Positions 1-64,000 of a DNA stretch of 64,000 nucleotides are shown here, one piece after another. Source of the DNA: Candidatus Binatia bacterium (GTDB lineage Bacteria > Vulcanimicrobiota > Vulcanimicrobiia > Vulcanimicrobiales > Vulcanimicrobiaceae); assembly GCA_035544215.1 (NCBI GenBank), contig DATKHY010000007.1, positions 1,426,001-1,490,000 on the forward strand, in the 5' to 3' direction. The stretch's first letter is position 1. Each line of letters starts with the position of its first letter. The notes under the pieces are model-generated. The model ran no database searches, was not told the origin of the DNA, and was given only the letters and a program-made list of their open reading frames with translations. The position numbers and the translations under genes are program-made.

Positions 1-3000
1 CCGTTCTGGCTGCATACGGAACGCGGCGATTTCGACGGCGCGTACGCGCTCGATCGCCCGCACGACACCAGCGCCTTCTGGCTGGTGGCGCGCGGCTTGC
101 GCATGCGCGCGCCGCGCTATGTCGCGTTCCCCGGTCTGTCGCTGCCCGTCATGCCGCCGATCGACGGGCGTTCCGTCGCGATGACCCTCGCGGGCGGCGG
201 CTCCGGAAACAAGATCGTGATGGCCGGCCGGGTCGCCGGGAGCGACACGACGATCTCGGGCGTTCGCTTCGATCGCCTGGCCGCCGCATTCGGCGGCACG
301 ATGGCAAGCGCGGCGATCAACTCGCTGAGCGCGTCGGGCCCCTGGGGCGACTTCTCCGGCGACGGCCTGTTCTCGCCGCAGCGCTTCGTCGCATACGGCG
401 CGTATCGCGGCACGTTCGAAGGGCTGCAACCGTTCCTGGGTAGCGCGATGCCGGCGCACGGCCGGCTTCACGGCACGGTCGCGGTCGCGATCGAGCCGCA
501 GCGCATCGTGGTGCAGGGCACGAATTTGTCGATGCAGCACGCGACGTTGCGCGGCGTCCCGATCTCGCACGCGAACCTCACGCTCGCGGTCGAGGGAAAT
601 CGTCTGCGGATCTTTTCGGCCGATGCCGGGGCCGCCGGCGGCGACGTCGTCGCGGCCGGTGAGTTCTCGCTCGCGGCGCAGCCAAAGGGCGGCGCGCTCG
701 CGCTCGTCGCGAACCGCCTGAGCGCGGCGCAGCTGCACGGGATCGGATTGCCGCTCGGCGCGGGAACGCTCTCGGCGGCCGGCAACCTCGCGGCCGGCGC
801 GTCGCTGCCGCGATTCGACGGCGGCGTGACGATCAGCGGTGGACGCGTGGCGAATTTCTCGATCGCAGGGAACGGCAGCGTGCACCTAGCGGGCGACGCG
901 GTGTCCTTGCGGCACGTCGTCGGCGCGTTCGGCGGATCGAGCGCACGAGTCGACGGGAGCATCGGATCACTGACGTCGGGCGTGCCCACCTACGATCTCG
1001 ATGCAAACGTACCCGCGGCGCGCGTGGCGCCGGCGCTGCACGACTTCGGCATCCCGAACTACATGACCGACGGCACGTTCAACGCGCAGCTCCACATCGC
1101 CGGCGGGAGCTTGCGGCCGCATATCACCGGTCATGTCGGCGTGCCGGCCGGGGAGATCAACGGCCTGCCGTTCGTCGACGGCAGCGTTCGCCTCGCGGCC
1201 GACCCCAGCGGCGTGAGCGTGCGCAGCGGCTCCGTCCTCGTCGGCACGACCGCAGCCGGTTTCGCCGCGGTGGCGCGTCCGGACGAAAGCGCGATCGATC
1301 TGCGCGCACCGCGCGCGACGCTCTCCGACTTCAACAATTTCTTCGACACCGGCGACACGCTGGCGGGGCGCGGAAGCGTGGAGTTGGCGGCGGCCTCGCG
1401 CGGCGGCCGCATCACGTCGAGCGGCAACCTCGACGTGCGCGGCTTTCGTTACCGCAATTTGCCCATCGGCGACACGAAAGCCGTCTGGTCGAGCGCGCGC
1501 AACACCGTCACCGGCGCGCTGGCGGTCGGCGGTCGCGAGGGCATGCTGCGCGCGCGCGGCTCGATCGGGCTGAGTCCGCAGGCGGATTGGCAAACGACGC
1601 TGCTGCGCTCGCGCTTCGACGTGCGCGGCGACATCCGCAATCTCGACCTGGCGCTCTGGATTCCGGCGCTCGGGATGCAGAGCGTTCCGCTCACCGGGCG
1701 CGCCTCCGGCGACGCGACCATCCGCGGACTCTTTCCGTTGCTCGACGTCCGCGCGAACGCGCAGATTCAGAACGGGACGCTCGGACCACTCACGCTCGAC
1801 AGCGCGAACGTCGCGCTGCACGCCGCGGGGCGACGCATCGTCGTCGATAGCGCGCAGCTGGCGACGCCCGAGATCACGGCCTCCGCCGCCGGCAGCTTCG
1901 GCCTGGGCCGGAACGATCCACTCGACCTCCGCGTGCATGCGGCAACGGATGACTTTGCCAAGCTCGTGTACGACGTCTCGCGCGTTCGCCTCCCGATCAG
2001 CGGGTCGTTCGAGTCGACGCTGAACATCGCGGGCACGTATCGCTCCCCGACCTTTCTCGCGGGCTTCGACGCGACCGGCGTGCGTGCGTACGGAATTCCG
2101 ATATCGTCGCTGTTCGGCGAATTTCGGTTGCAGCGGCGGACGCTGGAGCTCTCGAACGCGGGTGCGACGCTGGGCAGCGGCGAGGTAACGCTGGCCGGTG
2201 CGCTCCCGCTCTCGCTCGAGCCGTTGCGACTGCCTCCCGATCAGCCGATGAGCTTCGACGTCGACGTCGTGGGTCTCGATCCGGCGCTTTTCGAAGCGAC
2301 GCTCGGCAACGAGACGAAGATGGGCGGCCTAATCGACGGCCATATCGGCCTCTCCGGAACGGTGCGCCAACCGTTCATCGTCGGCCGGCTCGCGCTCGCG
2401 CACGGATCGTATTCGAGCGCGCTCGAGCGCACCCCGATCACGCAGCTCGCCGGGGCGATCGCGTTCGACCGCGTCTCTGCTTCCGTCGATCGCCTGAGCG
2501 GACGGCTCGGCAGCGGGATCGCGCAACTCTCCGGGCGAGTCGCCTTCCCGAACGGGTTCGCCGGCGGTACGTCCACGCTGCACTTTGCCGGCGTCGCGCG
2601 CGGCGCGCAGCTCGACCTCCCCGCGTACGGCAGCGGCACGCTCGACGCGAAGATCGCCCTCGACAAGAAGTCGGAGACCGCGCCGCTCCTCTCCGGCGAC
2701 GTCACGCTCAGCAACGCGACGCTGCCGTTCGCGACCTTCATCAAGGCGGCACAGGGCGCGGCGTCGCCGAGCCTTCCGCCGCTGCCGCTCACATTCGACT
2801 TGCGCGCCACCGCCGGGAAGAACGTGCGCGTCCGCGGCAACGGTTACGGCGCCGGCCTCGACATCGGGGCCAGCGGCTCGGTGACGCTTGGGGGCACGCT
2901 GGCGTCGCCCACGCTGGCGGGGACCGTCGCCTCAACTGGCGGGACGCTGACCTACTTCGACCGCGCCTTCCGCGTGCAGGAGGGCAACGTGCAGTTCACC

Positions 3001-3735
3001 CCCGCCGACGGCGTCCTGCCGGCGCTGCACGCCGTTGCCAGCAGCACCGTCGTCAACCCCGATCCCGACCGCGCGCGCAATCCCTACGGCAGCGTCGACA
3101 TCACGATTCGGGTCGACGGCCCTATCCAAGGCCTCAAGATCGGGCTCACGTCGAATCCGCCCGGTTACAACCGGGACGAGATCCTGGGATTGATCGCGCC
3201 GTTCGGCGGCTTCGTCAACGGGATCGCGTTCAGCCGTCAGTCGATGCTAGCGCCGCGCCAGCCGAGCGGCATCACGCCGCTTGGTGCGCTCTCGCCGATT
3301 CCGAACGTCGATCTGGCGCAGCGCAGCTCGATCACCGTGGGGCAAGAAGCCTTCAATATACTGAACGCGCAGTTTGCGGCGAGCCTGCTCGGCCCGGTAG
3401 AAAGCACGCTCGGTCAGGGCCTTGGACTGTCGAGCGTCAACCTCACGCTCGGCTACTACGGAAACGTCGGGGTCACGGCCACGCGCCTTCTCGGCAAAGC
3501 CGTCAGCGCGGTCTATGCGGTGACCTTCGGGATACCCCAGGTTCAGTCGTTCGGACTCATGGTCCAACCCAGCCCGGTCACAAGCGCGACGCTGAACTTC
3601 TTCTATCAGAGTGGACCCACGAAGCTGCTGCAGCTGCCGAGCTCGCCGGTGGGGTATAATGCGGGCTACACGGTGGCCCAGCCGCTGATCGGGAACAGCG
3701 GCTTCAGCCTTACCGTTCAGCGCTATTTCTGGTGA
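1..3735 (+). CDS. tamB: TamB-like translocation/assembly module protein (5' partial)
   Basis: The reading frame is open from base 1, so the start lies upstream; a GTG at 85 is in frame but is probably internal. The product is over 1,200 residues of repetitive beta-strand sequence rich in Gly, Ala, Ser and Thr, as in the AsmA/TamB (DUF490) superfamily. The last ~350 residues fit the TamB C-terminal domain, with the stretch GYNRDEILGLIAPFGG and an aromatic C-terminus (QRYFW). TamB-type proteins span the periplasm and move phospholipid between membranes or help insert outer-membrane proteins. The stop is followed at once by the bamA leader, which supports a role in outer-membrane assembly. Family assignment is firm; which function applies here is inference. 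Confidence 0.88.
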   Translation, partial: PFWLHTERGDFDGAYALDRPHDTSAFWLVARGLRMRAPRYVAFPGLSLPVMPPIDGRSVAMTLAGGGSGNKIVMAGRVAGSDTTISGVRFDRLAAAFGGTMASAAINSLSASGPWGDFSGDGLFSPQRFVAYGAYRGTFEGLQPFLGSAMPAHGRLHGTVAVAIEPQRIVVQGTNLSMQHATLRGVPISHANLTLAVEGNRLRIFSADAGAAGGDVVAAGEFSLAAQPKGGALALVANRLSAAQLHGIGLPLGAGTLSAAGNLAAGASLPRFDGGVTISGGRVANFSIAGNGSVHLAGDAVSLRHVVGAFGGSSARVDGSIGSLTSGVPTYDLDANVPAARVAPALHDFGIPNYMTDGTFNAQLHIAGGSLRPHITGHVGVPAGEINGLPFVDGSVRLAADPSGVSVRSGSVLVGTTAAGFAAVARPDESAIDLRAPRATLSDFNNFFDTGDTLAGRGSVELAAASRGGRITSSGNLDVRGFRYRNLPIGDTKAVWSSARNTVTGALAVGGREGMLRARGSIGLSPQADWQTTLLRSRFDVRGDIRNLDLALWIPALGMQSVPLTGRASGDATIRGLFPLLDVRANAQIQNGTLGPLTLDSANVALHAAGRRIVVDSAQLATPEITASAAGSFGLGRNDPLDLRVHAATDDFAKLVYDVSRVRLPISGSFESTLNIAGTYRSPTFLAGFDATGVRAYGIPISSLFGEFRLQRRTLELSNAGATLGSGEVTLAGALPLSLEPLRLPPDQPMSFDVDVVGLDPALFEATLGNETKMGGLIDGHIGLSGTVRQPFIVGRLALAHGSYSSALERTPITQLAGAIAFDRVSASVDRLSGRLGSGIAQLSGRVAFPNGFAGGTSTLHFAGVARGAQLDLPAYGSGTLDAKIALDKKSETAPLLSGDVTLSNATLPFATFIKAAQGAASPSLPPLPLTFDLRATAGKNVRVRGNGYGAGLDIGASGSVTLGGTLASPTLAGTVASTGGTLTYFDRAFRVQEGNVQFTPADGVLPALHAVASSTVVNPDPDRARNPYGSVDITIRVDGPIQGLKIGLTSNPPGYNRDEILGLIAPFGGFVNGIAFSRQSMLAPRQPSGITPLGALSPIPNVDLAQRSSITVGQEAFNILNAQFAASLLGPVESTLGQGLGLSSVNLTLGYYGNVGVTATRLLGKAVSAVYAVTFGIPQVQSFGLMVQPSPVTSATLNFFYQSGPTKLLQLPSSPVGYNAGYTVAQPLIGNSGFSLTVQRYFW

Positions 3736-3903
3736 ATGGGTATTGGATTAAGCACACGTTCAGGCTTGCGGCGCGAGCAAGGACCCCGGGTGAGGGGGGC
3801 GGAACAGGGCGTGCCGGGTCGCGCGCGATACGCTTGCGCGTGGCGGCCCGTGGCTTTTTTGCCCTTGCGAACCCACTTGGAAGATCGAGGACGGCTTTTT
3901 CGA
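3736..3903 (+). promoter_or_regulatory. bamA leader with terminator-like hairpin
   Basis: This 168-base gap between the tamB stop and the preferred bamA ATG is open in the bamA frame (an ATG at 3736 touches the tamB stop), but the encoded stretch is Arg/Gly-rich and precedes the signal sequence, so I treat it as non-coding. It holds a GC-rich interrupted inverted repeat (about 3815-3850, CCGGG and CGCGC arms pairing with GCGCG and CCCG) followed by six T (3855-3860), the look of an intrinsic terminator or attenuator. The AGATCGAGGAC purine stretch near 3882-3892 supplies the bamA ribosome binding site. Confidence 0.35.
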
Positions 3904-6162
3904 ATGACCTTTGACCCCGGGCGGCGTTTGGGCGCGTTGAAATGGTGGTTCGGCGTCGTGCTCCCGCTGATCGCGGTAACAGGGCTGAGCATCGCTCCGG
4001 CATCCTCCGCGACGGCGCCGAAGATCGTGTCGGTCGACGTCACCGGCAACCTCCATGTCCCCACGCAGACGATCATGTCGGTCACCGCGGCCCGCCCCGG
4101 CCAGCCGTACAATCCGAAGGTCGTCCAGGAGGACCTGGCGCGCATCAACGCGCTCGGCTACTTCGCGGACATCGCGCCCCCGCTGGTCCGCCAGCGGCCG
4201 AACGGCATCGCCATCACCTATCGCGTCGTCGAAAACCCGGTGCTGACGAAGATCCTGTTTACGGGCAACGCGAAGGTCCCCAGCGATACGCTGCAGGCGC
4301 TGATGGACCTTTCGGTCGGCCAGGTGTTCAATACGAACACGTTTCGAGAAGACGTTCTCAAGATCAACAACTACTACGAGCGCATCGGATACGGTGGTCA
4401 GGTACCGACCCACGTGAAGGACGTCCACATCGATCCGCAGAGCGGCGTCTTGACGCTGACGATCCAGGAGGGACTCGTCGTCACGCACATCATCATCGGC
4501 GGCGACGCGCTGCTCCCGCCGCCGTTCATCCTTCCTCACCTCACGCTGAAGGTCGGCAGCGTATACTCCGACGCCGTGCGCGACGCCGACTACAAGGCGC
4601 TGCAGAAGTTCTACGAGGACAAGCTCCACCTCGAGCTCGGAAACTTCGAGGGCGGCATCGTGCCGTCGTCGATCAACCTGCAAGCCGGCACCGCTGAGGT
4701 GCGCTACAATATCTATGTTGCGCGCATCGCGGTCGTCGAAGTGACCGGCAACACGCGCACGAAGGACGTCGTGATCCGCCGCGAGCTGCGCGAGCGGCCC
4801 GGCATGGTGCTCAACACCGACGCGATCAAGCGCGACTACGAGCGCCTCAACGCGCTCAACTTCTTCTCCAAGGTCGAGCCGGACGTCAAACCGGGACCCG
4901 ACCCGAAGAAGCCGCAGGACGTGACGCTCGTGTGGCACGTCACCGAGCAGCGCACCGCGCAGGCCTCGCTCGGCTTCGGCTATTCGGGCGGACTCACCGG
5001 CCTGGGGCTATACGGAACGCTCGGCTTCTCGGACAACAACCTGCACGGGACGGGCAACTCGGCGGGCATCCAGTTCGAAGAGGGAGCTCGCACGGGCGTG
5101 GCTCAGATCACCGCCTCGGTCCCCTATCTGACCAACTCGCCGCAGGGCCAAAAGTACACGGCCGGAGCGTCGCTCTTCACGAATCACACGACGTACTACT
5201 ATCCGATCTACAGCATCGCGGGCACCGGGCAGTCGGTCGCCCAGCGCGGACAGATTCCGATTCCCGTCACGCTGTACCCGAGCTCGAACGCGCAGCAAGT
5301 TTCCAACGTCGTCGCCACCAACACGTCGAGCGCGACGGGCGCCTCGGGGAATATCGGGCGGCGCCTCAGCGATTACACGATCCTCTCGCTCTCCGTCAGC
5401 GGGCAGAAGATCCGCTACGACACGACGGTCCCGTCGCCGTACTACTTCCAGGGCAACCAGCCGAACATTTTCATCGGTCCGACGCCCGGGCCGATCAGCT
5501 CCCAGCAGCAGAACTACGGCGGCTCGTTCGGCATCTCGGCCTCGTCCATCGCGAACGTCAACACCGGCCAGCCGTACAACTTGGTCACCACCGGCCTGAG
5601 TTTGCAGTCGGTCACGCTGGACGACCCGTTCAACCCGCGCAACGGCGTCAAGGCGCTGCTGAGCACGACCTTCTCGGAACCGGCCATCGGTTCGAACTTC
5701 TCGTTCACGCAGAGCACGCTGGACCTTGCGAAGTTCTTCCCGGTGCTTAGGGACGCGACGATCGGCGTGCACGGAGCGGCGTATAACTCGACCGGGGTCA
5801 TCCCCCCGAGCTCGCTCTTTACGTTCTCCGATCAGCAGATGCGCGGGTATAACACCGTATTCTACGCGACCAACGCGTATCTGGGGCAGGTCGAGCTGCG
5901 CCAGCCGCTCGCGCTGGATCGCAGGATAACGCTCGCTGTGTTCGTCGACGAGCTGGATTATCACATACGCGGCGCGTACCCGCTGCTCAACCCGTACACG
6001 AATCGCATCACCGGCTATCCCGCGAATTGGGCCCTCTACGGAGATGCGGGCGTCGGCGTCCGCTTCGACGTGCCGCAGCTGGGTCTGCGCACGGTGCGCA
6101 TCGACTTCGCCAAGGGCGTTAATGGTACGCACACCAGCTTTGGAATCGGCCAAAGCTTCTAG
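3904..6162 (+). CDS. bamA: Outer-membrane protein assembly factor BamA
   Basis: BamA (Omp85) folds and inserts beta-barrel proteins into the outer membrane. I chose the ATG at 3904 because it places a hydrophobic signal sequence (KWWFGVVLPLIAVTG) at the N-terminus; starting at 3736 would add 56 Arg/Gly-rich residues. The product is 752 residues. POTRA repeats occupy about residues 40-370, opening with KIVSVDVTGNLHVP and including VVEVTGNTRTKDVVIRREL. The C-terminal surface-antigen barrel runs from about 390 to the end, with the final FGIGQSF ending in the Phe typical of outer-membrane barrels. Position after tamB and before ompH/lpx genes is the classical bamA context. Confidence 0.93.
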   Translation: MTFDPGRRLGALKWWFGVVLPLIAVTGLSIAPASSATAPKIVSVDVTGNLHVPTQTIMSVTAARPGQPYNPKVVQEDLARINALGYFADIAPPLVRQRPNGIAITYRVVENPVLTKILFTGNAKVPSDTLQALMDLSVGQVFNTNTFREDVLKINNYYERIGYGGQVPTHVKDVHIDPQSGVLTLTIQEGLVVTHIIIGGDALLPPPFILPHLTLKVGSVYSDAVRDADYKALQKFYEDKLHLELGNFEGGIVPSSINLQAGTAEVRYNIYVARIAVVEVTGNTRTKDVVIRRELRERPGMVLNTDAIKRDYERLNALNFFSKVEPDVKPGPDPKKPQDVTLVWHVTEQRTAQASLGFGYSGGLTGLGLYGTLGFSDNNLHGTGNSAGIQFEEGARTGVAQITASVPYLTNSPQGQKYTAGASLFTNHTTYYYPIYSIAGTGQSVAQRGQIPIPVTLYPSSNAQQVSNVVATNTSSATGASGNIGRRLSDYTILSLSVSGQKIRYDTTVPSPYYFQGNQPNIFIGPTPGPISSQQQNYGGSFGISASSIANVNTGQPYNLVTTGLSLQSVTLDDPFNPRNGVKALLSTTFSEPAIGSNFSFTQSTLDLAKFFPVLRDATIGVHGAAYNSTGVIPPSSLFTFSDQQMRGYNTVFYATNAYLGQVELRQPLALDRRITLAVFVDELDYHIRGAYPLLNPYTNRITGYPANWALYGDAGVGVRFDVPQLGLRTVRIDFAKGVNGTHTSFGIGQSF

Positions 6163-6190
6163 TTGTAAAAATGGAGCCCATACGAACCAA

Positions 6191-6994
6191 ATGAAATATC
6201 GGTCTGCGCTTTTCGCCGCCGCGGCCATACTGCTCGGGATCGCGTTGGCGCCCGGCGCCATCGCGGCCGACCTGACCGACGTCGGCTACGTCGATCAGGC
6301 CGACCTCGCCAACCTGCCCGTTTTCGTAAACGCCAACGGCGCGCTTGCGGCGGATAAGGCGCGGCTCGACGCGCAGTTCAACGGTATGGTCAAGCGCGCG
6401 CGCAGCGACGCCCAGCGGCAGCAGCTCGCGATGCAGTTCCAACAGCAATATACCGACCGGCAGCGCGAAATCGTAGGCCCGCTCTTCCAGCGAGCGCAGC
6501 TGGCGATCGCGGCCGTGGCGGCCACGCGGAACCTTTCGATCGTCGTCGACAAGCGCATCGTGATCTACGGCGGGCAAGACGTCACGAAGGACGTCGAAGC
6601 CGTATTCTCGAGTTCGCAGGCGATCGTTCCGCCGTCTGCAACGCCGCCTCCTTCGCCGATCGGCTTCGTCGATCAGACGGCACTCGACGGCATCCCGAAG
6701 GTCCAGAGCGCCAACAACGCGATGCAACAGTTCGAGACGACGCAGCGGCAGATCTTTTCCGCCAAGATGGCGCAGGCGCGCAGCGACAGCGACAAACGCC
6801 AGATCCTCAGCGACTACAACAAGACCGTTACGGATAAGCAGAATCAGCTGCTCAAGCCGCTCGTGGATCAAACGCGGTCCGCGACGGCCGACGTGGCGCG
6901 CAAGAAGTCATTGATCCTGGTCGTGGATCGCGCCGATGTCATCTATGGAGGGACGGACATCACGACGGATGTCCAAAATGCGCTCGGCAAGTAG
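6191..6994 (+). CDS. Tandem two-domain OmpH/Skp-family periplasmic chaperone
   Basis: The product has 267 residues with a signal peptide ending about APGAIAA. Two Skp/OmpH-like units follow: residues about 27-137 (starting VGYVDQADL, ending VIYGGQDVTKDV) and about 150-267 (starting IGFVDQTAL, ending VIYGGTDITTDV), joined by a Pro/Ser linker. Each unit has a short beta N-terminus, a long charged coiled-coil and a C-terminal strand. Skp normally has one domain and trimerises to carry unfolded outer-membrane proteins to BamA; a covalent double domain is unusual. The start is the ATG before the signal peptide. The 3' end overlaps the next gene. Confidence 0.82.
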   Translation: MKYRSALFAAAAILLGIALAPGAIAADLTDVGYVDQADLANLPVFVNANGALAADKARLDAQFNGMVKRARSDAQRQQLAMQFQQQYTDRQREIVGPLFQRAQLAIAAVAATRNLSIVVDKRIVIYGGQDVTKDVEAVFSSSQAIVPPSATPPPSPIGFVDQTALDGIPKVQSANNAMQQFETTQRQIFSAKMAQARSDSDKRQILSDYNKTVTDKQNQLLKPLVDQTRSATADVARKKSLILVVDRADVIYGGTDITTDVQNALGK

Positions 6995-8264
6995 CGCGCT
7001 CGCGCTGCTCGGTATCTCGGCGATCCTGTCTCTCGCGGGCTGCGGTCCGAACGTCCACTCCGCGTCGGTGCGCGGGACGGGCTACGTGCGGCTCGACGAG
7101 GTCGTGAAGCACCATCCGCTCTATGCCCAGCTCTCGCAGCTGGACGACGCGATCGCGGCCATCGACCTCCGCTACGCGGGTCCGCAGGTTCCTCTAGGCG
7201 CCAAACAGATGGCCGCGCAGACGGCAGAGCTCAACCGCGAGTTGCGAGCCGCGCAAATACGCGCGAACAAAGTTCTTGCACAGAAGCAGCACGACTACGA
7301 GGTGCGCGAAAATCAGGCGGTGCAATCGGCGCTGGCGGCGGCCGGCGTCCACGGCGAAGGCGCCCTGGCGGCCGCGCAGATGAGCAATCAATCGGCGCAG
7401 CAGGCGCAGCAGGCGGCGCAGGCGGCCAACTCCGACTATATGGCATACCAACAAAACGTCGTCGCTCAAGACAACGCGGCGAGCTCTTCGGTCGCGCGCC
7501 AGCTGCAGGCGCAGGCGGAGCAAAAATATCGCGCCAAGGCCGAGCAGCTGCAGCAGGGCGAGACCGACCTGTCGCTCCGCCTGACGCAGCAAGACGCGAC
7601 GCAGCGTCTTGCTATCAAGATGCGCCTCTCGAACCTCGCGATGGATCCGGCCGCGCGCAAGCAGGCCGAATCGCAGCTCGCAGACATCAACGCTAAAGAG
7701 GCCGGCGAGGTCGCGGCGCAGCGCAACGCCGACGCGGAGACGCTGCGAGCGTACCGCGCGCAGCTCGACAAGGAGACGGGCGCGAGCATTCGCTCGCAGG
7801 TGGGGTCGATCCAGAGCCAGACCACGGCGAAGCTCTCAGAGCATCGCAACGAGGTGACCGCGCAGCTGCGCGGCATCGGCCCCGCGGCGCCGCCGCCCAA
7901 TCTGTCACCGAACGTGCAGGCGCAGATCGCCAAGATTCACCGTCAGTTCGTCGGACAGTTCCAGGCCGACGCGAAGAAGACGATCCAGGAATACAACGAA
8001 ACGAAGAGCGATCTGGACCAGCAGTTCGCGGCCCTGCACGGCGCCGACGTCGGGGCGACGGGGGCGGCCGGCAAGGAGCTGGTCTCGCTGCGGAAGCGAC
8101 GCGGCGATCTCTACGCGCAGATCGTCGGACAGGTCCAGCGGGATGCCGCGCACATCGCGCAAGATCGGGGCTTCAGCATCGTCTTCGTCAACATCGACGC
8201 CGCCGCGGGCGGCTATGACCTCACCAACCAAGTCATCAAGGACGTCGAAAGCCAACACGAGTGA
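6969..8264 (+). CDS. OmpH/Skp-family lipoprotein with long coiled coil
   Basis: The product is about 431 residues with a lipoprotein signal (LGISAILSLAGC, lipobox LAGC), so it is probably membrane anchored. A Skp-like beginning (GTGYVRLDEVVKHHPLY) is followed by about 300 residues of Gln/Ala/Glu-rich coiled coil, and the C-terminus (DRGFSIVFVNIDAAAGGYDLTNQVIKDV) matches the closing strand of the Skp units in the neighbouring genes. It looks like a Skp domain stretched by a long helical insertion. The ATG at 6969 overlaps the previous gene by 26 bases; an ATG at 6978 would also keep the signal. A GGAGGG about 15 bases upstream slightly favours 6969. Confidence 0.72.
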   Translation: MSKMRSASSALALLGISAILSLAGCGPNVHSASVRGTGYVRLDEVVKHHPLYAQLSQLDDAIAAIDLRYAGPQVPLGAKQMAAQTAELNRELRAAQIRANKVLAQKQHDYEVRENQAVQSALAAAGVHGEGALAAAQMSNQSAQQAQQAAQAANSDYMAYQQNVVAQDNAASSSVARQLQAQAEQKYRAKAEQLQQGETDLSLRLTQQDATQRLAIKMRLSNLAMDPAARKQAESQLADINAKEAGEVAAQRNADAETLRAYRAQLDKETGASIRSQVGSIQSQTTAKLSEHRNEVTAQLRGIGPAAPPPNLSPNVQAQIAKIHRQFVGQFQADAKKTIQEYNETKSDLDQQFAALHGADVGATGAAGKELVSLRKRRGDLYAQIVGQVQRDAAHIAQDRGFSIVFVNIDAAAGGYDLTNQVIKDVESQHE

Positions 8265-8668
8265 AAACGCAAAAAAGCATCACACTTCTCACGCTCGCGG
8301 TAGCGCTGGCGAGCTGTGCGCCGCACAGCTCGATCGGTCTCGTCGACGTGCAGCGCATCGTTTCCAACTGGCCTGAGTATCAGGGCTATCAGACCCAGAT
8401 GTTCACGGAGGAGCGGTCGGTTTCAACGCGCCGCGAGAGCAGCGCGCGCAAGCAGCGCGACGCGTTCGACCTTCAGCGCAAGTACGGTAAGATCACCGAT
8501 CAGCTATCCGCGCAGCTGCGCGACGTGGCGGGCAAGATCGCGGCGCAACGCCAGCTCAAGCTGGTCCTGACGCGCGAGGGCATCGGATACGGCGGCGTAG
8601 ACATCACGGCCGACGTCGAGAAGGCGCTCAACATCACGGAAAAGGCCTCGCCGACACCGGGAACGTAG
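8261..8668 (+). CDS. Small OmpH/Skp-family lipoprotein
   Basis: This 135-residue protein starts at a GTG overlapping the previous stop (GTGA), implying translational coupling. It has a lipoprotein signal with lipobox LASC (VALASCAPHSS), a Skp-like opening IGLVDVQRIVSNWPEY, a charged helical middle, and the same closing motif as the neighbouring Skp units (GIGYGGVDITADVEKAL). Its length is near that of ordinary Skp, but it is lipid anchored. It is the third OmpH-family gene and fourth Skp-like domain in a row between bamA and lpxD. The role as an outer-membrane protein or LPS-pathway chaperone is inferred from family and position. Confidence 0.75.
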   Translation: MKTQKSITLLTLAVALASCAPHSSIGLVDVQRIVSNWPEYQGYQTQMFTEERSVSTRRESSARKQRDAFDLQRKYGKITDQLSAQLRDVAGKIAAQRQLKLVLTREGIGYGGVDITADVEKALNITEKASPTPGT

Positions 8669-8678
8669 CCCGTAGCGG

Positions 8679-9701
8679 ATGCTGGGAACGCTGCGGGATC
8701 TCGCCGCCCGGATCGGCGGACGCGTCGTCGGCGACGGCGGCGTCGAGATCGGCGGGCTCGCAACCATAGACGACGCGACGGCCGGCGCGCTGACCTTCGC
8801 GACCACGGAAGCGTACTTTTCCTCTGCCCTCGCCGGATCGGCGACAGCCATTCTGGTCGATCCGGCACTCGAGCGCGACGACGCGGCAAAGCCGCTGATC
8901 GTCGTGGAGAACGTCCGGCTGGCGCTGGCGCGGCTGCTCGTGATGCTGGCGCCGCAGGCGCCGAGCGGCCCGTTCCGGCACGCGAGCGCCGTAATCGAAT
9001 CGGACGCCGGCATCGCGGCCGACGTGTACGTCGGCGCCGGAGCCTACATCGGCAAAGCCGTTACGATCGGCGCAGGGAGCATCGTCGGCGCGGGCGCGTA
9101 CGTCGGCGACGGCGTAACGATCGGCGCCGCGGTCCGGCTCCACCCGCACGTCACGCTGCTCGCGGGCTGCATCGTCGGCGACCGCGTCGTGCTGAACGCC
9201 GGCAGCGTCATCGGCAGCGACGGTTTCGGCTGGGCCTTCGTCGATGGGCGAGCCGAGCGCATCCCTCAGATCGGCAACGTCGTGCTCGAAGACGACGTGG
9301 AGGTCGGCGCGAACTCGTGCATCGATCGCGCGCAGATCGGCAGCACGCGCATAGGCGCCGGCACGAAGATCGACAACCTCGTCCAGATCGGGCACAACTG
9401 CCGCATCGGAAAGCACTGCGTAATCGCCGCCTTGAGCGGGCTCGCGGGGTCCACGGTGATCGGCGACTACGTGAAGGTTGCGGGGCAGGTCGGCTTCCGC
9501 GGACACATCACGGTCGGGTCCGGCGTGACGATAGCAGGGCAGTCGGGAGTCTGGGGAAACGTCGCCGACGGCGCGACGATTTCGGGCAATCCCGCGAAGG
9601 ACCACCACGAGGAACTACGCCGACAGGTCATGATTCGCAAGCTGCCAAAGCTGTTCGATCGTGTCGAGGCTCTCGAGCGCTCGCGATCGCGCGAGACTTA
9701 A
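8679..9701 (+). CDS. lpxD: UDP-3-O-acylglucosamine N-acyltransferase LpxD
   Basis: LpxD adds the second 3-hydroxyacyl chain to the glucosamine nitrogen in lipid A synthesis, using acyl-ACP. The 340-residue product has the N-terminal UDP-binding domain (about 1-95) and a left-handed beta-helix of hexapeptide repeats (about 100-320, e.g. GAGAYIGKAVTIGAGSIVG). The expected catalytic histidine is His239 in QIGHNCRIG, the same residue number as in E. coli LpxD. The short C-terminal helix (KLFDRVEALERS) is present. It lies downstream of the Skp-like genes, as in proteobacterial skp-lpxD, and 10 bases before lpxC. Confidence 0.96.
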   Translation: MLGTLRDLAARIGGRVVGDGGVEIGGLATIDDATAGALTFATTEAYFSSALAGSATAILVDPALERDDAAKPLIVVENVRLALARLLVMLAPQAPSGPFRHASAVIESDAGIAADVYVGAGAYIGKAVTIGAGSIVGAGAYVGDGVTIGAAVRLHPHVTLLAGCIVGDRVVLNAGSVIGSDGFGWAFVDGRAERIPQIGNVVLEDDVEVGANSCIDRAQIGSTRIGAGTKIDNLVQIGHNCRIGKHCVIAALSGLAGSTVIGDYVKVAGQVGFRGHITVGSGVTIAGQSGVWGNVADGATISGNPAKDHHEELRRQVMIRKLPKLFDRVEALERSRSRET

Positions 9702-9711
9702 ATAACACCGC

Positions 9712-10533
9712 ATGATGCAGGCGACGCTGTCAGAGACGCTGCATTTCGAGGGCGTCGGCCTCCACACCGGGGAGCGCGCGGCGGTCGAGATCTATCCGGC
9801 TGAGCCCGACGCGGGGCTGTGCTTCGTGCTCGGGTCGACGCGCGTGCCGGCGACGGTCGAGAACGTGCGCGACACCTCGCGCGCGACCGTGCTCGGACGC
9901 GACGGTTCGAGCGTGTCGACGACCGAGCATCTGCTCTCCGCGCTCTTCGCGCTGGGCGTTAGCAATGCCGAGATCCACGTGACGGGCCCCGAGATCCCGG
10001 CGCTCGACGGGAGCTCGGCGGATTTCGTCACGGGGATCCTCGCGAGCGGGGTGCAGACGCAGCCCGCGCAGCGGCGCGTGCTCGAGCTCGCCGAGCCGCT
10101 CTACGTCGCGGCCGGAGACCGGATGATGGTCGCGCTTCCCGCCGAACGTTTTCGCGTGCGCTTCGTTGCGGACTTCGCGCCGCCGATCGGCACGCAGTAC
10201 TACTTCGGCGAGATCGAGCCCGACGCGTACCGCGAGGAGATCGCCGGCGCTCGTACCTTCGCGTATTTGCACGAGATCAAGGCGTTGTGGGCGCGCGGCC
10301 TGGCGCGCGGCGGAAGCCTCGACAACGCGCTGGTCTTCGCGCCGGACGGTCCCATGCGGCCGTTGCGCTGGCCCGACGAGGCGGTTCGGCACAAGGTGCT
10401 CGATCTGATCGGCGACCTGGCGCTGCTGGGTGCGTGGCCGCAGTGCGAAATCGTCGCGATCAAGAGCGGCCACGAGCTCCACGCATCCCTGACGCGCGTC
10501 CTGCGCGCACGCTTGCGCGTGCCGTCCGCATAG
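9712..10533 (+). CDS. lpxC: UDP-3-O-acyl-N-acetylglucosamine deacetylase LpxC
   Basis: LpxC is the zinc amidase that commits the pathway to lipid A. The 273-residue protein opens LSETLHFEGVGLHTGE, as the family does. Zinc ligands read as His73 (TEHLLSAL), His227 and Asp231 (RHKVLDLIGD), and the general acid/base His254 (GHELHASL). It is somewhat shorter than E. coli LpxC (305). Two ATG codons begin the frame; the second could also be used. It is a separate gene from fabZ, unlike the LpxC-FabZ fusions of Bacteroidetes. Confidence 0.96.
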   Translation: MMQATLSETLHFEGVGLHTGERAAVEIYPAEPDAGLCFVLGSTRVPATVENVRDTSRATVLGRDGSSVSTTEHLLSALFALGVSNAEIHVTGPEIPALDGSSADFVTGILASGVQTQPAQRRVLELAEPLYVAAGDRMMVALPAERFRVRFVADFAPPIGTQYYFGEIEPDAYREEIAGARTFAYLHEIKALWARGLARGGSLDNALVFAPDGPMRPLRWPDEAVRHKVLDLIGDLALLGAWPQCEIVAIKSGHELHASLTRVLRARLRVPSA

Positions 10534-10543
10534 GAGAACGACG

Positions 10544-11017
10544 TTGGCCGAAATGGACATCCGGGCAATCTTCGAGATTTTGCCGCACCGCTATCCCATG
10601 CTGCTCGTCGATCGCATCCTCGAGTTCGAGGCGATGAAGCACGTTCGCGGATACAAGAACATCACGTACAACGAGCCGATCTTCGCCGGCCACTTTCCGG
10701 GTAACCCGGTGCTCCCGGGAGTCTACATGATCGAGGCGCTCGCTCAGCTGGGCGGCGCGATGATCCTGGAGCCGGGCGAGTTCTCGCGCAAGACGCCGTA
10801 TCTCGCCGGGATCGAGAAGGCGAAGTTCCGGCGGCCGGTCATCCCGGGCGACCGGCTGGACATGGAGGTGAACATGTTGCGCCACAAGCGCAACATCGGC
10901 TGGGTGAGCGCGCAGGCGGAGGTCGACGGGCAGTTCGCGTGCTCGTGCGAGCTGATGTTCTCGATCGCGTCCGACACGCGGATGTTCGGCGCGGATTCGA
11001 CCGTGCTGCACGCCTGA
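10544..11017 (+). CDS. fabZ: 3-hydroxyacyl-ACP dehydratase FabZ
   Basis: FabZ dehydrates 3-hydroxyacyl-ACP in fatty acid synthesis and so competes with LpxA/LpxD for their acyl donor. The 157-residue hot-dog-fold protein carries LPHRYPMLLVDRI, the catalytic His50 in GHFPGNPVLPG and Glu64 in MIEALAQ. The start is TTG at 10544: a GGAG at 10532-10535 is 8 bases upstream, whereas the ATG at 10553 is 17 away. It sits between lpxC and lpxA, a widely conserved arrangement. Confidence 0.96.
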   Translation: MAEMDIRAIFEILPHRYPMLLVDRILEFEAMKHVRGYKNITYNEPIFAGHFPGNPVLPGVYMIEALAQLGGAMILEPGEFSRKTPYLAGIEKAKFRRPVIPGDRLDMEVNMLRHKRNIGWVSAQAEVDGQFACSCELMFSIASDTRMFGADSTVLHA

Positions 11018-11032
11018 CCGTAGCGCCCGCGC

Positions 11033-11800
11033 ATGCTGCATCCGACCGCCATCGTCCATCCCGCAGCGGAGCTGGGGAAAAACGCCGAGATCGGACCCTA
11101 CTGCATCATCGGCGAGCACGTCTCGATCGGGGCGCGCAGCGTGATCCAGGCCCACGTCGTCGTCAACGGCTGGACGCAGATCGGCGACGACTGCCTGATT
11201 TATCCGTTCTCGACGATCGGGGCCGCGTCGCAGGATCGAAAGTACGCCGGAGAACGCGCCTTCACGCGGATCGGCAATCGCACGATCCTGCGCGAGTACG
11301 TCAGCATCCAGCGCGCCACGGGCCACGACGAAGTGACGTCGGTCGGCGACGACTGCCTCCTGCTCGCCTACGTGCACATCGCACACAACTGCGTGCTCGG
11401 CAACGGGGTTACGATGAGCAACTTGGCGCAGCTCGCCGGCCACGTGCAAGTCGCGGACTACGTGACGATAGGCGGCCACACCGGCGTCCATCAGTTCACG
11501 CGCATCGGCCGCCACGCGATGGTCGGCGGGATGAGCAAGTGCACCAAAGACGTGCCCCCGTTCTTCCTCGTCGAGGGCAACCCGTGCCAGCCCTACGGCC
11601 TCAACAGCGTCGGGCTGCGCCGCGCCGCGTTCACCGTCGAAGAACGCGCCGAGATCAAGAAGTTCTACAAGCTGCTCTACACCCCGAAGCTCAACGTCTC
11701 CCAGGCGATCGACGCCATGAAGGCCGAGGTCTCGACGAATCCCGGCCGCGAGATCATCGCCTTCCTCGAGGCCCCGTCGGAACGCGGCGTGCTGAAATAG
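11033..11800 (+). CDS. lpxA: UDP-N-acetylglucosamine O-acyltransferase LpxA
   Basis: LpxA performs the first lipid A step, putting a 3-hydroxyacyl chain on O-3 of UDP-GlcNAc. The 255-residue product is a left-handed beta-helix with hexapeptide repeats from residue 3 (HPTAIVHPAAELGKNAEIGPY) and the catalytic histidine, His118, in HIAHNCVLG. The C-terminal helical domain (FTVEERAEIKKFYKLLY) is typical. It lies 15 bases after fabZ and 25 before lpxB, in the normal fabZ-lpxA-lpxB order. Confidence 0.96.
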   Translation: MLHPTAIVHPAAELGKNAEIGPYCIIGEHVSIGARSVIQAHVVVNGWTQIGDDCLIYPFSTIGAASQDRKYAGERAFTRIGNRTILREYVSIQRATGHDEVTSVGDDCLLLAYVHIAHNCVLGNGVTMSNLAQLAGHVQVADYVTIGGHTGVHQFTRIGRHAMVGGMSKCTKDVPPFFLVEGNPCQPYGLNSVGLRRAAFTVEERAEIKKFYKLLYTPKLNVSQAIDAMKAEVSTNPGREIIAFLEAPSERGVLK

Positions 11801-11825
11801 CCGGCACGTCGAAGACGGTCGGCGA

Positions 11826-12944
11826 GTGAGGTATTTCTTTTCGACCGGAGAGCCGTCGGGGGAGGCGGCGGCGCTGGTGTTCGCGGAGGCGATTCGTGCG
11901 ATCGATCCGCAGGCAGAGTTCGAAGGCATCGGCGGCGAGCGCATGAAGGCGGCCGGTTTTCGGTTGTGGCGCAATCACGCCGGCTGGGCGAGCATGGGTC
12001 CGCTGGCCGCGATCCCACGCATCCCGAAGCTGCTGCTCGCGATGCTGCGCACGGCATATCACCTGCGCGCAGCGAAGCCGGACCTGATCGTGCTGGTGGA
12101 CTTCGGCGTCTTCAACTTGCGTTTGGCATCGACGCTGCGGAGATTCGGTTACACGAGGCCGATCTTGGATCTCTTTCCTCCGGGAACGTGGCTGGACAAC
12201 GAGGAGAAGGCGCGCAAAGTGAGCGCGCTGACGGTGCCGATGACGGCGTTTGCGCACCAGAACGAATTCTACCGAAGCATCGGCTGCCGCATCGAGTATT
12301 TCGGCCATCCGCTCGCGAGCCGATATCAAATGCGCCCGTTGCGGCCGGCGCCACCGTCCGACGGCGGGACGGTCGCGCTGCTTCCCGGCAGCCGGGCCGG
12401 CGAGCTGCGCCGCCACCTGCCGGTGCTTGCCGCGTCGTATCGTGTGTTGCAGCGGCGTCGCCCGCGGCTGCGCGGCGTGGTCGCCGCGGCCGATGCGCGC
12501 GCCGAGGCGCAGATCGTGCGCGCGCTGGCGCACGAGGGATTGAGCGAGATCGAGATCGTGCGCGGCGTTCCCGCGGCGCTCGCCGACGCGGACGGCGCGT
12601 GGGTCGTTAGCGGAACCGCCGTCCTGGAAACGGCGCTGTTGGGCGTGCCCGCCGTGGGCATCTACGTCGTTCCCAAAGTCCTGATCCGGTACGGTCATCG
12701 CATGATCCGGCACCGCTTCATCACGCTGCCCAACTTGGTTCTCGGGCGCGAAGCGGTTCCCGAGCTGCTGCAGGAGCGGGCGACGCCCGATGAGCTCGCC
12801 GACGCGCTGGAAGCGCTGATGGAGAACCCGGGCGAGCAGTACGCGCAGTTCGTCGCGATGCGCGAGGCGCTCGGGCCGAACGATGCACTTGAGCGGTGCG
12901 CGTCATATGCCGTCGAGCTTGCCCGCGAGGGCGAGCTAGGCTAG
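11826..12944 (+). CDS. lpxB: Lipid-A-disaccharide synthase LpxB
   Basis: LpxB condenses UDP-2,3-diacylglucosamine with lipid X to form the lipid A disaccharide at the inner membrane. The 372-residue GT-B protein opens FSTGEPSGEAAALVFAEAI, with FEGIGGERMKAAGF and a C-terminal nucleotide-sugar half including LLPGSRAGELRRHLP and SGTAVLETALLGVPAVGIY. The start is GTG at 11826, directly before the conserved N-terminus. An enzyme making lipid X (LpxH, LpxI or LpxG) is needed between LpxD and LpxB; the next gene is the only candidate in this window. Confidence 0.95.
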   Translation: MRYFFSTGEPSGEAAALVFAEAIRAIDPQAEFEGIGGERMKAAGFRLWRNHAGWASMGPLAAIPRIPKLLLAMLRTAYHLRAAKPDLIVLVDFGVFNLRLASTLRRFGYTRPILDLFPPGTWLDNEEKARKVSALTVPMTAFAHQNEFYRSIGCRIEYFGHPLASRYQMRPLRPAPPSDGGTVALLPGSRAGELRRHLPVLAASYRVLQRRRPRLRGVVAAADARAEAQIVRALAHEGLSEIEIVRGVPAALADADGAWVVSGTAVLETALLGVPAVGIYVVPKVLIRYGHRMIRHRFITLPNLVLGREAVPELLQERATPDELADALEALMENPGEQYAQFVAMREALGPNDALERCASYAVELAREGELG

Positions 12945-12945
12945 C

Positions 12946-13689
12946 ATGATCCGCATCTATCACACGTCAGATCTTCACGACCATCGCGGCATCGTTCCAC
13001 GCCTCAAGGCGCTGCGTCGCGCGGCGCCGGGCCTGCTCTTCGACTGCGGCGATTCCCTGCGCGGCAGCCAGACTGTGTACTACCGCAACGAACCGATCGC
13101 CGCGGAGCTGGACGCGGCGGGCTACGACGCGCAGGCCGTCGGCAACCGCGAGTTCCACTACGTCTTCGCGGCATTGCGCGCGCGCGCGGAGCGCATGCGC
13201 CATCCGCTCGTGTGCAGCAACCTCGTCGACACGAAGGGTCGTCCGCTGCCGTTCGCGCGCTCGTTGCGATTCGAAGTTCCCGCGGAAGGAGACGCGGCGG
13301 TGCGCGTCCACGTGCTCGGGCTGCTGGTCATGCAGTACGATACGAACAGCATCTGGGAGAGCATGTTCGGCTGGCGCTTTCTCGAGCCGACGGGCGTCGT
13401 CGAAGAGTACGCGCGCGAAGTCGGCGAGCGCGAAATGCTGGTCGTGTTGTCGCATCTCGGGCTGGATCGTGATCGCGAGCTGGCCAGCCGCATGCCGCGC
13501 ATCGACGTCGTGCTTGGCGGGCACAGCCACGACACGCTGGAGACGCCCGAGCGCGCCGGCGACGTACCGATCGTGCACGCCGGTCCCTACGGCCGCTTCG
13601 CCTCGCGCAGCGAGTTCGCGTACGAACCGGACCGCGGCCGCTTCGCGCTGACCGGCTTCGCGCTCGTCCCGCTGCTCGCGGGGCCGTGA
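12946..13689 (+). CDS. 5'-nucleotidase-like metallophosphoesterase
   Basis: This 247-residue calcineurin-fold protein has the metal motifs SDLHDHRG (near residue 8), DCGDSLRG, GNREF, LSHLGLDRD and GGHSHDTLE. The pattern is closer to the catalytic half of UshA-type 5'-nucleotidases than to LpxH, and no signal peptide is present, so it should act in the cytoplasm. The usual GNHE box reads GNRE: the catalytic His is replaced by Arg. It begins 1 base after the lpxB stop, inside the lipid A operon. It could supply the UDP-diacylglucosamine hydrolysis step that LpxH normally performs, but that is inference; a nucleotide phosphatase role is equally possible. Confidence 0.75.
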   Translation: MIRIYHTSDLHDHRGIVPRLKALRRAAPGLLFDCGDSLRGSQTVYYRNEPIAAELDAAGYDAQAVGNREFHYVFAALRARAERMRHPLVCSNLVDTKGRPLPFARSLRFEVPAEGDAAVRVHVLGLLVMQYDTNSIWESMFGWRFLEPTGVVEEYAREVGEREMLVVLSHLGLDRDRELASRMPRIDVVLGGHSHDTLETPERAGDVPIVHAGPYGRFASRSEFAYEPDRGRFALTGFALVPLLAGP

Positions 13690-14846
13690 TGCGCGTGCTC
13701 TTCGTGACGAACGGCCACGGCGAAGCGGCGATCGCCGAGCGCATCGCGGTCGAGCTCGAGCTCGTCGCCGGCGGCGCGCAGATCGATCACCTCGCGCTCG
13801 TCGGCGATACTCCGTCGCGGCACATGCGCGACGTCGGGCCCCGCGCGAGCATGCCGAGCGGCGGCCTCATCGCGATGTTCAACCTGCGCAACATCGCGCG
13901 CGACTTGCGCGCGGGACTGCTCGGGCTGGTCGCTGCGCAGCGGCGGTTCCTGCGCGGCTCGCGCGACGCATATGACGTTGTCGTCGCAGTCGGCGACGTC
14001 TACGCGCTTGCGACCGCGCTGAACGTGCACGAGCCGACGGTGTTCGTGGGAACCGCGAAGAGCGTCGCGGTGGCTCCCTACGGGCGCGTCGAGAAGCGCA
14101 TCCTGCGGCGCGCCGCCGCTTGTTTCGTGCGCGACGACGCGACGGCGCGGAGCCTGCGCGCGGACGTGCCGCGCGTCGAGGTCGCAAACGCGATCGTCGA
14201 TCTCTTCGCGACGGCAGACGATCCCGCCGCACAGCGCGCCGTGGAAGGCTTCGCTCCGGCGCTCGCACTGTTCCCGGGGAGCCGCGAAAACGCGTACGAC
14301 GACGCGGCGTTTCTGCTCGACGTGACGCGGCGGCTCGCGGCGTTTTGGCCGGAGCTCGGCGCGGCGCTCTCCATAGCCGGCGGGCTCGACGTGCGGCGCT
14401 TCACGGAGGAGGCCGCGCCGCGCGGCTGGCAGGTGCGCCCGATCGCGGACGAGTCCGTCCCGTTTGCGCTCGTTTCGGGCGGACGCGAGCTCGTGCGCGC
14501 GTGGCGCGGCGAGCTCGGTCCGCTGCTGAGCCGCGTCGCGCTGGTCATGGGGCAGGCCGGCACGGCCAACGAGGCCGCCGCGGCCGCCGGCGTTCCGATC
14601 GTCGCGTTCGAGCGTGACGGCGACCGCAAGGCCAGCTGGTATCGGCGGCGTCAGCGCGGCCTGCTTGGCGACGCGCTGGCGGTGTTTCCGAGCGTTGACG
14701 ACGAGCCGGTCGCGGGGGTGCGCGGGATCCTGGAAGATGCGCCGCGTCGCGCGCACATGAGCGCCGAGGGCCGGACGCGCATGGGAGAAGCCGGCGGCGC
14801 GCGCCGGATTGCGGAGCGCGTCGTCGCGCTCGCACGAGCTCCGTGA
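13689..14846 (+). CDS. LpxB-related glycosyltransferase-like protein
   Basis: The 385-residue GT-B-like protein opens MRVLFVTNGHGEAAIAERIA, close to lipid-A-disaccharide-synthase-related proteins known from cyanobacteria. A second-half LpxB-like stretch is LALFPGSRENAYDDAAFLLD, followed by MGQAGTANEAAAAAGVPIVAFE, equivalent to the donor-binding part of LpxB. The ATG overlaps the previous stop by one base (TGATG); a GTG three bases earlier is an alternative. It is clearly distinct from lpxB, four genes... two genes upstream in the same run, so it is an ancient paralogue. Its acceptor and donor are unknown. Confidence 0.72.
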   Translation: MRVLFVTNGHGEAAIAERIAVELELVAGGAQIDHLALVGDTPSRHMRDVGPRASMPSGGLIAMFNLRNIARDLRAGLLGLVAAQRRFLRGSRDAYDVVVAVGDVYALATALNVHEPTVFVGTAKSVAVAPYGRVEKRILRRAAACFVRDDATARSLRADVPRVEVANAIVDLFATADDPAAQRAVEGFAPALALFPGSRENAYDDAAFLLDVTRRLAAFWPELGAALSIAGGLDVRRFTEEAAPRGWQVRPIADESVPFALVSGGRELVRAWRGELGPLLSRVALVMGQAGTANEAAAAAGVPIVAFERDGDRKASWYRRRQRGLLGDALAVFPSVDDEPVAGVRGILEDAPRRAHMSAEGRTRMGEAGGARRIAERVVALARAP

Positions 14847-16054
14847 TGCGACGGCTCATGCCGTCGGCGCTCGGCTCGATCTACGCGCTGGCGCCGCTCT
14901 TTCCGAGCTTCATCGGGCTGACCTTCGTCGCGTTTCCCGGCCTCGTGCTGATTCCACGCGCGGCGGCGATCGGCGTGTTCGGTATCTGCGGCGTCCTCGC
15001 CGTGTACGCGCTGGCGATGCTGCTACGCTATCGCAAACCCGGATCGCAGCCGCTGCTGCTGCCGCTGCTCGCGGTCTTCGGCGCGGGTCTGCTCGCGGGA
15101 GCCTTGGGCTTCGATCCGCGCGCCGGCTTGCTGTTCACGTTCATCGGTCTGCTCGGGATCGTGTGGCACTGCTCGATCGTGCGCTTCTACGACGACCGCG
15201 GCGCCGCAACGACGCTCCTGGCCGCCTACATCGTGTCGGGCGCGGCCGCCGCGATCGCGGCGATCGCGATGGTCGCGTTGCGTGAGCCGGCGGCGCAGTA
15301 CGCGATCCAGCACGGCCGCGCCACCGGCACCTTCGTGCTGCCGGGTGAGCTCGCGGGCTACTTCATCGTCTTCGTGCCGATCGCGTACGCCGTGGCCCGC
15401 GTCGCCCCGTCCCCGCTGCTGCGGGTCGCCGCTTGGGGCGCGGCCGCGCTCGGTCTCGTGGCCCTGACACTGAGCTATTCGCGAGCGGGATGGATGGGGT
15501 TCGCGGCCGCCGTCGCGTTCGTCGTCGCAACACGCACGAAAGCCGGCGCCCGCGGCGCCGCCGTCGTCGTTGCCGCAGGCGCGATCGCCGTTCTGCTGCT
15601 GTTCAACGCGCATCACGACCCGAGCGAAGACTACACGCGGCTTTCGATTTGGCAGGCCGCGACGCAAATCATCGACCGCTTTCCGCTCACCGGAGTCGGG
15701 CCGTTCAACTTCTCGCGGCTGTACGCCGTGGTGCGCGCTCCCGATGCCGACGCGACAGCGTTTCACGCGCACAGCCTCTACCTCACGTTCTTCGCGGAGT
15801 TCGGCATCCTCGGCGTAGCGAGCGTGGCATGGCTGATGTGGCGCTTCGCGCTCGAGCTGCGTCGCCGGCTCCCGCATGCGTCGCAAGCAAGGGCGTTCTT
15901 AGCGCTGAGCGTCACGGCGGGACTGGTCGGCGTCGCCGTGCAAGGGCTCATCGACACCGTGAGCGTTGTAATTTTTGGGCTATGGATGCCGACGCTCGGC
16001 CTCGCGCTCGGCGCGGCCGGCGACGGCGCGACGCCGCCGGACAGCGACGCATAG
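14846..16054 (+). CDS. O-antigen ligase/polymerase-family membrane protein
   Basis: The 402-residue protein is almost entirely transmembrane, with about 11-12 hydrophobic segments from residue 8 on (LGSIYALAPLFPSFIGLTFV). A large extracytoplasmic loop between the last segments carries the Wzy_C-type features TRLSIWQAATQIIDRFPLTGVGPFNF and HAHSLYLTFFAEFGILG. WaaL/Wzy proteins attach or polymerise O-antigen from undecaprenyl carriers on the periplasmic side. ATG overlaps the previous stop by one base. Its place between lipid A and Lpt genes favours ligation of glycan to lipid A, but ligase and polymerase cannot be told apart by sequence. Confidence 0.82.
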   Translation: MRRLMPSALGSIYALAPLFPSFIGLTFVAFPGLVLIPRAAAIGVFGICGVLAVYALAMLLRYRKPGSQPLLLPLLAVFGAGLLAGALGFDPRAGLLFTFIGLLGIVWHCSIVRFYDDRGAATTLLAAYIVSGAAAAIAAIAMVALREPAAQYAIQHGRATGTFVLPGELAGYFIVFVPIAYAVARVAPSPLLRVAAWGAAALGLVALTLSYSRAGWMGFAAAVAFVVATRTKAGARGAAVVVAAGAIAVLLLFNAHHDPSEDYTRLSIWQAATQIIDRFPLTGVGPFNFSRLYAVVRAPDADATAFHAHSLYLTFFAEFGILGVASVAWLMWRFALELRRRLPHASQARAFLALSVTAGLVGVAVQGLIDTVSVVIFGLWMPTLGLALGAAGDGATPPDSDA

Positions 16055-16605
16055 TGCGCGTCCCGGCCGCTGCCGCCGCGGCGTGGCTCGTCGCGACGGC
16101 CGGCTGCAATCCGCAGCCGCCCAAGGCGACCCCGCCCCCGTCCACCCCGGCGGCCCACGTCCGGCCTACGGCCACGCCCCTCGTGCTCGACATCCGCGGG
16201 CAAGGCGCCGCCAACCGGCCGGTGCACCTCATTCAGCAAGTCCACAACCGCGTCGACTACGATCTGCTTGCAAGCTCGTACGAGAGCAAGGGGCCGTCGG
16301 GGCTCGCGCGTGCCGTCTTTTCAGACGCACGCGTGACCTTTCGTGATCCGCACGGATCGTCGATAACGGCGAGCGCGCCGCAAGCCCTCGTCGACCAAGG
16401 GGCAAACACGGTGACGCTTCTCGACGGCGTGCATGCGCGGTCGTCTTCGGGGATGACGCTGCAGTGCACGCAACTCGTCTACGATCGGGCCAGCGGAATG
16501 CTGCACGGTAAGGGCGCCGTCGTGGTCACGGACCCGAAGGGCTTCCGCGCGACCGGATCGAGCTTCGATTCCGACATCTCTCTGACACATATGCGAATGC
16601 GATGA
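16054..16605 (+). CDS. lptC: LptC-like LPS export protein, predicted lipoprotein
   Basis: The 183-residue product starts at a GTG overlapping the previous stop. The N-terminus has a short hydrophobic stretch ending LVATAGC, a lipobox-like site, then a Pro-rich linker. The rest fits the LptC/OstA beta-jellyroll: SSYESKGPSGLARAVFSDAR, LVDQGANTVTLLDGVHARS and a final KGFRATGSSFDSD strand. LptC receives LPS from LptB2FG and passes it along the periplasmic bridge. Direct overlap with lptB supports the call. A lipid anchor instead of a transmembrane helix differs from E. coli. No separate lptA is present here. Confidence 0.8.
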   Translation: MRVPAAAAAAWLVATAGCNPQPPKATPPPSTPAAHVRPTATPLVLDIRGQGAANRPVHLIQQVHNRVDYDLLASSYESKGPSGLARAVFSDARVTFRDPHGSSITASAPQALVDQGANTVTLLDGVHARSSSGMTLQCTQLVYDRASGMLHGKGAVVVTDPKGFRATGSSFDSDISLTHMRMR

Positions 16606-17345
16606 GCCAACATCCAGCGATCAAACTCCGCGGACTCGTCAAACGCTACGGCGAGCGAACCGTCGTCAACGGCGTCACGGCCGAGGTCGAGACCGGTGAG
16701 GTCGTCGGCCTCCTCGGACCCAACGGCGCGGGCAAGACGACGACCTTCTACATGGTCGTCGGGCTCGTCAAGCCCGACGGAGGCACGGTTGTGCTCCACA
16801 AAGGCGACCGCGAGATCAACCTGACGGGCGCTCCGATGTACGCGCGCGCCCGCAACGGCATTGGGTACCTCGCGCAAGAGAACTCGATCTTTCGCAAACT
16901 CTCGGTCGGCGACAACATTCGCCTGATCTGGGAGCAGAACGGCGTAGGGCACGACGAGCGCGAGCGGCGCCTTCCGGGGCTGCTTGAGGAGTTCGGCCTA
17001 CGCGCGTTCATCGACGCGCGCGGCGACAGCCTCTCGGGCGGCGAGCGGCGCCGCGTGGAGATCGCCCGCGCGCTCGCGATCCAGCCCGCCTTCCTGTTGC
17101 TCGACGAGCCGTTCACGGGCATCGACCCGATCGCCGTGGCCGACATTCAGGCCATGATCCGTCAGCTACGCGACCGCGGCCTGGGCATTCTCATCACCGA
17201 CCATCAGGTGCGCGAGACGCTGGCGATCGTCGACCGCGCCTACATCCTCAACAACGGCCGGATCGAGGTCTCCGGCTCGGCGCAGGAAGTGCTCGACTCG
17301 CCGATCGCGCGCCAGTTCTATTTAGGCGAGGGCTTCCGATTATAG
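16602..17345 (+). CDS. lptB: LPS export ABC transporter ATPase LptB
   Basis: The 247-residue ABC ATPase has Walker A GPNGAGKTT (39-47), a Q-loop at YLAQENSIF, signature LSGGERRRVEIARAL, Walker B FLLLDEPFTGIDP and the switch His in ITDHQVRETL. The phrase GIGYLAQENSIFRKLSV and the ITDHQVRETL box are characteristic of LptB rather than of general importers. LptB powers extraction of LPS from the inner membrane. The ATG overlaps lptC by 4 bases, and the permease gene follows 19 bases later. Confidence 0.95.
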   Translation: MSQHPAIKLRGLVKRYGERTVVNGVTAEVETGEVVGLLGPNGAGKTTTFYMVVGLVKPDGGTVVLHKGDREINLTGAPMYARARNGIGYLAQENSIFRKLSVGDNIRLIWEQNGVGHDERERRLPGLLEEFGLRAFIDARGDSLSGGERRRVEIARALAIQPAFLLLDEPFTGIDPIAVADIQAMIRQLRDRGLGILITDHQVRETLAIVDRAYILNNGRIEVSGSAQEVLDSPIARQFYLGEGFRL

Positions 17346-17364
17346 GGCGAACGCGAGCCGCGCA

Positions 17365-18468
17365 ATGAGATTCACGATTCTCGACCGCTACGTGCTCACG
17401 GAGCTAGCCGGCCCATTCGTCTTCGGGTTGTCGGCGTTCATCCTGATCTTCGCGGCGACCGAGATCCTCAACATCGGAAAGCTCGTGAGCAACGAGCACG
17501 CGCCGCTGTGGGCGGCGCTCCTGGTCTTCGTGTGGTCGCTCCCCGCCGACATCGTCTTGGTGATTCCTATGGCGCTGCTGCTCGGGACGCTGCTCTCTGT
17601 GCAGCGGCTCTCCGGCGAAAGCGAGATCACGGCCATGAAGGCGGCGGGCATAACCTTCGCGCGCATCGTCACGCCGCTGCTGGCCGTCGGCATCGTCCTG
17701 TCGCTCGTCACGCTCTACCTTCAGGAGGGCGTGGTGCCATACGCCAACGATCAGCTCACGGAGATCGAGAACAGCGTCATCAATCACGTCAGCGCATTCA
17801 GCCGCGACCTGACCGTGTCGGCGCCGCTTCCGGGCGGCGGACGGCAGGTCACGATCGCCACGGCCTACGAACCGAACTCGCGCGCGCTGCTGCACGTGAC
17901 GCTAATTCAGTACGACAACCACAACGATGCGCGGCAGGTCGCCTTCGCGGATCGCGCCGAGTTTACGGCCAATAAGTGGACGCTCGAGAACTCCAGCGTC
18001 TACCGGTTTAATCCCGACGGCACGACGCTGGCCGAGCCGAAAATCGCGCAACAGGAGGTTCAAATCGGGGAGAATCCCAGCGATCTCGTGAAACGCTTGA
18101 CCAATGGCGATCCGGAGAACATGAGCCGGTCGGAGATCGCCGACGTCGTGCGCTCCGGCCAACTGACGCAGAACGAGTATCGCAAGTACGTGACGACCTA
18201 CCAGGAGAAGCTGGCCCGGCCGTTCGCGTGCTTCGTGTTCATTTTGATCGCGATTCCGCTCGGGCTGCGGTCGATCCGCACGAGCGGCAGCACGAGCCTG
18301 GGCTTCGGTCTGTCGCTCCTGATCGTGTTCGTGTACTACGTCGTGATGACGATCTGCTCGTTCGCCGCCGAGGCATTTTTAGCGTTCGCGTGGCTCTGGG
18401 CGTGGATGCCGAACTTCCTCTTCACGGCGATCGGCCTGGCTCGGCTGCGGCGGGCGGCGCTCGTATGA
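17365..18468 (+). CDS. LPS export permease, LptF/LptG family
   Basis: The 367-residue protein has the YjgP/YjgQ layout: an N-terminal LDRYVLTELAGPF, three transmembrane segments (about 15-35, 50-80, 100-125), a periplasmic beta-jellyroll (about 130-265) and three C-terminal helices (about 280-365). The cytoplasmic coupling region SGESEITAMKAAGI is well conserved. Most diderms carry two such genes (lptF and lptG); only one lies here, so either the partner is elsewhere or the permease is a homodimer, as is thought for some other phyla. Confidence 0.92.
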   Translation: MRFTILDRYVLTELAGPFVFGLSAFILIFAATEILNIGKLVSNEHAPLWAALLVFVWSLPADIVLVIPMALLLGTLLSVQRLSGESEITAMKAAGITFARIVTPLLAVGIVLSLVTLYLQEGVVPYANDQLTEIENSVINHVSAFSRDLTVSAPLPGGGRQVTIATAYEPNSRALLHVTLIQYDNHNDARQVAFADRAEFTANKWTLENSSVYRFNPDGTTLAEPKIAQQEVQIGENPSDLVKRLTNGDPENMSRSEIADVVRSGQLTQNEYRKYVTTYQEKLARPFACFVFILIAIPLGLRSIRTSGSTSLGFGLSLLIVFVYYVVMTICSFAAEAFLAFAWLWAWMPNFLFTAIGLARLRRAALV

Positions 18469-19406
18469 ACTTCGTCCAGGTCGTTCGCGGCATCGGCAAC
18501 GTCGCGATCATCATGGTCTTGTCCGGCATCGTCGCGTACGTCGGCGACCGGGTCGGCCACCAGGTCGGGCGCAAGCGGCTCAGCCTGTTCGGCATTCGCC
18601 CGCGCTACACGTCGACGATCGTTGCCATCGCCACCGGCATGATCATCGCATTGGTCGTGACGCTGGTCGCGATCTTCGCTTCCGAGCAGGTCAAGACGGC
18701 GTTCTTCAAGCTCAACTCGCTCAATGCGCAGATCTCGGAGCTGCAGACGCGGCAGCGCGATCTCGAGGCGAAGGTCAACAGCGGCCGTCTCGTCTTTCCC
18801 GTCGACACGCTCATGGTGCCGTTCTATCGCATCATCAACCAATCGGCGTCGGAGAGGCAGCGCCTCGCGACGATCCACGACTACTACTTCTTCGCGGTCA
18901 AGTACGTGAACGCGACGTATCCACGTCTCGGGTTGCGCCCGTACGCCATTCCGCCGGACGCGGACAAGAAGCTCTCGGGACTGGCCGGCGATCTGACGAC
19001 GGCGGCGAAGCTGTCGCAGTCCAACGTCATGCTGACCGTGACGTCGGATCAGAATTTGTTCGAGAACGACCAGATTCACTTCGCGATCAACGTGACGCCC
19101 GACATTCGCTACTTCCAGAAGGGCCAGGTCATCGCGCAGCTCGTGGTTCCCGGCAAGAGCGGCGCGAGCATCAACATCGCGCTCATTCAGCTGCAGAGCT
19201 ACGTCTCGATCACGGCGCGGCGGCTGCACCTGGTTCCTTTTCTGGCCGACAACGTCCAGCCCGTGCAGCTGATTCCGGGCGTCGCACAGATGCAGCAGCA
19301 GATCGGCAAGTCCGGAACCTTCCTGTTGACCGCCTATGCCGCGGGTGACTTCTATCCGCACCTCGGCGGCATTCCCATCGTGATCGTGCTGACGCAGCAG
19401 CCGTGA
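18465..19406 (+). CDS. DUF3084 membrane protein
   Basis: The 313-residue protein has two N-terminal transmembrane helices separated by VAYVGDRVGHQVGRKRLSLFGIRPRYTST, the hallmark of DUF3084, then a coiled coil (about 75-105) and a large soluble beta-rich domain that would lie outside the cytoplasm. DUF3084 is best known from cyanobacteria and has no established function. The ATG overlaps the lptF/G stop (ATGA) and its own stop overlaps the YqgF-like gene, so it is translated as part of the Lpt operon. That suggests a role in LPS transport or envelope scaffolding, which is inference. Confidence 0.82.
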   Translation: MNFVQVVRGIGNVAIIMVLSGIVAYVGDRVGHQVGRKRLSLFGIRPRYTSTIVAIATGMIIALVVTLVAIFASEQVKTAFFKLNSLNAQISELQTRQRDLEAKVNSGRLVFPVDTLMVPFYRIINQSASERQRLATIHDYYFFAVKYVNATYPRLGLRPYAIPPDADKKLSGLAGDLTTAAKLSQSNVMLTVTSDQNLFENDQIHFAINVTPDIRYFQKGQVIAQLVVPGKSGASINIALIQLQSYVSITARRLHLVPFLADNVQPVQLIPGVAQMQQQIGKSGTFLLTAYAAGDFYPHLGGIPIVIVLTQQP

Positions 19407-19822
19407 ACGAGGGCGCGGTCCTCGGCATCGACCCGGGCCGCAGCAAGGCGGGCTACGCGTTGCTAGACGACTCCGGGGCGGTCGTCGCCGCCGGCATCGA
19501 ACCGCTCGAGCGCCTCGACGGCTGCGTGCGGGAGCTGCTGGCGCGCGTGCCGGTGACGGCGATCGCGCTGGGGAGGGGCACTAACTCGGGGCCGGTCCGT
19601 GCTGCCCTCATGCATTTCGACATGCCCATCCACCTCGTGGACGAGTACGAGACGAGCCGCCTCGCCCGCGGCCTCTACTTTGCCGACCATCCCCCTCGCG
19701 GCTGGCGCCGGCTGATCCCCTTGGGGCTCCAACTCCCGCCGCGCCCCATCGACGACTACGCCGCCATCCTCATCGCCCGCCGCTTCCTTGCCAGGGGAGA
19801 CGAGGCTCGACCTCCAAGCTAA
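19403..19822 (+). CDS. YqgF/RuvC-like RNase H-fold protein
   Basis: The 139-residue protein opens GAVLGIDPGRSKAGYALLDDSG, the first strand and Asp of the YqgF/RuvC RNase H fold, with a further acidic site at VDEYETSRLA and DDYAAILIARRF near the C-terminus. YqgF proteins process pre-16S rRNA; this one is closer to the short YqgF-like proteins that accompany DUF3084 than to canonical YqgF. GTG start at 19403 overlaps the DUF3084 stop by 4 bases. The function here is uncertain. Confidence 0.75.
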   Translation: MNEGAVLGIDPGRSKAGYALLDDSGAVVAAGIEPLERLDGCVRELLARVPVTAIALGRGTNSGPVRAALMHFDMPIHLVDEYETSRLARGLYFADHPPRGWRRLIPLGLQLPPRPIDDYAAILIARRFLARGDEARPPS

Positions 19823-19825
19823 GAA

Positions 19826-19839
19826 GCCCTGCTTAGGGC
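19826..19839 (+). terminator. Short hairpin after the Lpt/YqgF operon
   Basis: GCCCT and AGGGC form a perfect 5-bp stem around a GCTT loop just after the YqgF-like stop. There is no T tract behind it, so it is at best a weak terminator or processing site marking the end of the long + strand run. Confidence 0.3.
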
Positions 19840-19869
19840 GTCTGGTATTGACGGTCCGATTGGGAAAAA

Positions 19870-20988
19870 GTGTTTAAAAGCGGAGGATCGGTGCTTCGAG
19901 TCGGCAGCAGCATGGCAAGCGTGGCGCTGGCCGTCGTGCTGTGCTCGAGTGCAGCGCGCGCGGCCCTTGTTTCGTTTGCGCCGCCGGCGCCGGATCTTGG
20001 ATCGCAGTTGATGTTGCGCGTGTTCGGCGAGACGTCCGACTCGCGCGCGGCGTTCTCGGCCCAGAGCGGCGATCGCGTTAGCGAATCGCCGCTGCGCGAC
20101 CTGGCGCTGCAAATATCGACTCCGGCGCAGCCCACGAGCTTCTCGGGGGAACTGGCCGCGACGTCGCTTCCGAGCAACGGCACGCAGACCGCCGCGTTGA
20201 CGGACGCGGGGCTCTCTGATCTCGCCGGAGCGCTCGACTCAGGACTCGTGCGCGGTGTGCGCTTCGCGCCGCCGTCGCAGCCGCGCGAAGACATCGTAAG
20301 GCTCGCGCCTGCCCCTGTCACCGCCGCGTACGAACCGGTCCCGCCTTTACCCAATATCTCGCCCGGCCCGGGAACCGTGGCGTTCTACAGCTCTTCGGCC
20401 GCCGCCGTGCAGCCGGCCGCGTTCGCCCCTCAGGCTCGAGTCGGACCGGTGCTGTTCCAGGGTCACGCCGGGGGCAGCTCGACGGAAACGCCGAGCCTGT
20501 CGTTGCGCGACAACTCCAGCGCCGCGGGCGCCAACTTCCTCTTGCGCGCGGGCAAGCGCGATATCAACTTCAATCTCACGACGCAATACGAGCACCTGTT
20601 TCGTAACGACAGCAACTCGTTTTCGGCCGCGCTCAACCCCACGTCGCCGTGGCAGCTCCCCAACGCGGACGCTCCGCTGGCGATCCCCAACTTCAGCAAC
20701 TTGAACCGCGTGTCGGTCGGTGCCGGCGTCGACGTGCCCGTGTTCCGCGGACTGACGCTGAACCTCAACTACGGCATCCAGCATCTCTACGGCGGATACG
20801 GACTGCCCGGGCTGATGAACCTCGACGCGATCAACAACTCGTACGGCGGCAAGCTGACGTTCGATATCCCCGATGCCTCGAAGACGCTCTCCATCTCCGC
20901 ATATCAAGAGCACTTCAGCGACAGCGTCCTCCCGATCAACGGATCGACGCAGACGCACGAGGACGTAAACTTCACCGTCAAGTTCTGA
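19870..20988 (+). CDS. Putative outer-membrane beta-barrel protein
   Basis: The product is up to 372 residues. A signal peptide is clear (SVALAVVLCSSAARA), followed by a low-complexity Ala/Pro/Ser-rich region (to about residue 200) and a C-terminal half of alternating-polarity strands (RDINFNLTTQYEHLF, GLTLNLNYGIQHLYGGYG, KTLSISAYQEHFS) that ends in Phe (DVNFTVKF), the signature recognised by BamA. I do not recognise the family. GTG at 19870 gives the longest form; GTG at 19891 or ATG at 19912 would also leave a signal peptide. Neighbours are envelope genes. Confidence 0.62.
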   Translation: MFKSGGSVLRVGSSMASVALAVVLCSSAARAALVSFAPPAPDLGSQLMLRVFGETSDSRAAFSAQSGDRVSESPLRDLALQISTPAQPTSFSGELAATSLPSNGTQTAALTDAGLSDLAGALDSGLVRGVRFAPPSQPREDIVRLAPAPVTAAYEPVPPLPNISPGPGTVAFYSSSAAAVQPAAFAPQARVGPVLFQGHAGGSSTETPSLSLRDNSSAAGANFLLRAGKRDINFNLTTQYEHLFRNDSNSFSAALNPTSPWQLPNADAPLAIPNFSNLNRVSVGAGVDVPVFRGLTLNLNYGIQHLYGGYGLPGLMNLDAINNSYGGKLTFDIPDASKTLSISAYQEHFSDSVLPINGSTQTHEDVNFTVKF

Positions 20989-20991
20989 CGA

Positions 20992-21843
20992 GTGCGCTGG
21001 ATCGCCGGCGCCGTCGTCGCTCTCTTTCTTCTTGCCATGGCGACGGTGCAGGTCGCGTCGGATTCGCTGACCGCGAGTGCCGCCGCTCCCGGCACGTTTC
21101 CGACACGCATTCCGTCCAGTTTCGGGCGGCTCGTCTACGGGTGGCTCGACCGCCTAGCGCCCGCGCCGTACGTCGAAACGACGCTCGCGCAGGACGCGTT
21201 GGCACGCGGCGACGCCGCGTCGGCTGAGCGCTACGCTTTGCGCTTGCCGGCGTCGCCCATTCGCGACGAGCTTTTGGCGCGCGTCGCGCAGTTGCGCGGC
21301 GAGAAGTTGCTGGCGCTCGAGTATTTTCTCGCGGCGCCCGACGCCGATGCGGTGAACGCGGCAGCAGATACAGCCCTGGCGTCGCGCGATCCGGCCGGGG
21401 CGTATCGCCTCGAGCAGTTGCTCGAGAACCGGCTCGCGATGCTGCGCACGCATCCCGATGCGGTCGCCGAGGCGTACTGGCGGATGGGCCGGTACGCGAA
21501 TCAAATCGCATTCGTGCAGATCTCCGGCAGCCCGGCGCAAAACGCGTGGCTGCGGCGCGGCCGCAACGCCCTGGACGCGGCGGTCGCGCTGTCGCCGCTC
21601 TCGGAGCGTTACGCGATCGAGGCGGCGAATCAGGCCGATCTCCTAGGCGATCGCGCACGCGCGTCGCAGCTCTTCACGCAAGCGCTCGCGATCGATCCGG
21701 CAAGCGCCGACGCGCTGGCGGGCCTGGGCGTGATCGCATTTCAGAACGGTGATCGAGCGGCCGCCGCGCGTTACCTGACGCGCGCCCGCGCGCTGGATGC
21801 GCAGTCGCTCATGGTGCGCGCGCTGGAACGCGACCTGCGGTGA
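20992..21843 (+). CDS. TPR-repeat protein with N-terminal membrane anchor
   Basis: The 283-residue protein starts at GTG 20992, three bases after the previous stop. A hydrophobic N-terminus (AGAVVALFLLAMATVQVA) is a signal peptide or anchor. Helical repeats follow, with clear TPRs near residues 60-90 and 195-275 (QADLLGDRARASQLFTQALAIDPASADALAGLGVIAF). TPR proteins mediate protein-protein contacts; the partner is unknown. Its GTGA overlap with the next gene suggests a shared function with the glycosyltransferase, perhaps polysaccharide assembly. Confidence 0.7.
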   Translation: MRWIAGAVVALFLLAMATVQVASDSLTASAAAPGTFPTRIPSSFGRLVYGWLDRLAPAPYVETTLAQDALARGDAASAERYALRLPASPIRDELLARVAQLRGEKLLALEYFLAAPDADAVNAAADTALASRDPAGAYRLEQLLENRLAMLRTHPDAVAEAYWRMGRYANQIAFVQISGSPAQNAWLRRGRNALDAAVALSPLSERYAIEAANQADLLGDRARASQLFTQALAIDPASADALAGLGVIAFQNGDRAAAARYLTRARALDAQSLMVRALERDLR

Positions 21844-22862
21844 GGGTTGCGCTCGACGCGCAACTCACCGTTGGGACGGCTACCGGAATCGGGGAATACG
21901 TGCGCGGCCTTGCCGACGCACTCCGGCGCAGAGGCGTGGACGTTGCCGAGCTGCGCGAGCCGCGCCTCGACCCGTGGCGCTTCGACCGGCGCGTGCTCTG
22001 GGATCAAATCCTCTTGCCGAAGCGAGCGCGCGCGAGCGGCGCGGCGCTGCTGCATTGCGCGTCGGGAACGATGCCACGAGGCGCCGAGCTCCCGATCGTC
22101 GTCACGGTGCACGACGTCGCGTGGCTGGCGGATCAGATGCACGCGCGCGCATACGCGCGCTACTACTTCGGAAAGCTCGCTCCGCGACGCTATCGGGGGG
22201 CGCGTTGCATCGTCGTAGATTCGAACTTTTCACGTGACGCGCTGCTGAATCTCGTGGCCGGCCTCGATCCTCGGCGCGTGCACGTCGTCTATCCAGGCGT
22301 CGCTGCGGACTTCTGTGGGCTCGGGCGCGGCGCGGGAGACGGACGCACGATTCTAGCGGTGGGCACGATCGAGCGCCGCAAGAACCTCGACGTGCTCGTG
22401 CGGGCGCTCACGCGGCTGCCCGAGGCGCGCGTTGTGGCGGTAGGGCCTCACACGCCGTACGCGGCGGAATGCGCGGCGCTCGCGCAACAGGTGGGTGTGA
22501 CCGATCGCATCGAGATGCCGGGCTACGTCGCGCGCGGCGCGCTCCTCGCGTTGTATCGCGAATGCGCAGTCGTCGCGGTACCGTCACGCTATGAGGGCTT
22601 CGGCTACGCCGCCGCGCAGGCGCTGTGCGCGGGCGCGCCGTGCATCGTATCCGACCGCAGCTCGCTCCCGGAGATCGCGGCGGGCGATGCGCCCGTTGTC
22701 GCAGCCGACGACGTGGATGCATGGGTCGCGGCGCTCGAACCGGCGTTACGCGGCGACGACGATGGGCGCGCGCGGGGCGTGCGAGCGCAGGCGATAGCGC
22801 GGTTTTCCTGGGACGCAAGCGGGGCGAGCATGCAAGCGCTGTACGAAGAAGCGCTTATGTAA
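21840..22862 (+). CDS. GT4-family (group 1) glycosyltransferase
   Basis: The 340-residue GT-B glycosyltransferase opens VALDAQLTVGTATGIGEYVRGL, has VTVHDVAWL in the acceptor half, VGTIERRKNLDVLVRAL at the start of the donor half and the E-x7-E-type region PSRYEGFGYAAAQALCAG with SSLPEIAAGDAP. Such enzymes move sugars from nucleotide donors to lipid or glycan acceptors, often for O-antigen or capsule. GTG start overlaps the TPR gene stop. The exact sugar cannot be told from sequence. Confidence 0.85.
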   Translation: MRVALDAQLTVGTATGIGEYVRGLADALRRRGVDVAELREPRLDPWRFDRRVLWDQILLPKRARASGAALLHCASGTMPRGAELPIVVTVHDVAWLADQMHARAYARYYFGKLAPRRYRGARCIVVDSNFSRDALLNLVAGLDPRRVHVVYPGVAADFCGLGRGAGDGRTILAVGTIERRKNLDVLVRALTRLPEARVVAVGPHTPYAAECAALAQQVGVTDRIEMPGYVARGALLALYRECAVVAVPSRYEGFGYAAAQALCAGAPCIVSDRSSLPEIAAGDAPVVAADDVDAWVAALEPALRGDDDGRARGVRAQAIARFSWDASGASMQALYEEALM

Positions 22863-22959
22863 CGAAGGTCAATTATACGAATTCGAACGGACGGGCCTTC
22901 ACCCGCGTCGGGAGGGGACGTGGCGACCGCAAAGAAGCCAGCGCCCTGGGGGAGAGACC

Positions 22960-23949
22960 ATGGCTACAATCTCTAAGCGCCTGAGCTTCGTATTTACCAT
23001 CGCGATTGGGATCGCGTTCGCCGGTTGCGGAGGGCCGCAGCCAAGCGGACAAACGGCGTTCCCGCAGCTGCAAGAGGATCCGGCTTCAACGCCCTTGCCC
23101 AGCGACGTGAAACCGCACCGTGAATCGAAGCCGCTTTCGCGCTCCGCTCTAACCAGTCAGCCCCTGTTGTATGTCGGTGACGACAGCGCCGTCGACCTCT
23201 TTCCGCTCACAGGGCCGAATAAGAAAAAGATAGGTTCGATCACCAACGGCGTCCACGGCCCATGGGGATTGAGTCTCGATGCCAATAATACGCTCTACGT
23301 CGCTAACGCGCTATACAGCGGCGGGACCGTCAGCGTCTATCCGTATGGTTCCTCGAGCCCGTCGATGACGTACTCGAAGGGGCTGCACGAACCGTTATAC
23401 GCAGTGGCCGATACCGCAGGGCATGTTTTCGTTGGGGATCGCGAAGTCGAGAGCCACAATAAGGGGCATGTCGTCGAGTACAACGCCGGCACGAACGTCC
23501 CGATCAAGAAGGTGCGATTAGGCTCAGAAGAAGACGGAATGGCCTTCGACAGCCAAGGCAATCTCTACGTGGCATACCGGCGGACGGGAATTAACAGCTC
23601 AGTCGCGGAGTTCGGGCCAGGCCTCAGCAATAAGCGGCTTCTGGGTATGACGATCAATCAGCCTCAAGGGTTAGTGGTCGATAGTGCCGGGAACATCGTT
23701 GTCGTCGAGTCGGCGTCCGATGATATCAAGGTGTTTCCGCCGGGAGCGACGACGCCGTCGTTGACGCTAACGCTCTCCCCGAACGGTAATCTCGCGGAGT
23801 TGGCGATGCAGAACAGCGAGACGACCCTGTGGGTTTCTACGGAAGGTGGAGAGGTGTACTCAATGCCGTATCCGCTCACGGCGAGTACGAAAGCGACCGA
23901 ATACGAGCAAGTCAACGGTTTCTCAAACGGAATCGTCGTCACTCACTAG
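22960..23949 (+). CDS. NHL/beta-propeller lipoprotein
   Basis: The 329-residue protein begins at ATG 22960 behind a good GGGGGAGAG ribosome binding site. A lipoprotein signal ends IGIAFAGC (lipobox FAGC). From about residue 65 it shows repeated blades with the motif of NHL/SMP-30-type propellers: PWGLSLDANNTLYVAN, PLYAVADTAGHVFVGD, DGMAFDSQGNLYVAYR, PQGLVVDSAGNIVVVE. Base composition is visibly less GC-rich than in the genes on either side, with many A/T third positions. No substrate or partner can be named. Confidence 0.72.
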   Translation: MATISKRLSFVFTIAIGIAFAGCGGPQPSGQTAFPQLQEDPASTPLPSDVKPHRESKPLSRSALTSQPLLYVGDDSAVDLFPLTGPNKKKIGSITNGVHGPWGLSLDANNTLYVANALYSGGTVSVYPYGSSSPSMTYSKGLHEPLYAVADTAGHVFVGDREVESHNKGHVVEYNAGTNVPIKKVRLGSEEDGMAFDSQGNLYVAYRRTGINSSVAEFGPGLSNKRLLGMTINQPQGLVVDSAGNIVVVESASDDIKVFPPGATTPSLTLTLSPNGNLAELAMQNSETTLWVSTEGGEVYSMPYPLTASTKATEYEQVNGFSNGIVVTH

Positions 23950-24209
23950 TCCGGGAAGAGTCGAATTTAGTCATAGAGTCCTGCCACTAACGGTGTAACG
24001 CAGGGCAATCGAACGGCCCGGAGCTGATCGTCTCCCCTACGCCGTTTCGGCCGATGCGAACTTCCAAGTGCGAGCCGATCAACGTCAAGCGCTCGAAGTC
24101 ATCGCCGTTGGAGTTCGTGGTACGTCCCCCGGTGAAGCCGTGCTGCTCGATCGGCGAACCGAGGAGTTTGATCGCCGCTGGACTGCGTTGGACCGGGGCC
24201 ATTCCGCCT

Positions 24210-25847
24210 CTAGTAAATCGGTGAGCCGGGCGCGCCGGGCGCGACGCTCCCGTCGTCGGGCGCGAAGATCAGCTTCAGCGGAAGGCTCGAGCCGGCTTCG
24301 GGCATCGTGACGATTGCGACGCGCACGAAGCCGTGCGCCGGCACGACGTACTGGCGCACCTTGTAACGTGAGTACGGTGGAACCTGATGCGACTGCACGA
24401 GCACGCCGTCGATCAGGTACGTTCCCGTGGAACGGCCGCCGCGCGGATTCTCGTAGATCGCCACCGACTGCGGCGTCGAGAGCGGGTTCTCGATGTTCAC
24501 GACAAACGATTGGAGCACGCCGTAGTCGCCCGAGAGCGCCTGCCCTTGCATGTGGTTCGGCAACGGCAGCTGCCCGATCGGCAGCTCGAGATAGTCCTCG
24601 TCGACCCGCCACTGCGTCGCGAAGTGAAACTCGGCGATCGGATAGATGCCGCGCGCGTGGATGTGGCCGTATTCAAGCAACTCGGTACTCGCGACGAGGG
24701 CGTCCGGACTCCCGCTCGCGTCCTGCGCGAACAGCGACAGGTGCACGCTGCCGCCCGAGAGGACACGCAGCTGTAGCAGGTTGCAGACGATGTCGCCTGC
24801 CGGAAGATCCTGCGAGACGATGTTGATCGACGTGTTGCCGCCGATGGTCAACAGTCGGCCCTGATTCTGCACGACGTTGACGAGAAAGCGTCGCGTCGCC
24901 TGGTGGCCGACGTCCATCTCGTTCGAAGACGGCCCACCCCGGCCGCTGATGAACTGCACGATCGAGGGCTCGCGCGAGAGGTTCTCCGCGCGCAGCACGA
25001 TCCGACGATCAGGCTGCCCGCGCGGATTGTAATGAAAGTAGAGGAAGCGCGACGGCTGTTCCACTTGCAGGTCGGCCGTGAAGAGTGTTCCGTTCTCCGT
25101 CAGCCGTTCTGGATAGTCGCTGACCATGAGCGAGTTGGGCGAGATGCGCGGCACCGCGACGTTTTGCACGTCGACATGCGTCGAGCCGTCGACCTCGATG
25201 TCGTTGTTGCCCTGGATCAGCACGGGAACGTCGAACGCCGCGATGTCGTCCTGTTCGAGATTTCCGCGGAACGGCACGTCATCCGAAGAAACGATGACCT
25301 GCGCGTCGGGACGGCGCTGCGCGGCGTCGCGAACGGCCTGGGCCGCCTCTTCGCGGACGTACTGCGCGGAGGCCGGGTCGCCGGTCAGCTGCAGCGTGAC
25401 GCGCCCGGCGATCGATCCGGCATAAAACGCGACGCGCACCGGCACGTCGCTGCTGATGTTGCGCGCGTCGCTGACGTGGATGGTGGTCACGCCCGGGGCC
25501 TTGCCCACGATCACCACCCGCTGCGAGGCCTGATCGACCTCCACCGAGGCGATGGACGGGTCGCGCACGACCGCCGCGATCGGGCTGATTGCTGAGCCGA
25601 CCGTCAGGTTCACGGCGCTGCCGACCCCCACCGTCGCGCTGGCCGGGGCGATGGAGAGCGGCGGTGGCGTGGGCGTCGGCGAACCGCCCGGGGCCGGCGG
25701 GGCCAACGACGGCGCCGCCGTGGGTGAAATGGACGGGACGGGTGAGGCGGACGTTGACGGCGAGGGGCTGGGAAGCGGGTCGGCGGCGAGCAGAGCCGCA
25801 CAGGCCGCTATGGAGAGCGCGGCGCGAAAATGCGCCGCGCTAGGCAA
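24210..25847 (-). CDS. Secreted protein with pilus-assembly N-terminal (secretin-type) domain
   Basis: The 545-residue protein starts at a TTG that overlaps the recQ stop by 8 bases. A signal peptide (ALSIAACAALLAADP) leads into a long Pro/Ser/Thr linker (about 24-65). Residues about 65-130 (VGVGSAVNLTVGS, VRDPSIASVEVD, VVIVGKAPGVTTIHVSD) resemble the T2SS/T3SS pilus-formation N-terminal domain of CpaC-like secretins. The remaining 400 residues are beta-rich and unrecognised, with no secretin channel domain. It may be a surface or periplasmic protein that uses the domain for docking. Function unknown. Confidence 0.65.
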   Translation of the reverse strand: MPSAAHFRAALSIAACAALLAADPLPSPSPSTSASPVPSISPTAAPSLAPPAPGGSPTPTPPPLSIAPASATVGVGSAVNLTVGSAISPIAAVVRDPSIASVEVDQASQRVVIVGKAPGVTTIHVSDARNISSDVPVRVAFYAGSIAGRVTLQLTGDPASAQYVREEAAQAVRDAAQRRPDAQVIVSSDDVPFRGNLEQDDIAAFDVPVLIQGNNDIEVDGSTHVDVQNVAVPRISPNSLMVSDYPERLTENGTLFTADLQVEQPSRFLYFHYNPRGQPDRRIVLRAENLSREPSIVQFISGRGGPSSNEMDVGHQATRRFLVNVVQNQGRLLTIGGNTSINIVSQDLPAGDIVCNLLQLRVLSGGSVHLSLFAQDASGSPDALVASTELLEYGHIHARGIYPIAEFHFATQWRVDEDYLELPIGQLPLPNHMQGQALSGDYGVLQSFVVNIENPLSTPQSVAIYENPRGGRSTGTYLIDGVLVQSHQVPPYSRYKVRQYVVPAHGFVRVAIVTMPEAGSSLPLKLIFAPDDGSVAPGAPGSPIY

Positions 25848-27489
25848 TTTGCGCTGCTTCGGCGTGACTAACCGCCGAGGCCAGCAGCGTCTTGTAACCG
25901 ACGCTCGGGAAGAGCACCGTCACGAGGTCGCGTTCCGCGCGCTCGACGGTGCCGGTTCCGAACTTAGGATGCCACACGACGTCGGCGATCCTGAAGCCGC
26001 CCGTCGCGGCCTGCGCACTGCGCCCCGCGCGCAACGCGCGCAAGCAGTTGTCGCACGCGCCGCAGTTGTGCTTGTCGAAGTCTTCGCCGAAATAGTTGAG
26101 GATGAAGCGGCGCCGGCACGAGGTCGACTCCGCGTACTGCAGCATCATCGCGAGCTTGCTCTGGTCGTACGACTTCTTCGTCTCGTAGTTCGCCAGGTTG
26201 AGCATTAGGTCGCGGTGCTTGCGCACCGCCTCGGTCAGACCGTAGGCCGACTTTCCAATATGCTCGATGTAGCCCGACTTCTTGAGCAGTGCGAGAATGA
26301 CTTTGAGCTTCGTGAGCGGGAGCTGCAGGATCTTGCGCAGGTCTATCATCGAGACGCCGTTGGTTTGGTCGGCGAAGACTTCGATCGTGCCGAAGACGCG
26401 CTGCACCTCTTCGACGTCCGGATACTTGCCGGTCAGGAAGTAGTTCTGCACGCGCGTGTCGCTCATGCGGTAGATGAGGATGCAGCGCGACGGCAGCCCG
26501 TCGCGGCCCGCGCGGCCCGCCTCTTGCGTGTAGGCCTCGAGCGATCCCGGCAGATCGTAGTGTACGACGAAACGGATGTTCGGCTTGTCGATGCCGAGGC
26601 CGAAGGCGTTGGTCGCGACCACGGCCCGGATCGTCTCGTTCATGAAGAGGTTGTGGACCGTGGTTCGGTCCTCTTTGCGCAGCTTCGAGTGGTAGACCGC
26701 GGCCGGGATGCCGAGCTCGTGCGTAAGAAACTCCTGCACCTCCAGCGCATTCTTGATCGTCGCGGTATAGATGATGCCGGTGCCCTCGAGCGCCTCGCGG
26801 CCCGTGAACAGCCCGGTGAGAATCTTGAGCTTGTCGGCTTCCTTGTCCGCCTTGCGCGCCTCGTAGATCAGGTTCGGCCGGTCGAATCCGCGCACGATCG
26901 GCTTCACCTGCTCGATGCCGAGCTGGTGCAGGATGTCTTCGCGGACCGACGGCGTCGCCGTCGCCGTGAGCGCGAGCACCGTCGGATGGCCGAGCTTCGC
27001 GATGACGCCGCCGAGCGCGAGATACGCCGGCCGGAAGTCGTGGCCCCACTGGCTGATGCAGTGTGCTTCGTCGACGACGAAGAGCGGAACGCGAATGGAG
27101 CGCAGCAAGTCGAGGAAGGTCTCGTCCTCGAGCTTCTCCGGCGTCGTATACACGATGCGCAGTGTGCCGGAGCGGATGCGTTCGCGCGCCCGCAGCTCCT
27201 GATCCTCGGATAGCGTCGAGTTGAGCGCGACGACGTCGGTGATGCCGCGCTCGCGCAGCATATCGAGCTGATCTTTCATCAGCGCGATCAGCGGGCTGAC
27301 GACGACGGTCGTGCCTTCCAGCAAGAGCGCCGGAAGCTGGTACGTGAGGCTCTTGCCCGCGCCGGTCGCGAGGATCGCGAGCGTGTCCTGGCCGCGGAGG
27401 ACGCGAGACACGACCTCTTCCTGGCCCGGATAAAATCCGGCAAAGCCAAACTCTTCACGAAGCGCTGCGCGCAGATCCGCCGGCATCAT
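25840..27489 (-). CDS. recQ: ATP-dependent DNA helicase RecQ
   Basis: RecQ unwinds DNA 3' to 5' in recombination and fork repair. The 549-residue protein has motif 0 (FAGFYPGQEEVV), Walker A (ATGAGKSLTYQLP), DEAH box (VVDEAHCISQWGHDFRP), motif VI (QEAGRAGRDG) and the RecQ zinc site (CRRRFILNYFGED... CGACDNC). There is no HRDC domain; instead the last 50 residues (DVVWHPKFGTGTVERAERDLVTVLFP) resemble the tudor-like tail of UvrD/PcrA helicases. Two ATG codons begin the frame. It is divergent from dnaX. Confidence 0.94.
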   Translation of the reverse strand: MMPADLRAALREEFGFAGFYPGQEEVVSRVLRGQDTLAILATGAGKSLTYQLPALLLEGTTVVVSPLIALMKDQLDMLRERGITDVVALNSTLSEDQELRARERIRSGTLRIVYTTPEKLEDETFLDLLRSIRVPLFVVDEAHCISQWGHDFRPAYLALGGVIAKLGHPTVLALTATATPSVREDILHQLGIEQVKPIVRGFDRPNLIYEARKADKEADKLKILTGLFTGREALEGTGIIYTATIKNALEVQEFLTHELGIPAAVYHSKLRKEDRTTVHNLFMNETIRAVVATNAFGLGIDKPNIRFVVHYDLPGSLEAYTQEAGRAGRDGLPSRCILIYRMSDTRVQNYFLTGKYPDVEEVQRVFGTIEVFADQTNGVSMIDLRKILQLPLTKLKVILALLKKSGYIEHIGKSAYGLTEAVRKHRDLMLNLANYETKKSYDQSKLAMMLQYAESTSCRRRFILNYFGEDFDKHNCGACDNCLRALRAGRSAQAATGGFRIADVVWHPKFGTGTVERAERDLVTVLFPSVGYKTLLASAVSHAEAAQIA

Positions 27490-27515
27490 TGTTTTATGTC
27501 GATCCCAAAATTAGC

Positions 27516-27531
27516 CAAGCACCGCTGCTTG
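27516..27531. promoter_or_regulatory. Inverted repeat in the recQ-dnaX divergent gap
   Basis: CAAGCA and TGCTTG form a perfect 6-bp inverted repeat around CCGC, 27 bases upstream of the recQ start and about 90 upstream of dnaX. It could be an operator or a leader hairpin. dnaX is often preceded by the SRP RNA gene, but the conserved GGAAG-type tetraloop region is not in this 134-base gap on either strand. Confidence 0.3.
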
Positions 27532-27623
27532 GGAAGCAACTCTCATAACCGCTCTCCTGACCGGTCCGTTGCAAGCATACCCTCCGGCAGGCGCCGTGAA
27601 ACGGCCTGCTAAACCTCTGCGCC

Positions 27624-29189
27624 GTGTCCCTCTACCGCACCTGGCGCCCCCGCACGTTTGCCGACCTGGTCGGCCAAGACTCGGTCGTTCGCACGCTTAC
27701 GGCGGCGATCGACGGCGGGAAGCTGGCCCACGCCTATCTCTTTTCGGGCCCGCGCGGCTCGGGGAAAACCTCGGCCGCCAAGATTCTCGCACGCTGCGTG
27801 AACTGCGTCAATGGCCCGACGGCCGTACCCGACAATTCATGCGAGAATTGTCGCGCCATGCTGGCCGGGACGGCACTGGACGTGCTGGAAATCGACGCAG
27901 CCAGCAACCGCGGGATAGATGAAATTCGGGCCCTCCGCGAGGCGGTGAAATTCGCCCCGGCGACGATGCGGATGAAGGTCTATATCATCGACGAGGCCCA
28001 CATGCTCACCAAAGAGGGCGCCAACGCCTTTCTGAAGACCCTGGAGGAGCCGCCCGCCCACGCGCTGTTCATCTTGGCGACGACCGAGCCGGAGAAACTC
28101 CCGGTCACGATCCTGTCGCGCTGCCAGCGCTATCAGTTCCGCCGCATCGCGGTGCCGGTGATGATCGAGAAGCTGCGCGAGATCGCGCGCGGCGAGCACA
28201 TCGCGGTCGACGACGCCGCACTGGCCGCCATCGCCTATCGGGCCGAGGGGGGCCTGCGCGACGCACTGACGATGCTCGAGCAGCTGGCCGCGTTCTCGGG
28301 TGGCGCTGTGGCGACCGTCGACACGGTGGACGTGGCATTCGGCGCAAGCGGACGCGAGTACGCGCAGAGTCTGGTCGAGGCCGTCGTCGCGCGCGACGCG
28401 ACGCGCGCGCTCGCGATCGTCGAGTCCGCGAGCGATGCCGGCGCGGACCTCACGGTGCTGACGCGCTCGCTCATTGCGGAGTTCCGAAACCTGCTCGTCG
28501 CGCGCATCGATCCGATGCTCCTCGCGCGCGACCTCGTGCCCGAAGACGCGGAGCGCGTGGCCGTGCAGGCCGGGGCCATCTCGCAGGCGATGCTGGTCCG
28601 CGCGCTGCGCAGCTTTAGCGACGCACTCGCGCTCGCGCGCACCGGCGGCAACGCGCGGTTGGAGCTCGAAACGGCCTTGCTGCGTTTCATCTTCACCCCG
28701 GAGGACCCGACGCTGGATGCGCTCGCGACGCGCGTCGCTGCGCTCGAAGAACGGCGCGCACCGACCCCGAGCGCCCCGCCCACTGCGGCGCCTGCGCCTC
28801 CGCCGCCACAGCGCGTCGCCGCAAAGAGCGTGGGCGAGCCGGCGAAGCGTAGCGAAACGCCGGAGCTCTCCGTGCAGCGCGTGCGCGCGGCATGGCAGAG
28901 CATCCGCGGCAAGATCGAAGGCGAGCGGCCGCCGCTGCGTGCGCCGCTGTCGCGCGCCGCGATCGAGGGCATCGAGCATAACGCGCTCGTCCTGAAACTG
29001 CCCGACGCGTGGAGCGCGGATACGTTGAAGGATCATGTGAAGCTCATCGAGGCGGCCATCGCCGACGTGCTCGGCGTGGCCTTGCAGGTACGGCTTCGGG
29101 TGGACGGCAACGCCGCGCGCGCCAAGGGATCGACGGCAACGGACGACGCCGACGCACTCTTCGATTATGCAAATGAAAGAATTCAGTAG
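27624..29189 (+). CDS. dnaX: DNA polymerase III subunit gamma/tau
   Basis: DnaX is the clamp-loader ATPase. The 521-residue protein starts at GTG 27624 (SLYRTWRPRTFADLVGQDSVV). It has Walker A GPRGSGKTS, a zinc module with CVNC and CENC, Walker B IIDEAHML, and sensor 1 ATTEPEKLPVTILSRCQ. After the AAA+ core (to about residue 360) comes a Pro/Ala linker and a C-terminal domain of about 100 residues resembling tau domain regions. It is directly followed by ybaB and recR, the widely conserved order. Confidence 0.95.
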   Translation: MSLYRTWRPRTFADLVGQDSVVRTLTAAIDGGKLAHAYLFSGPRGSGKTSAAKILARCVNCVNGPTAVPDNSCENCRAMLAGTALDVLEIDAASNRGIDEIRALREAVKFAPATMRMKVYIIDEAHMLTKEGANAFLKTLEEPPAHALFILATTEPEKLPVTILSRCQRYQFRRIAVPVMIEKLREIARGEHIAVDDAALAAIAYRAEGGLRDALTMLEQLAAFSGGAVATVDTVDVAFGASGREYAQSLVEAVVARDATRALAIVESASDAGADLTVLTRSLIAEFRNLLVARIDPMLLARDLVPEDAERVAVQAGAISQAMLVRALRSFSDALALARTGGNARLELETALLRFIFTPEDPTLDALATRVAALEERRAPTPSAPPTAAPAPPPPQRVAAKSVGEPAKRSETPELSVQRVRAAWQSIRGKIEGERPPLRAPLSRAAIEGIEHNALVLKLPDAWSADTLKDHVKLIEAAIADVLGVALQVRLRVDGNAARAKGSTATDDADALFDYANERIQ

Positions 29190-29498
29190 ATGAATCAGGC
29201 GCACTTACTGGCCCAGATGAAGAAGATGCAGGCCGAGATGACCAAGGCTCAGGAGGAACTCGCGAACACGGTCGTGACCGGCAGCGCCGCGGGCGGCGCC
29301 GTGACCGTCGAGGCGACGTGCGATCAGCACATCAAGAGCGTGCGTATCGGCAAGGACGCCGTGGATCCCGAGGATCTGGAGACGCTGGAAGATCTCGTGA
29401 CGGTCGCGGTCAACGACGCATTGAACAAGGCGAGCGAGACGGCGCAGAAGCGCATGTCCTCCGTGACGGGCGGGATGCGCATCCCCGGGCTGATGTGA
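29190..29498 (+). CDS. ybaB: YbaB/EbfC nucleoid-associated protein
   Basis: This 102-residue protein binds DNA as a dimer with a tweezer-like shape. Family features are the N-terminal helix HLLAQMKKMQAEMTKAQEEL, the central VTVEATCDQHIKSVRIGKDAVDPED and the C-terminal GGMRIPGLM. ATG follows the dnaX stop with no gap. The recR GTG overlaps its stop. It lies in the dnaX-ybaB-recR block that links clamp loading with recombination repair. Confidence 0.94.
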   Translation: MNQAHLLAQMKKMQAEMTKAQEELANTVVTGSAAGGAVTVEATCDQHIKSVRIGKDAVDPEDLETLEDLVTVAVNDALNKASETAQKRMSSVTGGMRIPGLM

Positions 29499-30094
29499 CG
29501 ACCGTTGCCGGCCCTGTTGCCAGGCTGATCAACGAGCTGAGCAAGTTGCCCACGATCGGTCCGAAGACGGCGGCGCGTTTGGTCTTTTATCTGTTGAACC
29601 GGCCGCGCAACGAGGCGCAGAGCCTCGCCGAGGCGATCCTATCCGTCAAAGACAACGTGCTCTTCTGTTCGATCTGCTATTCGCTGGCCGAGAGCGATCC
29701 GTGCGAATTCTGCACGGACGATCAACGCGACGGCGCGACGATCTGCGTGGTGGCGGAGGCGAAGGACGTCTACGCGATCGAGCGCGCCGGCGCATTCAAG
29801 GGCCGCTATCACGTGTTGGGCGGCTTGATCTCGCCGATGGATGGCATCGGTCCCGCGCAGCTTCATCTCCGGGAGCTGGTGGAACGTATCGGCCGCGATG
29901 AGCCGCGCGAAATCATCCTCGCCACGAATCCCAACGCGGAGGGGGAGGCGACGGCGCTGTACCTCTCGCGCCTCCTGCAGCCGCTTGGAGTGGAAGTGAC
30001 GCGACTCGCGTATGGCCTTCCGATCGGCGGCGACCTCGATTACGCCGACGAAATGACAATCGCCAAAGCGCTCGAAGGCCGCCGCTCGATTTAA
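29495..30094 (+). CDS. recR: Recombination mediator RecR
   Basis: RecR works with RecO/RecF to load RecA at gaps. The 199-residue protein starts at GTG 29495 overlapping the ybaB stop (GTGA). It has the N-terminal helix-hairpin-helix (LSKLPTIGPKTAARL), a four-cysteine zinc finger (CSIC and CEFC, about residues 58-73), the Toprim domain (ICVVAEAKDVYAIERAGAFKG and the acidic ATNPNAEGEATALYL) and the C-terminal LAYGLPIGGDLDYADEMT motif. All key parts are present and the length is normal. Confidence 0.95.
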   Translation: MTTVAGPVARLINELSKLPTIGPKTAARLVFYLLNRPRNEAQSLAEAILSVKDNVLFCSICYSLAESDPCEFCTDDQRDGATICVVAEAKDVYAIERAGAFKGRYHVLGGLISPMDGIGPAQLHLRELVERIGRDEPREIILATNPNAEGEATALYLSRLLQPLGVEVTRLAYGLPIGGDLDYADEMTIAKALEGRRSI

Positions 30095-30190
30095 ACCTTT
30101 CGGCAGTGCCGACTGGTCTAATCCAAACTAACTAGCAAACAATGTCGCCGCGCCGGCTAATCTCAAACCCTCGCCGGGTGTGGGCAGACG

Positions 30191-30217
30191 CGGGCGCGGC
30201 CTTGGCAGCCGCGCCCG
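30191..30217. terminator. Strong hairpin between convergent genes
   Basis: CGGGCGCGGC and GCCGCGCCCG form a perfect 10-bp stem with a 7-base loop, between the end of recR (+) and the end of the glycine-rich gene (-). Neither side has a T tract, so termination would need a factor or the very stable stem alone. It is well placed to separate the convergent transcripts. Confidence 0.5.
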
Positions 30218-30242
30218 CTCGATCAGTATCTGCCCTGTGAGA

Positions 30243-30827
30243 TTACGTGCAGAGTCCGGGTCCAGATCCGGTTCCCCGGCGCCCGCCGTGACCGCCGTGC
30301 CCAACCTGTTGGTAGAAGCACTGCTGCGTGAGCGAAAACGTTCCGTTTTGACCGGAGCAACCGTTGACGGCCTTGTACATTCCGTTCAGTTGGAAACTCG
30401 ACGGATAGAAGGTTGCCGTGTAATGAAAGGTACAAGCCATGCTGCCGATGATCGACACGAAGCGGCCGTGGATCATGTTGTTGCCTTCACCGTCCAAGTA
30501 ACGAACGTAGCCGCCGTCACCGCCACCATCACCCTGGCCGCGAGGCGCTGCGGCTGTCGGGTTGTTGTACGTCGCGCTTCCAAACGTGAACGACATCCAG
30601 CCGCCGAGGGGATCGCCTCCGCTACCACCGGACGCCGCTAAATTCGCGACGGCAGTGCCCGTTCCGAGAGCGCTGTCGGTAACGGAACCGGAATACATTC
30701 CCGAAAAGTTGAGGCCGCCTCCGCCACCGCCGTCCATCGGCCGAATTATAGCCGGCGCCGGACCAGTGCTCAAAGCGAGGAGACTTATTGCGAAGAGTAC
30801 TGCGCTGCAACGGGATAACTGTTTCAT
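30243..30827 (-). CDS. Glycine-rich secreted hypothetical protein
   Basis: The 194-residue protein starts at ATG 30827 behind an AAAAGGAG ribosome binding site. A signal peptide ends GPAPA, followed by six glycines and a beta-rich middle (LNFSGMYSGSVTDSA, NMIHGRFVSIIGSMACTFHYTATFY). Cysteines near 133, 157 and 168 could form disulphides. The C-terminus is a Gly/His/Arg-rich tail. I do not recognise the family. Base composition is lower in GC than in the neighbouring recR. Confidence 0.6.
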   Translation of the reverse strand: MKQLSRCSAVLFAISLLALSTGPAPAIIRPMDGGGGGGLNFSGMYSGSVTDSALGTGTAVANLAASGGSGGDPLGGWMSFTFGSATYNNPTAAAPRGQGDGGGDGGYVRYLDGEGNNMIHGRFVSIIGSMACTFHYTATFYPSSFQLNGMYKAVNGCSGQNGTFSLTQQCFYQQVGHGGHGGRRGTGSGPGLCT

Positions 30828-30911
30828 CCCTGGCTCCTTTTCTGCGCAGGTTTTGCGCCTATTGGGGTTACGCTTGGATTGATAGGCGACCTTTCACTTC
30901 GCATGCCCGCT

Positions 30912-31553
30912 TCATGCAATCGTGCGCTCATCAGCTTTTACGTCGTCGCCTACTCGCACGACGCCGGGTCGCACGACGTCGCAATAGATCCCCATCCACG
31001 TGTTGCGCTGTTGCGCGAGGAAACGGAGAATGCGCGGATCGGTTACGCCGCCGCGCGGATGATACGTCGGCGTGACGCAGCGCTCGATCGGGCAACGCAC
31101 GCGCAGCAGAACGCTTCCAAGTTCGAGGTCATCTCCGACCAGCGCCGCTTCCTCCTGATCGAACCCGTCCGCGCCGCGCACGAAGAAGTTCGGTCGAAAG
31201 CGCTCCCACTCGACGGCATAGCCGACGTGCGCGCTCAATGAGTCGAGCCACCGATCGACGAGCAACGACACGGGCGCGTCGTCGAAGTAGTGCGTCCCGT
31301 TTTGGAGCTCCACGTTGACGCCGCGCGCCGCGGCGGCCGCGCGGGCGGCGCCGGGCGTCGCAACGAGATGCAGCCGGTCGTGCTCTTTGCCGCGATAGAG
31401 CTTGCCGATGCGCTCCGAACCGGAGCGAACGAAGAAGGCGCCGGCGCGATCGCCCGGGATGCCCGACTCGCCGACCTCGACGGACTCGAGCGTCTCGCCG
31501 GCCAGACTCTTGATGGGGTAGCGCCGCAGCGCGTCGATCGTGCCGATCAGCAT
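30912..31553 (-). CDS. MOSC-domain protein
   Basis: The 213-residue protein is read from ATG 31553, where the usual MOSC N-terminal barrel begins (IGTIDALRRYPIKSLAGETL); an upstream in-frame extension to 31661 would add 36 Arg-rich residues and cross the start of the divergent gene. The MOSC domain (about 100-210) has the conserved cysteine region VRCPIERCVTPTYHPRGG and NTWMGIYCDVVRPG. MOSC proteins carry sulphur from a cysteine or act on molybdenum-cofactor substrates, as in YcbX or mARC. The specific substrate is not visible. Confidence 0.82.
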   Translation of the reverse strand: MLIGTIDALRRYPIKSLAGETLESVEVGESGIPGDRAGAFFVRSGSERIGKLYRGKEHDRLHLVATPGAARAAAAARGVNVELQNGTHYFDDAPVSLLVDRWLDSLSAHVGYAVEWERFRPNFFVRGADGFDQEEAALVGDDLELGSVLLRVRCPIERCVTPTYHPRGGVTDPRILRFLAQQRNTWMGIYCDVVRPGVVRVGDDVKADERTIA

Positions 31554-31611
31554 TGGTAGGGCGCTCGTTCCGCGGGGGTTTTGGAAACGCCTTGCCAGAA
31601 AGGCGCGCAGC

Positions 31612-32709
31612 GTGGAGGTTCGTCCGCTCGTTCTCGGCGACATATTCGACCGTGCGATCACCCTTTATACGCGCCACTTCCGCACGTTCGCGGGCATCTC
31701 GCTGGCCGCGATCCTGCCGCTAGCGATCGTGCAGTACGTCGCGCTGCGGCTCGAGGGGCCGCAGCTGGACGCTATGCTTGCGGTGTGGCAACATCCCGAA
31801 AGCACCGCACGACTCCCGTCGATCTTCGATTCTCCCACGACGATAGCGGCGGCGGCCGTCTCGGCCCTGGTCGGGTACGTGTTGACGTCGTTGGCGGTCT
31901 GCGCCGTTGGCGTCGCGACAGCGGACGTCTATCGCGACGAACCCGTCACGGTCGGCGCCGCGTACCGGGCGGTCCTGGCACGATGGCCGGCGATCCTCGG
32001 CGTGCTCTGCATCGCGCTGGGTGTGCTCATCGTCTGCTACGTCGTGCTGATCGTCATCGTGTCGATTCCGCTGGCCATCGCCATGATGTCCACGGCGCTC
32101 GCCGTAATCGTTCCAATCGCCGTCTTGTTCGCCATACTCGCGATCCTCTTCGCGCTAGCGCTGTTGCTGATCAGCGGCGCATTCGCGTTCTTCGGTCTCG
32201 TGGTCGAGGGGCGCAGCGTCCCCGCCTCGATCGAGCTCGCTGTCTCGCGGATCTTTACGCGTCCGCAGTTCGGTCGCGCGCTGTTATGCGCGATCGCGGC
32301 GGGCGCGGTGAGCACGGTCCCGGTGGGACTTGTCGATACGGCTGCGCTCCTGGGGTTACAGCACTGGCCGGCCGCGTATGTCGCTCTCGACTCGGTCGTG
32401 CGCTGGGCGCTGCTCCCGTTCTCAGCGCTGATCCTGGCCGTGTATTACTTTGACGTACGCGTTCGCCGCGAGGGATTCGATCTGGAGGATCTGATCTTCG
32501 GCGACGACCTGGACGACACCGGATACGCGCCGACGGCCTATCTCTCCGGCCGCGAGCGAGCGCTGATCAAGCGTTTCCTGGAGCGCCGCGAGACGCTCAC
32601 GCCGCAGCGCCGCGCCGTGATCGCCGCGCAACTCGCGCAGCCCGCGCGCGAGCGCGTACCGGAGGAGCTGCGCGGTTTAGATGATGAGTCGCTATTGGAG
32701 CGCCTCTAG
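31612..32709 (+). CDS. Multi-pass membrane protein of unknown function
   Basis: The 365-residue protein is read from GTG 31612 (8 bases after AGAAAGG) because the sequence RPLVLGDIFDRAITLYTRHFRTFAGISL matches the usual beginning of a family of bacterial membrane proteins related to the glycerophosphodiesterase membrane domain. Six or so hydrophobic segments lie at about 25-45, 85-115, 130-165, 170-195, 215-240 and 255-285. The last 75 residues are soluble, acidic then Arg-rich. A longer form from 31540 would overlap the MOSC gene on the other strand. Function unknown. Confidence 0.65.
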   Translation: MEVRPLVLGDIFDRAITLYTRHFRTFAGISLAAILPLAIVQYVALRLEGPQLDAMLAVWQHPESTARLPSIFDSPTTIAAAAVSALVGYVLTSLAVCAVGVATADVYRDEPVTVGAAYRAVLARWPAILGVLCIALGVLIVCYVVLIVIVSIPLAIAMMSTALAVIVPIAVLFAILAILFALALLLISGAFAFFGLVVEGRSVPASIELAVSRIFTRPQFGRALLCAIAAGAVSTVPVGLVDTAALLGLQHWPAAYVALDSVVRWALLPFSALILAVYYFDVRVRREGFDLEDLIFGDDLDDTGYAPTAYLSGRERALIKRFLERRETLTPQRRAVIAAQLAQPARERVPEELRGLDDESLLERL

Positions 32710-33120
32710 CCACCAAGTTCGGGACGAATGACGATCGCGGAGCGATTCTCGTCGCTTCACAGAGCGCGGTCGACGTACGGGCTCGTCAGCCACGCGAAGG
32801 CCGCCTCGACCTCCTCTCGCATTCAGATTAGCTAACGTGCATGCAGCCTCTGGCACCAACGTGGCACCGACGCGTCGAAATCGCAAGGCTTTAGAGGGGA
32901 TTTGCCGGGACGGTAAACGCGCCGGGAGCTTTATCTGGGAACACTCTTTGACACCTACGGTTATTCGTCGGGATCATCGCGATCTGATTCCATTCCCGTT
33001 GGCAGCCCTACAACGTTGTGCGTTGTCCACTTTGCCGGTTCTTGCGGAGCAGCGCTCAGGTACCTACGCTCAACGGATCGCTATTTAACGTATCTCAAGC
33101 AGCGTGCGGCCGCCCGGGCG
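32710..33120. other. Gene-free stretch of about 410 bases
   Basis: No supported gene. GC content falls and third-position bias is lost between about 32830 and 33100. It holds an 11-base imperfect tandem repeat (TGGCACCAACG then TGGCACCGACG near 32860) and, on the minus strand at about 32757-32822, a 21-codon ORF whose residues EEVEAAFAWLTSPYVDRAL read like the end of a real protein, with an in-frame stop just before its ATG. It may be the scar of a lost gene. Confidence 0.35.
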
Positions 33121-34119
33121 CTACTTACGCAGTCGCCCTATCAGCTCTTTCGTGAATCGCAAAGCGTCGTTCTTGGTGCGCTCGTAGAGCGCCGTGGCTT
33201 GGCCCTTGGTCATCGTGTGGCCGTGTTCGTGTAGGAACGTTACGCCCTCGCCGACCACGATTGTTCCCGCGTACGCGATTGCGCCCTTGATCGCGATGCC
33301 TGCCACCGGAACGAAACCGACGAGCTCGCGCGCAATCATGCGCCAGCCGAAGCCGCCGCCAATCACCGGCAACAACTGCCACGTCCGCTGCACATCCGGG
33401 TCGCGGCCGTAGACCGCCTCGATGTGCAGCATCAGCATCACCTGAATCCCCGTGATCGCCATCATGTCGCCTGCGGACGCGAACGCGCCGAGCACCAAGC
33501 CGATCACCGGCACGTGATCCACTACCGCGCTCGCCAGCGCCACTTTCAGCGCGTTGTTCGCCGCGTCGCGCGTCAGCTTCGCCGCCACGGTGTCGCGCAG
33601 CATCGGCAGATTCCGCCCCACTGCGATCTCGACTCCGCCCGCGCACTCCACCAGATGCGGGAAGAACCGCCCGCGCAGATGTTCGCGTGCGATCGCCGGC
33701 ACCACGTACTCGCTCCACTCGCCGCCCTTCGGAGGCGACGCCGGTCCCGATGTCGGCGCGTCCGGATCCACCGTCAGCGCCAGAATCGGAACGCGCAACA
33801 CGCTCAGCGTGGTCAAGTCCGCGGCCGTCAGATCGCCGCGCCGTCCTAGGAACACGATCGCCCGCACCTCCTGCGGGTTCGTCACCAGCGGCGCCTCGGG
33901 ATGGATCGTCTCGAGACACGCCGCGGCGGAGATCGGAATCGTGTCGTCGGCGTGCCCGCGCAGCAGCAGCGCGCGCAGTTCGGAGATCAGCGCGGGATCG
34001 CCGCAGAGCAGAAACCGGAACGGCTTGCGAACGTGCGCGCCGATCGAGCGTAGGTCGATGCCCTTGCGCAGGATTGAGAACACCTTGCCGGCGTTGCCGG
34101 CTACCGCCATCGACCGCAC
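33121..34119 (-). CDS. DUF697/YcjF-like membrane protein
   Basis: The 332-residue protein begins at GTG 34119 right after the M48 gene stop; ATG 34110 is an alternative. Residues about 35-125 form a Rossmann-like domain (FRFLLCGDPALISELRALLL, VRAIVFLGRRGDLTAADL) reminiscent of a GTPase domain without a P-loop. From about 170 it resembles DUF697: NALKVALASAVVDHVPVIGLVLGAFASAGDM, GGGFGWRMIARELVGFVPVAGIAIKGAIAYAGT, with hydrophobic helices. Gene order couples it to the metalloprotease. Function unknown. Confidence 0.65.
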   Translation of the reverse strand: MRSMAVAGNAGKVFSILRKGIDLRSIGAHVRKPFRFLLCGDPALISELRALLLRGHADDTIPISAAACLETIHPEAPLVTNPQEVRAIVFLGRRGDLTAADLTTLSVLRVPILALTVDPDAPTSGPASPPKGGEWSEYVVPAIAREHLRGRFFPHLVECAGGVEIAVGRNLPMLRDTVAAKLTRDAANNALKVALASAVVDHVPVIGLVLGAFASAGDMMAITGIQVMLMLHIEAVYGRDPDVQRTWQLLPVIGGGFGWRMIARELVGFVPVAGIAIKGAIAYAGTIVVGEGVTFLHEHGHTMTKGQATALYERTKNDALRFTKELIGRLRK

Positions 34120-36180
34120 TTACAGCCCGAGCTTGTTCAGATCGACCGCAAGCGTGCCATCGGCCTTGCGCAGCTCTTTCAGCGGATCGTCCGTGTAGTC
34201 CAGATAAACCAGCCCCATGAAGATCTCGAGCGGCCACGCGTGCATCTTGTGGTCGTTGGCGACGTCGATCACCGTCTTACCGGAATCCTTCGCCTGCGCG
34301 ATCACGTCTTCGGGCGTGCTCTTGATGTCGGCCGCGATGATGGTCGCCGCCGCCACTTCGCCCGGCGTCAGCCCGTCGCGCAGCATCGTGCGATAGCTTA
34401 TGCCGTTGCTGCCGAAGCGCTGCTGCAACGCGTACTGCAGCGTCGAGTACAGCTCCGGCGAGGTGCCGAGGCCGAGCAGTGTGATGCGCGTCGAGAGCTG
34501 GCGCGAGCGCGCCAGATTGAACAGTTGCGCCCCTTCCGACGCCTCGGTGGCGGCCGTGTTGAAATCGTCGACCGACTTCTTCATCATCGGCAGCAGGTCG
34601 TCGTATTCGCTCAGGCTGATGTCGCCGTTGAAGTTCAGCGACGCGTGGTCGAGCGCTTTGAGAAATTCGTCGAGGTCGCCCAGCGACTGATCGAGCGTCG
34701 TCATCGACGCACGCGCAGCGTCCACCGACCGCAGCATATCGCCATCGGCGAGCGACAACTCGTTGACCATCTGCGGATATGCCGGCAAAATCGCCAGCGA
34801 CTCAGTCGGAACGGGCCTCATCGCGAACGGCGCGAGCATCTCCTCATAGATGTCGGCGCTCTCCTTGAGCAGCCCGGCCTCTTTGTTCTTTTCGAGCGTG
34901 CCGATGCCGCCGATCGGACTCGAGTCGCCGCCCGCGTCTTGCAGCGCGCTGTTTACCGAGCGCGTCATCGAGTTGAGATTCTTGACGACGGCCTCCACGC
35001 GCGAGCCGCGCTTGACGTTGACGCGGCTCAGGTCCGGAACCTCGTATTGCAGCGTCTCGAGCCGGCTCTGCACCGACTTGAGCTGATCTTTGCCCTCGGT
35101 CTCGCGCGCTGCGATCTCGCCGGCGGCCTGCACGTGGGCCGCCTGTGCCGCCTGGACCGCGCTCTGCAGCTTCGGCAGGTTCGGCTTGTCGAGCGTCACG
35201 CGCTGGACTTCCATCTGCCGCAGCGCGCTGATGCGCGCGTTGGCCGTTGCCCGCGTCGCGGAGTTGCCGAGCTGCGCGGCCTCTGCCAGCGTCTGCTCGC
35301 TCTTGTTCGGTTGACCGAGCGCGAGCTCGGATTGACCGAGGTCGAGCAGCGCCTCGGAGCTCTGGGGATCGCGCTTGAGGATCTCGTCGAGGCGCAGTCG
35401 GGAGAAGTCGTACCGCGCGCGCTCCTCGTCGCTCGACGCCTGCACGAGCTCTTGGCCCGTCGTCACCGTCTGCGGATTGAGCTCAGGATAGCCCATCAGG
35501 TGCGCCACGCGGGCGCTCGGATCCGGATGGTCCTCGAGGTACTTGCTCACGGCGTCGCTGTGCTCGTCTTGCAACACCGCGAGATGCGCCATCATCGTGA
35601 CCATGGATTCGGGATCATAGCCGGCGCGCGACATCAGCTGGAGGCCGTAGCGGTCGGCCTGAATCTCGTCCTCGCGCGAAACTTTCGCCATCAGGCCCGC
35701 CTCGGCCAGGCCGCCGAACTCGTAGATGATCGGCGAGAAGATCGACGCGATGCCGAACAGGATGTTGAGGATTTCGGCCTTGGAATACATCGACAGCACG
35801 TGGCGGCGCTCGATGTGACCCGTCTCGTGGCCGATGACGCTCGCCAGCTCGTCGTCCGACTGAACGAAGTCGACCAGGCCCTCGTTGACGTAGACGAAGC
35901 CGCCCAGCGTCGCGAACGAGTTCACCTGGGTGTCCTTGATGATCTTGACCGAGTACGGGACGTCCTTGCGCGCCACTTGATTCCAAAGGTTGCCGGCGAC
36001 GCCTTGCACGTAGGCGTTGAGCAGCGGATCGGTCTCGACCACGCTGCTGGCGACGATCTGCAGATCCTCCGATTGGCCGAGGGCGATCTCGGCCTGCGTC
36101 GACATGGCCGAAACGCGCGCCGGATGCATCGCGCTCAGCAGTGACGCGATGACGAGGAGGGGAATGATGCGACGCAGCAT
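34120..36180 (-). CDS. M48-family metalloprotease, BepA-like, with long C-terminal extension
   Basis: The 686-residue protein has a signal peptide (IPLLVIASLLSAMHPARVSA) and an M48 domain with the zinc motif HETGH (118-122) and the third ligand Glu172 in DEIQAD. The phrase VNSFATLGGFVYVNEGLVDF and the DHPDPSARVAHL box are typical of BepA/YfgC-type periplasmic proteases that police outer-membrane protein assembly. After a TPR-like stretch (about 265-330) comes a 350-residue mostly helical, unrecognised extension. ATG 36180 has GAGGAAG upstream. Given the bam genes in the same window, an envelope quality-control role is likely. Confidence 0.85.
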   Translation of the reverse strand: MLRRIIPLLVIASLLSAMHPARVSAMSTQAEIALGQSEDLQIVASSVVETDPLLNAYVQGVAGNLWNQVARKDVPYSVKIIKDTQVNSFATLGGFVYVNEGLVDFVQSDDELASVIGHETGHIERRHVLSMYSKAEILNILFGIASIFSPIIYEFGGLAEAGLMAKVSREDEIQADRYGLQLMSRAGYDPESMVTMMAHLAVLQDEHSDAVSKYLEDHPDPSARVAHLMGYPELNPQTVTTGQELVQASSDEERARYDFSRLRLDEILKRDPQSSEALLDLGQSELALGQPNKSEQTLAEAAQLGNSATRATANARISALRQMEVQRVTLDKPNLPKLQSAVQAAQAAHVQAAGEIAARETEGKDQLKSVQSRLETLQYEVPDLSRVNVKRGSRVEAVVKNLNSMTRSVNSALQDAGGDSSPIGGIGTLEKNKEAGLLKESADIYEEMLAPFAMRPVPTESLAILPAYPQMVNELSLADGDMLRSVDAARASMTTLDQSLGDLDEFLKALDHASLNFNGDISLSEYDDLLPMMKKSVDDFNTAATEASEGAQLFNLARSRQLSTRITLLGLGTSPELYSTLQYALQQRFGSNGISYRTMLRDGLTPGEVAAATIIAADIKSTPEDVIAQAKDSGKTVIDVANDHKMHAWPLEIFMGLVYLDYTDDPLKELRKADGTLAVDLNKLGL

Positions 36181-36279
36181 GCTGTTTACTTCCTCTTAGC
36201 AAACGGACGAGCCCGCTCGGAGTCTACGCCCGGTCACTGTGTATTATATGTGGAAAAGGCTTAAGAAGTTGCGAGTCCT

Positions 36280-37188
36280 TTGTGGATACCGAGGGGGATT
36301 AATCCAATTCTTCTCGCACAGCGCAGCGTGACGCTCTTGCGGGGAAGGCGGGACGGCCTTGAAGTGTCGCTATCAGAACGCGACTTCGAGGAGGCTTGTG
36401 ACGAGCTGGAAGCTCGCCTCGCCGAGCAGCCCAGCTTCTATCGCGGGTCGTCTGCGGTCGTGAATTTCGGCGACGCCTGCCCCTCGGATGCAGTTCTCGC
36501 CCGCCTGCGCGGCGTGCTGGACGGGGCCGGAATCAGCCTGCGCGCCCTTTCCGGCAGCGCGGGCGGCCTCGCGGATCTCGCGCACGAGCGAGGACTGGAC
36601 TACGAGGCGTCCGCGACTGCGCCGGCGCCGCCAGTGCCGCCGGCCGCCCCCTCGGAGAGCCAGATGCAACTCTCCGACGCGGCACGCTCACTGGTGGCCG
36701 ACTTCGCCGGCGCGCGCGGCGACATCGCGCAGCGCCGCAGGCGCGGCGAGGCCAGCGTACCGCGGCTGCGAAGCGAGTCCCGCAGCGCGCGCCCGCCCGC
36801 GTTGCACGTCGTGGAGGCCGCGCCGGGCACACTCTATCATCCCGGGACGCTGCGCGGCGGCCAGGTGCTGCATCACACGGGAAACATCGTCGTCGTCGGC
36901 GACGTGAACCCCGGCGCCGAGCTGGTCGCGACGGGCGACATCGTGGTGTTCGGACGCCTGCGCGGCATCGCGCACGCCGGCGCCGGCGGCGACGAGACCG
37001 CGCGGATCTACGCGCTCGACCTGTCCGCGACGCAACTGCGCATCGCCACATTCATCGCGGCCGAACAGGAAAACAAGCCGCGCAGGACCGCGGTGCCCGA
37101 AGCAGCGCTCGCGCGCGACGGCGGCATCCTCGTGTTGCCGCTCGATCGCCTCGGCGAGGCCGAAAACGCGGGAGCTGCCCCGGCATGA
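36280..37188 (+). CDS. minC: Septum site-determining protein MinC
   Basis: MinC blocks FtsZ assembly away from midcell and is targeted by MinD. The N-terminal domain begins AQRSVTLLRGRRDGLEVSL; a Pro-rich linker (about 108-130) follows; the C-terminal beta-helix (about 183-260) has GTLRGGQVLHHTGNIVVVGDVNPGAELVATGDIVVFG. The start is unclear: TTG 36280 is the longest option, GTG 36328 trims the first strand, and the only strong purine ribosome binding site (GAGGGGG, 36291-36297) points to an ATT at 36307. The 3' end overlaps minD by 4 bases. Confidence 0.9.
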   Translation: MWIPRGINPILLAQRSVTLLRGRRDGLEVSLSERDFEEACDELEARLAEQPSFYRGSSAVVNFGDACPSDAVLARLRGVLDGAGISLRALSGSAGGLADLAHERGLDYEASATAPAPPVPPAAPSESQMQLSDAARSLVADFAGARGDIAQRRRRGEASVPRLRSESRSARPPALHVVEAAPGTLYHPGTLRGGQVLHHTGNIVVVGDVNPGAELVATGDIVVFGRLRGIAHAGAGGDETARIYALDLSATQLRIATFIAAEQENKPRRTAVPEAALARDGGILVLPLDRLGEAENAGAAPA

Positions 37189-37976
37189 GCGCGCGCAAGA
37201 TCGTCCTCACGTCCGGCAAGGGCGGCGTTGGCAAGACGACGACGACGGCCAACCTCGGGGCTACGCTCGCCAAGCGCGGACATCGCGTCATCCTGATCGA
37301 CGCGGACATCGGCCTGCGCAACCTCGACCTCGTGCTCGGATTGGAGAAGCGCATCGTGTTCGACCTCGTCGAGGTCGCCGAGGGCCGCTGTCAGCTGCGC
37401 CAGGCGTTGATCAGGGACAAGCGTTTCGAATCGCTCGCGGTTTTGCCGGCCGCGCAGACGCGCGAGAAAGATGCGATCACGCCGGAGCAGTTTTCCGCCA
37501 TCGTCGACCGCGCGGCGGAGCAGGCCGATTACGTGCTGATCGACTCGCCTGCCGGGATCGAAACCGGTTTTCGCAACGCGGTCGCGGGCGCGAGCGAGGC
37601 GATCGTCGTGACGACGCCGGAGGTCAGCTCGATTCGCGACGCCGACCGCGTCGTCGGCAAGATCGCCGCCGAAGGAAAGCCGATCCGGCTGATCGTCAAT
37701 CGGCTGCGCCCGGACATGGTGCGCAGCGGCGACATGTTGTCGGTCGAGGACGTGTGCGACGTGCTGTCGATCGAGCTGCTCGGCATCGTGCCCGATGACG
37801 AAGAGGTCATCGACACGACCAACCGCGGCGAACCGGTCGTGCTCAGCGACACGAACCGTCTGCGCGGCATCTACGAAAAGATCGCGAGGCGACTCGAGGG
37901 AGAGCTCGTGCCGTTCACGAGCTTCGACGGTCAGGGCTTCCTCGGGCGCCTGCTGGACGCACTGAAAGCGGGGTAA
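37185..37976 (+). CDS. minD: Septum site-determining ATPase MinD (first copy)
   Basis: MinD is the membrane-cycling ATPase of the Min system. The 263-residue protein has the deviant Walker A GKGGVGKT (11-18), switch I/II features (DADIGLRNLDLVLGLE, VLIDSPAGIETGFRNA), the NRLRPDMV region and a C-terminal amphipathic helix FLGRLLDALKAG that would serve as the membrane targeting sequence. ATG overlaps minC. It is one of two complete minD genes in tandem; this copy differs from the second in the C-terminal helix and in lacking an N-terminal extension. Confidence 0.93.
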   Translation: MSARKIVLTSGKGGVGKTTTTANLGATLAKRGHRVILIDADIGLRNLDLVLGLEKRIVFDLVEVAEGRCQLRQALIRDKRFESLAVLPAAQTREKDAITPEQFSAIVDRAAEQADYVLIDSPAGIETGFRNAVAGASEAIVVTTPEVSSIRDADRVVGKIAAEGKPIRLIVNRLRPDMVRSGDMLSVEDVCDVLSIELLGIVPDDEEVIDTTNRGEPVVLSDTNRLRGIYEKIARRLEGELVPFTSFDGQGFLGRLLDALKAG

Positions 37977-37982
37977 CACAGC

Positions 37983-38837
37983 GTGCACCAAGTCGAGTCG
38001 ATTCAGTCCACGCCGGAAGCGAGCGCCGCGCCCGCCAAGCTAGGTCGCGCGATCGTGCTGACGTCGGGAAAGGGCGGCGTGGGCAAGACCACGACGACCG
38101 CCAACCTCGGCACCGCGCTCGCGCGCCGCGGATCGAGCGTCGTGCTCATCGACGCCGACGTGGGCCTGCGCAATCTCGACATCGTGCTCGGACTCGAGAG
38201 CCGCATCACGCACCATCTGCTCGACGTGCTCGAGGACCGCGTGACGCTCGACGACGCGCTGATCGCCGACAAGCACAGTGAGAATCTCTTTCTGCTCGCC
38301 GCGGCTCAATCGCGCGAGAAGGACGAAGTCGAGACGCCCAAGATGCAGGCGCTGGTCGCTTCGCTGCGCGAGCGCTTCGACTATGTCTTGATCGATTGCC
38401 CGGCCGGGATCGAGCTCGGATTCAAGAACGCGGTTGCGGGCGCCGAAGAGGCCATCGTCGTGTGCACGCCCGAGGTCTCGGCGGTGCGCGACGTCGATCG
38501 AGTCGTGGGGCTGCTCGGAAACCGCTTCCGTCCGCAGCTCGTGATCAACCGCCTGCGCCCGCAGCTCGTGAAGAAAGGCAAGATGCTGTCGGTCGAAGAC
38601 GTCAACGCGATCCTGCGCCTGCCGTTGCTCGGCGTGATCGCCGACGAGCCCGAGATCATCGTGACGACCAACCGCGGCGAGCCGCTCGCGCTGCGCAAAG
38701 AAAACGCGACGGGAGCGGCCTATCACGCGATCGCGGCGCGGCTCGCGGGCGACGACGTCCCGCCGCCGATGCCGCCGGCCGCGAAGCCGACGCTGTTCGA
38801 GCGCATCGGCTCGCTCGTTGGAAGGAAGCGCTCATGA
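37983..38837 (+). CDS. minD: Septum site-determining ATPase MinD (second copy)
   Basis: The 284-residue protein starts at GTG 37983, six bases after the first minD. A 20-residue N-terminal extension precedes the deviant Walker A (29-36). Switch regions DADVGLRNLDIVLGLES and VLIDCPAGIELGFKNA are intact, and a Pro-rich linker leads to the membrane-binding helix TLFERIGSLVGRKRS, which is more basic than that of the first copy. Both copies look catalytically complete, so they may form a heterodimer or bind different partners (MinC, MinE). The stop overlaps minE (ATGA). Confidence 0.92.
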   Translation: MHQVESIQSTPEASAAPAKLGRAIVLTSGKGGVGKTTTTANLGTALARRGSSVVLIDADVGLRNLDIVLGLESRITHHLLDVLEDRVTLDDALIADKHSENLFLLAAAQSREKDEVETPKMQALVASLRERFDYVLIDCPAGIELGFKNAVAGAEEAIVVCTPEVSAVRDVDRVVGLLGNRFRPQLVINRLRPQLVKKGKMLSVEDVNAILRLPLLGVIADEPEIIVTTNRGEPLALRKENATGAAYHAIAARLAGDDVPPPMPPAAKPTLFERIGSLVGRKRS

Positions 38838-39244
38838 TCGAGTTTCTCAAGCGGCTCTTCGGCCACCAGGGCTCGAGCGCGACCGCCAAGGAGCGGCTGC
38901 GCCTCGTCCTGATGACCGATCACCTCGAGCTCGCGCCCGAAATGATCGAGCAGATGAAGCGCGAGCTCGTCGAAGTGATCTCACGCCATGTCGAGGTCGA
39001 TCGCGAACACATCGAAGTGAACTTCGAGCGGCAGGACCGCACGCTCGCGCTGCTGGCCAACATTCCGATCCTCTCCGTCAATCGTCCCAACGGTAAGGCC
39101 GAGTCCACACCGCCGCCTCCCAAACCGCCGAAACCGGCGTCCGCGAAGGCCGCGACGCGCAACGGCGAAGCGCCGCCTTCGCGCAAGCGCCGCCGCCGCA
39201 AGAAGAGCCAAAGCCAGCCCCAGGCATCGACGGCCCCGGCTTAG
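38834..39244 (+). CDS. minE: Cell division topological specificity factor MinE with basic tail
   Basis: MinE stimulates MinD ATPase and drives its oscillation. The 136-residue protein has the membrane-binding N-terminus IEFLKRLFG, the MinD-binding helix/strand (TAKERLRLVLMTDHLELAP) and the dimer domain (EMIEQMKRELVEVISRHVEVD to about residue 78). Canonical MinE is about 88 residues; here a Pro-rich linker and a strongly basic tail (RKRRRRKK) add about 50 residues. ATG overlaps the second minD by 4 bases. Confidence 0.92.
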   Translation: MIEFLKRLFGHQGSSATAKERLRLVLMTDHLELAPEMIEQMKRELVEVISRHVEVDREHIEVNFERQDRTLALLANIPILSVNRPNGKAESTPPPPKPPKPASAKAATRNGEAPPSRKRRRRKKSQSQPQASTAPA

Positions 39245-39253
39245 TTCTTCCAG

Positions 39254-40387
39254 ATGGCCGTCCTAGCGCTCGGCGGCGACGCGCGGCGTTACTTTCGTAA
39301 CTTCAACTGGTGGCTCGCCGCGGGCGGCCTGCTGATTGCGCTGGTAGGACTCGTGTGCATCCGGTCGGCCGATCTGCACTCTCCCGGCAGCGCGGGCGAG
39401 TTTCAAAAGCAGATCCTGTATCTCGTGCTCGGCGTGGCGATCATGATCGGCGTTTCGTTCGTCGACTATCGCACGTGGCAGCGCTGGGCGCCGGCGCTGT
39501 ACGCGGTCAACCTGCTGTTGCTGCTCTTCATCCTGCGCGGTGGGCACTCGGCGATGGGAGCTCAGCGCTGGATTTCGTTGGGTCCGCTCGGGACGTTTCA
39601 GCCGTCTGAACCGGCCAAGCTCGTCATTGCGATCGCGCTCGCGGCGGTGCTGTGCCGCGGCACGTACGAGAACCTGCAGGACCTCTGGAAGCCGCTGCTG
39701 ACCGTCGCGATCCCCGCGCTCGTAATCCTCAAGCAGCCCGATCTCGGCACGTCGCTGGTGCTGCTCGCGATCCTTACCGTCGAGCTCTTCTTTGCGCTGC
39801 CCAAGCTCGGCGATTTCGGCATTTACGTGGCCGCGCTGCTGGTCGTCGCGGCCGGCGCGATCGGCACGAACGCCGTGCTCAAGCCGTTCCAGCGCGCGCG
39901 GCTCTTCGTCTTTCTCAATCCGAAGGCCGATCCCCAAGGGTCGGGCTACAACCTCGACCAGTCGAAGATTGCCGTCGGCAACGGCGAGTGGTTCGGTCGC
40001 GGACTCTACCACGGTACGCAGACGCAGCTCAACTTCGTGCCGGAACATTCGCGCGACTTCGTCTTCACCGTGCTGGCGGAGGAGTGGGGCTTCGCCGGGG
40101 CCGCGCTGTTGCTCGCGCTGTACGCCGCGGTGCTCTTCGGCGGCATCCGCACGATGCTCGCCGCGCGCGACCGCTTCGGCTTCCTGCTGTCAGCCGGCCT
40201 GGTCGGCATGCTGTTTTTCCACGTCCTCATCAACGTCGGTATGACGATCGGCATCATGCCGATCACGGGAATCCCGCTGCCGTTCATGTCGTACGGCGGA
40301 TCGGCATTGTTGACCGACTTCGCGGCGATCGGCATCCTGCTCAACGTGTACTCGCAGCGGGATCGCGACGTGCTAGGGAACGCGTAG
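39254..40387 (+). CDS. rodA: Rod-shape peptidoglycan polymerase RodA
   Basis: The 377-residue SEDS-family protein has ten hydrophobic segments. Key stretches are RWISLGPLGTFQPSEPAKL, the catalytic-site region KQPDLGTSLVLLAI with its essential Asp, GSGYNLDQSKIAVGNGEWFGRGL, FVPEHSRDFVFTVLAEEWGF and GIPLPFMSYGGSALL. The QPSEPAKL and short C-terminus favour RodA over FtsW. It polymerises glycan strands with a class B PBP in the elongasome. Position right after minCDDE is common in rod-shaped bacteria. The 3' end overlaps the convergent methyltransferase gene by 15 bases. Confidence 0.93.
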   Translation: MAVLALGGDARRYFRNFNWWLAAGGLLIALVGLVCIRSADLHSPGSAGEFQKQILYLVLGVAIMIGVSFVDYRTWQRWAPALYAVNLLLLLFILRGGHSAMGAQRWISLGPLGTFQPSEPAKLVIAIALAAVLCRGTYENLQDLWKPLLTVAIPALVILKQPDLGTSLVLLAILTVELFFALPKLGDFGIYVAALLVVAAGAIGTNAVLKPFQRARLFVFLNPKADPQGSGYNLDQSKIAVGNGEWFGRGLYHGTQTQLNFVPEHSRDFVFTVLAEEWGFAGAALLLALYAAVLFGGIRTMLAARDRFGFLLSAGLVGMLFFHVLINVGMTIGIMPITGIPLPFMSYGGSALLTDFAAIGILLNVYSQRDRDVLGNA

Positions 40388-40981
40388 CGTCGCCACGATC
40401 CCCGCGCGGTCGTCGTACAGCGTTTGGGCGACGTACTTCGCCACGACGTCGCGATGGATCGGCACGTGGTAGAGCAGCGTCACACGATCGCCGGCATGGC
40501 GCGAAACCACGATCCGGTCGAGTACCACGCGCAAGACCTCATGGTCGAACGGATTGAACAGAAACACGACGAGGTCGCCCTTCGGGAAAGCGAAGCGCCG
40601 GGCGTCGCCGCGGCGGATCCGCACGTCGCGGCAATGCAACGCTAACCCGCGCGCGGTCGCGAAGTTCTCGCGCGCGATCGCGTGCAGCGCGGGCGACAGC
40701 TCGATCCCGACGACCTGCTTGAACGGATGCTCCGCCGCGAGCAGCAGGGCGCGGCCCATGCCGCATCCCACGTCCACGAAGGCGGCCGCGCGCACGAGAT
40801 CCTCGGGGACGAAAGCGAGCAGCTCCCCGAACGCCTCGACCGGAACCGGCTCGTAGTGCGTCGCGTGGACGTAGGCATCGCCGGAAGCCGGTTCGAGCTG
40901 GCCGAGCGTCAACAGCGCCTGCGTCGTGACGCCATGGGCCCTGTCGAAGCCCCTCCCGGAGGAACGCCCTGCGCCGGCCAC
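40373..40981 (-). CDS. Class I SAM-dependent methyltransferase
   Basis: The 202-residue protein has the SAM-binding motif I FVDVGCGMGRALLLAA, the acidic loop VVGIELSPALHAIAREN and a motif IV-like DLVVFLFNPFDHEVL. The upstream HYEPVPVEAFGELLAFV is common in a family of uncharacterised methyltransferases. Start GTG 40981 is the longest choice. It converges on rodA with a 15-base overlap. The substrate is unknown. Confidence 0.75.
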   Translation of the reverse strand: MAGAGRSSGRGFDRAHGVTTQALLTLGQLEPASGDAYVHATHYEPVPVEAFGELLAFVPEDLVRAAAFVDVGCGMGRALLLAAEHPFKQVVGIELSPALHAIARENFATARGLALHCRDVRIRRGDARRFAFPKGDLVVFLFNPFDHEVLRVVLDRIVVSRHAGDRVTLLYHVPIHRDVVAKYVAQTLYDDRAGIVATLRVP

Positions 40982-40999
40982 ACTGCGCTCTACTCAAGC

Positions 41000-41125
41000 G
41001 TCGCGCAACCAGCCTGCTGCGGGCAGGGTCGCTACGTAGGAGACCGGAACAAGGTCTCCTGGCTTGCCGGCAGGCTCCGTCGCGGGGACGTAGGGCCGCG
41101 GGCAAAGCCTTTTTGCAAGAATTTT
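41000..41125 (+). ncRNA. Candidate structured leader upstream of the RNase E/G gene
   Basis: The 207-base gap before the RNase E/G gene holds a run of hairpins: CCTGC/GCAGG (41013-41027), a perfect 8-bp stem AGGAGACC/GGTCTCCT with loop GGAACAA (41038-41060), and GCAAA/TTTGC around 41103-41117 followed by six T (41122-41127), which resembles an intrinsic terminator. The motif GTCGC..ACGTAGG occurs twice (near 41028 and 41079). I do not recognise a known RNA family on either strand. RNase E genes are commonly autoregulated through their leader, so an attenuator is plausible. Confidence 0.4.
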
Positions 41126-41188
41126 TTAAAACGAGCCGGCCGGGGCGGCGCCTAGCCGCGAGAGGCGGGCTCTACAATTGAGGACAAT

Positions 41189-43714
41189 TTGGCGAGCGAG
41201 ATACTCATCTCGAGCGACCCCTGGGAAAACCGGGTCGCGATACTCGAGGACGGCGACTTAGCCGAACTCTACATCGAGCGCGAAGAAAAGGTCATCGGCT
41301 CGATCTACAAAGGAAAAGTACAGAACGTGCTTCCAGGCATGGGGGCGGCGTTCGCAGACATCGGCCTCGGCCGCAACGCGTTTCTGTACGTCGACGACAT
41401 CAACAAACAGCCGCTCAACATCGGCGACGTGGAAATCACGTCTGGCCACAGCGGCTTCACGATCAGCGAGAAGGTCAAGCGCGGCGACGACGTGCTGGTG
41501 CAGATCGTCAAGGAACCACGCGGCCTCAAGGGCGCGCGGATCTCGACGAACATCTCGCTGCCGGGCCGCTATCTGATCTTGATGCCCACCGGCAAGTACT
41601 CGGGCGTTTCGCGCAAGATCGAATCGGCCGACGAGCGCAATCGCCTCAAGGGGATCATGAAGCGGATTCGCCCCGAGGGGATGGCGACGGTCGTGCGAAC
41701 GGCCGCGGCCGGCGTGAGCGAGGCGGAGTTGATCGCCGATCTCGGCGTCTTGATCCGCATGTGGCATGGCATCCTCGAGACGTACAAGCGCGCGTCCTCG
41801 CCGTCGCTGCTACACAAGGACATGAACCTCGTCTACAAGGCCGCACGCGACTTCATCACGGCCGACGTTGAGCGCGTCCTCATCGACGACGAGGAAGAGT
41901 ACCGCAAGGTCCGCGACTTCCTGCAGCTCCTAGGACCGCAATACATCAACCGGATCGAATACTATAACTCCGGGCGCTCACTCTTCGACGATTACAAGGT
42001 CGAGGAAGAGCTGCAGAAGCTCATGCGGCCCAAGATCAACCTGCCTTCGGGCGCGTCGATCGTCATCGAGTCGACCGAAGCGCTTACCGTCATCGACGTC
42101 AACTCCGGCAAGTTCACGGGCGGGCGCAACCTCGAGGACACGATTCTCAAGACGAACATCGAGGCGGCCGAGGAGATCGCACGGCAAGTGCGCCTGCGCG
42201 ACATCGGCGGCATCGTCGTTGTGGACTTCATCGACATGGGGTCGGACGCGTCGCGCAACAAGGTCGTCAAGACGATGGAGGACAGCCTGCGGCGGGATCG
42301 CACGCGGGCCACGATTCAGTCGTTCTCCAACCTCGGGCTGCTCGAGTTCACGCGCAAACGCATCGGCAAGGATCTCGGAGCTCAGCTGCGCGGTGCGTGC
42401 CCGACGTGCAACGGCATGGGCAGCGTCATGTCGTCGCAGTCGGTGGCGATCGAGACCTTCCGCCAGATTCGCAGCGAGACGCACAACGGCGCGGCCGGCG
42501 ACGTGGTTGCGCACGTCGCGCCGACGGTCGCCGTGCAGATGGAGTTTTGGTACGAGGAAGAGTGCGGGGAGCTTGCGCGCTCGATCGGTCGCCCGATCCA
42601 CGTGCGCGTCGATCCGATGATCCATCCCGAAAAGGCGCGCGTCGAGCTCGTCGCTGGTTTCGACAAACAGCGCGCGCATGCCGTGCGCGTCGGCGACGAG
42701 CACGAAATCGAGCTTCTGCCGGGCCGGCTTCCCAACCCGACCTCGGCGGCCGGCGTCGTCGACGGCCGCCTCGTCGAGGTCGAAAACGCCGCCGGCAACG
42801 CCGGCAACTTCGTACGGATCCGTATCCTGGATGTCGACGACGAGCAAGATTACGTGATGGCCGAGCTCGTGACGGCCGGTGCGAAGCCGCGCCGCCGTCG
42901 CGCCGCGCGGCGGGGGAAGCCGACCGCGGCCGAACAGGCGCGCCAGCTGCGCGAGCTCGCCGAGGACGCGGCCCGCCAGTCCGCCTCGCGGCCGCCCATA
43001 GGGATCTCATCGATCACCGAAGAGGAAGAGGCGCAAGACAAGGCCATCCGCGCCGAGCTCAAGGGCGAGGCCCAGCCCGACGCGATCATCATTGCGGAAG
43101 GCGCGGTACAACACGCCGCAACCGAGAACGGCGATGGGCGGCGAAAGCGCCGCCGGCGCCGCCGTCGGGGTGGGCGCGGACGCGGAGAAGGAGCCGAGGA
43201 GACGGTATTCGCTCCGCCGCCTGCACCTGCACCCGAGGCAGTGGCCGCTCCGGACGGCGCCGGACAGCGCCGCCGCCGTCGCCGCCGCGGACGACGCGGT
43301 AGGGGCGGGGCTCATGCGCCCGGCGGGGCGATGCCCGATCGGCATATCTTCGAGGTCTCGTCCGATGGCGCAGCACATCCGACCGGCGCGACCGCCCCTC
43401 CGGAGCCGTCGCGCGCGATCGCGCGCATTCCCGCCGCGCCGCCCGCGGTCGAGCCGCCGCCGGCCAGCCTCACCGCGCCGCAAGAGGAGCCAAAACGCGC
43501 GAGGCCCGCGCGCCGTCGCAAGGCGACGCCGCAGGGCGTCGCCGGCGAGTTGAAGGGCACGGCCAGTGCGCTCGCGCTGCCGGCCACCGACGCCAAGCCG
43601 AAGCGCACGCGCGCCTCGAGCAAGAAAGTCGCCTCAAGCGAGCCGAAAGCCGAGAAGCCCGCCGCTAAGCGCAAACGCTCGGCAACGGGCTCCCGCAAGA
43701 AGGCGTCGTCTTAG
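41189..43714 (+). CDS. rne: Ribonuclease E/G
   Basis: This endoribonuclease starts RNA decay and processes rRNA/tRNA precursors. The 841-residue protein starts at TTG 41189, with GAGGAC just upstream. It has an S1 domain (about 35-110, IYKGKVQNVLPGMGAAFADIG), catalytic aspartates Asp303 (VIDVNSGKFTG) and Asp346 (VVDFIDM), and the zinc-link cysteines Cys404 and Cys407 (CPTCNG), matching E. coli RNase E numbering. The C-terminal ~300 residues are disordered, Pro/Ala-rich, with two Arg/Gly-rich blocks (around 650-665 and 695-710) that probably bind RNA. The stop abuts the convergent peptidase gene. Confidence 0.94.
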   Translation: MASEILISSDPWENRVAILEDGDLAELYIEREEKVIGSIYKGKVQNVLPGMGAAFADIGLGRNAFLYVDDINKQPLNIGDVEITSGHSGFTISEKVKRGDDVLVQIVKEPRGLKGARISTNISLPGRYLILMPTGKYSGVSRKIESADERNRLKGIMKRIRPEGMATVVRTAAAGVSEAELIADLGVLIRMWHGILETYKRASSPSLLHKDMNLVYKAARDFITADVERVLIDDEEEYRKVRDFLQLLGPQYINRIEYYNSGRSLFDDYKVEEELQKLMRPKINLPSGASIVIESTEALTVIDVNSGKFTGGRNLEDTILKTNIEAAEEIARQVRLRDIGGIVVVDFIDMGSDASRNKVVKTMEDSLRRDRTRATIQSFSNLGLLEFTRKRIGKDLGAQLRGACPTCNGMGSVMSSQSVAIETFRQIRSETHNGAAGDVVAHVAPTVAVQMEFWYEEECGELARSIGRPIHVRVDPMIHPEKARVELVAGFDKQRAHAVRVGDEHEIELLPGRLPNPTSAAGVVDGRLVEVENAAGNAGNFVRIRILDVDDEQDYVMAELVTAGAKPRRRRAARRGKPTAAEQARQLRELAEDAARQSASRPPIGISSITEEEEAQDKAIRAELKGEAQPDAIIIAEGAVQHAATENGDGRRKRRRRRRRGGRGRGEGAEETVFAPPPAPAPEAVAAPDGAGQRRRRRRRGRRGRGGAHAPGGAMPDRHIFEVSSDGAAHPTGATAPPEPSRAIARIPAAPPAVEPPPASLTAPQEEPKRARPARRRKATPQGVAGELKGTASALALPATDAKPKRTRASSKKVASSEPKAEKPAAKRKRSATGSRKKASS

Positions 43715-45076
43715 CTAAACGCCGTTTTCCTGGTTGGCGTGCGCGAGCTTGTCGTCCAGGTATTGGATCGCCCGCGTTAGCTGGTCGTCGCGAGTCGGCT
43801 GTCCGAACTGCGGGCGCTTGTTCTCGGTCACGACGACGTCGGGCGTGATGCCTAGATGGTTGATGTCGCGATTACGCGGCGTCAGATAACGCGCCGTCGT
43901 CACCTTGATCGCGCTGCCGTCCGGCAGCGGGTAGATCGTTTGCACGACGCCCTTGCCGAACGTCTTCGTGCCCATAATCGTGCCGACGCTGCTGTCTTGG
44001 ATCGCCCCCGAAGTGATCTCGGAAGCCGAGGCCGTATAGCCGTTCACGAGCACGACGAGCGGCAGCGGGCTGATCGCAGTGTTGTCTGCGTCGAGCGTCG
44101 TGATGTTCGAGGCGCGCGACTCTACCGAGACGATCGGTCCGCTCGGGATGAACTTGGAGCTCACCGCCACGGCCGCTTCCAGATAGCCGCCGCCGTTGTC
44201 GCGCAGGTCGAGGATCAGTGCGCGGGCGCCCTCGCTCTGCAGGCGGCCGAGCGCCGTGGTCAGCTCGCTCCCCGTGTCGCGGCCGAACACCGTCAGTGCG
44301 ATGTAGCCGATCTTGCCGGGCAAAAGCTTCTCGTAGACGCTGAGCTGGTGAATCTTCGCGCGGGTGATCGTGATCGGCGCGGGCAGTGCGGAGCTGTCGC
44401 GCTGAATCGTCAGCGTGACCTTCGTGCCCTCCTTGCCGCGCAGCTTCCCGCTCGCGGTCGCGATGGCCATGCCCTTGGTGGAGTTGCCGTCGATCGTCGT
44501 GATCAGGTCGTCCTGCTGCACGCCGGCCTTGTCGGCAGGGCCGTTGGGAATCACGTTCTCGACCGCGATGTATTTCGTCTTGTCATCGACTTGGATGACG
44601 ATGCCCGTGCCGCCGAAGTCGCCCCCGTCGAGACCCTGATTGAGTCCCGCAAACTCCTTCGGCGTCAAGAACACGGTGTAGCGGTCGTTGACCGCGCGCA
44701 TCATACCGTCGATGGCGACGTAGCTGAGGTCGTGCGCGCTAAACTTGCTCTTCGACTCCGTGGCCGCAGTCTCGATCTCGCGGTCGATTTCGCGCACGTT
44801 CCCCATCGGACTCTGCGCGTCGTGCATAACCGCGAGCGAGATGTGCTTGATACCCGCCGTGCGCATCGCCGCCGACAGCGCCGCGTGGACGGAGGCGAGC
44901 ACGACGTCCGGATCGACCTTTTTGTAGAAGTTGTCCGTCAGGTACGTGTAGCTGGTGGACACTTCTCCGGCGTCGGTCGTCGAGAGATGCACCGCCGGAG
45001 CGGCGGATGCAGTGGGCAGGGCGATGAGCGCGGCGGTCAGCCCGCCCGCCCACAGGGGCCAAAGAAAACGTTTCAT
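43715..45076 (-). CDS. S41 C-terminal processing peptidase (copy 2)
   Basis: The 453-residue protein has a signal peptide (LWAGGLTAALIALPTASA), a helical N-terminal region, a PDZ domain (about 145-230, GIVIQVDDKTKYIAVENVIPNGPADKAGVQ) and an S41 catalytic domain with the Ser in SASEITSGAIQDS and the Lys in GTKTFGKGVVQ. Such proteases trim periplasmic proteins and control peptidoglycan hydrolases. ATG 45076 is chosen; a TTG at 45085 lies one base from the upstream peptidase stop. It is the last gene of the ftsEX run. Confidence 0.92.
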   Translation of the reverse strand: MKRFLWPLWAGGLTAALIALPTASAAPAVHLSTTDAGEVSTSYTYLTDNFYKKVDPDVVLASVHAALSAAMRTAGIKHISLAVMHDAQSPMGNVREIDREIETAATESKSKFSAHDLSYVAIDGMMRAVNDRYTVFLTPKEFAGLNQGLDGGDFGGTGIVIQVDDKTKYIAVENVIPNGPADKAGVQQDDLITTIDGNSTKGMAIATASGKLRGKEGTKVTLTIQRDSSALPAPITITRAKIHQLSVYEKLLPGKIGYIALTVFGRDTGSELTTALGRLQSEGARALILDLRDNGGGYLEAAVAVSSKFIPSGPIVSVESRASNITTLDADNTAISPLPLVVLVNGYTASASEITSGAIQDSSVGTIMGTKTFGKGVVQTIYPLPDGSAIKVTTARYLTPRNRDINHLGITPDVVVTENKRPQFGQPTRDDQLTRAIQYLDDKLAHANQENGV

Positions 45077-45086
45077 GATCTCCAAA

Positions 45087-46496
45087 TCAACGTATTAGCT
45101 GGTGTAAACGTGCCTTGGCGGCAGCGAGCTGCTTGTCGGCCGGGGTATCGATGATCGACGGGTTGGGGTCCTGCTCGATCACGACGTCCGGCTCGATGCC
45201 GCGGTGCTGGATGTCGCGGCCGGCGGGCGTAACGTAGCGGGCCGTCGTTATCTTGAGCGCTCCCTGATCCGGCATCGGGAAGATGCTCTGTACGACGCCC
45301 TTACCGAACGTGCGCGTCCCGATCAGCGTCGCCAGATGGTAGTCCTGCAACGCGCCCGACGTGATTTCCGACGCGCTGGCGGTGTACTTGTTCACCAGAA
45401 CGACCAGCGGTTGCAGTCCCTCGATGGCGGTTCCGAGAGCCGCGTCGCTCGTGCGCTGGCCGTCGCGGCGAATCGTAGAAACGATCGTTCCCTGCGGAAT
45501 GAACAGGCTCGATATCTCGACGGCGGCATCCAGCAGGCCTCCGCCGTTATCGCGCAGGTCGAGGATGTAACCCTTCGCGCCCGCGGCTCGTCCGGCCAAC
45601 AGCGCCTTGCGCACCTCGTCGCCTGACGTCGTTCCGAAGTCCGACAGCCGAACGTAATCGATCTTGCCCTCCATCTTCGCGCGCACGGTGGGGACGTGAA
45701 TGATCTCGCGGACGATGTCGTAAGTGCTTTCATTCGACGGCTTGAAGTAGCCGTGCGCGCGCAGACGAACCGTCGTTCCGGCCTGGCCGCGGATCATCTC
45801 TTCCACGCGGTCGATCGGCAAGCCGCGTACGGGCTTTCCATCGACGCTGTCCACGACCTCGCCGGGCTTCATCCCGGAGCGGGCCGCGGGCAGAGCCTCG
45901 ATCGGCTGTACGACGATGCGCCCGTCTTTGAGTTGATAGATGTAGACGCCGATGCCGCCGAAATTGCCGCCGGAGAGCGACTCATTGAGGCCGCGAATCT
46001 CGCGCGGCGAGAGATAGACCGTGTAGGGATCGCGCACCGAGCTCATGATGCCGCGCAAGGCTGCGTCGGTGAGGTCGTCGCGGCCGTTCGGCCCGACGTT
46101 CGCCGCGTAGTGATCCTGAGCGTACGCCAGAAGGTCGGCGGCGCGCTCGCCGTCTCGGCTCGGAACGCCGCTCGCGGTCGTGCCCGGCAGGGCTGCGTTA
46201 TCGATCTTTTTTGCGGACAGAAAATGGTGCAGCGCGTCGATCTCGCCGGCGATCGGCGTCTCCGGCGCGATGTCTTTGTAATACGAGTTCTCCAACCTGC
46301 GCAGCGCGACGTCGGCCACGAACGCATTCGGCGGATCGTGCGAAGCGAAGAGATCGCGCAGGTCGCCGGTGGTCGCGACTTGCAACACGGACTGCCCGGC
46401 AAGCACCCCCGTGCGGTAGCCGATGTAAATCGCGCCGCCGGCCGCGAGCGCGACGACCAGCAGGGCTGTCAAAAAAAGACGTATTGGAAGCGACAT
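45087..46496 (-). CDS. S41 C-terminal processing peptidase (copy 1)
   Basis: The 469-residue protein begins with a membrane-spanning signal (LFLTALLVVALAAGGAIYIGY), then a PDZ domain (about 180-255, IGVYIYQLKDGRIVVQPIEALPAARSGMKPGE) and an S41 domain with Ser in SASEITSGALQDY and Lys in GTRTFGKGVVQ. It is paralogous to the next gene but only moderately similar. CtpB-type proteases are often found next to ftsEX, where they process division or sporulation proteins. Both copies keep the Ser-Lys dyad. Confidence 0.92.
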   Translation of the reverse strand: MSLPIRLFLTALLVVALAAGGAIYIGYRTGVLAGQSVLQVATTGDLRDLFASHDPPNAFVADVALRRLENSYYKDIAPETPIAGEIDALHHFLSAKKIDNAALPGTTASGVPSRDGERAADLLAYAQDHYAANVGPNGRDDLTDAALRGIMSSVRDPYTVYLSPREIRGLNESLSGGNFGGIGVYIYQLKDGRIVVQPIEALPAARSGMKPGEVVDSVDGKPVRGLPIDRVEEMIRGQAGTTVRLRAHGYFKPSNESTYDIVREIIHVPTVRAKMEGKIDYVRLSDFGTTSGDEVRKALLAGRAAGAKGYILDLRDNGGGLLDAAVEISSLFIPQGTIVSTIRRDGQRTSDAALGTAIEGLQPLVVLVNKYTASASEITSGALQDYHLATLIGTRTFGKGVVQSIFPMPDQGALKITTARYVTPAGRDIQHRGIEPDVVIEQDPNPSIIDTPADKQLAAAKARLHQLIR

Positions 46497-46573
46497 GTCC
46501 TCTAATCAGTACCCGTCCTTCGACCCGCTATAGAGCGGACCGAGTTTCCTTATCCTAGCGTACTTGCTAAGTC

Positions 46574-47755
46574 TTAATGAAGCCGGGGGGCCGGGTCAAC
46601 AGGCTTACCGGCAATTCTGATCTCAAAATGAAGGTGGGGGCCGGTGGATTGGCCGGTCGAGCCCACCGCCCCGATGGCCTGCCCGCGCTGGACGGCCTGC
46701 CCGGTCGAGACGTAGATCGCCGAGAGGTGGCCGTAGCCGGTCGAGTAGCCCCCGCCGTGATCGATCAGGATGTAGTTGCCGTAGCCCCCGTACCACTGCG
46801 CCATGATGACGCTGCCCGAGGCGGCCGCGGTTACCGTCGTCCCGCTGGGCGCGGCGATGTCGAGCCCCTGATGAAACTCAGGCGCTCCGCCGAACGGGTT
46901 GGAGCGCCAGCCGAACGGCGATGTGATCGTGCCGGTCACCGGCCAGGAGAACGAACCGGCGGCCCCTTCGGTCTCGACGCCGGCGATGCCGGCGGCCTTG
47001 CGCTCGGCCTCCATCTCGCGCTCGCGCTCGAGGATCAGCCCTTCGAGCGAGGCCTCCTCAGCGGCCGACAGGTCTTCCATCTGGGCCACTTCGGTCGCGA
47101 CGCTGCGGCGCCGGACCGAGGCGAGCTCGACCAGATTGCTGCGCTCCTGCGCGAGCGAGTTGAGCTGGCTGCGCGCCTGCTCTTGCGCCTCCTCCTGCTG
47201 CTGCAGCTCGAGGCGCGTGCTTTCTAGGTCGGCCTCGATCGCCGCGACGCGCGTAGCGGCCGCCTTGCGCGCGCGCACCGCCCGCTGATTGGCGGCGATG
47301 AGCAGGCGCAGATCCTCCCAGCGCTCGACGAACTCGCTGAACGAGCGCGAGGCGATCAACGCGTTGAGATACGTCAGGTCCCCGAACTCGTAGATGTCGA
47401 CGAGACGGCGCTTGAGCGCCGCATCGTGCAGTTGCAGCGATCGTTTGGCGGCGTTGAGCTGGAGCGTGTTCCAGTCGATCCGCCGCTGCGTCGAGTCCTG
47501 CTGCTCTTGGAGGGAACCGATGCGGCCGTTGACCTCGCCGATCGCGGCGTTCGTTTCGCCGAGCTGACGCTGCAAATCTTGATAGCGCATCGTCACGGTG
47601 TTTAGCTCGACGCGCTTGCCGTGGAGCCGCTCCTGCAACTGCGCCGCCTTGGCGCGCTCCGCCTGGATGCGCTGCTCGAGTCCGGGGCTGCGCGCCTGCG
47701 CGAATGAAGGCGCGAGCGCGAGTACAGCGGCTACGGCCGCGAAGCGACGCAGCAT
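46574..47755 (-). CDS. M23 peptidoglycan hydrolase / EnvC-like FtsX partner
   Basis: The 393-residue protein has a signal peptide (FAAVAAVLALAPSFAQA), two long coiled-coil stretches (about 22-110 and 150-245), and a C-terminal LytM/M23 domain (about 270-393). Zinc motifs are intact: HQGLDIAAP and HLHFEI. E. coli EnvC has lost these and only activates amidases, so this protein may cut peptidoglycan itself, more like PcsB/RipC systems regulated by FtsEX. ATG 47755 is preceded by an overlapping GTG; the ftsX stop lies right upstream (TAGTGATG). Confidence 0.9.
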   Translation of the reverse strand: MLRRFAAVAAVLALAPSFAQARSPGLEQRIQAERAKAAQLQERLHGKRVELNTVTMRYQDLQRQLGETNAAIGEVNGRIGSLQEQQDSTQRRIDWNTLQLNAAKRSLQLHDAALKRRLVDIYEFGDLTYLNALIASRSFSEFVERWEDLRLLIAANQRAVRARKAAATRVAAIEADLESTRLELQQQEEAQEQARSQLNSLAQERSNLVELASVRRRSVATEVAQMEDLSAAEEASLEGLILEREREMEAERKAAGIAGVETEGAAGSFSWPVTGTITSPFGWRSNPFGGAPEFHQGLDIAAPSGTTVTAAASGSVIMAQWYGGYGNYILIDHGGGYSTGYGHLSAIYVSTGQAVQRGQAIGAVGSTGQSTGPHLHFEIRIAGKPVDPAPRLH

Positions 47756-47757
47756 CA

Positions 47758-48639
47758 CTACGTGCGCAGGTGTCGCCCGACCGCGATCCAGGACGCCACG
47801 ATTCCGATCGCCGCGCCGACCAGGATCAGCTCGCCGGCGAGCAGACGCGGATCCACGGGAACGGCACGCAGTGCCGCCCAGGGAAGCGCCTCGAGCAGCC
47901 GCGGCCACAAGGTCGCTCGCGCGATCGCGAGCAGTCCGACGGCGACCAGCGCGCCAAAGAGGCCGGCGATCAGCCCCTCGCAGATGAACGGCAGGCGGAT
48001 GTACGTGTTCGTGGCGCCGACCAGCTGCATGATCGCGATCTCGCGCCGCCGCGCGAAGACCGTCAGCCGGATCGTGTTGGCGATGATGATTCCCGCGACC
48101 GCGAAGAAGACGGCGATCACGCCGATGCCGACGCGGCGCAGCACCGCGCCCAGTTGCAGCAGGCGCTGCACGATCGTCTGACCGTAGACGACGTTGTCGA
48201 CGCCGGTGAGGCGCCGCACGCCCGCCGCGACCGCCGGCACGTCTTCGGGCTTGCGCGCCTTGACTCGAAACTTGTCCGGCAACGGATTCTCGGTCAACAA
48301 CGCCGTGTCGATGGTGCCCTTCGTGCGTTCGCGCAGCTCGGCCAGGCCCTGGCGCTTCGGGACGAACTGCGCGGACGCAATGCGCGGGTCCGCCGCGAGA
48401 TACCGCCCGATCGCCGCGACCTGCTTGGGCGTCGCGTCGGTGCGCAGGTACGCGGAGATCTCGATCTGATCGAGCAGCTGCTTACCGGCGTCGGCGAGCG
48501 CGGCGCGCACGAAGAGAAACATGCCGAGCAGGACGATCGTGATCGCGACCGTGCCGATCGCCGTCATTTGCATCCCGGTGTTGCGCGTGAAGTTGCGCGA
48601 CACCTCACCCAGAAAGAACTTGACTTTCCCCGAGTCCAA
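47758..48639 (-). CDS. ftsX: Cell division protein FtsX
   Basis: The 293-residue permease-like protein has four transmembrane segments (about 25-48, 175-200, 220-245, 262-285) and a periplasmic loop of about 120 residues after the first (ISAYLRTDATPKQVAAIGRYLAAD), the part that contacts the hydrolase. The sequence LTVFARRREIAIMQLVGATNTYIRLPF is the conserved FtsX coupling region. TTG 48639 is the best start, which makes ftsX overlap the ftsE coding end by 35 bases. Confidence 0.93.
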   Translation of the reverse strand: MDSGKVKFFLGEVSRNFTRNTGMQMTAIGTVAITIVLLGMFLFVRAALADAGKQLLDQIEISAYLRTDATPKQVAAIGRYLAADPRIASAQFVPKRQGLAELRERTKGTIDTALLTENPLPDKFRVKARKPEDVPAVAAGVRRLTGVDNVVYGQTIVQRLLQLGAVLRRVGIGVIAVFFAVAGIIIANTIRLTVFARRREIAIMQLVGATNTYIRLPFICEGLIAGLFGALVAVGLLAIARATLWPRLLEALPWAALRAVPVDPRLLAGELILVGAAIGIVASWIAVGRHLRT

Positions 48640-49315
48640 GATAGTAGTAGCCCCGTTCTTCGTCAGTAGTAATGCGGCCGTCGTCGAGCCGTATGACGCG
48701 GCGGCGCATGCGATCGACGACGGCCTGGTTGTGCGTCGCCACGACGACCGTCGTCCCCTTGAGATTGATGCGTTGCAGGAGAGCCGTGATCTCGCTCGTG
48801 TTCGTGGGATCCAAATTCCCAGTGGGCTCGTCGCACAGCAGGATCTTCGGGTTGTTGACGAGCGCGCGCGCGATCGCAGTGCGCTGCTGCTCGCCGCCGG
48901 AAAGCTCGCTCGGATACATGCGGCTCTTGTGGGACAGGCCGACGAGATCCAACACGCGCGGGACCTGGCGCATCACGTCGCGCGTGTGCGCGCCGGTGAC
49001 CTGCATCGCGAACGCGACGTTCTCCCACACCGTCTTGTCGGTGAGGAGCTTGAAGTCTTGGAACACCACTCCGAGGTGGCGGCGCAACGCGGGCACGCGG
49101 CTGCGGCGCACGCGGTCGACGCGGATGCCGTCGACGGTAATTTCGCCGGCGGTGGCCTTCGCTTCGCGATAGAGCAGACGCAGAAGGCTGGACTTACCGG
49201 TTCCGGAATGGCCGACGAGGAAGACGAAGTCTCCCTTGGCGATCTCGAGATTCACGTTGTCGAGGGCGCGGACGCCATTAGGATAGACAAGCGAAACGCC
49301 GCGGAGGGAGATCAT
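48605..49315 (-). CDS. ftsE: Cell division ATP-binding protein FtsE
   Basis: The 236-residue ABC ATPase has Walker A GHSGTGKSS (35-43), the FtsE-type VVFQDFKLLTDKTVWENVAFAM, signature LSGGEQQRTAIARALV and Walker B ILLCDEPTGNLDP. FtsE/FtsX transmit ATP hydrolysis across the membrane to a peptidoglycan hydrolase during division. It is the first gene of the minus-strand operon and is divergent from the acyl-CoA dehydrogenase gene with 45 bases between starts. Confidence 0.95.
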   Translation of the reverse strand: MISLRGVSLVYPNGVRALDNVNLEIAKGDFVFLVGHSGTGKSSLLRLLYREAKATAGEITVDGIRVDRVRRSRVPALRRHLGVVFQDFKLLTDKTVWENVAFAMQVTGAHTRDVMRQVPRVLDLVGLSHKSRMYPSELSGGEQQRTAIARALVNNPKILLCDEPTGNLDPTNTSEITALLQRINLKGTTVVVATHNQAVVDRMRRRVIRLDDGRITTDEERGYYYLGLGESQVLSG

Positions 49316-49360
49316 CGCTGGGAGAGGGGTTTTCTGAAACCTCCGGGCTATACCTTCGGC

Positions 49361-50509
49361 ATGGACTTCGATTTAACCGACGAGCAGAAGGCCATTGCGA
49401 GCCTGGCGCGAGAGTTCGCGCGCGAGGAGGTCGCCCCGCGAGCCGAAGAGATGGATCGCGAAGAGCGCTTTCCCTACGACCTCGTCGCGAAGATGGCGGA
49501 GCTCGGCTTCATGGGGCTGCCGTTTCCCGAAGAGTACGGCGGCGCCGGCGGCGACACGGTGAGCTACGCGCTCGCGGTGATGGAGATTGCGCGTGCCGAC
49601 GCCTCGACCGCAATCACGATGGCGGCTCACGTGTCGCTCGGCGCCACGCCGTTCTTTCTGTTCGGCACCGAGGAACAGAAGCAGAAGTATCTCGTGCCGC
49701 TGGCCCGTGGCGAGAAGCTGTGGGGCTTCGGCCTGACGGAGCCCAACGCCGGAAGCGACGCGGGCAACGTGCAGACGAAGGCGGAGCTGCGCGATGGCCG
49801 CTGGGTGATCAACGGGACGAAGGCCTTCATCACGAACTCGGGCACCGACATCAGCGGCGGCACGACGATCACGGCCGTCACCGGAAAGCGCCCCGACGGG
49901 TCGCGCGAAATCTCGAACGTCATCGTTCCGCAGGACACGCCGGGCTTCACGCGCAGCCGCAAGTATCGCAAGATGGGCTGGCGCGCCTCGGACACGCGCG
50001 AGCTCTCGTTCGTCGACGCCGCGGTGCCCGAGGAAAATCTGCTCGGCCCGCGCGGCGAGGGGTACAGGCAGTTCCTCTCGATTCTCGACGGGGGGCGCAT
50101 CTCGGTCGCCGCGCTCTCGATCGGGCTCGCCATGGGTGCGTACGACCAGGCGCTGGCCTATGCGAAAGAACGCCATGCGTTCGGCAAACCGATTAGCAAG
50201 TTCCAGGCCATCTCGTTCAAGCTCGTCGACATGCTGACGCAGATCGAACACGCGAAGTTGATGATGCTGCGCGCGGCATGGGAGAAGGACCTGGGACGCG
50301 ACTACGTGCAGGCCGCGAGCTTCGCGAAGCTCTTCGCCGGCGAGCTGTCGCATCGCGTCGTGAACGAGGCGCTGCAGATCCACGGCGGTTACGGTTTTAT
50401 GGACGAGTATCCGATCTCGCGCATGTACCGCGACCAGAAGATCAACGAGATCGGAGAAGGCACGAACGAGGTACAACGGCTCGTGTTGGCGCGGCTCATG
50501 GGCCTGTGA
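49361..50509 (+). CDS. Acyl-CoA dehydrogenase
   Basis: The FAD enzyme oxidises acyl-CoA thioesters to 2-enoyl-CoA. The 382-residue protein starts at ATG 49361 (DFDLTDEQKAIASLAREFA). Family signatures are WGFGLTEPNAGSDAGNVQTKA and the catalytic Glu366 in IGEGTNEVQR near the C-terminus. Close to short-chain/butyryl-CoA dehydrogenase in length and motifs. A TATACC box lies about 12 bases before the ATG, so the leader would be very short. No electron-transfer flavoprotein gene is adjacent; the chain length used is not determined by sequence. Confidence 0.93.
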   Translation: MDFDLTDEQKAIASLAREFAREEVAPRAEEMDREERFPYDLVAKMAELGFMGLPFPEEYGGAGGDTVSYALAVMEIARADASTAITMAAHVSLGATPFFLFGTEEQKQKYLVPLARGEKLWGFGLTEPNAGSDAGNVQTKAELRDGRWVINGTKAFITNSGTDISGGTTITAVTGKRPDGSREISNVIVPQDTPGFTRSRKYRKMGWRASDTRELSFVDAAVPEENLLGPRGEGYRQFLSILDGGRISVAALSIGLAMGAYDQALAYAKERHAFGKPISKFQAISFKLVDMLTQIEHAKLMMLRAAWEKDLGRDYVQAASFAKLFAGELSHRVVNEALQIHGGYGFMDEYPISRMYRDQKINEIGEGTNEVQRLVLARLMGL

Positions 50510-50519
50510 GGCGCATGCG

Positions 50520-51062
50520 TTGAGCGCCGAGCAAGTCTTCGCCGGCGCGTCCGTCATCGTCTCCCTGCTGGCCATCGGCCTCTCGGCGTTCCTGCTCACG
50601 CGCCAGAACAAACAGCTCGAGCACGAGCGCAACGCCCTCGCGATTCTCGACGCGATCGGCCGTCTCACCGATCCCGCGATCGTCAGCGCGTTCGCACAGC
50701 TCGAGGGCATCGCGGACCGCTATCCCGATGACGAGAGGATTCTTCGCGACTTCGACGGTTCGCCCGACGACCGCGCGCTCGTTCTGGTCGCGCAGTACGT
50801 CGAGACGGTCGCGTGCCTCGCCCGGCGGCGCGTGCTCGACGCGTCGCTGCTGGTCGACGCCGTCGGTTTCATGCTGCGCAGCCGCTGGAATACGATCCGC
50901 CCGTTCGTCGAGCACCTGCGGCTGGTTCGCGGCAACGCATATCTGTTCGAGAACTTCGAGTGGCTCGCGATGTTCAGCACCTGGTGGAAGGACACGCCGC
51001 GTCCTCCGCGCGACGCAAACTACGATCCCAAGCAGTTCGGCGACGTCAAATTCAAGGTCTAG
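50520..51062 (+). CDS. DUF4760-like membrane-anchored protein
   Basis: The 180-residue protein starts at TTG 50520. One N-terminal helix (FAGASVIVSLLAIGLSAFLL) is followed by a helical domain (NKQLEHERNALAILDAIGRL, ALVLVAQYVETVACLARRRVLDASLLVDAVGFMLR) that fits DUF4760, a family without known function. It lies 10 bases after the acyl-CoA dehydrogenase and 25 before the peroxiredoxin. Confidence 0.62.
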   Translation: MSAEQVFAGASVIVSLLAIGLSAFLLTRQNKQLEHERNALAILDAIGRLTDPAIVSAFAQLEGIADRYPDDERILRDFDGSPDDRALVLVAQYVETVACLARRRVLDASLLVDAVGFMLRSRWNTIRPFVEHLRLVRGNAYLFENFEWLAMFSTWWKDTPRPPRDANYDPKQFGDVKFKV

Positions 51063-51087
51063 CCTGCGGCGGCGGGAAGTCCACCCT

Positions 51088-51654
51088 ATGAGACATCCAG
51101 CGATGCGTTTTCCTCTCGCGGCCGTGGCTCTGGCGGCTGCGCTCACCGCTCCGGCCCTGGCGGCGCTGTCGATCGGCACCAAAGCGCCCGACTTCACGCT
51201 GCCCGCGACGATCGGCGGCAGCACGTTCACGTTCAGCCTCGCCGACGCGCTGAAGAAGGGCCCGGTCGTGCTCTACTTCTACCCGGCGGCGTTTACGAAA
51301 GGCTGCACGATCGAGGCGCACGATTTCGCGGACGCGATCGACCAATACAAGGCGCTCGGCGCGACCGTGATCGGCGTTTCGCACGACGACGTCGCTACGC
51401 TGCAGAAATTCTCCACCAGCGAGTGCCGCAGCAAATTCGCGGTCGCGGCGGATACGAATCAGGCAGTCATGAAATCGTACGATGCGGTTCTGCCGCAGCA
51501 TCCGCAGTACGCGAATCGTACGTCGTACGTCATCGCGCCCGACGGGACGATCGTCTACACCTACACGAGCCTCGATCCGTCGCTGCACGTGCAGAATACG
51601 CTGAACGCACTCAAGACCTGGAAGGCGGATCACACCTCAGGCGCCACGCAGTGA
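51088..51654 (+). CDS. Exported peroxiredoxin (AhpC/TSA, Bcp-like)
   Basis: The 188-residue thioredoxin-fold enzyme has a signal peptide (FPLAAVALAAALTAPALA), so it acts outside the cytoplasm. The peroxidatic site is FYPAAFTKGCTIEA with Cys73; Cys113 (STSECRSKF) is the only other cysteine in the mature part and could be the resolving one. Usual Bcp enzymes are cytoplasmic. ATG 51088 and ATG 51103 are both possible starts. It would reduce hydrogen peroxide or lipid peroxides at the envelope; the reductant is unknown. Confidence 0.88.
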   Translation: MRHPAMRFPLAAVALAAALTAPALAALSIGTKAPDFTLPATIGGSTFTFSLADALKKGPVVLYFYPAAFTKGCTIEAHDFADAIDQYKALGATVIGVSHDDVATLQKFSTSECRSKFAVAADTNQAVMKSYDAVLPQHPQYANRTSYVIAPDGTIVYTYTSLDPSLHVQNTLNALKTWKADHTSGATQ

Positions 51655-52163
51655 GGCGCGCGTTGGCGGTCCTGACGCTGTGCTGCCTCGGCGCGACGGC
51701 GAGCCCAAGCCCGTCGCCGAAGCCGACCGCGACGCCGAATCCCTATCGCCAGATCGAGTTCGCCTCGATGACGCTCGGCGGCAGGCCGTCCGGCGGCATC
51801 GACATCACGCGCGGCTGGGCCGCGGTCAAGCGCGACGGAAAGGCCGCCGTGGTGTGCGTGTCGTTCAAGAACGTCGCTGCGGTGACGGCGACGCACGTGC
51901 TGTTCGACTTCTCGCTCGCCGGCCGTTCCGGCGCGCAGCTCGGGCGACTGGAGCTCGACCGGCGCGGCACGTTCTCACCCGGCGTCGATATCGAAGGCTG
52001 GCACAACCTCTCTGATTGGCAGAGCGGCATGGGACACCGCGGCTACAACGACAACTGCACGGTGTTCGAGCGCGGCGTCGCCGCGGCGCCGTTGCTCTCG
52101 GCGCACTACGTCACGTACGAAGATCGTCCGCGTCGACTATTCCGACGGCACCACCTGGCCTAG
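51651..52163 (+). CDS. Small secreted hypothetical protein
   Basis: The 170-residue protein starts at GTG 51651 overlapping the peroxiredoxin stop (GTGA). A signal sequence (LAVLTLCCLGATA) precedes a Ser/Pro/Lys/Thr linker, then a beta-rich domain (GWAAVKRDGKAAVVCVSFKNVAAVTATHVLFDFSL) with cysteines at about 67 and 137. Not recognised. Translational coupling to an exported peroxiredoxin hints at a periplasmic role. Confidence 0.58.
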   Translation: MRRALAVLTLCCLGATASPSPSPKPTATPNPYRQIEFASMTLGGRPSGGIDITRGWAAVKRDGKAAVVCVSFKNVAAVTATHVLFDFSLAGRSGAQLGRLELDRRGTFSPGVDIEGWHNLSDWQSGMGHRGYNDNCTVFERGVAAAPLLSAHYVTYEDRPRRLFRRHHLA

Positions 52164-52168
52164 GTAGA

Positions 52169-52199
52169 CTCTCCCAGTGTCAGGGTGACACGGGGAGTT
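52169..52199. terminator. Long hairpin between convergent genes
   Basis: GTGTCA/TGACAC around a GGG loop, extended outward by CCC/GGG and ACTC/GAGT with two single-base bulges, makes a 13-bp stem between a + gene ending at 52163 and a - gene ending at 52240. There is no long T tract. It is probably a bidirectional terminator. Confidence 0.5.
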
Positions 52200-52239
52200 C
52201 GCGTAAGAGCTTTAGGTCCACGGACTCCCAGCGTTGACG

Positions 52240-52662
52240 CTATCTTCGGTCGGTATGAGTTCGTCGTGGATGAGGGTCGGCAGCGACGAGGATGCCCGAG
52301 AAAAAATCATTCGCCAGCATAGGCATCAGCACGAACTGCACATCCTCGATGACGGGATACTGGTCGCACACGACGTTGGCGTTGGGATATACTGCGCACG
52401 TCGGCGCCTGATCGGCTCGAATTTGGTTCCACCACCATGCCTTGGACTGCACGATCGCGCCTCCATCCGGCGCGGTCCGCAGGAAGTCGACGTACAGCAC
52501 TCCCGACCCTGGTCCGGAGAAATGTCCGACCGCCCTCGCGCTGGCTCCGGTGGTTTGATAATCCGCAAACGCATACTCGACGTGGGTCGCGCGCGACGCG
52601 GACGCGATCCCGCACTGCGCTGTCGCGAGGAGCGCGAACGCCGCCAAAGTCCGGCGCGTCAA
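52240..52662 (-). CDS. Secreted hypothetical protein
   Basis: From TTG 52662 the product has 140 residues with a clear signal peptide (TLAAFALLATAQCGIASA; a Cys lies in the h/c-region boundary). The mature part is beta-rich with Trp and Tyr (VEYAFADYQTTGASARAVGHF, KAWWWNQIRADQ) and two Cys (AVYPNANVVCDQ). The frame stays open to 52812, but that extension reads through charged, non-conserved sequence. Not recognised. Confidence 0.52.
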   Translation of the reverse strand: MTRRTLAAFALLATAQCGIASASRATHVEYAFADYQTTGASARAVGHFSGPGSGVLYVDFLRTAPDGGAIVQSKAWWWNQIRADQAPTCAVYPNANVVCDQYPVIEDVQFVLMPMLANDFFSGILVAADPHPRRTHTDRR

Positions 52663-52678
52663 GCGACGGCTAAGACGA

Positions 52679-53041
52679 TTAGAATCGCGATCGTCGCGAG
52701 GTGCAAAGCCACGTGAGCGCGTTTGGCACCATGCCGTTACGTACCGGGAGAAAGGCCAGCGTCCCTCCGAACATTGCGCGGTAGCGGGCCGCGCGTACCG
52801 GGTCGGGCGCAACGAGATACGGCACCCGCCGCGCTCGGAGCTGACCGACGAACAGAATGACGTACGTGACCCAAAGCCAGCCGCGCGCGAAGCTTCCGTG
52901 CGGCGCGCCGCCGAGCCGAAGGGTCAGCGCAAGGCCAATGGGCAGAGCTCTGCTAGACCGCGTCGTCTTTGGCGAAGAGTTGCTGCGACCGCGGGAGGCG
53001 CTTGGGGTTGCGTTCGGCGGTGTCGAGCGCCGTGACGTCAC
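52679..53041 (-). CDS. Possible small membrane protein
   Basis: This frame gives up to 120 residues. Residues 32-120 look protein-like: two hydrophobic segments (ALPIGLALTLRLGG and GWLWVTYVILFVGQL) and RRVPYLVAPDPVRAARYRAMFGG. The only ordinary start, GTG 53041, makes it overlap the rmuC 3' end by 89 bases and gives an N-terminus with no recognisable character, so the true start may be a rarer codon near 52950. Low confidence. Confidence 0.32.
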   Translation of the reverse strand: MTSRRSTPPNATPSASRGRSNSSPKTTRSSRALPIGLALTLRLGGAPHGSFARGWLWVTYVILFVGQLRARRVPYLVAPDPVRAARYRAMFGGTLAFLPVRNGMVPNALTWLCTSRRSRF

Positions 53042-54119
53042 GCGGAACCACGTCGATCGGCGGGATCTCGCTCATCTCGCTGCCGCCGAGCGAGGCTTCA
53101 TCCTTGAGCTTGCGGCCTTGCGGCAGAAGCTTGCTCTCGTACGATCCCACTACGCCGTTGAATGCGTTGACCGAGCGCTCGAGGTGCTTACGCATCTCCA
53201 AGAGATGGTCGGCGAACTTACACGCGCGCTCGTAGAAGATGCGGCCGATGGCGGCGATGCGTTTCGCGTTTTCCTCTTGTCGCAACGCCTGCCAGCCCAT
53301 GGCGAAGCCGCGCAGCAGGCTGATGAGTGTCAGCGGTCCGGTGACCAGCACGCCCTTGTCGATTGCGTATTCGATCAACGACGGATCTTCGCTGCAGGCC
53401 GAGCTCAAGAAGACCTCGCCGGCAACGAACATCACGACGTAGTCGGCCGAGCCTTCGGCGGTCGGATAGCCGCGCCGCCCGAGCGAGTCCACGTGGTCGC
53501 GCAGCGCGCGCGCGTGCCGCTTCACGAGCGCCCTGCGCGTCTCATCGTCGGAGGCCTCGAATGCCGCCTGCATCGAGTCCGTGGGCGCCTTGGCGTCGAC
53601 GAAGACGACGCGCTCCCCGGGCAAGTTGATCGTCATGTCGGGGCGCACGCGCGCCTCTTCCAGCGCGACGGTCTGCTGCTCCGCGAAGTCACAGTACGGA
53701 AGCATTCCCGCCTTCTCGACGACGTTACGCAGCTGCATCTCGCCCCACTTGCCGCGCGCCGCCGGGTTGCGCAGCGCGGTGACCAGCGTCGACGTCTGCG
53801 TCGTCAGTTTGACGGTCGCGGTCTCGAGCTTGTCGGTGCGCCCTAACAGCTCGCCGAGGAGGCGGTCGAACTCGCCGAGCTTCTGCGCGACCGGCGAGAC
53901 GAGTTCGCCGACTCGCTCGCTCGCACGCGTCGCCGTCGCCTCGCGGAGATCGTTCTTCGCGCGCTCGAGCAGTGATTCGATCGCCTTTTCAGACGCGCGC
54001 TCGGCATGCTGCAGCGAGATGCGCAGCGCGGCGTTTTCGCTGCGAACCGCTAGCCACGCGATCGCCGCGCCGATCGCGCAACCGACGAGAAAGATGACCA
54101 GCGCTTCGACGACGATCAC
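52953..54119 (-). CDS. rmuC: RmuC family DNA recombination protein
   Basis: RmuC limits inversions at short inverted repeats and carries a PD-(D/E)XK nuclease-like core. The 388-residue protein starts at GTG 54119, overlapping the dienelactone hydrolase stop (GTGA). An N-terminal transmembrane helix (VEALVIFLVGCAIGAAIAWLA) leads into a coiled coil (about 30-95). The nuclease-like domain has RGKWGEMQLRNVVEKAGM, RPDMTINLPGERVVFVDAKAP and GSADYVVMFVAGEVFLSSA. The C-terminus is helical (FADHLLEMRKHLERSVNAFNGVVGSYESKLLPQGRKL). Confidence 0.93.
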   Translation of the reverse strand: MIVVEALVIFLVGCAIGAAIAWLAVRSENAALRISLQHAERASEKAIESLLERAKNDLREATATRASERVGELVSPVAQKLGEFDRLLGELLGRTDKLETATVKLTTQTSTLVTALRNPAARGKWGEMQLRNVVEKAGMLPYCDFAEQQTVALEEARVRPDMTINLPGERVVFVDAKAPTDSMQAAFEASDDETRRALVKRHARALRDHVDSLGRRGYPTAEGSADYVVMFVAGEVFLSSACSEDPSLIEYAIDKGVLVTGPLTLISLLRGFAMGWQALRQEENAKRIAAIGRIFYERACKFADHLLEMRKHLERSVNAFNGVVGSYESKLLPQGRKLKDEASLGGSEMSEIPPIDVVPRDVTALDTAERNPKRLPRSQQLFAKDDAV

Positions 54120-54946
54120 GTGCTTGCGAGATACCTCCTGAGAAACGTCGTCAAGCGTTGCCAGGAGTCTTCGCAAGCGTCCTTGACGTACGACGCCCGA
54201 TGGTCGTCGCAGAAGGCGTGTCCCGCGTCGTCGTAGATGCGCACGTCGTTGGGCACCTTCAGCGCGGCGGCGAACTCCCGTACGCCGTCCGCCGGGATGC
54301 TCTTGTCGCGTCCGCCGTAGCTCCCGCAAAGCGGCATGCGGATGGCGGCGGGATCGACTCCCTCGACGGCTCCGTAGAAGGGACACACCGCGGCGAAGCG
54401 GTCGGCGTCGTCGATCGCGGCCAAGAGCGTGATGTGTGCGCCCATGCAGAATCCCGTAATCCCGATCTTCGTTCCCGCAAACTTTTGCGCCAGCCAGTCC
54501 GCGGCGGAACGAATGTCGCCGTCGTATTGCGTGCGATCCAGCCGTTTCGCGTAGGTGCGGAACACGCTGGAGTCCGTCGCTCCGTCGCCGCTCGCTGCGC
54601 CGAAGCGCGCGAAGAGGTCGGGTGCGATCGCCGCAAATCCCGCTTTAGCCAGCCGTTCCACGACCTCGCGAATGGAATTGTCGACGCCCCATATGTGCAT
54701 GATCACGACAACGGACGGGGTCTTCGGGCCGGCGCCGGCGGGCCAGGCCGCATACGCGCGGACGTCGGCATCGGGACGCGACAGGCCGACCCACTGCGCG
54801 GAAATGGAAGAATCGGCCAGCGCCAAGTTTGGTCCGCTCAGGGTGGCCGCCGCAGAGATTCCGACGAAGAAGCGCCGGTTCAACCTCGCGGAGTCCGTCT
54901 GCGTCGGGTCGATCTCCGGCGCCGTCACCCTGCCGACCTTTGACAC
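54116..54946 (-). CDS. Dienelactone hydrolase family protein with Tat-type signal
   Basis: The 276-residue alpha/beta hydrolase has a twin-arginine-like signal (LNRRFFVGISAAATL) and the dienelactone hydrolase triad: nucleophile Cys in GITGFCMGAHI, Asp in YGGRDKSIP and His in DDAGHAFCDD. Dienelactone hydrolases open lactones in aromatic degradation, but many exported members act on other esters. GTG 54946 is chosen. It is coupled to rmuC only by position. Confidence 0.88.
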   Translation of the reverse strand: MSKVGRVTAPEIDPTQTDSARLNRRFFVGISAAATLSGPNLALADSSISAQWVGLSRPDADVRAYAAWPAGAGPKTPSVVVIMHIWGVDNSIREVVERLAKAGFAAIAPDLFARFGAASGDGATDSSVFRTYAKRLDRTQYDGDIRSAADWLAQKFAGTKIGITGFCMGAHITLLAAIDDADRFAAVCPFYGAVEGVDPAAIRMPLCGSYGGRDKSIPADGVREFAAALKVPNDVRIYDDAGHAFCDDHRASYVKDACEDSWQRLTTFLRRYLAST

Positions 54947-55337
54947 GCGCGGGGCCGGTCCTCGGCGCAGGCCGATACGGCTTACGCGTGCCCAGAGTGT
55001 TCGCAGGGCAGCGCAGAGTTGCTGTCGCTTGGAATCGCTTCGATCTCGCCGTCCACATGCGCTCGAAAGTCCGAGTGAAAATAGCGCTTTCGAGCAGACC
55101 TCGGCGCTTGAATCCCCGGGTAGCTGAGCAAATCACCAGCCATACTTTCGGTGGATTCACAGAGCTAGTGGGATAATCGTCGATCGACGTGGACGAGAAA
55201 CACACACTTCCAGCCGAACTTCCCTTGGGGTTCGAGTTTCGCACTTCTATTGCGATAAACAACAGCGATGCGACCAGAGCCGGCGCCGGCGGGTCTGGAA
55301 GGACGCGAGCCGAAGTGAGAAAAGGAGACCGTAGTCA
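54947..55337. other. Gene-free divergent control region
   Basis: About 390 bases between a minus-strand gene (start 54946) and a plus-strand gene (start 55338). No protein-like frame. The 55080-55280 part is less GC-rich, with GGGATAATCG near 55167 as a possible -10 element for the plus-strand gene, and AAAAGGAGACC (55320-55330) as its ribosome binding site. Promoters for both directions should lie here. Confidence 0.4.
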
Positions 55338-56039
55338 ATGAATCGCAGGGGATTCCTCGCCGCGTCGACCGTGATCGCGGCCTCGGGCGCCACGCCGGGT
55401 GAGGTCGTCCCGGGCGGGACCCACCTGGTCGAGCGCCGCGCGGATTTTGACGCCGCGGCGTTCGGGCGCGCCGTCGGGCGGCCGGCGCAGATACGCCAGC
55501 TCTACGAGGCCGTCGCGTTTCGGCCGGCGGTGCTCAACAACGTCAAGAACTCTTTCAATGGTTTGCAGTTCGGCTTCGGCTACTCGCCCAGCACGATCGC
55601 CGTCGCGCTCGCCGCGCACGGTCCGTCGGCGGTCTATGGCTACGGAGACGAGCTCTGGGGCAAGTATCGTCTGGGCGAGTTCTTCAAGCTCACTGACGCG
55701 ACCGGAAATCCGATCGTTTCGAACGTCTTTGTCGTCAAGCGCGCTGTCATCGATGCGGCCGCGGATCCCGACGATCCCGCCGGCATGTATCAAGACACCT
55801 CCCTCGAGATGCTGCAGCATCGCGGTCTCGTCGTCCTTATCTGTCACACTGCGGTCGAGGAGCAGGCGCGTGGGCTCGTCAAGGGCGGCTTCGCGCCGGC
55901 GGGCGCGAGCGCGAACGACGTGGCCGACGAGCTGCTGACGCATCTGATCCCCGGCGCGGTCGTCGTTCCCGCGATGGTCGCGACGATCGCCGTGCTTCAG
56001 GCGAAGTATCGCTACACCTACCTATCGCCGGAGCTCTGA
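55338..56039 (+). CDS. DsrE-like protein with Tat signal
   Basis: The 233-residue protein has a Tat-type N-terminus (NRRGFLAASTVIAASGA). The body fits the DsrE fold: IAVALAAHGPSAVYGYGDELW, then LEMLQHRGLVVLICHTAVEEQARGL with the conserved single cysteine, and the closing LTHLIPGAVVVPAMVATIAVLQAKYRYTYL. DsrE-family proteins move sulphur as persulphide. The stop overlaps the dihaem cytochrome gene (TGATG), so the pair is probably co-translated. A sulphur-oxidation role is inferred. Confidence 0.72.
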   Translation: MNRRGFLAASTVIAASGATPGEVVPGGTHLVERRADFDAAAFGRAVGRPAQIRQLYEAVAFRPAVLNNVKNSFNGLQFGFGYSPSTIAVALAAHGPSAVYGYGDELWGKYRLGEFFKLTDATGNPIVSNVFVVKRAVIDAAADPDDPAGMYQDTSLEMLQHRGLVVLICHTAVEEQARGLVKGGFAPAGASANDVADELLTHLIPGAVVVPAMVATIAVLQAKYRYTYLSPEL

Positions 56040-56830
56040 TGCACGCGAGAGCCGCGTTCGCCGGCGTCGCGATGGCGCTCGCGATCGCGGGATGTTCGTC
56101 GCAACAATCCGCGCCGGCGCCGTACGATCCGCGCGACCTGCCTCCTGGACCCGTCGGGCGATCGATCTCGTACGGCTACTCGCTGATCACCGAAACGCAC
56201 CGGCTGATGCGCGACTACGTGCACGCCGATCTCACCTGCGCCAATTGCCATATCGCCGCGGGAATGCTGCCGCGGGGCGGCAGTTTCGTGGGAACGTACG
56301 CGCGCTTTCCGCAGTGGAATCGGCGCGCGCATCGGGTGATCGCGCTGCAGGACCGGATCACCGAGTGCTTCCTCTACAGCATGAACGGCAAGGCGCCCGC
56401 CTACGACAGCAAACCCATGATCGCGATCGTCGCCTACATCGCGTGGCTCTCGCGCGGCACGCCGATCGGCGCAAAAGAGACGGCGTCCGACTCTTATATC
56501 GTGCCGCTACCCAGCGCCTCGCCCGACGTTGCGCGCGGCAAGGCGCTGTACCGCACGAGCTGTGAAGAATGCCACCAGGCCGACGGCGGCGGCGTCGGCT
56601 CGGTCTATCCGCCACTCTGGGGCGTGCGCTCGTTCAACCAAGGGGCCGGCATGGCGCACATCGACCGCATGACCGGCTTCGTGCGCTACAACATGCCGCA
56701 AAATGCGCCCGGCTCGCTCACGCTCGAACAGGCCTACGACGTCGCGGCGTTCGTGCTGAGCCACCCGCGCCCACGCTTTCACCGCAACGCGCTCGTAACA
56801 ACGCCCTCCCTCCCGGCAAAGTATTTTTAG
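56039..56830 (+). CDS. Dihaem cytochrome c, TsdA-like thiosulphate dehydrogenase
   Basis: The 263-residue protein has a lipoprotein-like signal (AMALAIAGCSS) and two CXXCH haem sites: CANCH (Cys67, Cys70, His71) and CEECH (Cys175, Cys178, His179). The spacing, SYGYSLITETHRLM at the start, and a cysteine 39 residues after the first haem His (RITECFLYSMNG, Cys110) fit TsdA, in which haem 1 is ligated by His and Cys. A Met (RYNMPQN) could ligate haem 2. TsdA oxidises thiosulphate to tetrathionate or the reverse. ATG 56039 overlaps the DsrE-like stop. Confidence 0.83.
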   Translation: MHARAAFAGVAMALAIAGCSSQQSAPAPYDPRDLPPGPVGRSISYGYSLITETHRLMRDYVHADLTCANCHIAAGMLPRGGSFVGTYARFPQWNRRAHRVIALQDRITECFLYSMNGKAPAYDSKPMIAIVAYIAWLSRGTPIGAKETASDSYIVPLPSASPDVARGKALYRTSCEECHQADGGGVGSVYPPLWGVRSFNQGAGMAHIDRMTGFVRYNMPQNAPGSLTLEQAYDVAAFVLSHPRPRFHRNALVTTPSLPAKYF

Positions 56831-56860
56831 GCGTAGGCCCCCGGCGCGCCAAAAGATAAG

Positions 56861-59800
56861 ATGAAACCTGTTTTGGATTCCACGATGGTACGCGTGACGC
56901 TGCCCGAGATGGGCGAGTCGGTCACCCAAGGCTCGATCGTCGAGTGGCGCAGAAAAGTCGGCGAGTACGTCGCCGAGGGCGATCCGCTCGTTGAGGTGAC
57001 GACCGATAAGGTCGACGTCGAAGTTCCGGCCACCGCGTCGGGTGAGATCACGCAGATTCTCGCGCGCGAAGGCGACACGGTCGCAGTCGGCACGGCGCTG
57101 GCGGAGATCGACACGTCCAAGACCGATGGCTCCGCGACCGCACGAAAGGCGACGGGCAATGGCGCACCGCAGCCGGCCCTGAGCGGAGTCGAAGGGCCGG
57201 CGAAACCCGTTCCCGCACCCGAGATTCCGTCGCGGACCGACGCGGTCGCCGATCAACCCGCCCGCCGCATCGCGCGGCGCCTTGACGTGGATCTGTCGCG
57301 CGTGCGCGGATCGGGACCCAACGGCCTGATACTGCGCTCCGACGTGATCGCGCAAGCCGAAAACGCGCGCCGCCCAACCGGCACTAAGCCTGCCCTGAGT
57401 GGGGTCGAAGGGCCACCGCCTGCCGGCGCCAAGCTGACGTCGCTGCGCGGGCCCGCAGCGGCGCTTTCCGGCTACATGGAGCAGAGCCTCACCATCCCGA
57501 CGGCGACGAGTTTTCGCACCGTTTCGGTGGACGTGCTCGACGCGCGGCGCAAAGAACTCAACGGCGCGGTCAAGGCCGCCGGCCGAGAGGAACGGATCTC
57601 GTTCACCCACCTGATCGCGTACGCGCTGGTCCGAACGGCGCGGCAGATGCCGTTCATCACGTATTCGTTCCGGCGCGACGAAGCCGGGGCGCCCGTGCGC
57701 GTGGAACCGGGCATTCATCTCGGTCTCGCGGTGGATACGGAACGCAAGGACGGCACGCGGACGCTCGTCGTGCCCGTGATTCGCAACGCGGGCGCGCTGG
57801 AGTTTGCGGCGTTCCGCGACAAGTACGAAGAGCTCGTCACTCGTGCGCGCGAAAACAAGCTCGTCGCCGACGATCTGCAAGGCGCCTCGTTCACCCTCAC
57901 CAATCCGGGAGGCATCGGGACGATCGCGTCGGTGCCGCGCTTGATGGCGGGGCAGGGCGCGATCATCGCCGCCGGCGCGATCGGCTATCCGGCCGGGTTC
58001 TCCAACGCCAACGAACAGTCGCTGCGTCTGCTCGGCGTTTCGCGCGTGATGCAGCTCACAAGCACCTACGACCACCGCGTCATTCAGGGCGCCCAATCCG
58101 GCGAGTTTCTGCGCCGCGTCGACGAGCTATTACAGGGCAAGGACGGATTTTACGAAGCGGTCTTCGCATCGCTCGGATTGCAGGCTGCGGCGGTGCCGCA
58201 GGTCGCGCTTGCCCCGGTCGGTCCGGCGAAGGCGCCGCCGTCCGACGAGATGCTGCGCGCGGTCGCGTCGGGGATGGCCATCGTCTCGGCGTATCGCCGG
58301 CACGGTCACCTCGCGGCCAACCTCGATCCGCTCGGCCGCGAGCCCGTCGGCGACGCCTCGCTCGAACCGGCGACGTACGGGCTGACGCCCGCGCTGCAGA
58401 GCGCCATACCGGCGAGCGTGCTGCACGTGAAAGTGCCGGGCAACACGCTGGCGGAGATCCTGCCGCGACTGCGCGAGACCTACGCCTCGAGCATCGCGTA
58501 TGAGATCGAGCACATCTCGAACGCGACTGAGCGCGCGTGGCTGCGCGACTACATCGAATCGGGACGCAACAACATCAAGCACTCTCCGCAGCGGCAGATC
58601 GAGTTTCTCGCGCGCCTCACGAAGGTCGAGGCGTTTGATCGCTACGTGCGCAAGACGTTCCTGGGACAGAAGACGTTCTCGGGCGAGGGGCTCGACGTGA
58701 TGGTGCCCATGCTCGAGGAGATGCTCGACATGCTCGCCGACGACGGCGTGGCCGACGCCGTGCTCGGCATGGCGCACCGGGGACGCCTCAACGTGATCGC
58801 GCACGTCGTGAACCTTCCGTACGAAGAGGTCATGACCGAGTTTGAGGCCGCGCAGTATCGCGGCAACTTGGGCGACGACGACGTCATGGGCGACGTCAAG
58901 TATCACCACGGCGCGACCGGCACGTTCACCACGTCGAAGGGCAAGACGATTGACGTCACGCTCGAGCACAACCCCAGCCATCTGGAGGCCGTCGATCCAG
59001 TCGTCGAGGGAGCCGTGCGCGCGCTCCAGACCGATCACGACCACGGCGTGCCCACTCGCGACTGCGATCGCGCCGTGCCGATCCTGATTCACGGGGATGC
59101 AGCCTTCACCGGTCAGGGCATCGTGTCGGAGGTGCTGAATATGCAGTCGCTGCCGGGTTATGCGACCGGCGGCACCATCCACCTCATCGCGAACAACCAG
59201 ATCGGGTTCACGACGGATCCCGCCGACGCGCGTTCGACGCGCTACGCCTCCGACTTGGCGAAGGGCTTCGACGTCCCGATCGTCCACGTGAACGCCGACG
59301 ACGTCGACGCGTGCATCGCCGCAGTGCACTTCGCCATCGACTACCGGCGCGCGTTCGGGAGCGACGTTCTGATCGACCTGATCGGGTATCGCCGATTCGG
59401 GCACAACGAGCAGGACGAGCCGGCGTACACTCAGCCCGAGATGGCCGAGCGCATCAAGAATCATCCGACCGTGCGCGAGCTGTTCGCGAACAAACTCGTC
59501 AATCAAGGCCTCGTCACCGCGGAACAGGCCCGCGCGATGGAGGACGAGGCGACGGAGCGTCTGCGAGAGGCGCGCCGCGCCGTCAAGGGCGCACTGGCCT
59601 CGCACATCACCGGGCGAAAGCTGGCCGGCAGCAATACGTTCGACGGAACGGCGCTGCCGCGCGTCGACCGCGCCGAGCTGATTGCATGGAGCGTGGCGCT
59701 CGTCGCCGTGCCGCAGGGCTTCGAGCTCAGTCGCAAATTGCGCACTCAGTTCGAGCGCCGCAGCGCGACGATCGCGGAGAAAGGCAGCGTGGATTGGGGC

Positions 59801-60817
59801 ACGGCGGAATCGCTGGCGTTCGCGTCGCTGGTGACGAGCGGGACGCCGATCCGGCTGACGGGCCAAGACACGGAGCGCGGCACGTTCAGCCATCGCCACG
59901 CGGTCTTTCACGATCCCACTACGCACGGGATCTGGATCCCGCTACAGCACCTCGCGGAGACGCAGGCGTCGTTTGAGATCCGTAACAGCCCGCTCTCTGA
60001 GTACGCCTGCATGGGATTCGAATACGGCTACTCGACGCAAGAGCCGAGCGCGCTCGTGCTCTGGGAGGCGCAGTACGGCGATTTCTTCAACGGCGCCGAG
60101 ATCGTCGTCGATCAGTTCATCGCCGCCGGCCAGGCGAAGTGGGGACAGACCTCGCGCCTGACGCTATTGCTGCCACACGGTTACGAGGGGGGCGGTCCGG
60201 AACACTCGAGCGCACGCCCGGAGCGTTTTCTCCAGCTGGTTGCCGAGGGCAACTTGCGCGTCGCGTCGCCGTCGGTTGCGAGCAACTACTACCATCTGTT
60301 GCGCATGCAGGCGCGCTCGCCGCTCGCGGTGCCGCTCGTCGTCATGACGCCGAAATCACTGCTGCGCTCCGAGAGCGCGGCGGGGACGCTGGACGAGATG
60401 GCCGGCGGCAGCTTCGCCCCGGTGATCGACGATCCGCGCCCGCTCGACCGCGACGCGATCGAGCGCCTCATCCTGTGCAGCGGCAAGATCTATCACGACC
60501 TCGTCACACACGCCGCGTACGGCGCGCTGCGCAAGACCGCCATCGCGCGCATCGAGCTGCTTGCGCCGCTGCCGGTCTTCGACATCAATCGCGTGATCGG
60601 CAGCTATCCGAACCTGAAGAAGCTCGTGTGGGTGCAAGAGGAGCCGAAGAACATGGGCGCTCGCGCGTTCGTGCGTCGCCGCCTGCTCGAAGGGAAGCGC
60701 GACGGGTTCGACATCGAGTACATCGGGCGCGGCTACCGCGCGAGCCCCAGCGAGGGTTACGCCGGCCAGCACGCGGTCGAGCAAGAGCGCATCGTCACCA
60801 CCGCACTCTCGGAGTGA
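56861..60817 (+). CDS. kgd: 2-oxoglutarate dehydrogenase, fused lipoyl-E2-E1 enzyme
   Basis: One 1,318-residue chain carries an N-terminal lipoyl domain (about 9-85, lipoyl Lys50 in VTTDKVDVEV), a peripheral subunit-binding domain (about 132-168, RRIARRLDVDLSRVRGSGPNG), an E2 succinyltransferase domain (about 200-430, STYDHRVIQGAQSGEF) and a complete E1 (about 445-1318: HRGRLNVIAHVVN, TPP-site GDAAFTGQGIVSE, HNPSHLEAVDP). Mycobacterial Kgd has E2 and E1 but no lipoyl domain. Start ATG 56861; ATG 56885 would begin at the usual MVRVTLPEMGES. Two linkers hold a palindromic repeat encoding PALSGVEGP. It converts 2-oxoglutarate to succinyl-CoA; E3 must come from elsewhere. Confidence 0.92.
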   Translation: MKPVLDSTMVRVTLPEMGESVTQGSIVEWRRKVGEYVAEGDPLVEVTTDKVDVEVPATASGEITQILAREGDTVAVGTALAEIDTSKTDGSATARKATGNGAPQPALSGVEGPAKPVPAPEIPSRTDAVADQPARRIARRLDVDLSRVRGSGPNGLILRSDVIAQAENARRPTGTKPALSGVEGPPPAGAKLTSLRGPAAALSGYMEQSLTIPTATSFRTVSVDVLDARRKELNGAVKAAGREERISFTHLIAYALVRTARQMPFITYSFRRDEAGAPVRVEPGIHLGLAVDTERKDGTRTLVVPVIRNAGALEFAAFRDKYEELVTRARENKLVADDLQGASFTLTNPGGIGTIASVPRLMAGQGAIIAAGAIGYPAGFSNANEQSLRLLGVSRVMQLTSTYDHRVIQGAQSGEFLRRVDELLQGKDGFYEAVFASLGLQAAAVPQVALAPVGPAKAPPSDEMLRAVASGMAIVSAYRRHGHLAANLDPLGREPVGDASLEPATYGLTPALQSAIPASVLHVKVPGNTLAEILPRLRETYASSIAYEIEHISNATERAWLRDYIESGRNNIKHSPQRQIEFLARLTKVEAFDRYVRKTFLGQKTFSGEGLDVMVPMLEEMLDMLADDGVADAVLGMAHRGRLNVIAHVVNLPYEEVMTEFEAAQYRGNLGDDDVMGDVKYHHGATGTFTTSKGKTIDVTLEHNPSHLEAVDPVVEGAVRALQTDHDHGVPTRDCDRAVPILIHGDAAFTGQGIVSEVLNMQSLPGYATGGTIHLIANNQIGFTTDPADARSTRYASDLAKGFDVPIVHVNADDVDACIAAVHFAIDYRRAFGSDVLIDLIGYRRFGHNEQDEPAYTQPEMAERIKNHPTVRELFANKLVNQGLVTAEQARAMEDEATERLREARRAVKGALASHITGRKLAGSNTFDGTALPRVDRAELIAWSVALVAVPQGFELSRKLRTQFERRSATIAEKGSVDWGTAESLAFASLVTSGTPIRLTGQDTERGTFSHRHAVFHDPTTHGIWIPLQHLAETQASFEIRNSPLSEYACMGFEYGYSTQEPSALVLWEAQYGDFFNGAEIVVDQFIAAGQAKWGQTSRLTLLLPHGYEGGGPEHSSARPERFLQLVAEGNLRVASPSVASNYYHLLRMQARSPLAVPLVVMTPKSLLRSESAAGTLDEMAGGSFAPVIDDPRPLDRDAIERLILCSGKIYHDLVTHAAYGALRKTAIARIELLAPLPVFDINRVIGSYPNLKKLVWVQEEPKNMGARAFVRRRLLEGKRDGFDIEYIGRGYRASPSEGYAGQHAVEQERIVTTALSE
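57173..57200. repeat. Palindromic repeat copy 1 (in-frame in the dehydrogenase linker)
   Basis: CCGGCCCT and AGGGCCGG form an 8-bp stem around GAGCGGAGTCGA. It lies between the lipoyl and subunit-binding domains and adds PALSGVEGP. The same core recurs about 220 bases downstream. Repeats with the core CCTGAGC..GTCGAAGG are known to be scattered in several bacterial genomes. Confidence 0.7.
57389..57413. repeat. Palindromic repeat copy 2 (in-frame in the dehydrogenase linker)
   Basis: GCCCT and AGGGC flank GAGTGGGGTCGA, which differs from the loop of copy 1 at only two positions. It lies between the subunit-binding and E2 catalytic domains and again encodes PALSGVEGP. The same orientation and reading frame as copy 1 fit either insertion or local duplication. 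Confidence 0.7.
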
Positions 60818-60866
60818 TATCTCCCATGACGGGGCGTTTGGCTGTCGGAGCGGCGCGCGAGATTCT

Positions 60867-61418
60867 CTAAGGCTCGTTCCGCGGCTCGAACATCTCGGTG
60901 AGAAGTTCATCGATGCTTTCCGCGTCTGTAAACAGGCGCCGCGTGTGCGGTCCGATGAAGCCTTCCCGAACCATGTGGTCGAAGAGCGACAGCAATGCGT
61001 CGTAGTAGCCGCGATAGTTCAGCAGTCCGATGGGCTTGTCGTGGATACGCAGTTGGCGCCAGCTCAGCACCTCGCAGAACTCGTCCATCGTGCCGTAGCC
61101 GCCGGGCAGCGCGACGAACGCGTCGCTGGCGTTGTCCATGATCTCTTTGCGCTCGTGCATCGTCTTGACGACGTGCAGCTCGGTGAGGCCCGGGTGAGCG
61201 ATCTCCGTGCGCGCCAGCGCCTGGGGGATGACGCCGATCACCTCCCCGCCGAGGGCCAAGGCGGTGTCCGCCACGATCGCCATGAGGCCGACGCTGCCGC
61301 CGCCGTAGACGATGCCGTAACCGGCGGCGACGATCTTCTCGGCCACTTCGCGCGCCATTTGCGCGTACGACTCGCCGTTGCCCGTGTGCGAGCCGCAAAA
61401 AACACAGATTCGCTTCAT
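60867..61418 (-). CDS. LOG-family (TIGR00730) Rossmann-fold protein
   Basis: The 183-residue protein has ICVFCGSHTGNGESYAQMA, YGGGSVGLMAIVAD and the hallmark PGGYGTMDEFCEV with WRQL. LOG proteins cleave nucleoside 5'-monophosphates to base and ribose phosphate; in plants they activate cytokinins, in bacteria the physiological role is often unclear. ATG 61418 is the start. It is convergent with the dehydrogenase gene and divergent from the next gene. Confidence 0.92.
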   Translation of the reverse strand: MKRICVFCGSHTGNGESYAQMAREVAEKIVAAGYGIVYGGGSVGLMAIVADTALALGGEVIGVIPQALARTEIAHPGLTELHVVKTMHERKEIMDNASDAFVALPGGYGTMDEFCEVLSWRQLRIHDKPIGLLNYRGYYDALLSLFDHMVREGFIGPHTRRLFTDAESIDELLTEMFEPRNEP

Positions 61419-61459
61419 CGCCCTGCGCGGATTCTAAAACGCGCGCGCCGCGCCTGCCG

Positions 61460-62821
61460 ATGAGGCTCTTCGGGTGGGCGGCGGTCGAGTTCGCCGTCCT
61501 CGCCATCCTCGCGGTTGTGCGCACGAAGCTGTGGACGTACGGGTCGGACACCGGAACGTTCGCGCAGATCGTCGCCGGCGCGTTCACGGGCATGCGCGAC
61601 GGCGTGGAGACCGGCTCGCACTTCCGCTACCACTGGTCCCCGACGCTCGCGCTGTTGTGGCCGCTCGTGGCGCTCGGGCGTAGCGCGCTTCCGCTCCAGC
61701 TGCTGCAGGCCGCTGCGACGGCCGCCTGCGCGCCGCTGGTCGCAGCCATCGCGCGGCCGTACGCCAGCGCTCGGATCGCGAACGCGCTCGGATACGTAAC
61801 GCTGCTCTATCCGCCGCTGCTCGCGCTCGGCTTCGACGAGTTTCACGAGCTCGGACTGTTCACTCCGCTCGTGCTCGCGATGTTCTTGGCCGCGGAGCGC
61901 TCGCGGTGGCTCTGGTTTGCGATCTGCGCGGCGCTGGCGATCGGCTTGCGCGAAGACGCGGCGCTTACGCTGATATTTTTCGGCATCGTTCTCATCGGCG
62001 TCGCGCGATCACGAGGGAGCCGCGCGCTGGCATGGGCCGGGGCCGGCCTTGCGCTCGCGTCGGCGGCCGCGCTCGCCGGATACTTCGGATTGATCGTTCC
62101 ACGCTTGGGCGGCTGGGTGCCGAGTCATTTCTACTCGTATCCGTTTGCGGACGGGCCGGTCGCGCTCGTCATCGCTCCGCTGACGCACCCGCTTGAATTC
62201 GCGCGCGCGATTTTCACGTTCGGCCGGCTCACCTACGTGCTCGAATCCCTCGTGCCGCTCGCGTTTCTGCCGTTGCTCTCGCGCTGGGCGCTGCTGGCGT
62301 TGCCCGGCGCCGCGATCGTCCTGCTGGCGAACTCCGGTTACGTCTGGCGCATGGGCGATCACTACGCCGCGCTTTGGATTCCATGGCTGCTCGTGGCGAC
62401 CGTGATGGGCGCGGTCGCGGTCGAGCGGCGCAGCGAGCGGCACGCGCGCAACTGGGCCCTCGCGGCCGGCGTGTTGTGCGCGCTGTTTTTGATTGCGTTC
62501 GATCCGCTCCACCCGCTCCACTATCTGCATCCGTACTACCACGATCTTGCCGCCGCGCGTCGCGCGATCGGCTGCGTGCCGAAAGATGCGAGTCTCGCGA
62601 CCTACGACGAGTGGTTCTCGGCGGTGGCGGCGCAACGACCGAACGCGACGATCGATCGCACGTCGGGGATGCAGTACCTCGTCTATGCTGACGATTTTCC
62701 CGATACGGCCAATCAGCGGCGTCTGCGGCCGGCTCTCGCCGCGGAGGTCGACGCGGGGCGTTATCGCGTCGTCTGCCGGTACGGGAACGTGGCCGCGTAC
62801 GAGGCCGTGGGGTCGCTGTGA
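61460..62821 (+). CDS. DUF2079 multi-pass membrane protein
   Basis: The 453-residue protein has about ten hydrophobic segments and the family motifs of DUF2079 near the N-terminus (TYGSDTGTFAQIV and HFRYHWSPTLALLWPLVAL) and GFDEFHELGLFTPLVLAMFLAAERSRWLW. The soluble C-terminal part (about 355-453) contains ASLATYDEWFSAVAAQRPNA. DUF2079 proteins resemble GT-C glycosyltransferases in layout but lack a proven activity. ATG 61460. GTGA overlap with the P450 gene. Confidence 0.82.
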   Translation: MRLFGWAAVEFAVLAILAVVRTKLWTYGSDTGTFAQIVAGAFTGMRDGVETGSHFRYHWSPTLALLWPLVALGRSALPLQLLQAAATAACAPLVAAIARPYASARIANALGYVTLLYPPLLALGFDEFHELGLFTPLVLAMFLAAERSRWLWFAICAALAIGLREDAALTLIFFGIVLIGVARSRGSRALAWAGAGLALASAAALAGYFGLIVPRLGGWVPSHFYSYPFADGPVALVIAPLTHPLEFARAIFTFGRLTYVLESLVPLAFLPLLSRWALLALPGAAIVLLANSGYVWRMGDHYAALWIPWLLVATVMGAVAVERRSERHARNWALAAGVLCALFLIAFDPLHPLHYLHPYYHDLAAARRAIGCVPKDASLATYDEWFSAVAAQRPNATIDRTSGMQYLVYADDFPDTANQRRLRPALAAEVDAGRYRVVCRYGNVAAYEAVGSL

Positions 62822-64000
62822 TTCCCGGGCCCAGCCGCTGGGCGACGATCCGCGGGCTTCTGCCGGTCCCGTTCGAACGCTTTCCCACGTTCTTGCGCGA
62901 CATCACGGCGCGCTACGGCAACGTCGTTGCCTTTGCGCTGCCGTGGCGGTCGTATCTCTTCGTCAACGAGGCGGCGCTCGTAAAGGCGATCCTCGTGACG
63001 CAGCAGCACGCGTTTTCGAAGTCACTCGGAACGCGCGTCCTCCGGTTGCTGCTGGGCGAAGGACTGCTGACCAGCGAGGATCCGCTCCACCGCCAGATGC
63101 GGCGCATCGTGCAGCCGGCGTTTCATCGCGAGCGTATCGCCGAATACGCCCACGCGATGGAGCGCGACGCAAACGAGTTCGCGGACGGACTGAACGACGG
63201 ACGGACGCTCGACGCGCACGCCGCCATGACGGCGCTGACGTTGCGCATCGCCACCGAAACGCTCTTCGGCAGCGACGAGAGCGACGCCGCGCGCGTCGTC
63301 GGCGACGCGCTGCGGCTGATGATGGGTCAGTTTCCCTACATGCTGACACCGATCGGCTCGCTGCGCTCGCGCTTGCCGTTCCGCAAGACGCGCCAATTTT
63401 GGCATGCCCGTGCGACGCTCGATGCGATCATGTTCGAGCTCATCGCACGACGCCGCCGAGACGGAAGCGAACGCACCGACGCGCTCTCGCTGCTTCTCGC
63501 CGCGCGCGCCGACGACACGGGCTATCGTCCCGCGGACTCCCAACTCCGCGACGAGATCATGACGCTGTTCATCGCCGGTCACGAAACGACGGCCAACGCA
63601 CTTACGTGGGCGCTCGTCCTCCTGGCGCAGCATCCGGGAATCGACGATCGGCTCGCCGCGGCGGCTCGTGACGGCGATCGCGCGTACATCGTGCGCACCG
63701 TCAAGGAGGTGCTGCGGCTTTATCCGCCCGCCTGGATCATCGGCCGCGAGACGCTGCGCGACGTCACGCTGAACGGCGGCGTCGCGATCCCAGAGCGCAC
63801 AACCGTCTTCTTCGCGCCGCTGATGCTGCACCGCCGGCCGGACCTCTTTCCCTATCCGGATCGCTTCGATCCCGATCGCTGGCACGGTTCCGAGCCGCCG
63901 CCGTTTGCCTACGTACCGTTCGGCGGCGGCGCGCGCCGCTGCATCGGCGAAGAATTCGCGCTTGCGGAGATCGCGATCGTGCTGACGTCACTGGTCTCGC
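62818..64000 (+). CDS. Cytochrome P450 (3' partial)
   Basis: The frame starts at GTG 62818, overlapping the previous stop, and stays open to the window end (about 394 codons; a full P450 needs about 50 more). It has I-helix AGHETTANALTW, the ExxR motif in VKEVLRLYP, the meander PDRFDPDRW and the haem-binding FGGGARRCIGEEFAL with Cys375. Overall it resembles the soluble bacterial P450s near CYP102/CYP110 in motif wording. Substrate unknown; no redox partner is visible in the window. Confidence 0.92.
   Translation, partial: MIPGPSRWATIRGLLPVPFERFPTFLRDITARYGNVVAFALPWRSYLFVNEAALVKAILVTQQHAFSKSLGTRVLRLLLGEGLLTSEDPLHRQMRRIVQPAFHRERIAEYAHAMERDANEFADGLNDGRTLDAHAAMTALTLRIATETLFGSDESDAARVVGDALRLMMGQFPYMLTPIGSLRSRLPFRKTRQFWHARATLDAIMFELIARRRRDGSERTDALSLLLAARADDTGYRPADSQLRDEIMTLFIAGHETTANALTWALVLLAQHPGIDDRLAAAARDGDRAYIVRTVKEVLRLYPPAWIIGRETLRDVTLNGGVAIPERTTVFFAPLMLHRRPDLFPYPDRFDPDRWHGSEPPPFAYVPFGGGARRCIGEEFALAEIAIVLTSLVS

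Follow-up and report, generated by a model that had tools for sequence, protein, structure and literature searches.

In the phylum Eremiobacterota, a fixed three-gene set takes the place of the single small Skp gene. We analysed a window of 64,000 nt, the whole stretch of DNA under study, from a genome of 3.23 Mb (G000). Three forward-strand genes, here called A, B and C, occupy positions 6191-8668 of the window and are flanked by bamA (3736-6162) and lpxD (8679-9701), the same place at which Escherichia coli carries its one skp gene. Between them they encode four Skp-like units, as the original prediction had proposed: a six-frame search of the entire genome with the OmpH family model matched the four units of A, B and C, and gave no other OmpH match. 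The features of the locus are as follows.

85-3735, + strand: tamB homologue (Pfam TamB, 102 bits); context
3736-6162, + strand: bamA, with POTRA and Omp85 domains; context, start position approximate
6191-6994, + strand: gene A, secreted double-unit Skp, 267 aa (two OmpH stretches, 59.2 bits)
About 6191-6265, + strand: signal peptide of A (from the sequence)
6266-6628, + strand: unit 1 (u1) of A, with two helices (26 and 40 residues) between two strands (OmpH search, AlphaFold, Ala at the Skp A108 position)
6650-6991, + strand: unit 2 (u2) of A, with the layout of u1 plus an assigned third strand (OmpH search, AlphaFold, A108 position)
6969-8264, + strand: gene B, 431 aa, a Skp lipoprotein with a long arm; lipobox LAGC, Cys codon at 7041-7043 (sequence; OmpH 21.4 bits)
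7140-8130 (approximate), + strand: inserted region of B, predicted to form a very long two-helix arm (AlphaFold helices of the relative L063, mapped by alignment)
Near 7641-7661, + strand: conserved tip turn of B, MDPAARK (AlphaFold of L063, mapped by alignment)
7917-8240, + strand: C-terminal half of the Skp unit of B (Pfam OmpH stretch)
8261-8668, + strand: gene C, 135 aa, a small Skp lipoprotein starting with GTG; lipobox LASC, Cys codon at 8315-8317 (OmpH 42.4 bits)
8679-9701, + strand: lpxD, followed by lpxC, fabZ, lpxA and lpxB (Pfam; context)

The three genes are tightly packed. A and B overlap by 26 bases, and the start of C overlaps the stop of B by 4 bases, an arrangement which suggests that their translation may be coupled. 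The most likely start of B is the ATG at 6969 (MSKMRSASSALALLGISAILSLAGC), and not position 6936. Upstream of the set, bamA is the sole Omp85 match in the genome. Synteny of tamB, bamA and skp (85-6162 for the first two) together with a single Omp85 protein is the arrangement proposed to represent an ancestral combined BAM/TAM system (PMC5007114).

The assignment of the units to the Skp family was judged against the OmpH model of Pfam (PF03938), for which the curated cut-off is 32.4 bits. Gene A, with two separate stretches that bear out the predicted tandem pair of units, and gene C, the small lipoprotein that had been expected, both score above this cut-off. The B protein of the window matches OmpH over mature residues 293-400 with a score below it; among 25 relatives of B, 23 have an OmpH match at E≤0.1 (best 3e-10), and a PDB search with a profile of B returned OmpH proteins as the top matches (E 0.0014). 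The C-terminal motif YGG-x-D had been taken both as common to all four units and as proof of their common descent. Three units do carry it (YGGQDVT, YGGTDIT and YGGVDIT), but B ends in AGGYDLT. Since E. coli Skp also matches at its end (DITADV), the motif marks the whole family rather than a special kinship of these four units. Descent of the four units from Skp is supported by the profile scores, by the fold of A, and by an interface position that is conserved in both units of A and in C.

That position corresponds to Ala108 of E. coli Skp, a protein in which the monomers are disordered and fold upon trimerization, and in which the A108R mutant is fully monomeric (PMC7577714). Alanine occupies the equivalent position in 19 of 21 sequences of u1 (two Ser), in 19 of 21 of u2 (the exceptions being Ser or Gly) and in 20 of 21 of C (one Gly), and a nearly invariant alanine lies in the matching helix of B when the alignment is read by eye. 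Besides this residue, E. coli Skp (1sg2, 1u2m) shares with the set its location between bamA and lpxD, the OmpH profile, the fold of the A units, and a C-terminal DIT-x-DV strand and helix. The differences lie in architecture: E. coli Skp is one free periplasmic protein that trimerizes, whereas here four units are distributed over three proteins, with one covalent pair and two lipid anchors. The arms also differ in length, being shorter in A and C and about four times longer in B; the first strand and the A108 position are separated by 102 residues in E. coli, by about 77 in each unit of A, by 67 in C and by about 360 in B.

The set is not peculiar to the genome of the window. In named collections, the genomes closest to it are almost without exception metagenome-assembled genomes (MAGs) of Ca. 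Eremiobacterota/Vulcanimicrobiota, formerly WPS-2; nearly every genome among 60 relatives has three to five OmpH matches, and OmpH is present in 117 of 121 genomes of the phylum. From the genomes of relatives and the contigs of named genomes we drew 124 distinct loci. The complete order bamA-A-B-C-lpxD is found in 105 of these, the remainder being consistent with it up to their contig ends. A has two units in all loci except one, which is truncated by a contig end (123/124), and A invariably comes with B and C, the genes overlapping or lying side by side. Two genomes of family f11 that are 97-98% complete (G064 and G065) have no Pfam OmpH match, yet encode an A-like double match directly downstream of an Omp85 gene; their Skp set is strongly diverged.

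Two further observations concern the distribution of the locus. In families f14-f16 (L180-L188), lpxD is preceded by a fourth gene, which encodes another small Skp unit and gives a count of 2+1+1+1. Three MAGs titled Rhodospirillales or Proteobacteria (L143, L149 and L162) contain this Eremiobacterota locus at 43-52% identity, and their record titles are therefore probably wrong.

A tree of 84 units, built from few columns and so limited in its deeper forks, groups the units by position (u1, u2, B or C) and not by genome, with 4 label changes against a mean of 46 after shuffling. Such clustering indicates that the set is ancient, and the duplications are clearly older than the radiation of the phylum. 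The HMM search bears out the original prediction in that the units score to OmpH. It is very improbable that the genes are redundant Skp copies, left by an old duplication and retained as a block in a conserved operon with no special assembly. Skp duplications are common beside bamA in other phyla, as such an account would have it, but the fusion, the long arm and the lipid anchors are each conserved across Eremiobacterota, which argues for distinct roles.

How these parts may work together is best approached through A. An AlphaFold model of A alone, run with 94 relatives in the alignment, has a mean pLDDT of 95.2 and a pTM of 0.81. After a cleavable signal peptide ending in AIA-AD, each unit of the model begins with a short strand, followed by helices 26 and 40 residues long and then by another strand. 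Foldseek matched the model to Skp (1sg2 and 1u2m), Bacteroidota SkpA (8gl8) and an OmpH-like protein of Caulobacter with probabilities of 0.92-1.00 (1.00 for 1sg2 and SkpA), the E-values being only 0.015-0.13. A third strand is assigned in u2 and absent from the assignment of u1, as read from the secondary-structure string only. This is what would be expected of a two-thirds barrel, and we infer that the edge of u1 may lie open for a third unit.

We tentatively favour, as quite possible, a reading in which A, B and C together form the Skp-type chaperone for outer-membrane proteins (OMPs) of the phylum. Two units cannot close a trimer and two plus one can, which favours A as a platform completed by B or C. 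The two covalent units of A would provide two-thirds of a Skp-like trimer, and a single-unit lipoprotein, either B or C, would supply the third unit and tether the assembly to a membrane. Such an assembly is consistent with the invariant gene order and unit count, the clustering of units by position, the conserved Ala108 position, the open edge of u1, the anchors and the gene overlaps.

About 300 inserted residues interrupt the Skp unit of B, and B carries a lipobox, as anticipated for the second protein. To model the inserted region we turned to a relative (L063) whose A and B share one reading frame, reading the TAG stop as Gln merely to join the two into a pseudo-chain; no claim of read-through is made. 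The predicted B protein has a strand-arm-strand layout. In the inserted region, helices were predicted at residues 302-320, 328-374 and 383-473 of the pseudo-chain, followed by a turn at 474-478 and helices at 479-558, 575-617 and 622-660, and the pLDDT is 80-97 over most of the arm. Counted in residues from the tip, the breaks on the two sides lie at similar heights (about 95 against 88 and about 149 against 141). The simplest reading of the model is therefore a single two-helix arm with two elbows and about 170 residues per helix. At 1.5 Å per residue, such an arm would be about 25 nm long if straight. In one genome (G056), B is represented by two adjacent frames of 154 and 339 aa (L088, about 3045-4526, − strand), reflecting either a split gene or a sequencing error.

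The joint model is less informative about assembly. The A+B pseudo-chain has a pTM of 0.41, which leaves the relative placement of A and B undefined, and its secondary structure gave no sign of the B head joining A to complete the nine-stranded head barrel of a Skp trimer, the A part of the alignment being shallow. Foldseek matches of the joint model to coiled-coil and toxin structures were given no weight, with rmsd values mostly of tens of ångströms. Mutual information across 97 paired loci (effective number 66) separated A-B contacts neither from A-C contacts nor from background, and intra-protein pairs were not clearly better recovered than inter-protein pairs, so the method was uninformative here. 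The hetero-oligomer of the original prediction fits the invariant 2+1+1 count, but the co-fold does not visibly complete the barrel.

B and C could also form homotrimers, and a rather unlikely alternative is that the three proteins work separately. B and C would then be lipid-anchored homotrimers, A would pair with itself (three A chains, for example, making two trimers), and the set would act as a toolbox differing in reach and location. The lack of docking in the co-fold points this way, as does the conservation of the interface position in B and C, which are single units. Separate Skp paralogues are, moreover, the rule elsewhere. The expectation that one skp gene is the norm holds for E. 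coli, but Bacteroidota have two Skp genes (PMC10994853), and up to three or four are described for Negativicutes and other diderm Firmicutes (PMC5007114, PMC5491611). In Flavobacterium johnsoniae, SkpA forms a trimer within the T9SS translocon, and SkpB, a separate protein, is essential (PMC10994853). Separate working would, however, make it hard to explain why A has two units in every lineage without pairing to single units, and why B and C are its constant companions in overlapping or adjacent genes.

These comparisons also place the novelty of the set. Negativicutes and Halanaerobiales resemble it in having several Skp paralogues just after bamA, with tamB adjacent and the BamBCDE lipoproteins lacking; they differ in that their Skp genes, up to three or four, are separate, and neither a fused pair nor a long-arm lipoprotein is described in the portions of the two reports available to us (PMC5007114, PMC5491611). 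The Bacteroidota proteins SkpA and SkpB (8gl8) are likewise paralogues with divided roles, and SkpA is the structure to which A was matched above; they differ in being encoded by two separate genes, in that the SkpA trimer holds the N terminus of SprA, and in having no covalent double unit. None of the papers searched describes a Skp that is a covalent double unit, a lipoprotein or a long-armed protein, and our genome survey spanned this phylum. Multiple separate Skp genes are already known elsewhere, and the fused, long-arm, lipid-anchored set is a new variant.

The Bacteroidota example raises another alternative, since there the T9SS translocon includes a Skp trimer as a constant structural component (PMC10994853). 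The set could similarly serve mainly as a scaffold beside BamA or TamB, for instance with the B arm as a spacer or bridge across the periplasm, and not as a cage for unfolded proteins. The B arm far exceeds the length that a cage needs, the arms of A and C are shorter than those of E. coli Skp by the span given above, TamB and BamA adjoin the set, and neither BamD nor BamE was found in the genome of the window. We nevertheless consider a scaffold unlikely: no partner for it was identified on BamA or TamB, two canonical units with paired helical arms are retained in A, and the one SurA_N_3 parvulin-type protein present in most genomes may not suffice alone for all holdase duty.

The anchors bear on where the set would act. 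The lipoboxes of B and C are conserved among relatives. Across the phylum, almost all lineages have a lipobox in C. In the class of the window, B is a lipoprotein and A is soluble; elsewhere, B is transmembrane (TM)-anchored in several classes, and A either is a lipoprotein or carries an N-terminal signal anchor. Clear cases overlooked by our lipobox script pattern were classified by eye. Membrane tethering, as originally suggested, is thus a strong prediction, given the lipoboxes or TM anchors at the N termini throughout the phylum, and the lipoprotein signal peptidase LspA is present (12 of 13 genomes). The TM anchors would place those versions of A and B in the inner membrane. LolA (PF03548) was detected in none of 21 and none of 12 genomes, and was found in the E. 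coli, Caulobacter and Bacteroides controls; a LolA too divergent for the model may be present. With LolA undetected in these 33 genomes and LspA in place, the lipoproteins B and C may likewise be retained in the inner membrane. PpiD of E. coli, a periplasmic chaperone with an inner-membrane anchor, offers a functional analogy only (PMC2956729); it is of the parvulin type and unrelated in sequence. BamD (PF13525) was matched in just 3 of 41 genomes and BamE (PF04355) in none of 21. BAM composition and lipoprotein sorting look unusual in the phylum. Its cultivated member Vulcanimicrobium alpinus is enclosed by an envelope of the typical Gram-negative kind (PMC9758169).

Our data are consistent with a model in which an assembly of A with B or C, tethered most likely at the periplasmic face of the inner membrane, receives OMPs near their point of export. 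The lipidated cysteine precedes the first strand by a median of 8 residues in C and 14 in B, which would hold the head at the membrane surface with the arms pointing away. The helical arms would extend into the periplasm and cradle unfolded OMPs before transfer to BamA. The third arm would be short when contributed by C; when contributed by B, it would be the long hairpin described above, which could in principle span the periplasm. The set probably holds unfolded OMPs at the membrane surface, rather than drifting free with them. A more elaborate version of the model, in which an asymmetric, inner-membrane-tethered Skp of one double unit and an exchangeable lipid-anchored unit serves, through its 25 nm arm, as a fixed bridge carrying OMPs from Sec to BamA, seems to us improbable.

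The usual picture of Skp is that of a free, symmetric homotrimer, and the route by which OMPs cross the periplasm is still debated. A phylum with a fixed set of fused, asymmetric and membrane-anchored Skp proteins, in which the genome of the window gave no match to BamD, BamE or LolA, represents a natural case in which the chaperone may be stationary. The set shows that Skp can be divided into non-equivalent parts, and would give a direct route to asking what role each arm plays.
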